Shown piece by piece: positions 1-41,595 of a stretch of 41,595 nt of DNA (the stretch's first letter is position 1; the number at the start of each line of letters is the position of its first letter). Under the pieces are notes generated by a model. It made no database searches, had not been told where the DNA came from, and saw nothing but the letters and a program-made list of their open reading frames with translations. Made by a program: the position numbers and the translations under genes. Source of the stretch: Nevskia sp. (GTDB lineage: Bacteria; Pseudomonadota; Gammaproteobacteria; Nevskiales; Nevskiaceae); the NCBI GenBank assembly GCA_016779605.1, contig JADHNH010000020.1, forward strand, positions 1-41,595. Direction: 5' to 3'.

Positions 1-136
1 GGTCGCGGCCCCATTCCAGCGTCGCGCGGAACGCCGCCACCGGCTTGGCGCCGGCGGCGTTCAGGCGCGCGCGCACACGCCGCGCGGAAAACACCGCGGC
101 GGCTTCGTCTTCGGCCAATTCGATTTCGGCGCCCAT
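1..136 (-). CDS. glnD: Probable GlnD (PII uridylyltransferase), N-terminal fragment
   Basis: An open frame runs leftward from an ATG at 134-136 to the window edge and encodes 45 residues beginning MGAEIELAEDEAAAVF. No domain is reached, so the sequence alone does not identify it. The call rests on synteny: glnD lies immediately downstream of map, on the same strand and divergent from rpsB, in many gammaproteobacteria. The family uridylylates and de-uridylylates PII proteins in nitrogen signalling, and its N-terminus is poorly conserved, which fits. The codon bias is high-GC like the neighbours. A search with the full gene beyond the edge would settle it. Confidence 0.5.
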   Translation of the reverse strand, partial: MGAEIELAEDEAAAVFSARRVRARLNAAGAKPVAAFRATLEWGRD

Positions 137-151
137 AAAGAAGCTAGTTTC

Positions 152-265
152 CGGTTTCCGGTTTCCAGTTTCCAGCCATCGCCCCAGCCGTGGTTCCAGC
201 CGCGGGTAACGCGCGGCGGCACCGGCCAGCGTCAGTCCCGCTTGGAAACTGGAAACCGGAAACCG
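152..265. repeat. Inverted repeat of GGAAACC-type heptamers
   Basis: The arms 152-174 and 243-265 are perfectly complementary over 23 bp and enclose about 68 bp. Each arm is itself built from near-tandem heptamers (GGAAACT, GGAAACC, GGAAACC in the right arm). The element fills the space between the glnD start and the map stop. The right arm ends just before the map stop codon, so a transcript through map could form a long hairpin here. The architecture resembles the GGAATCG heptamer element at the end of rnhB. I see no transposase or target-site duplication. Confidence 0.8.
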
Positions 266-271
266 CTGTCC

Positions 272-1060
272 TCACGGCGGCGTCTCGCCGTCGCGCAGGG
301 TGAGGATTTCGTAGCCGGTGTCGGTGACCAGCACGGTGTGCTCCCACTGGGCCGACAGCGAGTGGTCCTTGGTGACCACGGTCCAGCCGTCCGGCAGCAG
401 CTTCACCTCCGGCCGCCCGGCGTTGAGCATCGGTTCCACGGTGAAGGTCATGCCGGAAACCAATTCAAGCCCCGTGCCAGGCCGGCCGTAGTGCAGTACC
501 TGCGGGTCTTCGTGGAAGGCACGGCCGATGCCGTGGCCGCAGTACTCGCGTACCACCGAATAGCCGCGCGCCTCGGCCAGCTGCTGCACGGCATGGCCGA
601 CGTCGCCCAGGCGCGCGCCCGGGCGCACCTTGCGGATGCCGGCGAACATCGCCTCGCGGGTGGTTTCGGTGAGCCGGCGCGCCAGCACGGCGGGCTCGCC
701 GACGTAGAACATCTGGCTGGTGTCGCCGTGGAAGCCGTCCTTGATCACCGTGATGTCGACGTTGACGATATCGCCGCGCTTGAGCAGCTTGTCCCCCGGG
801 ATGCCGTGGCAGACAACGTGGTTGATCGAGGTGCAGATCGACTTGGGGAACGGCTGCCGGCCGGCCGAGCCGCCGTAGTTCAGCGGCGCGGCGATGCAGC
901 CGAGCTCGCCGACGATGAATTCATGGCACAGCCGGTCCAGCTCCGCGGTGCTCACGCCCGGGCGGACGTGCGGCTGGATCATGCTGAGCACGGCACCGGC
1001 GGCACGGCCTGCCGCGCGCATGCGCTGCTGCTCTTCAGGGGATTTGATCGTCACCGTCAT
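272..1060 (-). CDS. map: Methionine aminopeptidase type I
   Basis: This cytosolic metalloprotease removes the initiator methionine from nascent proteins. The 262-residue length is normal for the type Ia enzyme. All five metal ligands are visible in context: Asp in VNVDITV, Asp in FHGDTSQ, His in CGHGIG, Glu in TFTVEPM and Glu in AQWEHT. The substrate-site HEDPQV segment is also present. The ATG start is preceded by a run of purines (reading CCCCCCATG on the complementary side; the Shine-Dalgarno is not obvious). It is divergent from rpsB across a 300-bp control region and is followed on the same strand by the probable glnD, as in other gammaproteobacteria. Confidence 0.97.
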   Translation of the reverse strand: MTVTIKSPEEQQRMRAAGRAAGAVLSMIQPHVRPGVSTAELDRLCHEFIVGELGCIAAPLNYGGSAGRQPFPKSICTSINHVVCHGIPGDKLLKRGDIVNVDITVIKDGFHGDTSQMFYVGEPAVLARRLTETTREAMFAGIRKVRPGARLGDVGHAVQQLAEARGYSVVREYCGHGIGRAFHEDPQVLHYGRPGTGLELVSGMTFTVEPMLNAGRPEVKLLPDGWTVVTKDHSLSAQWEHTVLVTDTGYEILTLRDGETPP

Positions 1061-1080
1061 GGGGGGAAAAAGCGCGAGCG

Positions 1081-1108
1081 ATTTTAGACGATTTTATGAT
1101 TTTATAAT
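1081..1108 (-). promoter_or_regulatory. AT-rich island upstream of map, candidate promoter
   Basis: In otherwise GC-rich sequence, this stretch holds three ATTTTA boxes at 1081, 1091 and 1099, which read TAAAAT on the minus strand. It also has a TATAAT at 1103-1108 on the plus strand. TAAAAT is a good sigma-70 -10 element. I could not pair any of the boxes with a convincing -35 at 17 bp, so the exact promoter is unresolved. Its position, 20-50 bp upstream of the map start, fits a map promoter. The rest of the 1061-1360 gap holds the rpsB promoter and leader described separately. Confidence 0.4.
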
Positions 1109-1161
1109 GGGGGGGAATGCCTGGGCCGGCCGTCCGCGGGGCGTGCAAGCAACCGGATCGT

Positions 1162-1190
1162 TTGTTCCGCGGGGCCGCATATGGTATAAA
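1162..1190 (+). promoter_or_regulatory. Candidate sigma-70 promoter for rpsB-tsf
   Basis: A TTGTTC -35 box (1162-1167) and a TATAAA -10 box (1185-1190) are separated by exactly 17 bp, followed by a GC-rich discriminator (GCGCGCC) typical of stringently controlled ribosomal promoters. The predicted transcription start near 1197 leaves a leader of about 160 nt before rpsB. Confidence 0.65.
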
Positions 1191-1196
1191 GCGCGC

Positions 1197-1360
1197 CGCC
1201 GAAAGGCAATGATGTCCGGGCCCAAAGCCGGCGAAAACCATCCGGTTATCGCGTTCCGGCAGCCGCCCGGGCAAATCCATCCGCGCCCGTCCCTGGGTGC
1301 CCTCCGCAACGTCGGCGGGTGTACGCGCGCGGTCTGACCAAACCCAAGGAGAAATCTGCA
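1197..1360 (+). promoter_or_regulatory. rpsB 5' leader, candidate S2 autoregulatory region
   Basis: About 164 nt lie between the predicted transcription start and the rpsB ATG, with no alternative gene. In gammaproteobacteria the rpsB leader is known to be long and structured and to mediate repression by S2 protein. The length here matches that arrangement, but I have not folded it. A clean AAGGAGA Shine-Dalgarno sits about 9 nt before the start codon. The regulatory role is inferred from the family, not shown by the sequence. Confidence 0.4.
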
Positions 1361-2155
1361 ATGGCGAGCATCACCATGCGCCAGTTGCTGGAGGCCGGCG
1401 TCCATTTCGGCCACCGCACGCGCTACTGGAACCCCAAGATGGAAAGCTACATCTTCGGGGAACGCAACAAGATCCACATCATCAACCTCGAGCACACGCT
1501 GCCGCTGCTCAAGGACGCCTGCAACTTCGTCGGCAAGCTGGCGGCCAACGGTGGGCGCATCCTGTTCGTCGGCACCAAGCGCGCCGCCCGCGAGGCGGTC
1601 GAGGCCGAGGCGCAGCGCGCCGGCCAGCCCTACGTCAGCCAGCGCTGGCTCGGCGGCACCCTGACCAATTTCAAGACCATCAAGGGCTCGGTCAAGCGTC
1701 TCACCGAGATGGAAAAGCAGATCGAGGACGGCAGCATCAACCGCCTGTCCAAGAAAGAGCAGCTGCTGTTCAACCGCGAGCTGGAAAAGCTGCGCAAGTC
1801 CCTGGGCGGAATCAAGATCATGCCGAGCCTGCCGGACTGCCTGTTCGTCATCGACACCGGCTACGAGAACATCGCCGTGTCCGAGGCGCGCAAGCTCGGC
1901 ATCCCGGTGGTGGCGGTGGTCGACACCAACAACGACCCGGACGGCATCGACGTGGTGATTCCCGGCAACGACGACGCCACCCGCGCGATCCGCGTGTACA
2001 CGCAGTGCATCGCCGACGCCATCGTCGAGGGCCGCGGCACCAACACGGTCGGCCGCCCCGAGGAAGTCGTCGAGGTGGTCGACGAGGCCAAGCCGTCCAA
2101 CCGCCCGCGCCGGCCGCGCAAGCCCGGCGGCCGCGGCGACCGCCCCGACGCCTGA
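1361..2155 (+). CDS. rpsB: 30S ribosomal protein S2
   Basis: S2 is a protein of the small ribosomal subunit that bridges head and body and is needed to bind S1. The sequence begins [18 protein letters not shown] and carries the expected [11 protein letters not shown] and [12 protein letters not shown] segments. The [19 protein letters not shown] region also matches. The length is 264 residues, with a basic Arg/Pro-rich tail. The start at 1361 is set by an AAGGAGA Shine-Dalgarno; upstream in-frame codons lack one and would add non-conserved residues. It is the first gene of the rpsB-tsf operon, with a terminator-like hairpin before tsf that could set the S2:EF-Ts ratio. Confidence 0.98.
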
Positions 2156-2200
2156 GGCCGGCGCCCGACGCCGGCGTGAGAACACGGGTACCCGGATGCT

Positions 2201-2233
2201 GCCCGGCTCGCGACAGGCGCGCCGGGCGCTTTT
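2201..2233 (+). terminator. Terminator-like hairpin between rpsB and tsf
   Basis: GCCCGGC (2201-2207) and GCCGGGC (2221-2227) form a 7-bp GC stem with a 13-nt loop, followed by GCTTTT. The T-run is short, so partial termination or attenuation is more likely than a full stop. A partial terminator between these two genes is known in enterobacteria. A second GC hairpin, GCCGGCG/CGCCGGC, lies just after the rpsB stop. Confidence 0.45.
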
Positions 2234-2292
2234 CGGCCGTCACCGGCCCGGTCCGATGCCGGGCCCGGCCAACAGTTGAGGATCAGCCAAAG

Positions 2293-3177
2293 ATGAGCAC
2301 CCCCATTACCGCCGCCCTGGTGAAAGAACTGCGCGACCGCACCGGCGCGGGCATGAGCGACTGCAAGAAGGCGCTGGAAGCCACCGCCGGCGACGTCGAT
2401 TCGGCGGCCGAGAAGCTGCGCATCGAGGGCATGGCCAAGGCCGACAAGAAAGGCGCCCGCACCGCCGCCGAAGGCACCGTTGCCGCCGCCGCCGGCGCCG
2501 ACGCCATCGCCCTGGTCGAAGTCAACTGCGAAACCGACTTCGTCACCAAGGGTGCGGACTTCCAGGACCTGGCAGCCGCCGCCGCGCGCCTGGCGCTGGC
2601 CCACCGGCCGGCCACCGTGGAGGCGCTGCTGGCGCTGTCCGAGGGCGGCCAGACGCTGGAGGAAAAGCGCCGCGCCCTGGTCGCCAAGATCGGCGAGAAC
2701 ATGACCGTGCGCCGCTTCGAGATCGTCGCCAAGGCCGCCGGCCCGATCGCCCAGTACCTGCACGGCAACCGCATCGGCGTGGTGGTGGCGCTGGCCGCGG
2801 GCGATGCCGAGCTGGCCAAGGACCTGGCCATGCACGTGGCCGCCAGCCAGCCGCGCTACCTCGACGTCGCCGCGGTGCCGGCCGACGTGGTCGCCGCCGA
2901 GCGCAAGATCATCGAGGCGCAGACCGCCGAGCAGGCGCAGGGCAAGCCGGCCGAGATCGTGGCCAAGATGGTCGACGGCAAGCTGCGCAAGTTCCTGGCC
3001 GAAATCACCCTGCTGGGCCAGCCGTTCGTCAAGGACCCGGAGCAGACGGTGGAAAAGCTGCTGAAGTCGAAGAATGCCGCGGTCGCCCGCTTCGTGCGCA
3101 TCGCGGTGGGCGAGGGCATCGAAAAGAAGCAGACCGATTTCGCCGCCGAGGTGCTGTCGCAGGCCGGCATGCGCTGA
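2293..3177 (+). CDS. tsf: Translation elongation factor Ts
   Basis: EF-Ts is the guanine-nucleotide exchange factor that recycles EF-Tu-GDP. The N-terminal UBA-like domain contains the family signature VKELRDRTGAGMSDCKKAL, and the core has EVNCETDFVTK and the later KIGENMTVRRF segment. The length is 294 residues, which is normal. The ATG at 2293 follows the weak purine stretch GATCAGCCAAAG and is the only start giving the canonical MSTPITAALVKELRD beginning. It is the second gene of the rpsB operon. A strong terminator follows before pyrH. Confidence 0.97.
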   Translation: MSTPITAALVKELRDRTGAGMSDCKKALEATAGDVDSAAEKLRIEGMAKADKKGARTAAEGTVAAAAGADAIALVEVNCETDFVTKGADFQDLAAAAARLALAHRPATVEALLALSEGGQTLEEKRRALVAKIGENMTVRRFEIVAKAAGPIAQYLHGNRIGVVVALAAGDAELAKDLAMHVAASQPRYLDVAAVPADVVAAERKIIEAQTAEQAQGKPAEIVAKMVDGKLRKFLAEITLLGQPFVKDPEQTVEKLLKSKNAAVARFVRIAVGEGIEKKQTDFAAEVLSQAGMR

Positions 3178-3270
3178 GCGCGGAAAAAACCGCCGGCGCG
3201 CGGCAACAGGCCGCGGGCTTGCTGTAGAATGCGCGCCAAGTCGTTGATCTAAGCGCCAACGTTTGTGAAA

Positions 3271-3300
3271 CAAGGCCCCGGCGACGGGGCCTTGCTTTAT
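3271..3300 (+). terminator. Intrinsic terminator between tsf and pyrH
   Basis: CAAGGCCCCG (3271-3280) and CGGGGCCTTG (3285-3294) form a perfect 10-bp stem closed by a GCGA tetraloop of the GNRA class, followed by CTTTAT. It separates the ribosomal operon from pyrH. A -10-like TAGAAT (3225-3230) lies upstream of it, so if that box is used, the hairpin would sit in the pyrH leader and could act as an attenuator. Confidence 0.8.
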
Positions 3301-3360
3301 GGCCTGCGAACAAGCCTTGCGCGCCCGCGTTGCCGCCCGCGATTGTGAATGGAGTCCGTC

Positions 3361-4083
3361 TTGAGCCAGCCGCCAGCCTATAAGCGTGTACTCGTAAAGC
3401 TGTCCGGGGAAGCGCTGATGGGGGACATGGACTACGGCATCGCCCCGCCGGTCATGCAGGCGCTGGCCGCGGAGATCAAGGAAGTGGCGGACCTGGGGAC
3501 GCAGGTCGCCATCGTCGTCGGCGGCGGCAACATCTTCCGCGGCGAAGGCCTGGCGCGCGGCGGCATGGACCGCGTCACCGGCGACCAGATGGGCATGCTG
3601 GCGACGGTGATCAACGCCCTGGCGATCCAGGACGCGATCGAGCGCATCGGCCTGTCGGCGCGGGTGCAGTCGGCCATCCGCATCAACGAGGTCTGCGAGG
3701 ACTACATCCGCCGCCGCGCGATCCGCCACCTGGAAAAAGGCCGCATCGTCGTGTTCGCCGCCGGCACCGGCAACCCGTTCTTCACCACCGACTCCGCCGC
3801 CGCGCTGCGCGCCATCGAGATCAACGCCGACCTGCTGCTGAAGGCGACCAAGGTCGACGGCATCTACACCGCCGACCCGCACAAGGACCCCACCGCCAGC
3901 CGCTACGATACGATCACCTACGACGATGCGCTGTACAAGCGCCTCGGCGTGATGGACCAGACCGCGCTGGTGCTGTGCCGGGACAACCGCATCCGGCTGC
4001 GGGTCTACGACATGAGCCGGCCGGGCGCGCTGCTGCGCATCGTGCAGGGCGACACCACCATCGGCACGCTGGTCAAGGATTAA
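3361..4083 (+). CDS. pyrH: UMP kinase
   Basis: This hexameric amino-acid-kinase-family enzyme phosphorylates UMP to UDP in pyrimidine synthesis. The phosphate-binding KLSGEALMG motif, the VGGGNIFRG loop, [13 protein letters not shown] and the [12 protein letters not shown] segment are all visible. I chose the TTG at 3361 because GGAG lies 6 nt before it and the product then begins [17 protein letters not shown], the usual length. An in-frame ATG at 3349 would add four residues but has no Shine-Dalgarno. It leads the pyrH-frr-uppS-cdsA cluster. Confidence 0.96.
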
Positions 4084-4152
4084 GCAGCCGGCGGGGCTGG
4101 CCGAGCCGCGCCGCCGCACCTGGCCACGGCCGCCGGAATACGAGGAGCAGTG

Positions 4153-4710
4153 ATGATCGACGACATCCGCAAAGACGCCGCCGCGCGCATGCAGAAGTGC
4201 CTGGACGTGCTCAAGCAGGCGCTCACCAGGCTGCGCACCGGCCGTGCCAACACCGCCCTGCTCGAGCATATCCGGGTGGACTACTACGGCAACGAGACGC
4301 CGCTGACCCAGGTGGCCAGCGTGGTGGTGGAGGATGCCCGCACCATCTCCATCGCGCCGTGGGAGAAGAACATGGTGCAGGTGGTGGAAAAGGCGATCCT
4401 CGCCTCCGATCTCGGCCTGACGCCGAACACCGCCGGCACCACCATCCGCATCAACCTGCCGGCCCTCACCGAAGAGCGCCGCCGCGAGCTGATCAAGGTG
4501 GTGAAGGCCGAGACCGAGCAGGCGCGGGTGGCAATCCGCAACGTGCGCCGCGACGCCAACCAGGACATCAAGGAGATGGCCAAGGAAAAGCTCATCACCG
4601 GCGACGAGGAAAAGAAGGGCGAAGCCGAGATCCAGAAGCTCACCGACCAGTTTGTCGCCAAGGCCGACGAAGTGATGGCGGCCAAGGAAAAAGAACTGCT
4701 TGCGGTCTGA
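4153..4710 (+). CDS. frr: Ribosome recycling factor
   Basis: RRF splits post-termination ribosomes together with EF-G. The product is 185 residues, exactly the family norm. It contains LRTGRANTALLEHIRVDYYG, the insert with TPLTQVASVVVEDART, and the C-terminal RDANQDIKEMAKEKLI helix. GAGGAG ends 5 nt before the ATG at 4153, which decides against the GTG one codon upstream. Its last bases overlap the earliest possible start of uppS, so translation may be coupled. Confidence 0.97.
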   Translation: MIDDIRKDAAARMQKCLDVLKQALTRLRTGRANTALLEHIRVDYYGNETPLTQVASVVVEDARTISIAPWEKNMVQVVEKAILASDLGLTPNTAGTTIRINLPALTEERRRELIKVVKAETEQARVAIRNVRRDANQDIKEMAKEKLITGDEEKKGEAEIQKLTDQFVAKADEVMAAKEKELLAV

Positions 4711-5425
4711 CCCGGTGGCGAGCCCGGCGGCTGCCGGCGCGGCGCCGCGCCACGTGGCCGTGATCATGGACGGCAACGGCCGCTGGGCCCGGCAGCGCCA
4801 CCGGCCGCGCGCCGCCGGCCACCAGGCGGGCGTGCGCGCCGCGCGCGAGGTGGTGCGCGTCTGCCGCGACCGCAAGGTGGAAGTGCTCACCCTGTTCGCC
4901 TTCAGCCAGGAGAACTGGCAGCGGCCGGCCAACGAAGTCGGCCTGTTGATGGAGCTGTTCGTGCGCACGCTGGGCCGCGAGATCGAAAGCCTGCACCGCA
5001 ACGAGGTGCGCATCCGCTTCATCGGCGACCACGCGCCGTTTCCGCCGCGCCTGCGCGAGCTGATGCAAAAGGCCGAAGCGCGCACCGCCGGCAACGGCAG
5101 GCTGACCCTGGCCATCGCCGCCGGCTACGGCGGCCAGTGGGACATCCTGCAGGCCGCACGCGCCGTCTGCGCCGCCGGCGAGCCCTTCAGCGCGGCCAAC
5201 CTCGAGGCGCGGCTCAACACCTTCGGCCTGCCGCACCCGGACCTGCTGATCCGCACCGGCGGCGAGCGCCGCATCAGCAATTTCCTGATCTGGCAGATGG
5301 CCTACGCCGAGCTGTACTTCACCGACACCCTGTGGCCGGACTTCCGCGAGGCGGATTTCGACGCCGCGCTGGCCTGGTATGCCGGACGGGATCGGCGTTT
5401 CGGCCGTGTCGCGGAGCAGGCCTGA
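4700..5425 (+). CDS. uppS: Undecaprenyl diphosphate synthase
   Basis: This cis-prenyltransferase adds eight IPP units to FPP to make undecaprenyl-PP, the carrier for peptidoglycan and O-antigen. The catalytic and pyrophosphate-binding motif HVAVIMDGNGRWA is near residue 18. FAFSQENWQRP and the C-terminal PDLLIRTGGERRISNFLIWQ motif are intact. The start is uncertain: TTG at 4700 overlaps frr and has AAGGA about 10 nt upstream, whereas GTG at 4715 gives a shorter N-terminus. Its IPP would have to come from the mevalonate genes on the right if MEP is absent. Confidence 0.96.
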   Translation: MRSDPVASPAAAGAAPRHVAVIMDGNGRWARQRHRPRAAGHQAGVRAAREVVRVCRDRKVEVLTLFAFSQENWQRPANEVGLLMELFVRTLGREIESLHRNEVRIRFIGDHAPFPPRLRELMQKAEARTAGNGRLTLAIAAGYGGQWDILQAARAVCAAGEPFSAANLEARLNTFGLPHPDLLIRTGGERRISNFLIWQMAYAELYFTDTLWPDFREADFDAALAWYAGRDRRFGRVAEQA

Positions 5426-5427
5426 GC

Positions 5428-6252
5428 ATGCTGCTCAAACGCGTGCTGACCGCGCTGGCGCTGTTGCCGCCGGTGCTGGCGGCGATCTGGTTTGCGCCGC
5501 CGGCGGCGCTGTACGCGCTGTTTGCCGCCGCCGCCTTGCTGGCCGCCTGGGAATGGACCGCGCTGATGGGCCTGTCGCAGCCGCCGCGCAACGGCGCGCG
5601 CGCGCTCTACGTGGCCGGCTCGGCCGGCGTGCTGGCGGCCGGCTGGTTGGTCCAGGCGCACTGGGGCTGGCTGGCGGCGGCCGCAGCCGCCTGGTGGGCG
5701 GTGGCGCTGTGCCTGCTGCCCGGCTTTCCCGGCAACCTGGAGCGCCGCCGTCCGCCACTGCTGCTGCTCGGCGCACTGGGCCAGCTGCTCTGGCTGCCCA
5801 CGGTGACCTCGCTGTGCCTGCTGCGGCAGTCGTCCGCCGGCCCGCGCAGCCTGCTGTTCGTGTTCGTGCTGGTGTGGGCGGCCGATGTCGGCGCCTATTT
5901 CGCCGGCCGCGCGCTGGGGCGGCACAAGCTGGCGCCGCGGGTGTCGCCCGGCAAGACGGTCGAGGGCGCCGTCGGCGGCCTGCTGCTGAGCCTGGTGTGG
6001 GCCGTGGCTGCGATGCGGCCGGTGTTCGGCACCGCCGATGCCGGCGCGGCGGCCAGGCTGCTCGCGCTGTGCCTGCTGGCGGCGGTGGCGTCGATCGTCG
6101 GCGACCTGTCGATCAGCATGTTCAAGCGGCTGTCGGGCGTGAAGGACAGCGGCAAGCTGCTGCCCGGGCACGGCGGCATCCTGGACCGCATCGACAGCCT
6201 GATGGCGGCCGCGCCGGTGATGGCGCTGGGCCTGCGCTGGCTTGCGCCATGA
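5428..6252 (+). CDS. cdsA: Phosphatidate cytidylyltransferase
   Basis: This inner-membrane enzyme makes CDP-diacylglycerol from phosphatidate and CTP, the precursor of all phospholipids. The 274-residue protein is a chain of hydrophobic segments. It ends with the CdsA signature SMFKRLSGVKDSGKLLPGHG followed by GILDRIDS, matching the S-x-x-K-R-x4-K-D...H-G-G-x-x-D-R pattern. The ATG lies 2 nt after the uppS stop. In relatives the next gene would often be dxr; here rseP follows after about 144 bp. Confidence 0.96.
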   Translation: MLLKRVLTALALLPPVLAAIWFAPPAALYALFAAAALLAAWEWTALMGLSQPPRNGARALYVAGSAGVLAAGWLVQAHWGWLAAAAAAWWAVALCLLPGFPGNLERRRPPLLLLGALGQLLWLPTVTSLCLLRQSSAGPRSLLFVFVLVWAADVGAYFAGRALGRHKLAPRVSPGKTVEGAVGGLLLSLVWAVAAMRPVFGTADAGAAARLLALCLLAAVASIVGDLSISMFKRLSGVKDSGKLLPGHGGILDRIDSLMAAAPVMALGLRWLAP

Positions 6253-6396
6253 GCGGCGGCGGCGGTTCTTGGGTAATCTTCACATCTTTGCCGGGGCGTC
6301 GGTCGCCGCTGGCTTTACGCGGCCGGCGCAGCCTGGCCTTGCGGGCAAGCGGATGCGCGGCGGCCGCCCGGCCGACCCGTGCAGGAGGTTGCAGCG
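6253..6396 (+). other. Short cdsA-rseP gap where dxr is expected
   Basis: Pseudomonads and xanthomonads carry dxr (about 1.2 kb) between cdsA and rseP; enterobacteria have it between frr and uppS. Both junctions are closed here. The frr-uppS junction overlaps, and this one has about 144 bp that encodes nothing resembling the Dxr N-terminus (GSTGSIG) or any conserved domain. I see no clear terminator or promoter in it. It contains several short GC-rich runs and ends with the rseP Shine-Dalgarno. Confidence 0.7.
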
Positions 6397-7761
6397 GTGC
6401 TTGAAATCTTGCGGAACCTGTTTTCCTACATCCTCGCCATCGGCGTGCTGGTTTCCTTCCACGAATTCGGCCATTTCTGGATGGCGCGGCGCTTTGGCGT
6501 GAAGGTGCTGCGGTTTTCGGTCGGATTCGGCAACCCGATCTGGCGCCGCCGCGGGCGCGACGGCGTGGAGTACCTGCTCGGCTCCATCCCGCTGGGCGGC
6601 TACGTCAAGCTGCTCGACGAGCGCGAGGGGCCGGTGGCGCCGGCGGACCTGCCGCGGGCATTCAACCGCAAGCCGGTGGCCGCGCGCATCGCGGTGTTCG
6701 CCGCCGGCCCGGCGTTCAATTTCCTCCTCGCGGTGGTCTGCTACTGGGCCATGTACGTGATCGGCATTCCCGGCGTGAAGCCGCTGCTGGCCGAGCCGCC
6801 GGGCGGATCGGCGGCGGCGGTGGCCGGGCTGCACGAAGGCGACCTGGTGACGGCGCTGGACGACCGCGCCGTGCAGACCTGGTCGGACCTGCGCACCCGG
6901 CTGGTGAAGGCCACGCTGGGCGGCGAGCCGCTGCGCCTGGAAGTGCGCGACCGCGCCGGCAAGCTGCGCGCGGTGGCGCTGGATTCGGCCAGGGTGAGCG
7001 TGGACCCGCAGCGGCTGTTCGACGATCTCGGGCTGTCCATGTACCAGCCGCCGATCCCGCCGGTGCTCGGCGAGATCCTGCCGGGCCATCCGGCCGAGCA
7101 GGCCGGCTTCAAGCCCGGCGACCGGCTCGTCGCCGCCGGCGGCGCGCCGATCGCCTCGTTCCAGGAATTCCAGCGGGTGGTGTCGGCGCACCCCGGCGAG
7201 GTGCTCAAGGTCACCGTGGAGCGCGCCGGGGCGCGCCTGGACCTGTCGGTGATCCCGGTGCGCGTGCGCGAGGACGGCGTCGGCTACGTGCGCATCGGTG
7301 CGCGGCCCGCGGCGATGGCGGACAACGCCGCTTTGTGGCACGATTTGCAGGCGCAGCAGCGGTTTGGCGCGGCGGCGGCGGTACCGGAGGCATTGCGGCA
7401 GACCTGGGACATGTCCACCGTGGTGGCGGAGTTCCTGTACCGCATGCTGCTGGGCGAAATTTCGATCAAAAACATCAGCGGGCCGATCAATACCGCGGAA
7501 ACTGCAGGCTACGCGGTGAGCATCGGCTTGTCGGCGTTCCTCGGATTCATCGCCTTCGTCAGCCTGAACCTCGGAATCTTCAACCTGCTGCCGATTCCGG
7601 TGCTGGATGGAGGGCAGATTTTTTACGGGCTGGTGGAGGCGGCCAAGGGGTCGCCGCTGTCGGAGCGCGCCCAGGCCCTGGGACAGCAGGTCGGGGTGGT
7701 ACTGCTGGTGCTGTTGATGGGCTTGGCCTTCTACAACGATTTGGCGCGCCACGTGGGTTGA
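6397..7761 (+). CDS. rseP: RseP, site-2 intramembrane zinc metalloprotease
   Basis: RseP cleaves RseA within the membrane during the sigma-E envelope-stress response and clears signal-peptide remnants. The catalytic HEFGH (HExxH) is in the first membrane segment. Two central PDZ domains follow (for example EAGFKPGDRLVAA-like text near residue 230). The C-terminal membrane part has NLLPIPVLDGGQIFY, the conserved LDG motif. The start at GTG 6397 is set by AGGAGGT 7 nt upstream; an earlier in-frame GTG at 6379 has none. The total length is 454 residues. bamA starts 1 nt after the stop, so the two are co-transcribed. Confidence 0.95.
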   Translation: MLEILRNLFSYILAIGVLVSFHEFGHFWMARRFGVKVLRFSVGFGNPIWRRRGRDGVEYLLGSIPLGGYVKLLDEREGPVAPADLPRAFNRKPVAARIAVFAAGPAFNFLLAVVCYWAMYVIGIPGVKPLLAEPPGGSAAAVAGLHEGDLVTALDDRAVQTWSDLRTRLVKATLGGEPLRLEVRDRAGKLRAVALDSARVSVDPQRLFDDLGLSMYQPPIPPVLGEILPGHPAEQAGFKPGDRLVAAGGAPIASFQEFQRVVSAHPGEVLKVTVERAGARLDLSVIPVRVREDGVGYVRIGARPAAMADNAALWHDLQAQQRFGAAAAVPEALRQTWDMSTVVAEFLYRMLLGEISIKNISGPINTAETAGYAVSIGLSAFLGFIAFVSLNLGIFNLLPIPVLDGGQIFYGLVEAAKGSPLSERAQALGQQVGVVLLVLLMGLAFYNDLARHVG

Positions 7762-7762
7762 C

Positions 7763-10087
7763 ATGGGATTTATACAAAAACGACACAAAAATCTCGGAAT
7801 TCGCGCCGCCGCCGCCGCCGTTCTGGGCGCGCTGGTCGTTTCCAGCGCCGCCTGGGCGTTCGAGCCGTTCACCATCCGCCAGATCCGCGCCGAGGGCCTG
7901 CAGCGCCTGGAACTGGGCACCGTGCTGACTTACCTGCCGCTGTCGGTGGGCGACGAGCTCAACGACGCCACCTCGCGCGAGGCGATCCGCGGCCTTTACG
8001 GCTCCGGGCTGTTCCAGGACGTGCAGCTCGAACGCGACGGCGAGGCCCTGGTGATCAAGGTGATCGAGCGGCCGCAGATCGCCAGCTTCAGCATCAAGGG
8101 TAACGAGAAGATCGGCGGCGACGAGCTCAACAAGTCGCTCAAGGACCTCGGGCTTTCGCAGGGCGAGCTGTTCAAGCGCGAACTGCTCGACGGCGTCGAG
8201 CAGGAGCTGCGCCGCCAGTACCTGGCCAACGGCTTCCACGACGTCGACATCCAGACCAAGGTCGACCCGCTGCCCAACAACCGCGTTGACATCAAGATCC
8301 AGGTCAGCGAGGGCCACATCTCCAAGATCAAGGCGATCAACATCCTCGGCAACAAGTCGTTCGGCGAGAAGGAGCTGCTGGAGCAGCTCAAGCTGCACAG
8401 CACGGTGCGCTGGAAGCTGCTGCAGAAGAACGACCGCTATTCCAAGCAGCAGCTCGGCGGCGACCTCGAGTCGCTCAGCTCCTATTACCAGGACCGCGGG
8501 TTCCTGCAGTTCAACATCGCCTCGGTGCAGGTGGCGCTGTCGCCCGACAAGAAAGACATCTACATCACCGTCAACATCGAGGAAGGCGACAAGTACACGG
8601 TCAAGACCCACCGCTTCTCCGGCGACACCATCCTTAACGAAACCTTCTTGAACCGCCTGGTCAGCACGCCGGACGGCAGCCAGTTCTCGCGCAAGCTCGC
8701 CACCGAGTCCTCGGACCGCATCGAGGCGGCGCTGTCGGACATCGGCTACGCCTTCGCCAAGGTCACGCCGCTGCCGGAGGTGGACGAGGCCGCCAAGCAG
8801 GTCACGCTCAACTTCTACATCGAGCCGGGCAAGCGGGCCTACATCCGCCACATCAACTTCTCCGGCAATGCCGGCACCAACGACGAGACCCTGCGCCGCG
8901 AAATGCGCCAGCTGGAGGCCGCGCCGTTCTCCAAGTCGGCGGTCGAGCGCTCGCGCGTGCGCCTGCAGCGCCTGCCGTTCATCGAGTCGGCCGAAGTGGA
9001 CACCAAGCCGGTGGCCGGTTCCGACGACCTGGTGGACATCGAATACAAGGTCAAGGAGCGCCAGCCCGGGCAGATCCAGTTCGGCGTGGGCTATTCCGGC
9101 GCCCAGGGCTTCCTGATCAGCGGCAGCCTGAGCAACAGCAACTTCCTGGGCACCGGCAACACGGTGGCGATCACGGCGGAGAACAGCTACCTGACGCGCG
9201 TGCTCAACCTGAGCTGGACGGACCCGTACTTCACGTCCGACGGCATCAGCCAGACCATCTCGACGTATTACCGCAAGTCCAAGGGCCTGATCCGCTTCGC
9301 TTCGGGCTTCGACTACAACGTGATCGGCGCGGACCTGACCTACGGCATCCCCTTGTCGGAGTTCACCGCCCTGCGCATCGGCGGCGGCGTTTCGCGCACC
9401 GCGCTGGGCACTTACCCGGAGGCCGCCTCCGACCAGATCCTGAACTTCGTCATCCGCAACGGCAATACGTTCAACGAGTACGAGCTGCGCACCGGCGTGT
9501 CGCGCGACACGCGCAACCGCACGTTCTTCGCCAGCAGCGGCGCCTTGTCGCGGCTCAACCTCGACATCACGTTGCCGGGCAGCGACCTGCTGTACTACAA
9601 CGCCAGCTTCGAGCACCAGCAGTACGTGCCGCTGCCGTTCAAGTTCTTCATGGCCATCGACGGCACCGTGGGCTACGTCAACGTCTACGGCCGCAGCGAA
9701 AACGTGCCGCCGTACCAGAACTACTTCGCCGGCGGCCCGAACACGGTGCGCGGCTTCCGCGACGGCACGCTGGGGCCGCGCGACACGCCGTTCGACAATC
9801 CGTTCGGCGGCAAGCTGCGCACCACCGCGCAGAACGAGCTGGTATTTCCCCTGCCGGTGGTCAGCGACAACAAGACCACGCGGATGGGCCTGTTCTACGA
9901 CGTCGGCAACGTCTTCGCCAACGCCCAGGACTTCCGCTTCGGCCTGCTGCGCCAGTCGGTGGGCCTCGGCTTCAGCTTCTTCACGCCTATTCTGGGCCTG
10001 CTCGATTTGAGCTACGCTGTGCCGCTCAACGCCAAGCCGGGCGACGAGGTCGAGCATTTCCAGATCACCTTCGGCGGCGGTTTCTAG
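7763..10087 (+). CDS. bamA: Outer-membrane protein assembly factor BamA
   Basis: BamA is the core Omp85 protein that inserts beta-barrel proteins into the outer membrane. A signal peptide of about 33 residues ends in SSAAWA, followed by FEPFTIRQIRAEGLQR, the start of POTRA1. Five POTRA repeats extend to about residue 420, then a 16-strand barrel. The barrel contains the conserved TVRGFRDGTLGP loop (VRGF motif) and ends in the C-terminal Phe of GGGF. The length is 774 residues, which is normal. It is followed by skp, its periplasmic chaperone partner. Confidence 0.98.
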   Translation: MGFIQKRHKNLGIRAAAAAVLGALVVSSAAWAFEPFTIRQIRAEGLQRLELGTVLTYLPLSVGDELNDATSREAIRGLYGSGLFQDVQLERDGEALVIKVIERPQIASFSIKGNEKIGGDELNKSLKDLGLSQGELFKRELLDGVEQELRRQYLANGFHDVDIQTKVDPLPNNRVDIKIQVSEGHISKIKAINILGNKSFGEKELLEQLKLHSTVRWKLLQKNDRYSKQQLGGDLESLSSYYQDRGFLQFNIASVQVALSPDKKDIYITVNIEEGDKYTVKTHRFSGDTILNETFLNRLVSTPDGSQFSRKLATESSDRIEAALSDIGYAFAKVTPLPEVDEAAKQVTLNFYIEPGKRAYIRHINFSGNAGTNDETLRREMRQLEAAPFSKSAVERSRVRLQRLPFIESAEVDTKPVAGSDDLVDIEYKVKERQPGQIQFGVGYSGAQGFLISGSLSNSNFLGTGNTVAITAENSYLTRVLNLSWTDPYFTSDGISQTISTYYRKSKGLIRFASGFDYNVIGADLTYGIPLSEFTALRIGGGVSRTALGTYPEAASDQILNFVIRNGNTFNEYELRTGVSRDTRNRTFFASSGALSRLNLDITLPGSDLLYYNASFEHQQYVPLPFKFFMAIDGTVGYVNVYGRSENVPPYQNYFAGGPNTVRGFRDGTLGPRDTPFDNPFGGKLRTTAQNELVFPLPVVSDNKTTRMGLFYDVGNVFANAQDFRFGLLRQSVGLGFSFFTPILGLLDLSYAVPLNAKPGDEVEHFQITFGGGF

Positions 10088-10143
10088 CCGCCGGGGCCTG
10101 CCTCAACACCTTGATATTTCACGACAGCAGAGAGTTCAGACAA

Positions 10144-10677
10144 ATGATGCAGCTTCGTTTTCGTTCCGTCTTCGCCGCCCTGGCGGTGCTGCTGCTGGCC
10201 TCGGCGCCGGCAATGGCCGACACCAAGATCGCCGTGGTGCGCGGCATCGGCGACGTGTTCCAGGGCTCCGCCGCGATCAAGGCGGCTGCGGCCAAGCTGC
10301 AGGGCGACGCCGAGCGGCGCAAGGCGCTGCTGGAGTCGGAGGCCAAGCAACTCAGCGAGGACTACCAGAAGTACCAGCGCGACAACGCCACCTACTCGCC
10401 GGACCAGCGCGAGAAGACCGAAAAGGACCTGACCGCGCGCAAGGCGCAGCTCGAATACGACCAGCAGCGCGCCCAGGAGGAGTTCCAGGGCAAGGGCGGC
10501 GAGCTGCAGAACGTGTGGGTCGGCAAGATGCAGGAGGTGATGGTGCAGGTGGCCAAGGAAAAGGGCTTCGACGTGGTGGTCACCGGCGCGATCCCGATCA
10601 ACAAGTCGCTCGACATCACCGACGAAGTGATCAGGCGCCTGGACGCGCAGAACGCTCCGGCCGCCGCCGGCAAGTAA
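10144..10677 (+). CDS. skp: Periplasmic chaperone Skp/OmpH
   Basis: Skp holds unfolded outer-membrane proteins in the periplasm for the Bam complex. The ATG at 10144 gives a classic signal peptide (basic MMQLRFR, hydrophobic core, cleavage after ASAPAMA at about residue 25). The mature protein begins DTKIAVVRGIGDVFQGS and contains a long charged helical stretch, residues 45-125, as expected for the coiled-coil tentacles. The total is 177 residues. An in-frame TTG at 10111 would only add residues ahead of the signal peptide. It lies between bamA and lpxD as usual. Confidence 0.94.
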   Translation: MMQLRFRSVFAALAVLLLASAPAMADTKIAVVRGIGDVFQGSAAIKAAAAKLQGDAERRKALLESEAKQLSEDYQKYQRDNATYSPDQREKTEKDLTARKAQLEYDQQRAQEEFQGKGGELQNVWVGKMQEVMVQVAKEKGFDVVVTGAIPINKSLDITDEVIRRLDAQNAPAAAGK

Positions 10678-10741
10678 GCCGGGGCGCCGCGGCTTTCCCG
10701 GCGGCGCAACGGGCCGGCGCTAGGCAGGGGAACAAGCACCG

Positions 10742-11839
10742 ATGGCGCAGGCGGGCGGCTTCCGGCTCGGCGAGCTGGCCGAGCGTTTTTCCCTCAAGCT
10801 GCAGGGCGATCCGGCCGTGGCGGTGGCCGGCGTCTGCGCGCTGGCGCCGGGCCAGCCCGGCCGCCTGAGCTTCTGCGCCGATCCGCGCCTGCGGCCGGCG
10901 CTGGCCGGCACCCGCGCCGCGGCGGTGGTGATCGCCCCCAGCGACGCCGGCGCATTCCCCGGCAACGCCTTGCTGGCGCCGGACCCGGCGCTGGCGTTCG
11001 CCCGCATCGCCGCGCTGTTCGACACCAGCAGCGAATTCGCCCCCGGCATCCACCCGCTGGCCGCGGTGGCGGCCGATGCGGTGGTCGAGGAGGGCGCCGG
11101 CATCGGGCCGGGGGCGGTGGTGGAGGCCGGCGCCCGGGTCGGCGCCGGCAGCTACGTCGGGCCGCACTGCGTGATCCGCCGCGGCGCGGCCGTCGGGCCG
11201 GGCAGCCGGCTGGAAGCGCAGGTCTACCTGGGGCCCGGCTGCCGGCTCGGCGCGCGCGCCAGCGTGCTGCCCGGCGCGGTGATCGGCGGCCGCGGCTTCG
11301 GCCTGGCGCGCAGCCGCGCGGGCTGGGTGGAAGTGCCGCAGCTGGGCGCGGTGCAGATCGGCGACGACGTCGAGATCGGCGCCAACACCACCATCGACCG
11401 CGGCGCGCTGGACGACACCGTGATCGGCGACGGCGTGAAGCTGGACAACCAGATCCAGATCGCCCACAACTGCCGCATCGGCGCGCACACCGCCATCGCC
11501 GCCTGCGTGGGGATCGCCGGCAGCACCAACGTCGGCAGCCGCTGCATGATCGGCGGCGCGGTGGGCATCGGCGGGCACCTGCAGATCGCCGACGACGTGG
11601 TGATCCTCGGCCGCGCGATGGTCACCAAGTCGATCGCCGCCGCCGGCATCTACGGCTCGGGCCTGCCGGCGATGCCGGCGCGGGAATGGCGTAAGCTGGT
11701 GGCGCGGATCCGCCGGTTGCAGAACTTCGAGCAGCGCCTCGAACAGATCGAACAGGCTCTACAATTGCAAAACGGCTCCGGAGAAGCGAGTGAGTCAGAC
11801 CCCAGTGGATCAGACGCCAGTGGAAAAGACGATTTTTGA
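10742..11839 (+). CDS. lpxD: UDP-3-O-acylglucosamine N-acyltransferase LpxD
   Basis: This enzyme adds the second R-3-hydroxyacyl chain in lipid A synthesis, using acyl-ACP. After an N-terminal uridine-binding domain, about 10 hexapeptide repeats form a left-handed beta-helix. The catalytic-histidine region IQIAHNCRIG is present, as is VIGGRGFGLARSRAGW. The C-terminal helix extends into a Ser/Asp-rich tail (residues 346-365) that overlaps the fabZ start by 50 nt in another frame. The tail is not conserved in the family and probably arose from that overlap. The length is 365 residues, slightly long for this reason. Confidence 0.96.
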   Translation: MAQAGGFRLGELAERFSLKLQGDPAVAVAGVCALAPGQPGRLSFCADPRLRPALAGTRAAAVVIAPSDAGAFPGNALLAPDPALAFARIAALFDTSSEFAPGIHPLAAVAADAVVEEGAGIGPGAVVEAGARVGAGSYVGPHCVIRRGAAVGPGSRLEAQVYLGPGCRLGARASVLPGAVIGGRGFGLARSRAGWVEVPQLGAVQIGDDVEIGANTTIDRGALDDTVIGDGVKLDNQIQIAHNCRIGAHTAIAACVGIAGSTNVGSRCMIGGAVGIGGHLQIADDVVILGRAMVTKSIAAAGIYGSGLPAMPAREWRKLVARIRRLQNFEQRLEQIEQALQLQNGSGEASESDPSGSDASGKDDF

Positions 11840-12308
11840 CATCCGCGACATCATGGGGATGCTGTCGCACCGTTCGCCGTTCCTGCTGGTGGACAAGGTG
11901 GTGGAATACGACAAGGGCAAGTCGCTCACCGCCATCAAGAACGTCACCTACAACGAGCCGTTCTTCCAGGGCCACTTCCCGCAGATCCCGACCATGCCGG
12001 GCGTGCTGATCCTGGAAGCGCTGGCGCAGAGCTGCGGCCTGCTGACCTCGTGCGAGACCGGCATCCGCCCCGAGTCCGGCGTGCTGTTCTATTTCGCCGG
12101 CATCGACAACGCGCGCTTCAAGCGCGTGGTGCAGCCCGGCGACCAGCTGCGGCTGCGCGTGCAGCTCGACAAGATCAAGCGCAACCTGTGGCGCTTCAAC
12201 ACCCGTGCCACGGTGGACGGCGAGCTGGCCTGCGAGGCCGACATGATGTGCGTGTTCAAGGTGCCCGCGCCGAGTTCCCATTCGGCCGAGGCGGGGCCCG
12301 CCGAATGA
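11790..12308 (+). CDS. fabZ: 3-hydroxyacyl-ACP dehydratase FabZ
   Basis: FabZ dehydrates beta-hydroxyacyl-ACP in fatty-acid elongation and competes with lipid A synthesis for R-3-hydroxymyristoyl-ACP. The hot-dog fold core has the catalytic His in [19 protein letters not shown] and Glu in LILEALAQ. The GTG start at 11790 follows GGAGA with good spacing and lies inside the end of lpxD. An internal start nearer [11 protein letters not shown] would give the usual 145-150 residue form, so the first 15 residues may be dispensable. The C-terminus overlaps lpxA by 4 nt. Confidence 0.96.
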
Positions 12309-13132
12309 GCGCGGACACGCCCCGGCAACCACCCGAGCAGCCGTTGATCCACCCGACCGCGGTGATCGACCCGCGCGCGCAGCTGCACCCGACGGTGGAA
12401 GTGGGCCCGTACACCGTGATCGGCCCGCAGGTGCAGGTCGGCGAGGGCACCCGCATCGGTCCGCACGCGGTGCTCAAGGGGCCGATGCGCATCGGCCGGC
12501 GCAACCAGATCTTCCAGTTCACCTCGCTCGGCGAGATCTCGCAGGACAAGACCGCCCGGCCCGAGCACGACACGCGGGTGGAGATCGGCGACGACAACAC
12601 CATCCGCGAGTTCGTCACCATCCAGCGCGGCACGCTCAAGCAGGATGGCCTCACGCGCCTGGGCAACGACAACTGGATCATGGCCTACGTGCACATCGCC
12701 CACGACTGCATCATCGGCGACCACACGGTGCTGGCGAACATGACCACCCTGGCCGGGCACGTCACGGTGGAGGATCACGTCGTGCTGGGCGGCGCCACCC
12801 TGATCCACCAGTTCTGCCGCATCGGCCAGCACGCCTTTTCGGCGGGCGGTGCGGGCATCACCCGCGACGTGCCGCCGTTCCTGGTGGTGCAAGGCAACCC
12901 GGCGGAGCCGCGCGGCATCAACATCGAAGGCATCCGCCGGCGCGATTTCAGCGCCGACGACATCGCCGACATCAAGCGCGCCTACCGCGCGATCTTCATG
13001 TCCGGCCTGCGCACCGACGAGCTGCGCGCCGAGCTGGCCGACGCGGCCGCCCGCTCGGCCCACGTGCGGGGCATGCTGGCGTTCGTCGAAAATTCCAAGC
13101 GACTGGTGCAGAAATCCAGAAGTGAGGACTGA
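12305..13132 (+). CDS. lpxA: UDP-N-acetylglucosamine acyltransferase LpxA
   Basis: LpxA catalyses the first step of lipid A synthesis, the 3-O-acylation of UDP-GlcNAc. The beta-helix hexapeptide repeats start at LIHPTAVIDPRAQL. The catalytic His is in MAYVHIAHDCIIG, and the substrate-binding HQFCRIGQHAFSAGGAG is intact. The length is 275 residues, slightly over the usual 260 because of a proline-rich N-terminal extension ([13 protein letters not shown]). The ATG overlaps the fabZ stop as ATGA, and lpxB begins directly after its stop, so the genes are translationally coupled. Confidence 0.97.
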   Translation: MSADTPRQPPEQPLIHPTAVIDPRAQLHPTVEVGPYTVIGPQVQVGEGTRIGPHAVLKGPMRIGRRNQIFQFTSLGEISQDKTARPEHDTRVEIGDDNTIREFVTIQRGTLKQDGLTRLGNDNWIMAYVHIAHDCIIGDHTVLANMTTLAGHVTVEDHVVLGGATLIHQFCRIGQHAFSAGGAGITRDVPPFLVVQGNPAEPRGINIEGIRRRDFSADDIADIKRAYRAIFMSGLRTDELRAELADAAARSAHVRGMLAFVENSKRLVQKSRSED

Positions 13133-14281
13133 ATGCGCTTCGCGCTGGTAGCCGGCGAGGCGTCCGGCGACCTGCTCGGCGCGGCGCTGGTGCGGGCCTT
13201 GCGCGCGCGCTTTCCGCAGGCTTCGTTCTACGGCGTCACCGGCCCGCGCATGCGCGAGGCCGGCTGCGAGAGCGTGGCGACCATCGACAGCCTGTCGGTC
13301 ATGGGCCTGGCCGAAGTGCTGCCCAGGCTGCCGTCGATCCTGGCGCTGCGCCGGCGGCTGCTGCGGCGCTTCGCCGCGGACCGGCCGGCCTGCTTCGTCG
13401 GCATCGACGCACCGGATTTCAACCTCGGCCTGGAACGGCGCCTGCGCCGGCGCGGCCTGCACACCGCGCACTTGGTGAGTCCCACCGTGTGGGCCTGGCG
13501 GCCCGGCCGGGTCGCCGGCATTGCCCGCTCCGCCGAGCTGATGCTGTGCCTGTTCCCGTTCGAGCCGGCGTTCTATGCCGGCCACGGCGGCAGCGCCGGG
13601 CTGCGGGCCGTGTTCGTCGGGCATCCGCTGGCCGAGGAGCTGGCGCAGCCGATGGACCGGGGCGAGGCACGGCGCCAGCTGGGCCTGGGGCAGGAGCCCT
13701 GCGTGGCGGTGCTGCCGGGCAGCCGCGCCGGCGAGCTCAAGTACCTGGCGCGCACCTTCGCCGCCACCGCGGCCTGGGTGGCGCAGCGCCTGCCGCAGGC
13801 GCGCTTCTTGGTGCCGGTGGCCAAGCCCGCGCTGCGGCCGCTGGTCGAGCAGGCGGTGGCGCAGTGCGCTCCCCGGCTGAACTGGACGCTGCTGGACGGC
13901 CAGTCGCGGCAGGCGATGTGCGCCGCCGACGCGGTGCTGCTGGCCTCGGGCACCGCCACCCTGGAATGCCTGCTGCTGCAGCGGCCGATGGTGGTGGCGT
14001 ACCGGGTTTCGGCGCTGAGCGCGGCGCTGGTGCGCGCGTTCAAGCTGATTAAAATCGACCACGTCAGCCTGCCGAACCTGCTCTGCGACCAAGCCGTGGT
14101 GCCCGAATTCCTGCAAGAACAGGCGCAGCCCGAAGCCTTGGGCGCGGCGCTGCTCGAACTGCTGGGCGACCGCGCCGCGCGCGAGCGCCAGCTCGCCCGC
14201 TTCGCCGGCGTGCGCGACATCCTCAAGCGCGATGCCGCGGCCGCCGCCGCCGCCGCCATCGCCGGGCTGGTCGGCACATGA
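13133..14281 (+). CDS. lpxB: Lipid-A-disaccharide synthase LpxB
   Basis: LpxB is a GT19 glycosyltransferase that joins UDP-2,3-diacylglucosamine to lipid X. The N-terminus [19 protein letters not shown] is the family hallmark, with [12 protein letters not shown] and [13 protein letters not shown] following. [15 protein letters not shown] begins the C-terminal nucleotide-binding half. The length is 382 residues, as expected. It starts immediately after the lpxA stop and overlaps rnhB by 4 nt (ATGA). Confidence 0.97.
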
Positions 14282-14969
14282 GCGCCGGCGGCTGGCGTGC
14301 GCTGTTGGCCGCGGCGGCCGGGCCGGTGGCCGGGGTGGACGAGGTCGGCCGCGGCTGCCTGGCCGGGCCGGTGTTCGCCGCCGCCGTGGTGCTGCCGGCA
14401 AAGCCGCGCCTGCGCGGCCTGCGCGACTCCAAGCGGCTGAGCGCACGCCAGCGCGAGGCGCTGGCGCCGCAGATCCAGGCGCTGGCGCTGGGCTGGGCCC
14501 TGGGCAGCGCCAGCGTCGAGGAGATCGATTCCATCAACATCCTGCGCGCCAGCCTGCTGGCGATGGCGCGCGCGGTGGCCGCGCTGCCGGTGGCGCCGGT
14601 GCTGTGCCTGGTGGACGGCAACCAGCCGCCGCGGCTGGACTGCGCCGTGCACACGGTGGTGGGCGGCGACGACCTGGTCGAGTGCATCATGGCCGCCTCG
14701 ATCGTCGCCAAGGTGGCGCGCGACGCGGAGATGGCACGCCTGGACGCCCTGCACCCAGGCTACGGCCTGGGCGCGCACAAGGGCTATGCCACGCCGGAGC
14801 ACCTGGCGGCGCTGCGCCGGCGCGGCCCCTGCGGCATCCACCGGCGCAGCTTCGCGCCGTGCGCGCAGCTGGCGCTGCCGGGAATCGGGAGTGGCGAATC
14901 GGCAATCGCAAACGCGATGGCCGGGCCGGCGTTCGACGATTCCCGATTCCCGATTCACGACTCCCACGC

Positions 14970-14973
<4 letters not shown>
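14278..14973 (+). CDS. rnhB: Ribonuclease HII with repeat-derived C-terminal tail
   Basis: RNase HII cuts RNA in RNA/DNA hybrids and single ribonucleotides in DNA. The catalytic Asp-Glu pair is in [17 protein letters not shown], another Asp is in VDGNQPP, and [12 protein letters not shown] and [15 protein letters not shown] match the family. The conserved domain ends at about residue 200 ([11 protein letters not shown]). The last 30 residues, ending [12 protein letters not shown], are encoded by an inverted heptamer repeat and are not part of the fold. The gene stop overlaps the dnaE start. The enzyme is very likely functional, with the tail disordered. Confidence 0.95.
14887..14965. repeat. 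Inverted GGAATCG-heptamer repeat inside the rnhB 3' end
   Basis: The arms 14887-14908 and 14944-14965 are complementary at 19 of 22 positions and enclose about 35 bp. They are built from tandem GAATCGG/GATTCCC units. The element lies wholly inside the coding frame at the rnhB/dnaE junction and supplies the last residues of RNase HII. Related units occur at 31600-31630 (hpnK start), and a sequence variant lies at 152-265. Confidence 0.8.
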
Positions 14974-18569
<3,596 letters not shown>

Positions 18570-18605
18570 TGCGATCGAGTCGATTTACCCGGCGAGGGCA
18601 GCCCG

Positions 18606-19598
18606 ATGAGCAACCAAACCTACCTGGACTTCGAGCAGCCGATCGCCGACCTGCAGAAGAAGATCGAAGAGCTGCGCTTCATGACCAACGGCAGCGAGCT
18701 CAACCTGACCGAGGAGATCGGCCGCCTCGACGGCAAGATCGAGGAGCTGACCCGGCAGATCTTCGCCAACCTGACGCCCTGGCAGATCGCCCAGCTGGCG
18801 CGCCACCCGCAGCGCCCGTACGCGCTGGACTACATCGGCGCGATCTTCACCGAATGGGAAGAGCTGCACGGCGACCGCCACTGCGCGGACGACCCGGCCA
18901 TCGTTTCCGGGGTGGCGCGCCTGGAAGGCCGCGCCTGCGTGGTGATCGGCCAGCAGAAAGGCCGCGACGCCAAGGAGCGGGTCTACCGCAACTTCGGCAT
19001 GCCGCGGCCGGAAGGCTACCGCAAGGCGCTGCGGCTGATGAAGACGGCCGAAAAGTTCAACCTGCCGCTGGTCACCTTCATCGACACGCCCGGCGCCTAT
19101 CCGGGCATCGGCGCGGAGGAGCGCAACCAGTCCGAGGCGATTGCGCGCAACCTGTTCGAGCTGTCGCACCTGCGCACGCCGGTGCTGGCCACCGTCACCG
19201 GCGAGGGCGGCTCGGGCGGCGCGCTGGCGGTGGGGCTGGCGGACTACGTGATGATGCTGCAGTACAGCATCTACTCGGTGATTTCGCCCGAGGGCTGCGC
19301 CTCGATCCTGTTCAAGAAGGCCGAGCGCGCGCGCGAGGCGGCCGAGGCGATGCGCATGACCGCGCCGGACCTGATCGAGTTCAAGCTGATCGACGAGATC
19401 GTGCCCGAGCCGCTGGGCGGTGCGCACCGCGACCCCGCGGCGATCGCCGCCAGGCTCAAGGAACGGCTGGTCGCCAACCTGGACCGCCTGTGCCGCATGC
19501 CGATGACCAAGCTGCTGGCGGACCGCTACCAGCGCCTGATGACCTACGGCACCTTCGAGGAGCCGCAGGTGGTGTCGGCGCTCAAAGGCACCGGCTGA
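18606..19598 (+). CDS. accA: Acetyl-CoA carboxylase carboxyltransferase subunit alpha
   Basis: AccA forms the carboxyltransferase with AccD, moving CO2 from biotin to acetyl-CoA to give malonyl-CoA. The N-terminal helix [18 protein letters not shown] is family-typical. The crotonase-fold core has [36 protein letters not shown] and [11 protein letters not shown]. The length is 330 residues, slightly over the usual 319. The ATG follows GAGGGCAGCCCG. It follows dnaE by 36 bp, the standard order. Confidence 0.98.
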
Positions 19599-19627
19599 GC
19601 CGGCCGCGCTGCGGCTACACTGGGGCG

Positions 19628-20926
19628 GTGCGCAAGCCCGCCGCCACACGAGCCATCGAAGTACCGGCTATCGAAGTGCCGGGGCCGGTCGCCGGGCGCC
19701 TGATCGTCGCCTTCAGCGGCGGGCTGGACTCCACCGTGCTGCTGCATCGCCTGGCCAGCCAGGACCTGCGTGCGCGCGTGCTGGCGGCGCACGTGCACCA
19801 CGGCCTGCAGCCGGCCGCCGACGGCTGGGCGGCGCAGGCGCAGGCCCGGTGCGCGACGCTGGGCGTGCCGTTCGAGCTGCTGCGGGTGCGGGTGAACCCG
19901 GCGGACGGCGGCGGGCCTGAAGCGGCCGCCCGCGCGGCGCGCTACGCCGCACTACGCGGCCTGATGCGGCCCGGCGACGCCCTGGTCACTGCCCACCAGC
20001 GCGACGACCAGGCCGAGACCGTGCTGCTGCGCCTGCTGCGCGGCACCGGCGTCGACGGGCTGGCGGCGATGCAGCCGCTGTGCGCATTCGCCTGCGGCTG
20101 GCTGTGGCGACCGTTGCTGGACGAGCCGCGCGAGGCGCTGCGCGAGTACGCGCAGCGCCATGGCCTGTCCTGGATCGAGGACCCCCACAACGACGACCCG
20201 CGCTATGCGCGTTCCTGGCTGCGGCGCGAGGTGCTGCCGCTGCTGCGGACGCATTTCCCGCAGGCGCGCGACAGCCTCGCCCGCACCGCCGTGCTGGCCG
20301 CCGAGGCCGCCGGGATGCTGGCCGAGCTGGCGGCAATGGACCTGCGCGAGGCGCGGCTGGGCGATGCACTGCGGATCGAGGCCTTGCTCGGCCTGTCGGC
20401 CGGGCGCCGCCGCAACGCGCTGCGCCACTGGCTGCGCGGGCGGGGCTTCGGCGTGCCGGGGGCGGAAGCGCTGGGCCGCATCGAGCGGGAATTGCTGACG
20501 GCCGCCGCGGATGCGGAGCCGCTGCTCGCCTGGCCCGGCGTCGAGCTGCGCCGCTACCGCGAGTGGCTGTATGCGATGGCGCCGCTGCCGCCGGCGCCGA
20601 CCGGCCAGGCGCTGCACTGGTCCGGCGCGGCCCTGGTCCTGCCGGCGGGCTGCGGCGAGCTGCGCCGGGCTGCACCTGCCGCCGCGCCGCTGAAAGTGCG
20701 CTTCCCCGCCGGCGGCGAGCGCTTCCGCCCGCGCGGCGCGGCGCACCACCGCACGCTCAAGAACCTGTTCCAGGAGGCCGGCGTGCCGCCGTGGGTGCGC
20801 CAGCGCACGCCGCTGGTCGAGCAGGACGGGGCGCTGGTCTACATCGCCGGGCTGGGGCCGGGCGCGGGCTGGGATGGCGGCGAAGTGGAATGGCTGGGCG
20901 CTCCCGCAGGAACGCCCACCGGCTAG
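19628..20926 (+). CDS. tilS: tRNA(Ile)-lysidine synthase
   Basis: TilS converts C34 of tRNA-Ile(CAU) to lysidine, switching its specificity to AUA codons. The PP-loop ATP-binding motif SGGLDSTVLL and the adjacent LAAHVHHGLQ are present, as are HQRDDQAETVLLRLLRGTG and WIEDPHNDDPRYARSWLRRE. The C-terminal domain contains GGERFRPRG and LKNLFQEAGVPPWVR. The GTG at 19628 gives a normal 432-residue protein; the frame is open further upstream, but that part overlaps accA and is not conserved. Confidence 0.95.
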   Translation: MRKPAATRAIEVPAIEVPGPVAGRLIVAFSGGLDSTVLLHRLASQDLRARVLAAHVHHGLQPAADGWAAQAQARCATLGVPFELLRVRVNPADGGGPEAAARAARYAALRGLMRPGDALVTAHQRDDQAETVLLRLLRGTGVDGLAAMQPLCAFACGWLWRPLLDEPREALREYAQRHGLSWIEDPHNDDPRYARSWLRREVLPLLRTHFPQARDSLARTAVLAAEAAGMLAELAAMDLREARLGDALRIEALLGLSAGRRRNALRHWLRGRGFGVPGAEALGRIERELLTAAADAEPLLAWPGVELRRYREWLYAMAPLPPAPTGQALHWSGAALVLPAGCGELRRAAPAAAPLKVRFPAGGERFRPRGAAHHRTLKNLFQEAGVPPWVRQRTPLVEQDGALVYIAGLGPGAGWDGGEVEWLGAPAGTPTG

Positions 20927-21006
20927 AATTGCGCGACCTGCACGTTCCAACCTTATCCCAAAGAGCTCTGCAGAGCGCTCTTGCCATGTGCGCGGCCGGT
21001 GCTTGA

Positions 21007-21033
21007 TTTGCGTTTATTTGCGTTCATTGGCGG
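21007..21033 (+). repeat. Short tandem decamers (TTTGCGTTYA) upstream of apt
   Basis: TTTGCGTTTA and TTTGCGTTCA follow each other directly, then a degenerate TTGGCGGA. They lie in the 130-bp tilS-apt gap, 24 bp before the apt start, after an imperfect hairpin formed by AAGAGC and GCTCTT. I do not know a function; it may be part of the apt leader. Confidence 0.4.
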
Positions 21034-21056
21034 ACCCTCATCGAATCTTTCCCCGA

Positions 21057-21587
<531 letters not shown>

Positions 21588-21694
21588 CGCGGCTGGCATG
21601 CCGGCCGGCGGGAGGCTATGGAAAATGGCCTGGAAAGAGAGTAAAAACTAACCAAAGGGGTTCGGGTCGCGGGTCCTGGCGGGGACGGTCGCAT

Positions 21695-22111
21695 ATGGAT
21701 TTCGAAGCGGGTTTGCCAATACTGGTGGCGTCTGCCGTCGCCGTCGTGCTGTTCACCTGGCTGCAGCTCGAGCGGCGTGCGATCGCGCACGACCTGCGGA
21801 TTTACGCGCGCGGGTACCAGCTGCCGACCGTGACCGGGCCGGTCGAGCGCACATTCACACGGGTGCGCAGCGTGGTGCTCTGGTCCAGCCTGGCGGCGCC
21901 TTCGGTGATGGCGTTCTCCGGCCAGCTCGACGAGCACGGCGTGGCCCTGGCCTTCAACGGCGCGCTGCAGATCGTGGCGCCGTTCGCCTCGGCCTGCTTT
22001 TCCGCCGCCGTGGCCTGGCTGCTGGTGATTTCGGCGCTGGTGGTGCATGCCGCCCACTGCCGCATGCTGGAGCTGTTCCGCCATCCGCAGGGGCGCAAGG
22101 ACTTCTGGTGA
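21695..22111 (+). CDS. Small integral membrane protein, unknown function
   Basis: The product is 138 residues and I do not recognise its family. A hydrophobic helix (about residues 7-24, LPILVASAVAVVLFTWL) is followed by a basic amphipathic stretch containing RRAIAHDLRIYARGYQLP. Then come two or three further hydrophobic segments (about 58-75, 85-103 and 103-122) and a charged C-terminus ending RKDFW. The predicted topology is therefore 3-4 membrane spans. The ATG at 21695 follows GGGGACGG; the frame is open upstream but has no good start. It lies just ahead of the squalene synthase promoter on the same strand, so a membrane-lipid role is conceivable but unsupported. Confidence 0.75.
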   Translation: MDFEAGLPILVASAVAVVLFTWLQLERRAIAHDLRIYARGYQLPTVTGPVERTFTRVRSVVLWSSLAAPSVMAFSGQLDEHGVALAFNGALQIVAPFASACFSAAVAWLLVISALVVHAAHCRMLELFRHPQGRKDFW

Positions 22112-22179
22112 CGCCCTGGCCAGCCGCCGCAGGTATGCCCCGGTTTGGTGCGGCGGTGTCGGCGAATCGTCCGCTGGCT

Positions 22180-22185
22180 TATAAT
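22180..22185 (+). promoter_or_regulatory. Consensus -10 box for the squalene/hopanoid operon
   Basis: A perfect TATAAT lies in GGCTTATAATGTGC, 78 bp before the squalene synthase ATG, in otherwise very GC-rich sequence. No good -35 is visible at 16-18 bp (TGTCGG is the closest), which suggests an activated or weak promoter. The predicted leader is about 70 nt. Confidence 0.55.
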
Positions 22186-22262
22186 GTGCTTTGCCATTTC
22201 GTTCCGGGCGCGTCCCCGCACGCGTCCGGCCGCCGGGTTTTTGCATCGATTTCAAAGGCAAG

Positions 22263-23360
22263 ATGACCGAAAACGTTTCCGAAGCGGTCTGGGCCGGCAG
22301 TCCTGACGAGTACCAGGATCATGTCCTGCCGCTGGTTTCGCGCACATTCGCCCTGACCATTCCCCAGCTGCCCGGCAATCTGCGGCGCACGGTGGCCAAC
22401 GCCTACCTGCTGTGCCGCATCGCCGACACCATCGAGGACGAGCCGGCGCTGTCGGCCGAGGAAAAGCGCGGCTTCGAGGAGCGCTTCGTCGGCGTCGTCA
22501 CCGGGCGCGCCGACGCGGCCAGCCTGGCCGCCGACCTGGCCCCGCGCCTGTCGGCGCAGACCCTGGACGCCGAGTGCGACCTGGTGCGCCGGCTGCCGCT
22601 GGTGATGCAGGTCACCGGCAGCTTCAACGCGGCGCAGCGCGCCGCCATCGAACGCTGCGTCACCATCATGGGGCGCGGCATGCACCGCTTCCAGCAGAAC
22701 GCCGGGCTGCAAGGCCTGGCCACGCTGCGCGAGATGGACAGCTACTGCTACTACGTGGCCGGCGTGGTCGGCGAGATGCTCACCGACCTGTTCAGCGACC
22801 ACGATCCGGCCATCGCCGCGCGGCGCGACGAGATGATGAAGTTCGCGGTCTCGTTCGGCCAGGGCCTGCAGATGACCAACATCCTCAAGGACCAGTGGGA
22901 AGACCGCGCGCGCGGCGCCTGCTGGCTGCCGCGCGACGTGTTCGCCCGCCGCGGCGTCGACCTGGCCGCGGTGGCGCCGGGGCGCTTCACCCCGGCGTTC
23001 GGGCAGGCGCTGTCGGAGTTGGTCGGCGTGGCGCATTCGCACCTGCGCAACGCGCTCAACTACACCCTGCTGATACCGCCGGAGCAGGCCGGGATCCGCC
23101 GCTTCTGCCTGTGGGCGGTGGGCCTGGCGGTGCTGACCCTGTGCAACCTGCAGGAGCACCTGGACTTCAGCGACGGCACGCAGATCAAGGTGTCGCGCAG
23201 CGCGGTGGCGCGCACCATCATGGCCACCAACGTGGCGGTGCGCCGCGACGGCCTGCTGCGCCGGCTGTTCGAGTTCACCGCGCGCGAACTGCCGGTGACG
23301 CCGCTGGAATCCGGCGCCACGCCGCCGGAATTCGCGCCGGCGGCCGTCCACCCCGCCTGA
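22263..23360 (+). CDS. Squalene synthase (one-step, FDFT-like)
   Basis: This enzyme condenses two farnesyl-PP to presqualene-PP and reduces it to squalene with NADPH. The first Asp-rich motif is D55-TIE-D59 and the second D210-QWE-D214 in NILKDQWEDRARGACWLPRD. YCYYVAGVVGEMLTDLF matches the eukaryotic squalene synthase core, and the C-terminal LCNLQEHLDF...QIKVSRS corresponds to the NADPH-side region missing from phytoene synthases. It is 365 residues from the ATG at 22263; an open frame upstream lacks a plausible start. No hpnC, hpnD or hpnE is present here, which fits a single-enzyme route. It leads the shc-hpnG-hpnA operon. Confidence 0.9.
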   Translation: MTENVSEAVWAGSPDEYQDHVLPLVSRTFALTIPQLPGNLRRTVANAYLLCRIADTIEDEPALSAEEKRGFEERFVGVVTGRADAASLAADLAPRLSAQTLDAECDLVRRLPLVMQVTGSFNAAQRAAIERCVTIMGRGMHRFQQNAGLQGLATLREMDSYCYYVAGVVGEMLTDLFSDHDPAIAARRDEMMKFAVSFGQGLQMTNILKDQWEDRARGACWLPRDVFARRGVDLAAVAPGRFTPAFGQALSELVGVAHSHLRNALNYTLLIPPEQAGIRRFCLWAVGLAVLTLCNLQEHLDFSDGTQIKVSRSAVARTIMATNVAVRRDGLLRRLFEFTARELPVTPLESGATPPEFAPAAVHPA

Positions 23361-23446
23361 GCCGGCGCCCGCGCGGCCTTCGTTGTGAACGCGGCGGCCA
23401 CTGCGCCGCCGCGGCTTCAAGCTCTTAAGACTTCGAGACTTTCCCC

Positions 23447-25426
23447 GTGACCGTGATCTCCATCGCCCGCGCGCAGGCCCGCCGCGGCGCATCGCCGGAT
23501 TCGCCGAACACGCGGCTGGATCGCGCCATCGAGCGCGCCCGCGAGGCGCTGATCGCGCTGCAGCGCGACGACGGCCACTGGTGCTTCGAGTTCGAGACCG
23601 ACTGCACGATCTCGTCCGAGTACATCCTGATGATGCATTTCGTCGACGAGATCGACGACGTGCTGCAGGAAAAGCTGGCGCGCTACATCCGCTCCAAGCA
23701 GGTGCGCGACGGCCACGGCGGCTGGCCGCTGTACCAGGGCGGCGCGCTGGACCTGTCGTGCACGGTCAAGTCCTACTACGCGCTGAAGGCCGCCGGCGAC
23801 GACCCGCAGGCGCCGCACATGCGGCAGGCGCGCGACGCCATCCTGGCGCGCGGCGGCGCGGCGCGCAGCAACGTGTTCACCCGCATCCTGCTGGCGATGT
23901 TCGGCCAGGTGCCGTGGCGCGCGGTGCCGTACGTGCCGGTGGAGATCATGCTGTTCCCGAAGTGGGCGCCGTTCCACATCGACAAGATCTCGTACTGGGC
24001 GCGCTCGACCATGGTGCCGCTGCTGATCCTGATCTCGCGCCGCGCGCAGGCCAAGAACCCGCGCGGGGTGGGCGTGGCCGAGCTGTTCGTGACGCCGCCG
24101 GAGCAGGAGCGGCACTACTTCGCCAGCCACGGCGTGGTGAACAAGCTGTTCCTGGTGCTGGACCGCGTCGGCCGCATCTGCGACCCGCTGGTGCCGAAGT
24201 CGCTGCGCCGGCGCGCGATCCGCGCGGCCGAACAGTGGTTCCTGCCGCGCATGAACGGCGAGGACGGCCTGGGCGGCATCTTCCCGCCGATGGTCAACGC
24301 GCTGGAGGCGATGGACCTGCTGGGCTATCCCAAGGATCACCCGGCGCGCGCCACCTGCCTGAAGGCGCTGCAGAAGCTGCTGGCCTTCCGCGACGACGGC
24401 ACCGCCTTCTGCCAGCCCTGCCTGTCGCCGGTGTGGGACACGGTGTGGGCGGCGATGGCGCTGCTGCGCGCCGGCGGCGGCGCGCGCACGCAGGCCGCGA
24501 TGGAGCGCGCGCTGGAATGGCTGGCGCCGCTGCAGGAGCTGGAAGTGAAGGGCGACTGGGCGATCAACGCGCCGGACCTGCCCCCCGGCGGCTGGGCGTT
24601 CCAGTACGCCAACCCGTACTACCCGGACCTGGACGACACCGCCGTGGTGGTGGGCCTGCTGCACGTGGCGCAGAAGGGCGGCGCCGAGCCAGACCGCTAC
24701 CGCACGCGCATCGAGCGCGCGGTGCAGTGGCTGCTGGGCATGCAGTCCGACAACGGCGGCTTCGCCGCCTTCGACCGCAACAACGCCTACTACTACATCA
24801 ACCACATCCCGTTCGCGGACCACGGCGCCATGCTCGATCCGCCGACCGAGGACGTGTCGGGCCGCGTGCTGGCCTGCCTGGGCGTGCTGGGCCGCGCGGC
24901 CGACCGGCCGGCGATCCGCCGCTGCGTGGAGTACCTCAAGGGCACGCAGCTCGCCGACGGCTCGTTCTGGGGCCGCTGGGGCACCAACTACATCTACGGC
25001 ACCTGGTCGGTGCTCGCCGGCCTGGCGCTGGTGGGCGAGGACCTGGGCCAGCCCTGGATCCGCAAGGCGGTGGAATGGCTCAAGTCGCGCCAGCACGCCG
25101 ACGGCGGCTGGGGCGAAACCAACGACAGTTACCTGGACCCCGCCCTGCGCGGCACCAACGCCGGCGTCAGCTCGCCGCATTCCACCGCCTGGGCGGTGCT
25201 CGGCCTGCTGGCGGTCGGCGAGCAGCAATCCGAAGCCGTGCGGCGCGGCATCGACTGGCTGCTGGCCGAGCAGCGCGAGCATGGCCGCTGGTCGCATCCG
25301 GACTACAACGCGCCGGGCTTCCCGCGCGTGTTCTACCTGAAGTACCACGGCTACGACGCCTACTTCCCGCTGTGGGCGCTGTCGCGCTATCGCCAGCTGA
25401 CGCAAGCGGGCGAGCGCGGCGCCTGA
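23447..25426 (+). CDS. shc: Squalene-hopene cyclase
   Basis: The cyclase folds squalene into hopene/diplopterol at the inner membrane. The product is 659 residues with two alpha-alpha barrel domains. The protonating motif is D394-L-D396-D397-T-A, the DXDDTA signature with D396 as the expected acid. Several QW repeats are visible (for example QRDDGHWCFEFETD, QSDNGGFAAFD, QLADGSFWGRWG, QHADGGWGETND). GTG at 23447 is the likely start, with GTG at 23453 possible. It lies 86 bp after squalene synthase and 22 bp before hpnG. The symbol hpnF is also used. Confidence 0.97.
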   Translation: MTVISIARAQARRGASPDSPNTRLDRAIERAREALIALQRDDGHWCFEFETDCTISSEYILMMHFVDEIDDVLQEKLARYIRSKQVRDGHGGWPLYQGGALDLSCTVKSYYALKAAGDDPQAPHMRQARDAILARGGAARSNVFTRILLAMFGQVPWRAVPYVPVEIMLFPKWAPFHIDKISYWARSTMVPLLILISRRAQAKNPRGVGVAELFVTPPEQERHYFASHGVVNKLFLVLDRVGRICDPLVPKSLRRRAIRAAEQWFLPRMNGEDGLGGIFPPMVNALEAMDLLGYPKDHPARATCLKALQKLLAFRDDGTAFCQPCLSPVWDTVWAAMALLRAGGGARTQAAMERALEWLAPLQELEVKGDWAINAPDLPPGGWAFQYANPYYPDLDDTAVVVGLLHVAQKGGAEPDRYRTRIERAVQWLLGMQSDNGGFAAFDRNNAYYYINHIPFADHGAMLDPPTEDVSGRVLACLGVLGRAADRPAIRRCVEYLKGTQLADGSFWGRWGTNYIYGTWSVLAGLALVGEDLGQPWIRKAVEWLKSRQHADGGWGETNDSYLDPALRGTNAGVSSPHSTAWAVLGLLAVGEQQSEAVRRGIDWLLAEQREHGRWSHPDYNAPGFPRVFYLKYHGYDAYFPLWALSRYRQLTQAGERGA

Positions 25427-25448
25427 CGCGGCGGGCGCGGGTCCGCGC

Positions 25449-26168
25449 ATGAACCACGGAGACCTCGGCATCGTGGTGGCCATGGCCACCGAGGCGCGTG
25501 CGCTCACGCCGCTGCGCCCGGTGCCCAACCAGGTGGCCGAAATCGCGCCGGGGGTGCACCTGGTGCTGTGCGGCATCGGCCCGCGCGCGGCGGGCAACGC
25601 CGCCCGCGTGCTGCTCGACAGCGGCGTGCGCGCGCTGGCGGTGCTGGGCGTGGCCGGTGGACTGGACCCGCGCTTCGGCTCCGGCGAGCTGCTGGTGCCG
25701 AACGAACTGGTCGACGACGCCGGCAGCCGCTTCGCGGCCGATCCGGCCTGGCGCGCGCGGCTGGTCGCGGTGCTCGCGGGGCGCTGCCGCGCCGAAACGC
25801 TGCTGACCGTGCGCGAGCCTCTGCTGACCCCGCGCGCCAAGGCCGAAGCGCGCCAGCGCCACGGCGCCAGCGCGGTGGACATGGAAGGCGCCGCGGTGGC
25901 GCAGATCGCCTGGCAGTACGAAGTGCCGTTCCTGATGGTGCGGGCGGTGGCCGACACCGCGCTGCACGTAATTCCGCCGGCGCTGGCCGGCACCGTCGAC
26001 CGCTTCGGCCGGCCGCGCCCGCGCGCGCTGCTTGCCGCGATGGCGCGCCGGCCGGCGCTGCTGCTGTGCCTGCCGGGACTGGCGCGCTCGATGTCGCGCT
26101 CGATGGAGGCGCTGCGCCAGGTGGTGCGCCTGGCCGGCCCGGGGCTGGCCTGGGACCGGGCGGCATGA
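25449..26168 (+). CDS. hpnG: Hopanoid-associated phosphorylase/nucleosidase HpnG
   Basis: HpnG removes adenine from adenosylhopane to give ribosylhopane, the step after HpnH. The protein has the nucleoside-phosphorylase/MTA-SAH nucleosidase fold. It begins with GIVVAMATEARAL, then LCGIGPRAAGNAA, LGVAGGLDPRFGSGELLVP and the purine-pocket SAVDMEGAAVAQIA with the ribose-contacting Met-Glu pair. The length is 239 residues. The last bases overlap the hpnA start (ATGA). Its partner hpnH is 15 kb away in the third operon of the same locus. Confidence 0.9.
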   Translation: MNHGDLGIVVAMATEARALTPLRPVPNQVAEIAPGVHLVLCGIGPRAAGNAARVLLDSGVRALAVLGVAGGLDPRFGSGELLVPNELVDDAGSRFAADPAWRARLVAVLAGRCRAETLLTVREPLLTPRAKAEARQRHGASAVDMEGAAVAQIAWQYEVPFLMVRAVADTALHVIPPALAGTVDRFGRPRPRALLAAMARRPALLLCLPGLARSMSRSMEALRQVVRLAGPGLAWDRAA

Positions 26169-27169
26169 GCGCCGGCGCGCGGCCGCTGGCGCTGGTCACC
26201 GGCGCCACCGGCTTCGTCGGCTCGGCGGTGGCGCGCGTGCTGCTGGCCGAGGGCTTCGCAGTGCGCGCGCTGGCGCGCCGGGGCTCGGAGCGGCGCAACC
26301 TGGAAGGACTGGACCTGCAGGTGGCCGAGGGCGACCTGACCGACCCGGCCACGCTCGCGCCGGCCTGCGCCGGCTGCCAGGCGCTGTTCCACGTCGCCGC
26401 CGACTACCGCCTGTGGGCGCCCAGGCCGGACGAGGTGTACCGCGCCAACGTCGACGGCACGCGCGCGATCATCATGGCGGCGCAGCGCGCCGGCGTGCGC
26501 CGCATCGTCTACACCAGCAGCGTGGCTACCCTGGGCATCCCCAAGGACGGCAGCCCCGGCGACGAGGACACCCCGGTGGGCCTGGCCGACATGATCGGCC
26601 ACTACAAGCGTTCCAAGTTCCTGGCCGAGGAGGCGGCGCGCGAGCTGGCGCAGGCCGGCGCACCGGTGGTGATCGTCAACCCGTCCACGCCGATCGGCCC
26701 GCGCGACCTCAAGCCCACGCCGACCGGCCGCGTGGTGCGCGATGCCGCCGCCGGGCGCATGCCGGCCTACGTCGACACCGGCCTGAACATCGCGCATGTC
26801 GACGACGTCGCCCGCGGCCACTGGCTGGCCTACGGCAAGGGCCGGATCGGGCAGCGCTACGTGCTCGGCGGCGAAGACCTGAGCCTGCGCCAGATCCTGG
26901 CCGTGGTGGCCGGCCTGGTCGGCCGCAAGCCGCCGCGCATCCGCCTGCCGCACGCCGCCGTGCTGCCGATCGCCTACGCTGCCGAAGCGGTCGCGCGGCT
27001 GACCGGGGTGGCGCCGGTGGCGACGGTGGAGGAAGTGCGCATGTCGAAAAAGCGCATGTTCTTTTCCAGCCGCAAGGCCGAGCGCGAGCTGGGCTACATC
27101 CACCGGCCGGCGCGGCAGGCGCTGGAAGACGCCGTCGCCTGGTACCGCCAGAACGGCTACCTCGACTGA
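26165..27169 (+). CDS. hpnA: Hopanoid-associated sugar epimerase HpnA
   Basis: HpnA is an extended short-chain dehydrogenase of the NAD-dependent epimerase family, found with hopanoid genes; its exact substrate is not settled. The Rossmann motif VTGATGFVGSAVARVL starts near residue 12. The active-site Ser/Thr lie in YTSSVATLG and the YxxxK catalytic pair in GHYKRSKFLAEE. NPSTPIGPRDLKPTPTG is a family-typical segment. The length is 334 residues. It is translationally coupled to hpnG by ATGA. An open frame runs upstream through hpnG but is a shadow. Confidence 0.92.
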   Translation: MSAGARPLALVTGATGFVGSAVARVLLAEGFAVRALARRGSERRNLEGLDLQVAEGDLTDPATLAPACAGCQALFHVAADYRLWAPRPDEVYRANVDGTRAIIMAAQRAGVRRIVYTSSVATLGIPKDGSPGDEDTPVGLADMIGHYKRSKFLAEEAARELAQAGAPVVIVNPSTPIGPRDLKPTPTGRVVRDAAAGRMPAYVDTGLNIAHVDDVARGHWLAYGKGRIGQRYVLGGEDLSLRQILAVVAGLVGRKPPRIRLPHAAVLPIAYAAEAVARLTGVAPVATVEEVRMSKKRMFFSSRKAERELGYIHRPARQALEDAVAWYRQNGYLD

Positions 27170-27183
27170 AGCGGCGCCGCGGA

Positions 27184-27861
27184 ATGAGCGCAGCCGCGCC
27201 GCGGCGCTGCCTGCTGGCGGCCGCAGTGATGATGTTGGCAGCCTGCGCCACGCCGCCGCCGCGGCCGGACCCCGGCGCCGTCGGCAACAGTACCACCCCG
27301 CCCGAGCGCATCTACGTGCTGCGGCGCGGCTGGCACACCGACGTGGTGCTGCAGGTAGCAGACCTGCGGCCGCCGCTGTCCGCGATCGCCGGCGACTTTC
27401 CCGGTGCGCGCTACCTGGTGTTCGGCTTCGGCGACCGCCATTACGTGCTGGCCACGCACAAGGACATGGGCGAGCTGCTGCTGGCGCCGCTGCCGGGCGC
27501 CGGGCTGGTGCTGGTGAGCGCGCTGCAGGGCACGCCCGAGGAAGTGTACGGCAGCGGCCACGTGGCGCCGGTCGACATCGCCCCGGAGCAGGCCGGCCGC
27601 ATCGGCGATTTCATCTGGAGCTCGCTGCAGCACGATCCGGCCGGCACCACCCATCCGTATCTCGCCGGCCGCTACGCCGGCAACCTGTACTACGCCTCCA
27701 CCGACCGCTACAGCGGCCTGTTCACCTGCAACACCTGGACCGCCCGCGCGCTCAAGGCCGGCGGTATCCACGTCAACAGCTTCGGCGTGCTGTTCGCCGG
27801 TCAGGTATGGGACCAGGTCGGCGCCGCGCGGCCTGCCCATCCGCCGCAGGCAGACCATTAG
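27184..27861 (+). CDS. DUF2459 family lipoprotein
   Basis: The 225-residue protein has a lipoprotein signal with lipobox LAAC (Cys21), followed by a Pro-rich linker. The rest resembles the DUF2459 (TIGR02117-like) family: IYVLRRGWHTDVVLQ, FGFGDRHYVLATHKDMGE, YYASTDRYSGLFTCNTWTARALK. The conserved His in GWHTD and the Cys in FTCNTW could be a catalytic pair, but no activity is established for the family to my knowledge. It follows hpnA by 14 bp on the same strand and is probably the last gene of the squalene-hopene operon. Asp11 is not relevant; the residue after Cys21 is Ala, compatible with outer-membrane sorting. Confidence 0.85.
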   Translation: MSAAAPRRCLLAAAVMMLAACATPPPRPDPGAVGNSTTPPERIYVLRRGWHTDVVLQVADLRPPLSAIAGDFPGARYLVFGFGDRHYVLATHKDMGELLLAPLPGAGLVLVSALQGTPEEVYGSGHVAPVDIAPEQAGRIGDFIWSSLQHDPAGTTHPYLAGRYAGNLYYASTDRYSGLFTCNTWTARALKAGGIHVNSFGVLFAGQVWDQVGAARPAHPPQADH

Positions 27862-27959
27862 AATCGTCGCCGGAACCGGCGCGCCGGCAGTCGCGCAGCG
27901 CCGCTGCGCTCAGCGCGGCCGCGCGGCTCCATCACTTGATTCTGCGCGGGCGAGCGTCC

Positions 27960-27988
27960 TTGTTGCGAGGGACACCGCGAGCTAGCAT
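27960..27988 (+). promoter_or_regulatory. Candidate promoter for the DUF2059 gene
   Basis: TTGTTG (27960-27965) and TAGCAT (27983-27988) are spaced by 17 bp, about 100 bp before the gene. Each hexamer matches consensus at 4 of 6 positions or so. The 27862-27959 stretch upstream is GC-rich with possible hairpins (CCGGAACCGG) but nothing I would call a gene. Confidence 0.35.
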
Positions 27989-28087
27989 TGATCCATAAGA
28001 AATCGACAAGTCCCGTGCGGCAAGACCGGCGGCGGGGCAGCGTGCGCGACATCCAGATAACTGCTGTCCGATCCGGGGAGAAGGCTC

Positions 28088-28630
28088 ATGGCTGCGACGA
28101 AGCTCTTGCGAATGATTCCGGCGTTTGTCATCGCGGTGATGTCCTCGACTGTGCTGCAGCCGGCGTTGGCGGACGAATCCACACCGAGCGCAGCATCGGT
28201 CAAAGAGCTCATCGCGGTCATGCAGTCGCAAAAGCTGATCGACAGTGCATGGAATCAGCTGGATTCGGTGATGCAGGCGGGGATGCAGCAGGCGCTCGCA
28301 GGGCAGACGATTACCGTTCAGCAACAGGTCGTCATCAGTGAAATGCGCTCGAAGATGATCGCCATCTTCAAGGAGGACATGAAATGGGAAGTGTTGGAGC
28401 CGATATTCATCGACATCTATCAGAAGTCGTTCTCGCAACAGGAAATCGACGGAATGCTGGCATTCTATAAATCGGATACCGGCAAAGCGGTGATCGCGAA
28501 GATGCCGCTGGTGATGCAGAATTCGATGCAGGCGATGAAAGGCCGCATGGAGGTGATGGCGCCGAAGTTGCGGCAGTTGGAGCAGGACACGATCTTGCAG
28601 TTGAAGGCGATCCAAAAGAAACCGAATTGA
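28088..28630 (+). CDS. Exported DUF2059 domain protein
   Basis: The 180-residue protein has a cleavable signal peptide (cleavage after QPALA, residue 28). The mature part is a helical DUF2059-type domain: VKELIAVMQSQKLIDSAWNQ, then FSQQEIDGMLAFYKSDTGKA, which is the family's most recognisable stretch, then a Met-rich helix. The function is unknown. A strong Shine-Dalgarno (GGGGAGAAGG) precedes the ATG. Its base composition is visibly lower in GC than the flanking hopanoid genes, with A/T third positions, suggesting separate acquisition. The next gene is convergent. Confidence 0.85.
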   Translation: MAATKLLRMIPAFVIAVMSSTVLQPALADESTPSAASVKELIAVMQSQKLIDSAWNQLDSVMQAGMQQALAGQTITVQQQVVISEMRSKMIAIFKEDMKWEVLEPIFIDIYQKSFSQQEIDGMLAFYKSDTGKAVIAKMPLVMQNSMQAMKGRMEVMAPKLRQLEQDTILQLKAIQKKPN

Positions 28631-28637
28631 CGGAGTT

Positions 28638-28681
28638 GTGGTTCGCGCCGCGTAGTCAGCTTCGCAACGCTCGCGAACCAC
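28638..28681. terminator. Stem-loop between convergent genes
   Basis: GTGGTTCGCG (28638-28647) and CGCGAACCAC (28672-28681) are perfect 10-bp complements with a 24-nt loop. It sits in the 75-bp gap between the convergent DUF2059 and ferritin-like genes, where a bidirectional terminator is expected. Neither side has a T-run, so the mechanism is uncertain. Confidence 0.5.
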
Positions 28682-28705
28682 CCGGGCTTAGAGATCAATA
28701 ATGGC

Positions 28706-29605
28706 TTAGCTCTTCGGCAAGAAACGCCGCACCAGCCGCGCCAGGCGCGGCACCGTCGCCGGCCGCAGCAGGCGCCGGTCGTAGCCCGCCATGCGCCGCT
28801 CGTTCTGCGCCAGGCACAGCTCGACCAGGGCGCGCGGCTTGAGCTCCGCGCCCACCGCACCGCTGCCGGTGACGGTGAAGTTGGCGTCGCGGGCGTTGCC
28901 CTGTCCGTCGATGCCCTTGGCGATGCCGAGGCGCTCCCACACCAGGAACAGCCACGCCGCCCAGGTCTTCAGCCAGAACAGCGGCCGCCGCCACGTCGGC
29001 AGGTTGGCACGGTACCAGGCCACCCAGTTGACGAAGAACAGGATGTGGCGCGCCTCTTCCTGGATCACCGGCTCGAAGGTCTCCACCAGCTCCGGCGGAA
29101 AATAGCCGGAGCGGCGCGCCGCCTCGAACAGGCCGAAGGCGAAGAAGCTGTCGATGCATTCGGAATAGCCGGTGACCAGCCAGGCCCATACCGGGTCGCG
29201 CGGCGGCGGGTAGGCCGGTTCCGGCGCCAGCGGGATGCCGTAGGCCTGCACCAGCTTGCTCAGCACCACCTTGTGCCGCGCCTCCTCGCCGGCGTCCATG
29301 TCCAGGGCCTGGCGCAACAGTGGGTCGGTGACGCGCGCGGCGAAGGTCTGCACGCGCACGGCGGCGCGCCCTTCGGTCTGCACCGCGATGTCCCAGATCG
29401 GCAGCGAGGTGACGCGGCGCAAGGCGTCCGCCGGCAGCTGCGGCCAGTCGATCACCGCAGGCTTGTAGGGGTTGTGTGTTTCCAGCAGCATGCGGCAGAA
29501 CAGCCGCTTGTGCGCGTCCGATCCAATGCGTACCGGGCCAGGCTCGGTGCCTTGCCAGTGGCGCATGGCGAAATCGGCGCGGTCGATGTTGACGCCATCA
29601 TCCAT
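28706..29605 (-). CDS. Ferritin-like di-iron protein in the hopanoid operon
   Basis: This 299-residue protein has a full set of ferritin-like di-iron ligands in the expected order: E78 in helix 1, E108-A-R-H111 (from GEEARH), E149 in helix 3 (YSECID), and E184-A-R-H187 (from QEEARH). Spacings of about 30 and 35 residues fit a four-helix bundle. A hydrophobic segment near residues 210-225 (FWLKTWAAWLFLVW) could bind membrane. I do not recognise a named enzyme. ATG 29605 is preferred because GGAG lies 7 nt upstream; ATG 29617 lacks one. It is the last gene of the leftward hpnI-J-K-L unit, so a lipid-oxidising role is a fair guess only. Confidence 0.85.
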   Translation of the reverse strand: MDDGVNIDRADFAMRHWQGTEPGPVRIGSDAHKRLFCRMLLETHNPYKPAVIDWPQLPADALRRVTSLPIWDIAVQTEGRAAVRVQTFAARVTDPLLRQALDMDAGEEARHKVVLSKLVQAYGIPLAPEPAYPPPRDPVWAWLVTGYSECIDSFFAFGLFEAARRSGYFPPELVETFEPVIQEEARHILFFVNWVAWYRANLPTWRRPLFWLKTWAAWLFLVWERLGIAKGIDGQGNARDANFTVTGSGAVGAELKPRALVELCLAQNERRMAGYDRRLLRPATVPRLARLVRRFLPKS

Positions 29606-29661
29606 TGCCAGCTCCATTATTCGTGGATGGGGGCTACCGCACTGCCGGATATTTTAATTGC

Positions 29662-29684
29662 GGCTGGTGCCGGGTGCACCAGCC
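29662..29684. terminator. Stem-loop between hpnL and the di-iron gene
   Basis: GGCTGGTGC and GCACCAGCC form a perfect 9-bp stem with a 5-nt loop. It is followed on the minus strand by GCAATTAAAATA rather than a T-run, so it is not a classic terminator. The TAAAAT there could be a -10 for the di-iron gene. The 29618-29757 gap holds nothing else I can identify. The gap suggests the di-iron gene may be differently expressed from hpnL. Confidence 0.4.
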
Positions 29685-29757
29685 GGGACGGCCGCAGTCG
29701 ATCGGGCGCGAACGCCGGTGACGCCGCCGCGGACGGCCGGCAGGGCCGGCGCGCCGC

Positions 29758-30777
29758 TCAGCCGCGGCTTTCGGTCGGCGCGGCGGCCTTGCGCAGCAGC
29801 GCCAGCTTCAGGCGGGTGCCTTCGACCCACTGCCAGCTCAGCAGCGCGGGCACGCCGAACAGCAGCTCGCGCATGCGCTTGGCCAGCGACAGCGAGATGG
29901 CGACGTCGTTGCCGATGCCGGCCATGCTGCCGAACACCACCAGGCCGGCTTCCTGCACGCCCAGTCCGGCCGGCACGAAGAAGGCGAGGTTGCGCAGCGC
30001 CTGGGTCAGGGCCTCGATGGCGATCGCCGCCTGCGCACTCACCGGGTTGCCCAGCAGGTACAGCGCCAGCCAGGTCTCGAACGCGCCGAGGACGAAGCCG
30101 GACAGCTGCCAGGCCAGCGCCGCCAGCAGGCGCCAGTGGCGCTGGTACAGCGCGCGGATCTCGGCGTCGAGGTTGCTGCCGCCGATCAGGGCGGCCAGCC
30201 GGCTGCGGCTGCCGAGCATCGCCTCGGCGAGCTTTTCCAGGCGCTCGAACACCGAGCCGTAGCGCAGCAGGGCGCCCAGCAGCACCGGCATCGGCAGGCT
30301 CAGCGCCAGCCCGGTGAGGATGCTCCAGCCCAGGTGCGAGGAGGCGGTGACCGCGATCAGCAGCACCAGCCCGAGCGCCGAGAAGATGTACTGGTTGATC
30401 ACCGTCAGCAGCACCTCCACGATCACGCTGGCGGCGGTGGCCGCGCCGTCCAGGCCGCGCAGCTTGACCAGGCGGATGCCGACGATCTCGCCGCCCACGC
30501 CGACCGCCGGCAGCAGCCGGCTGACCGCCTCGCGCACGGTGGCCACCCAGAACAGGAACGGCAGGTTCGCGCGGCGCTGCGGGTCGCGCGGCGCCAGCAG
30601 CGTGCGCCAGCCGGCGGTGTCGAGCAGCAGCGGCAGGGCATGGAACGGCACCAGCAGCAGCAGCGCCCAGCCGGCGTTGCCCAGCAGCGCGGCGATGCCG
30701 CCCACGCCCTGGTGCAGCACCAGCGCGGTCATTACGGCCAGGCCGAGCAGCCCGGCGAGGTAAGGGAGCGCTTTCAT
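29758..30777 (-). CDS. hpnL: Hopanoid-associated membrane protein HpnL
   Basis: HpnL belongs to the lysylphosphatidylglycerol-synthetase transmembrane/AglD-like flippase-related family and is found with hopanoid genes, where a transport or flipping role is suspected. The 339-residue product has about 8 hydrophobic segments. It contains FLFWVATVREAVSRLLPAVG, VGGEIVGIRLVKLRGLDGA and ALRNLAFFVPAGLGVQEAG, which are characteristic of the family. The ATG at 30775-30777 overlaps the hpnK stop (ATGA). An in-frame extension upstream is a shadow of hpnK. Confidence 0.88.
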   Translation of the reverse strand: MKALPYLAGLLGLAVMTALVLHQGVGGIAALLGNAGWALLLLVPFHALPLLLDTAGWRTLLAPRDPQRRANLPFLFWVATVREAVSRLLPAVGVGGEIVGIRLVKLRGLDGAATAASVIVEVLLTVINQYIFSALGLVLLIAVTASSHLGWSILTGLALSLPMPVLLGALLRYGSVFERLEKLAEAMLGSRSRLAALIGGSNLDAEIRALYQRHWRLLAALAWQLSGFVLGAFETWLALYLLGNPVSAQAAIAIEALTQALRNLAFFVPAGLGVQEAGLVVFGSMAGIGNDVAISLSLAKRMRELLFGVPALLSWQWVEGTRLKLALLRKAAAPTESRG

Positions 30778-31619
30778 GCCGCCAGCGCGCCGCCGGCGAA
30801 GTCGGCGAAGCCGCCGCGGCGCAGGTCCAGCCGCGCCACCGCCGCCCGCACGCGCGGCGACAGCAGCGCGGCCAGCTCGTCGGCGTGGCGGTAGCCCTGC
30901 ATCGACGGTGCGATCGCCGCGCCGGAAACGGTGGCGGGATGCAGGTAGATCTCGGTGATGCCGCCGCCCAGGCAATCCAGCGCGCGCAGCAGCGTGGCCT
31001 CGTCCATGGCGCCGCTGCGCGCGATGCCGACGACGTGGTCGTTGTAGGCGATGCCGGCGCGGCGCAGGCGCCAGGCCAGCAGCCCGAGCCAGGGCCGCAG
31101 CAGCGCCGGCGCCTGCGCCTCCAGCGGCAGGCGCACCGCGCGCAGGCCGTAGCGGCGGCCGATCCGCAGGATCAGCGACAGCACCGTGGGGTGCAGGTGG
31201 AAATGCTTGTGCGCGTTGACGTGATCCAGCGCCAGCCCGGTGGCGGCGTAGGCTTCGAACTGCGCCTGGATTTCCGCGGCGAGCTGGCGCCGCACCTGCG
31301 GCAGGAAGAAGAAGCGGCAGCCGTCGAGCGCCATGGCGTCGCCGAAGCGGCCTTGCGCATCGACGAGCAGGGGGATCCGGCGCGGCGGCAGTACCGCCGG
31401 GCCGTCGGCCAGCACCAGGTGCAGGCCGACGCGCAGCTTGGGCAGGCGGCGTGCACGCGCCACCGCGTCGGCCGCCGCCGGCGCGCCGACCATCAGGCTG
31501 GCGGCGGTGAGCACGCCTTCGCGGCTGGCTTGTTCGACCGCTTCGTTGACCGCCGGGTGCAAGCCGAAATCGTCGGCGGTGACGATCAGGCCCCTCGGGC
31601 GGGAATCGGGAATCGGCAA
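30774..31619 (-). CDS. hpnK: Hopanoid deacetylase HpnK
   Basis: HpnK removes the acetyl group from N-acetylglucosaminyl-bacteriohopanetetrol, following HpnI. It has the YdjC/ChbG carbohydrate-deacetylase fold: IVTADDFGLHPAVNEAV (metal Asp), VGLHLVLADG, and HVNAHKHFHLHPTVL with the metal His residues. The length is about 281 residues. The only plausible start is the TTG at 31617-31619, which lies within a heptamer repeat, so the first residues (MPIPDSRP) are repeat-encoded; no ATG precedes the conserved GLIVTADDFG. No clear Shine-Dalgarno is seen. It overlaps hpnL by 4 nt. Confidence 0.88.
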   Translation of the reverse strand: MPIPDSRPRGLIVTADDFGLHPAVNEAVEQASREGVLTAASLMVGAPAAADAVARARRLPKLRVGLHLVLADGPAVLPPRRIPLLVDAQGRFGDAMALDGCRFFFLPQVRRQLAAEIQAQFEAYAATGLALDHVNAHKHFHLHPTVLSLILRIGRRYGLRAVRLPLEAQAPALLRPWLGLLAWRLRRAGIAYNDHVVGIARSGAMDEATLLRALDCLGGGITEIYLHPATVSGAAIAPSMQGYRHADELAALLSPRVRAAVARLDLRRGGFADFAGGALAA

Positions 31620-31630
31620 ACGGGAATCGC
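31600..31630. repeat. GGGAATC heptamer repeat at the hpnK start
   Basis: GGGAATC units at 31601, 31608 (as GGGAATC) and 31622 flank a degenerate copy. The plus strand reads GGGAATCGGGAATCGG, then CAAACGGGAATCGC. It is the same unit as in the rnhB tail. On the minus strand it supplies the hpnK start codon and the PIPDSRP residues. Confidence 0.75.
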
Positions 31631-31634
31631 TAAA

Positions 31635-31658
31635 GCCGGGGCGCTAACGATCCCCGGC
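31635..31658. terminator. Stem-loop between hpnJ and hpnK
   Basis: GCCGGGG (31635-31641) and CCCCGGC (31652-31658) form a 7-bp stem with a 10-nt loop in the 44-nt gap between the two genes. There is no T-run. It could stabilise or process the hpnIJKL message. Confidence 0.35.
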
Positions 31659-31663
31659 CTCGA

Positions 31664-33091
31664 TCACGCCTCGTGTGCGCGCAGGAAGCGGAAGAACTCC
31701 ACGCCTTCGCGCAGGCGGCGCTTCATCATTTCCCAGCTCGCCAGCATCTCGCGGACGATCTCCCAGATCTTGCTCGGGCGGAAGTAGAAGCGCTTGTAGA
31801 ACTCTTCCATGGAATGGAAGATTTCTTCCTTGGACAGGTGCGGATAGCTGATCGCGGCGAGCTGCACGCCTTTCTCGTTGACCAGGTTGACCGCGTCGTT
31901 TTCCTTGAGCCAGCCGTTCTCCACCGCCTGCTTGTACAGCGTGGTGCCGGGGTAGGGCGCCGCCAGCGACACCTGGATGGTGTGCGGGTTGATGTCCTTG
32001 GCGAACTGGATGGTCTTCTGGATCGTCTCCTTCGTCTCGCCGGGCAGGCCGAGGATGAAGGTGCCGTGGATCATGATGCCGAGCTTGCGGCAGTCCTGCG
32101 TGAAGCGCCGCGCGATGTCGGTGCGCAGGCCCTTCTTGATGTTGTGCAGGATCTGGTCGTCGCCGGACTCGTAGCCCACCAGCAGCAGGCGCAGGCCGTT
32201 GTCCTTCATGATCTTGAGGGACTCGTAGGGCACGTTGGCCTTGGCGTTGCAGGACCAGGTCATGCCGAGCTTGCCCAGGCCGCGGGCGATCTCGTGCACG
32301 CGCTCCATGTTGGAGCTGTCGGTGAAGGTGTCGTCGTCGAACATGATCTCCCGCACCTCGGGCATGTTCTCCTTGATCCACTTCACCTCGTCGATGACGT
32401 TCTGCGCCGAGCGCACGCGGTAGCGGTGGCCGCCCACCGTCTGCGGCCACAGGCAGAAGGTGCACTTGGAGCGGCAGCCGCGGCCGGTGTAGAAGCTCAC
32501 GTACGGGTGCTTCAGGTAGCCGATGAAGTAGTTCTCGATCTTCAGGTCGCGCTTGTACACCGGCGACACGAACGGCAGCGCGTCCATGTCCTCGATGGTG
32601 GGCCGCGGCGCGTTGTGCTTGACCGTGCCGTCCGGCAGCTTGTAGCTCAGGCCCAGGATCTCGGCGTAGGGCCGCCCCTCGGCGACTTCCTTGCAGGTGT
32701 AGTCGAATTCCTCGCGCGCGACGAAGTCGATGGCCGGGCTCGCCTTGAGCGAGCCGGTCGGGTCCACCGCCACCTTGGCGCCGACCAGGCCGATGACGAT
32801 GCCGGGCTTGCGCTGCTTGAGCAGCTCGCCGAACTTGGCATCCGTCGGGAACGAAGGCGTGCTGGTGTGCATGATCACCAGGTCGTAGCCTTCGGCGATC
32901 TTCAGCGTTTCCTCCACGCCGATCTCGTCGGCGGGCGCGTCCAGGACGCGGCTATCGGGCACCATGGCCGCCGGCTGCGCCAGCCAGGTCGGGAACCAGA
33001 ACGACTTGATTTCGCGCTTGGCCTGGTACCGGCTGCCGGCGCCGCCGTCGAATCCGTCAAAAGAAGGGGCCTGCAAAAACAAAGTCTTCAT
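31664..33091 (-). CDS. hpnJ: Radical SAM protein HpnJ
   Basis: HpnJ is a radical SAM enzyme, of the class with an N-terminal cobalamin-binding-like domain, that contracts the sugar ring of glucosaminyl-bacteriohopanetetrol to the cyclitol ether. The N-terminus MKTLFLQAPSFDGFDGGAG is family-typical. The cluster motif is CRSKCTFC (CxxxCxxC), followed by LWPQTVGGHRYRVRS. FILGLPGETKETIQ is the usual radical SAM C-terminal motif. The ATG at 33089-33091 gives 475 residues and the conserved start; a TTG four codons upstream is less likely. It lies between hpnI and hpnK in the leftward operon. Confidence 0.93.
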   Translation of the reverse strand: MKTLFLQAPSFDGFDGGAGSRYQAKREIKSFWFPTWLAQPAAMVPDSRVLDAPADEIGVEETLKIAEGYDLVIMHTSTPSFPTDAKFGELLKQRKPGIVIGLVGAKVAVDPTGSLKASPAIDFVAREEFDYTCKEVAEGRPYAEILGLSYKLPDGTVKHNAPRPTIEDMDALPFVSPVYKRDLKIENYFIGYLKHPYVSFYTGRGCRSKCTFCLWPQTVGGHRYRVRSAQNVIDEVKWIKENMPEVREIMFDDDTFTDSSNMERVHEIARGLGKLGMTWSCNAKANVPYESLKIMKDNGLRLLLVGYESGDDQILHNIKKGLRTDIARRFTQDCRKLGIMIHGTFILGLPGETKETIQKTIQFAKDINPHTIQVSLAAPYPGTTLYKQAVENGWLKENDAVNLVNEKGVQLAAISYPHLSKEEIFHSMEEFYKRFYFRPSKIWEIVREMLASWEMMKRRLREGVEFFRFLRAHEA

Positions 33092-33147
33092 AAGGATGTT
33101 CAAAGGTTCCGTCTAATGCCAAAAGGGTGTTGCACCGCTGCCGCGCG

Positions 33148-34293
33148 TCAAGGTCCGGGCCGCGGCTCAGGCCGCGCGGCACCGGCGGCGTCCAGGGTCT
33201 GGCCGCGCCAGCGCACCTGCCAGCCCGCCAGTGCGGCGGCCCACTCGGCGAACAGGAGAAAATCCCTGGGTATGGTCAAGGCCAGACCGCCGGGCAAACA
33301 GCTCTCCGAATTTGCTTTTCGCTGCGCATAATGTAGCACAAGCCGGGCGGCGGCTCCGGCTGCGGCCAGCGCCGCGCAGAGCTCGGAGCGGGCCAGCAGC
33401 AGGCCGGCGGCCAGCACCGGGAAGGTGAACGCGGGAAACGTCAGCGCAAAGCCGATCGTCTCGATCGAGCGGATCGTGCGCAGCCAGCGCAGCTCGTGCG
33501 CCCACAGCTCGGCGAGGCTGGCTTCGACCACGTCGGTGCGCACCGTCACCTCCGACAGCACGGTGCGCAGGCCCAGGCGCCGGGTCAACTCGCCGAGCCA
33601 GAAGTCGTCGGCCAGCAGGTCGCGCAAGGCTTCCAGGCCGCCGGCCGCGGCCAGCGTGTCGCGGCGCACGGCGATGGTGGAACCGAAGGCGAAGCGGCGC
33701 GAGCCGAGCAGGTGGGCCAGCCGCACCGAGGGCGCAAACCAGTCGTCGATGAACTGCGCGCCCAGCCGCGACCAGAATCCGCCCACCGGGCGGCCGAAAT
33801 ACAGGCAGGTGACGATGCCCACGCCGGGGTCCGCCAGCGGCGCGGCGACGCGCGCCAGGTAGTCCGGCGGCACCTCGATGTCGCTGTCGGACAGCACCAG
33901 GCGGTCATGCCGCGCGTGCGGGAACATGTTGAGCAGGTTGCCCACCTTGAGGTTCCTGCCGTGGCTGCGTGGATCCGCCACCAGGCCGATGTCGCGGCGC
34001 GGAAACTCCGCCTGCAGCCGCCGCACCACGGCGACCGCCGGATCCTGCGCGTCGCGCACGCCGAACAGCAGTTGGTAATCAACTCCCTGCTGCAGGCAGA
34101 AGCTGCGCAGGTTTTCGTACAGGCGCGGCTCGGCGCCGCACAGCGGCTTGAGCACGGTGACAGCGGCGCTGTCGCCGGGCGGCGCGGCGGCAGGGCGCGC
34201 GGCGCGCAGCACCGCAAGCAGTGCCAGCAGGGCATAGACGGCGGCGGAGGCGGTGAGGCCGGTCCCGATCAGCGTCGGGAGGTCAGGGCTCAT
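33148..34293 (-). CDS. hpnI: Hopanoid glycosyltransferase HpnI
   Basis: HpnI transfers N-acetylglucosamine to bacteriohopanetetrol, starting the cyclitol-ether head group. It resembles ceramide glucosyltransferase (GT21-like). An N-terminal membrane helix is followed by VTVLKPLCGAEPRLYENLRS. The DxD motif lies in LVLSDSDIEVPPDYL, a further acid in LLADDFWLGEL, and HELRWLRTIR matches the (Q/R/H)xxRW motif. Two hydrophobic segments are near the C-terminus. The length is 381 residues. It is the first gene of the leftward unit and is divergent from the DUF2147 gene across about 60 bp. Confidence 0.92.
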   Translation of the reverse strand: MSPDLPTLIGTGLTASAAVYALLALLAVLRAARPAAAPPGDSAAVTVLKPLCGAEPRLYENLRSFCLQQGVDYQLLFGVRDAQDPAVAVVRRLQAEFPRRDIGLVADPRSHGRNLKVGNLLNMFPHARHDRLVLSDSDIEVPPDYLARVAAPLADPGVGIVTCLYFGRPVGGFWSRLGAQFIDDWFAPSVRLAHLLGSRRFAFGSTIAVRRDTLAAAGGLEALRDLLADDFWLGELTRRLGLRTVLSEVTVRTDVVEASLAELWAHELRWLRTIRSIETIGFALTFPAFTFPVLAAGLLLARSELCAALAAAGAAARLVLHYAQRKANSESCLPGGLALTIPRDFLLFAEWAAALAGWQVRWRGQTLDAAGAARPEPRPGP

Positions 34294-34357
34294 GGGAACT
34301 GGGGCGCCGTCACGCGTGGTATTTTAGCCGATCATCCAACCGCCGGCCCGGTCCCGC

Positions 34358-34975
34358 TTGCCCAGGCACGCCTCCGCCGTCCCGCAACCGCGAAAGCAGG
34401 CCTTGCGCAGCAGCACCGTGCGGGCACCGCGGCGGGTCTCGTGCCGCCTGGCGGCTGGCCTGTTCGCCGCGCTGACCCTGGCCAGCATCATGCAAGCGAC
34501 TCGTGCCCATGCGGATGCGCCCGCCGTTGCGGACCCGGCCGATGCCATCGTCGGCGACTGGCTGGTGGACTCGCGCGACGCGGTGGTGCATGTCGAAAGG
34601 GTCGGCTCCGAGTACCAGGGCAGCCTGGCCTGGCTCAAGCAGTCGACCTACGGGCCGGAAGACGGCCCCGAGCTGAACGGCAAGCCGGTGACCGACAGCG
34701 AAAATCCGGACGAGTCGCTGCGCGCGCGGCCGCTGCTCGGCCTGCGCCTGCTGTGGGGCCTGCACTACGCGGCCGACAAGCATTCCTGGGAGGACGGCCG
34801 CGTATACAACACCGACAACGGCCAGACTTACCACTGCCGCGTCTGGGTGGACGGCGCCGGCCGCCTCAAGCTGCGCGGCTACGTCGGCTTCGCGCTGCTC
34901 GGCGGCACCACCACCTGGACGCGCACCCAGGTGCCGCCGCAGGCGGTCGAAGAGCCTCCGGCGCGGTCGAAGTGA
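34358..34975 (+). CDS. Exported DUF2147 family protein
   Basis: The mature part shows the DUF2147 pattern: IVGDWLVDSRDAVVHVERVG, YQGSLAWLKQSTYG, NPDESLRARPLLGLRLLWGL, then a beta-rich C-terminus with YNTDNGQTYHCRVWV. The function is unknown; the fold is lipocalin-like or beta-barrel in relatives. A signal-peptide-like stretch (LAAGLFAALTLASIMQATRAHA) precedes it. The start is uncertain: TTG 34358 is the earliest, while TTG 34403 or GTG 34418 would place the signal peptide at the true N-terminus, and none has a strong Shine-Dalgarno. It is divergent from hpnI and upstream of the mevalonate genes. Confidence 0.8.
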   Translation: MPRHASAVPQPRKQALRSSTVRAPRRVSCRLAAGLFAALTLASIMQATRAHADAPAVADPADAIVGDWLVDSRDAVVHVERVGSEYQGSLAWLKQSTYGPEDGPELNGKPVTDSENPDESLRARPLLGLRLLWGLHYAADKHSWEDGRVYNTDNGQTYHCRVWVDGAGRLKLRGYVGFALLGGTTTWTRTQVPPQAVEEPPARSK

Positions 34976-35045
34976 AGGCCGCGCCGACACGCGGAATTGT
35001 AGGACAATCGAGCGGATCGGCCCGGGATGCGCAACGGGTGCGCAA

Positions 35046-35075
35046 TTGCTAAAATGCGCGCTTGTGCTCTATACG
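35046..35075 (+). promoter_or_regulatory. Candidate promoter for the mevalonate operon
   Basis: TTGCTA (35046-35051) and TATACG (35070-35075) are separated by 18 bp, about 57 bp before the mvaD start. An overlapping TAAAAT (35050-35055) could serve as an alternative -10, though its -35 is poor. The 34976-35131 gap holds nothing else recognisable. Confidence 0.4.
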
Positions 35076-35131
35076 GCAGCGGCTTCCAGGCCCCTCAAGT
35101 TCGTGAAAGCAGCCGCCTCACTTGTGACTGA

Positions 35132-36160
35132 ATGAATTCACGCCCGCGTCGCGAGCTACCGGAGCAACTTTTCGCCGCCGCCCAAGCCCAGCCCAACATC
35201 GCCTTGGTGAAGTATTGGGGCAAGCGCGATGCTGCGTTCAACCTGCCGGTGGTCGGCTCGATCTCGATTACGCTCGATTCCCTGTGGACCCGCACCGCGG
35301 TGCGCTTCGACGCGGGGCTTGCGCAAGATCGGTTCGAACTCAACGGCAAGGCCGACGCCGAGGAGGCGCGCCGCGTCGGCGCCTGCCTGGACCTGCTGCG
35401 CCAGCGCGCCGGGGTGAGCTGGCGCGCCAGCGTATCCAGCCGCAACAACTTCCCCACCGCCGCCGGGCTGGCCTCGTCGGCATCCGGCTTCGCCGCCCTG
35501 GTCACGGCCGGCGCGCAGGCGCTCGGCCTGCGCATCGACGACACCGAAAAATCCGCCCTGGCGCGCCGTTGCTCCGGCTCGGCGGCCCGCTCGATCTTCG
35601 GCGGCTACGTCGAGTGGGCGCGCGGCGAACGCGCCGACGGCGCCGACTCGGTGGCGCGCGAACTGCTGCCGGCCGCGGCCTGGCCGCTGCGGGTGGCGGT
35701 GGCCATCACGTCCACCGCGGCCAAGGAAGTCGGTTCCGGCCCCGGCATGCGGCGCACCGCCGAAACCTCGCCGTTCCAGCAGGCCTGGGTCGACACCCAG
35801 GAAAGCGACCTCGCCGCCGCGCGCGCGGCGATCACGGCACGCGACTTCGCCGCGCTGGCGGAAATTTCCGAGCACAGCTGCCTGAAAATGCACGCCCTGG
35901 CGCTGGCGGCGAGGCCCGGCCTGATCTACTGGAACGGCGCCACGGTCGAGGGCATGCGCCGGGTGCGCGCGCTGCGTGCGCAGGGCGTGCCGGTGTTCTT
36001 CACGGTCGACGCCGGCCCGCAGGTCAAGGCAGTGTGCGAACCGCAGGCGCTGCCGCGGGTCGCCGCCGCCCTGCGCGAGGTGCCGGGCGTGCTCGAAGTG
36101 GTCGACACCGGGCTGGGCGAGGGCGCCCGCGCGATTCCGGCGGAGGCCCTGGCGGCATGA
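35132..36160 (+). CDS. mvaD: Diphosphomevalonate decarboxylase
   Basis: This GHMP-family enzyme makes IPP from mevalonate 5-diphosphate with ATP, the last step of the classical mevalonate route. The motif NIALVKYWGKRD is diagnostic, as are NLPVVGSISITL, the Ser/Gly-rich PTAAGLASSASGFAAL loop and CSGSAARSIFGGYVEW. The catalytic Asp is D293 in FFTVDAGPQVKAV. Its presence argues for a true decarboxylase rather than an inactive relative or a mevalonate-3-kinase type. The length is 342 residues. The stop overlaps the next gene's start (ATGA), so the two are coupled. Confidence 0.95.
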   Translation: MNSRPRRELPEQLFAAAQAQPNIALVKYWGKRDAAFNLPVVGSISITLDSLWTRTAVRFDAGLAQDRFELNGKADAEEARRVGACLDLLRQRAGVSWRASVSSRNNFPTAAGLASSASGFAALVTAGAQALGLRIDDTEKSALARRCSGSAARSIFGGYVEWARGERADGADSVARELLPAAAWPLRVAVAITSTAAKEVGSGPGMRRTAETSPFQQAWVDTQESDLAAARAAITARDFAALAEISEHSCLKMHALALAARPGLIYWNGATVEGMRRVRALRAQGVPVFFTVDAGPQVKAVCEPQALPRVAAALREVPGVLEVVDTGLGEGARAIPAEALAA

Positions 36161-37230
36161 TGGAAGTCCAGGCCAGCGCCCCCGGCAAGCTGGTGCTGCT
36201 GGGCGACTACGCGGTGCTGGAAGGCGCGCCTGCGCTGGTGATGGCGGTGAACCGCCACGCCCGCGTGCGCATCGCCCCGCTGGCCGGGGGCATGTGCGAA
36301 GTGACGGCGCCGGACCTCGGCCTGGGACCGGTGCGGATGCAGCTGGGCGAGGACGGCGCGGTGACCTGGCAGGCCGCCGCCGCGGACGCCGAGCGCCTGC
36401 GCCTGGTCGAGCAGACCCTCCGCGGGCTGGCGCAGGACGGTCTGCTGCCGGCGCGCGGCCGCGGCTTTGCCCTGCACCTGGACACGTCCGGCTTCTTCGA
36501 CCAGGTCGGCGGCGGCCGCGAAAAGCTCGGCCTGGGTTCCAGTGCGGCGCTGACGGTGGCGCTGGCTTCGGCGATGGCGGTGTTCGCCGGCCGTGGCGCG
36601 GCCACCGCCAACCGCCGGGTCTGGCTCGAGCGCCTGCTGCAGCTGCACCGCGATTTCCAGGGCGGGCAGGGCAGCGGCGTCGACGTGGCGGCGAGCCTGG
36701 TCGGCGGCCTGATCTCCTACCGCCTGGAAGCGGGCGGGCATCCGCGCTTCGATCCGCTGGCCTGGCCGGCCGGCGTGCATCCGCTGTTCGTCTGGACCGG
36801 CACGTCGGCTTCCACCGCCGGCTTCCTCGGCCGCCTGGCGCAATGGCGCAAGACCCACGCGAGCCAGTACGACGGCCACATGCGCGAGCTCGGCGCGATC
36901 GCCACGGCGGCGATCGAGGCCGCGCGCGGCGGCCGCGCCGGCGAGTTCGTCGAAGGCGCGGCGCGCTACGCCGACGCCCTGGCCCTGTTCGGCGCCGCCT
37001 GCGGGCTGGAGATCTTTTCGGCGCCGCACCGGCAGCTGGCCGCGCTGGCGCGCGAATGCGGCACCGGTTACAAGCCCTGCGGCGCCGGCGGCGGCGATTT
37101 CGGCGTGGTGTTCGCGCAGGAACCCGCGGCCCTGGCGCGCGCTCAAAGCCGCATCGCGCAGGCCGGTTTCCGCTGCGTGCCGCTGGCCGTGGATGACTAC
37201 GGCCTGAGCCTGGAGTACAAGAGTTTTTGA
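36157..37230 (+). CDS. Phosphomevalonate kinase (GHMP family)
   Basis: This kinase phosphorylates mevalonate 5-phosphate to the diphosphate. The GHMP N-terminal motif SAPGKLVLLGDYAVLEGAPA, the ATP-binding REKLGLGSSAALTVALASA, and the motif GYKPCGAGGGDFGVVF, close to the PMK-type GAGGGD signature, support PMK over galactokinase-like relatives. HRDFQGGQGSGVDVAAS also fits PMK. The start ATG at 36157 overlaps the mvaD stop; the ATG at 36160 is one codon later. The length is 357 residues. A 9-bp intercistronic hairpin lies between it and the next gene. Confidence 0.92.
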   Translation: MMEVQASAPGKLVLLGDYAVLEGAPALVMAVNRHARVRIAPLAGGMCEVTAPDLGLGPVRMQLGEDGAVTWQAAAADAERLRLVEQTLRGLAQDGLLPARGRGFALHLDTSGFFDQVGGGREKLGLGSSAALTVALASAMAVFAGRGAATANRRVWLERLLQLHRDFQGGQGSGVDVAASLVGGLISYRLEAGGHPRFDPLAWPAGVHPLFVWTGTSASTAGFLGRLAQWRKTHASQYDGHMRELGAIATAAIEAARGGRAGEFVEGAARYADALALFGAACGLEIFSAPHRQLAALARECGTGYKPCGAGGGDFGVVFAQEPAALARAQSRIAQAGFRCVPLAVDDYGLSLEYKSF

Positions 37231-37231
37231 G

Positions 37232-37254
37232 CCGCCGGCGGTTGGCGCCGGCGG
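37232..37254 (+). terminator. Intercistronic stem-loop before the HMGR-MVK gene
   Basis: CCGCCGGCG and CGCCGGCGG form a perfect 9-bp stem with a 5-nt loop just after the PMK stop. It is followed by GTGCCCG, not a T-run, so full termination is unlikely. It may adjust expression of the following fusion enzyme. The remaining 69 bp to the fusion start show no other element besides GAGG. Confidence 0.45.
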
Positions 37255-37323
37255 TGCCCGAATCGGTAGCGAGCGTCAGAAGCGTTTGAGCGGTGCCCTT
37301 TCGATCAGTCGAGGATGCGATAC

Positions 37324-39603
37324 ATGTCAGCTGAAAAATTGCCGCAGGATGCCCAGGACAAGGCGCGCTTTCCGGAGTTCTACAAGCTGTCGGTGGCGGA
37401 CCGCGTGCGGGTGATCCACGAGCGCGGCTGGCTGTCCGGCGAGGATTACCAGGCCCTGATCTCCGGCGACCACACGCTGAAGATCAACAAGGCCGACAAG
37501 ATGATCGAGAACGTCGTCGGCGTGATGGGCCTGCCGGTCGGCCTGGGCCTGAACTTCCTGATCAACGGCCGCGACTACGTGGTGCCGCTGGTGGTGGAGG
37601 AGCCCTCGATCGTGGCGGCCTTGTCCTCGGCGGCCAAGGTGGTGCGCGGCGCCGGCGGCTTCGCCACCGAAAGCACCGAGCCGGTGCTGATCGGCCAGGT
37701 GCAGGTGGTGGACGTGCCGCACGTGGCCAAGGCGCAGGCGGCGCTGCTGCAGCGCAAGGGCGAGATCCTCAACCTCGCCAACAGCCTGCACCCGCAGATG
37801 GTGGCGCGCGGCGGCGGCGCCAAGGACCTGGAAGTGCACCTGCATGCGCGGCCGGAAGGTGGCGACATGGTGGTGGTGCACCTGCTGGTGGACACCCGCG
37901 ACGCGATGGGCGCCAACCTGGTCAACACCATGTGCGAGGGCGTGGCCTCGCTGGTGGAGTCGATCACCGACGGCCGCGTGTTCCTGCGCATCCTGTCCAA
38001 CCTCACGGACCGCTCGATGGTGCGCGCGCGCTGCGTGATCCCGTTCGAGAAGCTGGCCGGCAAGGGCTACACCGGCGAGGAGGTGCGCGACGGCGTGATC
38101 CTGGCCAACGAGTTCGCCAGCATCGACCCGTACCGCGCCACTACCCACAACAAGGGCGTGATGAACGGCGTCGACGCGGTGGCGCTGGCCACCGGCAACG
38201 ACTGGCGCGCCATCGAGGCGGCCGCCCATGCCTACGCCGCGCGCGGCGGCCGCTACACCTCGCTGACGCGCTGGTACAAGGGTCCGAACGGCGAGCTGGT
38301 CGGCGAGATCGAGGTGCCGCTCAAGGTCGGCACCGTCGGCGGCCCGCTGCAGTCCAATCCCACGGTGGCGCTGAACCTGCGCCTGCTGGGGGTGAAGTCG
38401 GCGCGCGAGCTGGCCGAGGTGATGGGCGCGGTCGGCCTGGCGCAGAACTTCTCGGCGCTGCGCGCACTGACCACCGAAGGCATCCAGCAGGGCCACATGA
38501 CCCTGCACGCGCGCAGCGTGGCGATCGCCGCCGGCGCCACGCCGGAGATCTTCGACACCGTGGTCGACCGCCTGGTCGAAAGCGGCGAGATCAAGATCTG
38601 GAAGGCGCAGGAAATCGTCGTGCAGGTGCGCAAGGAGGCGCGCGGCGCGGCCGAGTCGGTGATCCCCGAGCAGCATGCCTGCGGCCATGGCAAGATCATC
38701 CTGCTGGGCGAGCACGCGGTGGTGTACGGCAGCCACGCCATCGCCGCGCCGGTGCCGCTGGCGGTGCGCGCGGCGGTGCAGGACACGCAGTCCGGCGGGG
38801 TGGACATGATCATCCCGCGCTGGGGCGTGGAATACCGGCTGCACCGCGACCCGGCGCACCGCGACTCGTTCCAGCGCTCGCTCGGCATCATCTTCGACAC
38901 CCTGGGCCTGACCGACCGCTCGGTGCGCATCGAGGTGTTCCCGGCGGTGCCCCGCGCCCGCGGCCTGGGCGGCTCGGCGGCGATGGCGGTGGCGATCATC
39001 CGCGCGCTGGACCAGCACTTCAAGCTCGGCCTGAGCGACGAGGAAGTCAACGCGCTGGCCTACAAGTGCGAGCAGGTGGCGCACGGCACGCCGTCGGGCA
39101 TCGACAACACCGTGGCGACCTACGGCAAGTTCCTGCTGTACAAGCGCGATCCTTCCGGCGCGACGCCGCCGATGTTCCGCGAGATGGCGGTGCCCAAGCC
39201 GATTCCGATCGTCATCGGCATCAGCAGCAAGGAAAGCCTCACCGCCAAGACGGTAGGCGGCGTGCGCACCGCCTGGCAGCGCAACCCGGAGCTGTACGAG
39301 CGCATCTTCCGCGAAATCGACCAGCTCACCCTGCAGGGTGTCGAGGCGATACAAAAAAACGACTTGCAGCGCCTCGGCGAGCTGATGAACGTATGTCACG
39401 GCTTGCTCAACGCCCTGGGCGTGTCGAGCTGGGAAATCGAGGAGCTGGTGCAGATCTCGCGCGAGCACGGCGCCCTCGGCGCCAAGCTCACCGGCGGCGG
39501 CGGCGGCGGCTCGATCATCGCGCTGTGCCCGGAGCGTCCGGACAAGGTGATCGCGGCGCTGCGCGACGCCGGCTACCAGGCGATGGAGGTGAACATTGGA
39601 TAG
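37324..39603 (+). CDS. HMG-CoA reductase / mevalonate kinase fusion protein
   Basis: This single 759-residue chain joins two consecutive steps of the mevalonate pathway. Residues 1 to about 449 are a class II HMG-CoA reductase close in motif order to the Pseudomonas mevalonii enzyme: PLVVEEPSIVAAL (E92/E93), THNKGVMNG (K277), ATGNDWRAIEA (D293) and GHMTLHARSVA (H395). Residues from about 450 are mevalonate kinase: CGHGKIILLGEHAVVYGSHA, the ATP loop RARGLGGSAAMAVA, HGTPSGIDNTV (D594) and KLTGGGGGGSIIAL. There is almost no linker. The start at 37324 is chosen because GAGG lies 9 nt upstream; the ATG at 37315 would abut it. All catalytic residues are kept in both halves, so both are probably active. 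Confidence 0.95.
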   Translation: MSAEKLPQDAQDKARFPEFYKLSVADRVRVIHERGWLSGEDYQALISGDHTLKINKADKMIENVVGVMGLPVGLGLNFLINGRDYVVPLVVEEPSIVAALSSAAKVVRGAGGFATESTEPVLIGQVQVVDVPHVAKAQAALLQRKGEILNLANSLHPQMVARGGGAKDLEVHLHARPEGGDMVVVHLLVDTRDAMGANLVNTMCEGVASLVESITDGRVFLRILSNLTDRSMVRARCVIPFEKLAGKGYTGEEVRDGVILANEFASIDPYRATTHNKGVMNGVDAVALATGNDWRAIEAAAHAYAARGGRYTSLTRWYKGPNGELVGEIEVPLKVGTVGGPLQSNPTVALNLRLLGVKSARELAEVMGAVGLAQNFSALRALTTEGIQQGHMTLHARSVAIAAGATPEIFDTVVDRLVESGEIKIWKAQEIVVQVRKEARGAAESVIPEQHACGHGKIILLGEHAVVYGSHAIAAPVPLAVRAAVQDTQSGGVDMIIPRWGVEYRLHRDPAHRDSFQRSLGIIFDTLGLTDRSVRIEVFPAVPRARGLGGSAAMAVAIIRALDQHFKLGLSDEEVNALAYKCEQVAHGTPSGIDNTVATYGKFLLYKRDPSGATPPMFREMAVPKPIPIVIGISSKESLTAKTVGGVRTAWQRNPELYERIFREIDQLTLQGVEAIQKNDLQRLGELMNVCHGLLNALGVSSWEIEELVQISREHGALGAKLTGGGGGGSIIALCPERPDKVIAALRDAGYQAMEVNIG

Positions 39604-40189
39604 CTCTGCGCTGTACAGCCGGGAGCGCGTCGTCTCCTTCGACGACGAGCCCCTGGTGCTGGTGGACGGCCAGGACCGCGAGGTCGGCTTCCTCGACAAG
39701 GCCGCGGCGCATCGCGGCGAGGGGCAGCTGCACCGGGCGTTCTCGCTGTTCATCTTCAACTCGGCCGGAGAACTGCTGCTGCAGCAGCGCGCCACCGGCA
39801 AGCGGCTGTGGCCGGGTTACTGGTCGAACACCTGCTGCAGCCACCCGCGCCGCGGCGAAACCGTGGACCAGGCCATCCACCGGCGCCTGGAGGAAGAGCT
39901 CGGCCTGAAGTGCCCGCTGCAGTTCCTGTTCAAGTTCGAATACCACGCGCAGTTCGACGCCGACGGCGCCGAGCACGAGCTGTGCTGGGTCTACGCCGGG
40001 CATTGCGACCGCGCGCCGCGCACCAACTTCAACGAGATCGCCGCGGTGCGCTATGTCGCGCCCGCTGCGCTCGACGCCGAAATCGCCGCGCGCCCCGAGA
40101 CTTTCACGCCCTGGTTCAAGCTGGAATGGGCACGGATCCGTAGCCAGCACGCGCGGCTGTGCGGTGCAGCAAACGCGCCGGGATTGTGA
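39596..40189 (+). CDS. idi: Isopentenyl-diphosphate isomerase, type I
   Basis: This Nudix-fold enzyme interconverts IPP and DMAPP, which is essential in a mevalonate organism since the pathway makes only IPP. The catalytic Cys is in YWSNTCCSHPRRGET, the Nudix helix in AIHRRLEEELGL, and the second acid in GAEHELCWVYAG (the E116-like site of the E. coli enzyme). The length is 197 residues. The start is an unusual TTG at 39596, supported by GGAGGTGA about 5 nt upstream and overlapping the fusion gene's stop by 8 nt. hpnH follows after 114 bp. Confidence 0.95.
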   Translation: MDSSALYSRERVVSFDDEPLVLVDGQDREVGFLDKAAAHRGEGQLHRAFSLFIFNSAGELLLQQRATGKRLWPGYWSNTCCSHPRRGETVDQAIHRRLEEELGLKCPLQFLFKFEYHAQFDADGAEHELCWVYAGHCDRAPRTNFNEIAAVRYVAPAALDAEIAARPETFTPWFKLEWARIRSQHARLCGAANAPGL

Positions 40190-40303
40190 GAGAATTCGCG
40201 ATTGCCGAACATGCTGCCTGCATTGCGGCAGTGCCGTCGATCCGGCGCACGTCGTCGCTCTGCCGAACTTTGTTGCCGTTGGCTTGAATAATCTGGAGAT
40301 CTC

Positions 40304-41434
<1,131 letters not shown>

Positions 41435-41476
41435 TCGCCGCCGGGCCGGGCGCTCCACCCGAAGCTTCTCCAGCCG

Positions 41477-41595
41477 GTGCCGCAGCACGCCCTCCTGCTG
41501 TGGGCGGCCGTGCCCGCCGCGGCGATGTGGTGCGGGCTGCTGCTGGCGCCGTGGCGGCCGTGGAGCACGCGCGAGCGCATCGAGCCTGAGCCGGG
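41477..41595 (+). CDS. hpnB: Probable hopanoid glycosyltransferase HpnB, 5' fragment
   Basis: An open frame from GTG 41477 runs off the window, giving 39 residues: a hydrophobic helix (ALLLWAAVPAAAMWCGLLLA) followed by PWRPWSTRERIEPEP. That pattern of a membrane helix then PWRPWSTRE is what I recall for hopene-associated glycosyltransferase HpnB, and the position behind hpnH fits. No catalytic part is inside the window. A leftover short frame ending at 41589 in another phase is a shadow. The 41435-41476 gap holds nothing recognisable. Confidence 0.5.
   Translation, partial: MPQHALLLWAAVPAAAMWCGLLLAPWRPWSTRERIEPEP

Follow-up and report, generated by a model that had tools for sequence, protein, structure and literature searches.

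An in-frame fusion of HMG-CoA reductase and mevalonate kinase within a mevalonate operon of Nevskia sp. and its relatives in other bacteria

The class II HMG-CoA reductase (HMGR) of Pseudomonas mevalonii (structures 1qax and 9dcp), a catabolic enzyme, resembles the N-terminal half of the fused protein described here in its catalytic residues and its flap, and is 51% identical to it in structural alignment. However, it is a stand-alone, NADH-specific enzyme without a kinase (PMC10070635). The mevalonate kinases (MVKs) of Leishmania major (2hfs/2hfu) and Methanosarcina mazei (6mde, 4hac) share the GHMP fold and active-site motifs of the C-terminal half, but are stand-alone proteins with 31–34% identity to it in structural alignments. 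A natural fusion of HMGR to another enzyme of the same pathway is known in MvaE of Enterococcus faecalis (PMC10070635), and the mvaE and IspDF fusions are both named in a review of bacterial isoprenoid pathways from 2026, in which HMGR is the step that limits the rate of the mevalonate pathway and is regulated (PMC13001223). The partner in MvaE is an acetoacetyl-CoA thiolase on the N-terminal side, whereas the HMGR described here is followed on its C-terminal side by MVK, which acts one step downstream; the contrast with mvaE that was drawn in an initial sequence-only reading of this DNA is sound, and the Pfam and NCBIfam matches of the fused protein include no thiolase domain. The genes of Corallococcus praedator (L122) have the same order and frame as the fusion, with the MVK frame following the HMGR stop, but encode two proteins that are 54% (HMGR) and 37% (MVK) identical to the corresponding halves.

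The sequence-only reading knew of no characterised HMGR-MVK fusion. We likewise found no description in a collection of openly licensed PMC papers, and none in the 2026 review under the terms searched (PMC13001223); the main text of a survey of frequent metabolic gene fusions is without mevalonate or HMG-CoA (PMC4921024). However, the gene is not an isolated oddity but a member of a widespread family, with at least 112 fused loci in addition to that described here (109 distinct sequences, several of them cut by contig ends).

The fusion is encoded near the right end of a 41,595-nucleotide contig of Nevskia sp. (JADHNH010000020.1; hereafter the window), and the features discussed are listed in Table 1. 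The earlier proposal that HMGR and MVK are joined in frame holds: the reading frame is open throughout and both halves score above NCBIfam cut-offs, with TIGR00532 (HMGR) matching residues 13–396 (416 bits; cut-off 260) and TIGR00549 (MVK) matching residues 455–734 (247 bits; cut-off 163). The Pfam matches are PF00368, PF00288 and PF08544. An in-frame ATG three codons upstream of the assigned start would give a 762-residue product, although the motif GAGG at 37311–37314, nine bases before the downstream ATG, favours the latter. Neither a stop nor a frameshift lies between the halves, in the window or at the other fused loci, and this single frame at so many loci excludes an assembly error. Synonymous changes predominate in both halves (Ka 0.04–0.14 and Ks 0.30–0.62 for HMGR; Ka 0.07–0.18 and Ks 0.27–0.81 for MVK; six comparisons), and Ka well below Ks indicates purifying selection on both. 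One related locus (L004, in a genome that is 84% complete) has an in-frame TAG within the HMGR half with the junction open, and is either a pseudogene or contains a sequence error.

Table 1. Positions of the fused gene, its parts and neighbouring features in the window
Feature	Position	Strand	Basis and remarks
HMGR-MVK fusion gene, 759 aa	37324..39603	+	Open frame, Pfam and NCBIfam; alternative start 37315
Class II HMGR half, residues 1–437, including the C-terminal flap (about 388–438)	37324..38634	+	TIGR00532, alignment to 1qax, Foldseek
Linker, residues 438–452	38635..38679	+	Model confidence below 50 at 441–449
Mevalonate kinase half, residues 453–759, GHMP kinase	38680..39600	+	TIGR00549, Foldseek
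Diphosphomevalonate decarboxylase (MVD)	35132..36160	+	TIGR01240, 292 bits, cut-off 171
Phosphomevalonate kinase (PMK)	36157..37230	+	Best match TIGR01220, 105 bits, below cut-off 166; overlaps MVD by 4 nt
Isopentenyl-diphosphate isomerase type 1 (IDI)	39596..40189	+	TIGR02150, above cut-off; overlaps the end of the fusion
HpnH, adenosyl-hopene transferase, downstream of the operon	40304..41434	+	TIGR03470, 529 bits
HpnI, hopanoid glycosyltransferase, upstream neighbour	33148..34293	-	TIGR03472, 456 bits
Empty dxr site, flanked by the frames of cdsA and rseP	6253..6378		126 bases only

Alignment to 1qax places E83, K267, D283 and H381 of the P. mevalonii enzyme at E93, K277, D293 and H391 of the fusion, and we take D283 to be a catalytic residue. 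E83, K267 and H381 are catalytic in P. mevalonii HMGR (PMC10070635). Among the catalytic residues named in the initial reading, E92/E93, K277, D293 and D594 do not vary across the 47 fused proteins in the alignment (47 of 113, including that of the window), and neither do H391, K457 and E583; the HMGR histidine is H391 in this alignment and not H395 as had been named, the latter being a second, different histidine that is likewise invariant. A three-helix flap is complete in the predicted model (helices 387–402, 410–420 and 425–443), and Foldseek superposes the HMGR half with its flap on the P. mevalonii structures 9dcp and 1qax with target TM-scores of 0.91–0.92 over 419–425 columns. The flap carries the catalytic histidine and closes and reopens during the HMGR cycle (PMC10070635), and it had been pointed out that it must tolerate the appended kinase; as judged from sequence and model the flap is complete, and the kinase follows it on a short, low-confidence hinge. 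The residues that determine NADH use in P. mevalonii, D146, L148 and L152 (PMC10070635), are absent, their positions being occupied by H156, Q158 and R162. Because these determinants are replaced and R162 is also present in the NADPH-specific HMGR of S. pneumoniae, NADPH is predicted as the cofactor, despite the 'degradative' label of the family. The N-terminal half is thus assigned as a class II HMGR, which would reduce HMG-CoA.

Within the C-terminal half we take K457, the loop at 547–553, E583, D594 and the glycines at 724–729 to be ATP-loop, catalytic and C-terminal glycine motif positions of MVK. The loop reads GLGGSAA in the window and GLGASAA or GLGSSAA in some relatives, and the glycines at 724–729 are nearly all invariant in the aligned proteins, with K457 and D594 fully so. 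Foldseek matches this half to the Leishmania MVK 2hfu (target TM 0.81) and the M. mazei MVK 6mde (0.87), and we assign it as a mevalonate kinase, which would phosphorylate mevalonate. By sequence, its closest solved relative is the L. major enzyme, rather than a bacterial or archaeal one.

The description of the halves as having almost no linker is roughly right, with about 15 residues between them. Linker length varies among the family, the spacing between two flanking motifs ranging from 21 to 70 residues at the 81 of 103 fused loci that could be measured (one or both motifs were not found at the other 22). An AlphaFold2 model built with 47 fused sequences has a mean pLDDT of 86.7 and a pTM of 0.59, with confidence below 50 at residues 1–11, 63–66 and 441–449. 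The structure prediction suggested in the initial reading therefore yields two confident domains but no confident orientation of one to the other; together with the Foldseek results it suggests that both domains are intact. Of the 48 distinct sequences of solved structures that match the profile, none has a chain spanning both halves.

The fusion is the third gene in an operon with the order MVD-PMK-[HMGR-MVK]-IDI, and the PMK identity is softer than the others because its TIGR01220 score is below the cut-off. The operon is set among hopanoid genes, those upstream (25449–34293) encoding an HpnG-like protein (below cut-off), HpnL, HpnK, HpnJ and HpnI. The same operon genes are found beside the fusion at distant loci. 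A full-length relative of HMG-CoA synthase is encoded on another contig (C78) of the window's genome and is 59% identical to that of a genome of the same genus (G013), where the gene lies about 3 kb past the fusion (L157:2486-3955); the window's contig ends 2 kb past the fusion. The HMG-CoA synthase of this lineage (L157:2486-3955 and relatives) is divergent, with weak Pfam scores and frames of 493–576 aa.

Presence of the fusion within the order Nevskiales coincides with absence of the usual bacterial (MEP) route to isoprenoids. Of the order's 85 genomes, 36 have the gene, full-length or nearly so in 34; in G022 it is cut within the kinase, and in G027 a contig end leaves only the beginning of HMGR, for which fusion is assumed. 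DXR and IspH were both sought in all of these, and neither was found in any of the 36, whereas both are present in 47 of the 49 genomes without the fusion gene. The two remaining genomes (G012, 76% complete, and G015, 88% complete and of the window's genus) yielded no fusion gene, DXR or IspH, and no HMG-CoA synthase with the lineage's own synthase as query. The 36 genomes belong to two families, so the pattern represents few independent events. HMG-CoA synthase-like matches (PF08540) occur in 32 of the 85 genomes, all within the 36, with 17 over the cut-off. A search of six genomes with the lineage's own synthase added G000, G022 and G026; in G068, which is 99% complete and has the fusion, no synthase was found by either search.

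Loss of the MEP pathway is also apparent in gene order. The window contains the cluster tsf-pyrH-frr-uppS-cdsA-rseP-bamA-lpxD-lpxB in canonical order but without dxr (cdsA is below cut-off and frr was named by position and by comparison with dxr-bearing genomes), whereas three dxr-bearing genomes of the order used for comparison (L163, L164, L165) have dxr in the interval that separates cdsA from rseP. No DXR match was found in the window's genome. The lack of DXR and IspH in fusion-gene genomes of the order and the empty dxr site suggest that, apart from the fusion, the cell very probably has no HMGR or MVK. No second match to either half was found in the window's genome at E ≤ 0.001, although a distant second kinase could be missed since the same search did not report the PMK of the operon.

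The association does not extend to all bacteria with the fusion. Seventeen fusion-bearing genomes, chosen from 66 named fused loci, were checked for DXR and IspH: DXR is above the cut-off in nine, below it in one (Dyella psychrodurans) and absent in seven, and IspH is present in eight. Both Rhodanobacter genomes and all four Cryobacterium genomes checked have DXR and IspH, and neither was found in five checked genomes with an unfused HMGR. Since the fusion coexists with the MEP pathway elsewhere, MEP loss is a trait of some lineages. The genome of D. psychrodurans, which has the fusion, contains a DXR-like frame between cdsA and rseP (L198:3383-4543; 256 of 316 bits) that deviates from two normal DXRs in conserved motifs, and no IspH match; judged by its sequence, the frame looks like a decaying MEP remnant. 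No DXR match was found in D. monticola.

Fused loci are present in several phyla and include named isolates of Dyella, Rhodanobacter, Salinisphaera and Cryobacterium. A scan of named genomes gave 585 loci, of which only the best 80 were considered and from which no frequencies are therefore drawn; 66 of these 80 are fused (Pseudomonadota 43, Calditrichota 8, Actinomycetota 6, Acidobacteriota 3, Planctomycetota 2, Ignavibacteriota 1, and 3 without a phylum), as assigned from record titles, with many being metagenome bins. Among the 14 unfused loci of the best 80, MVK is the next gene in seven (five Myxococcota and two Bacillota) and no MVK match was found in the examined stretch of the other seven. 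Even draws of genomes gave nine full-length fusions (including the window and two others of the order) and one more cut by a contig end among 369 genomes of the class, and two with the fusion, window included, among 398 genomes of the phylum. Five loci of the actinobacterial genus Cryobacterium (L103, L105, L106, L116 and L129) carry a fusion closest to that of Salinisphaera. Viral contigs gave no match to exact peptide patterns from the window's protein, which detect close relatives only, and of 58 plasmid records with a match none covers 80% of the query.

The profile search and trees proposed in the sequence-only reading recover one fused clade for each half. Loci with no more than 330 matched HMGR residues or 200 matched MVK residues were left out of the trees, and the careful trees are subsets of 57 and 54 rows. 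The quick HMGR tree has 111 rows (142 distinct sequences, less 32 that were near-duplicate, short or long-branched, plus the window), with all 76 fused rows forming one side of one branch (SH-aLRT 100); the 37 fused rows of the careful HMGR tree are similarly separated (100/100). For MVK, a single branch separates 83 fused rows in the quick tree (96) and 41 in the careful tree (96/90); L114, whose kinase is truncated where the contig ends, was left out. All loci were found with the fusion as query and the MVK tree contains only 14 stand-alone rows, so that an unfused member of the clade could have been missed. The window's sequence is nearest to Dyella, with good support in HMGR (95; 99/84) and weak support in MVK (90; 77/22), although its genome shares a genus with an uncultured member of the Sinobacteraceae (G026, CAIJRD010000012.1), and Cryobacterium and Salinisphaera group together in all four trees. 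Both placements argue for horizontal transfer, and one fused clade for each half suggests one origin; the fusion probably arose a single time, with later horizontal spread of the whole operon.

Some Myxococcota provide a plausible precursor, in the form of an adjacent pair of HMGR and MVK genes in the same frame. Myxococcota are sister to the fused HMGRs in the quick tree (support 94) but not in the careful tree, and the relation is not rejected by an AU test (p 0.415). Among 146 genomes of the phylum at least seven have the fusion, at least one more has a cut fusion, and at least 13 have full-length matches broken by exactly one in-frame stop. At 12 such loci the reading frame of HMGR continues past its stop as that of MVK, with the first possible MVK start 0–27 bases past the stop in eight and 54–93 bases past it in four. 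The adjacent pairs at L128, L130 and L134 are in different frames; searches that read through stops favour same-frame pairs. Perhaps a stop that separated two neighbouring genes in the same frame was lost, giving rise to the fusion.

Alternative explanations concern both the origin of the gene and the reality of the fusion. Stop loss might have occurred several times, fusing the same two neighbouring genes independently, and the in-frame pairs in at least 13 of 146 myxococcal genomes would make this easy; however, the fused rows fall on one side of one branch in both careful trees, at 100/100 and 96/90, and repeated fusion is improbable. That a frameshift or missed stop has merged two separate genes might be suspected because the window's draft genome consists of 188 contigs and the related L004 has a stop in its HMGR half. 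This artefact is refuted by the number of genomes with the fusion, isolates of four genera among them, as well as opposed by purifying selection in both halves, and we give it practically no credence.

Two further alternatives concern function. The HMGR half could run backwards in mevalonate catabolism with the kinase incidental, given that the best NCBIfam match, TIGR00532, is labelled 'degradative' and NAD, and that, among solved structures, the NADH-using P. mevalonii enzyme is closest to it in sequence. Such a role is very hard to reconcile with an operon containing PMK, MVD and IDI, the lack of an MEP pathway in the same genomes and the missing NADH determinants, and we consider it highly improbable. 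Physical channelling, with the kinase docked on the HMGR oligomer and receiving mevalonate straight from it, perhaps at a pace set by the flap to which it is joined as this opens and closes, is possible but unlikely: the histidine-bearing flap does close and reopen during the cycle (PMC10070635), and the kinase follows directly after it in the model, but the domains have no confident orientation (pTM 0.59) and the variable linker is as in a simple tether. A more elaborate channelling machine, with a kinase on the mobile flap coupling release to phosphorylation, kinase feedback throttling the reductase, and spread of the fusion driving MEP replacement in several lineages, appears somewhat more doubtful again. 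A tether with fixed stoichiometry accounts for the facts.

We consider it likely, and hold this with good confidence, that the fusion is a bifunctional biosynthetic enzyme encoded in an MVD/PMK/fusion/IDI operon of a lineage without the MEP pathway, that it probably has a single origin followed by horizontal spread, and that it acts as a tether rather than a tunnel. The N-terminal half would form mevalonate from HMG-CoA, with NADPH as the probable reductant, and the C-terminal half would convert mevalonate to mevalonate 5-phosphate, with a short hinge after the mobile HMGR flap joining the two. The operon, together with an HMG-CoA synthase encoded elsewhere, would provide the IPP and DMAPP from which hopanoids and every other isoprenoid are made, and a mobile mevalonate operon probably replaced the MEP pathway in this lineage. 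The fusion would likely benefit the cell by fixing the two enzymes at a 1:1 ratio and by capturing mevalonate locally.

Under the 'degradative' label of the best family model, neither the kinase nor the biosynthetic role of proteins of this type is apparent. For engineering, a natural HMGR-MVK fusion is a 1:1 module that is ready to use, and it allows mevalonate channelling to be tested directly. The fusion also marks bacterial lineages that exchanged the MEP pathway for the mevalonate pathway, and MEP inhibitors such as fosmidomycin should fail in lineages that rely on the latter.
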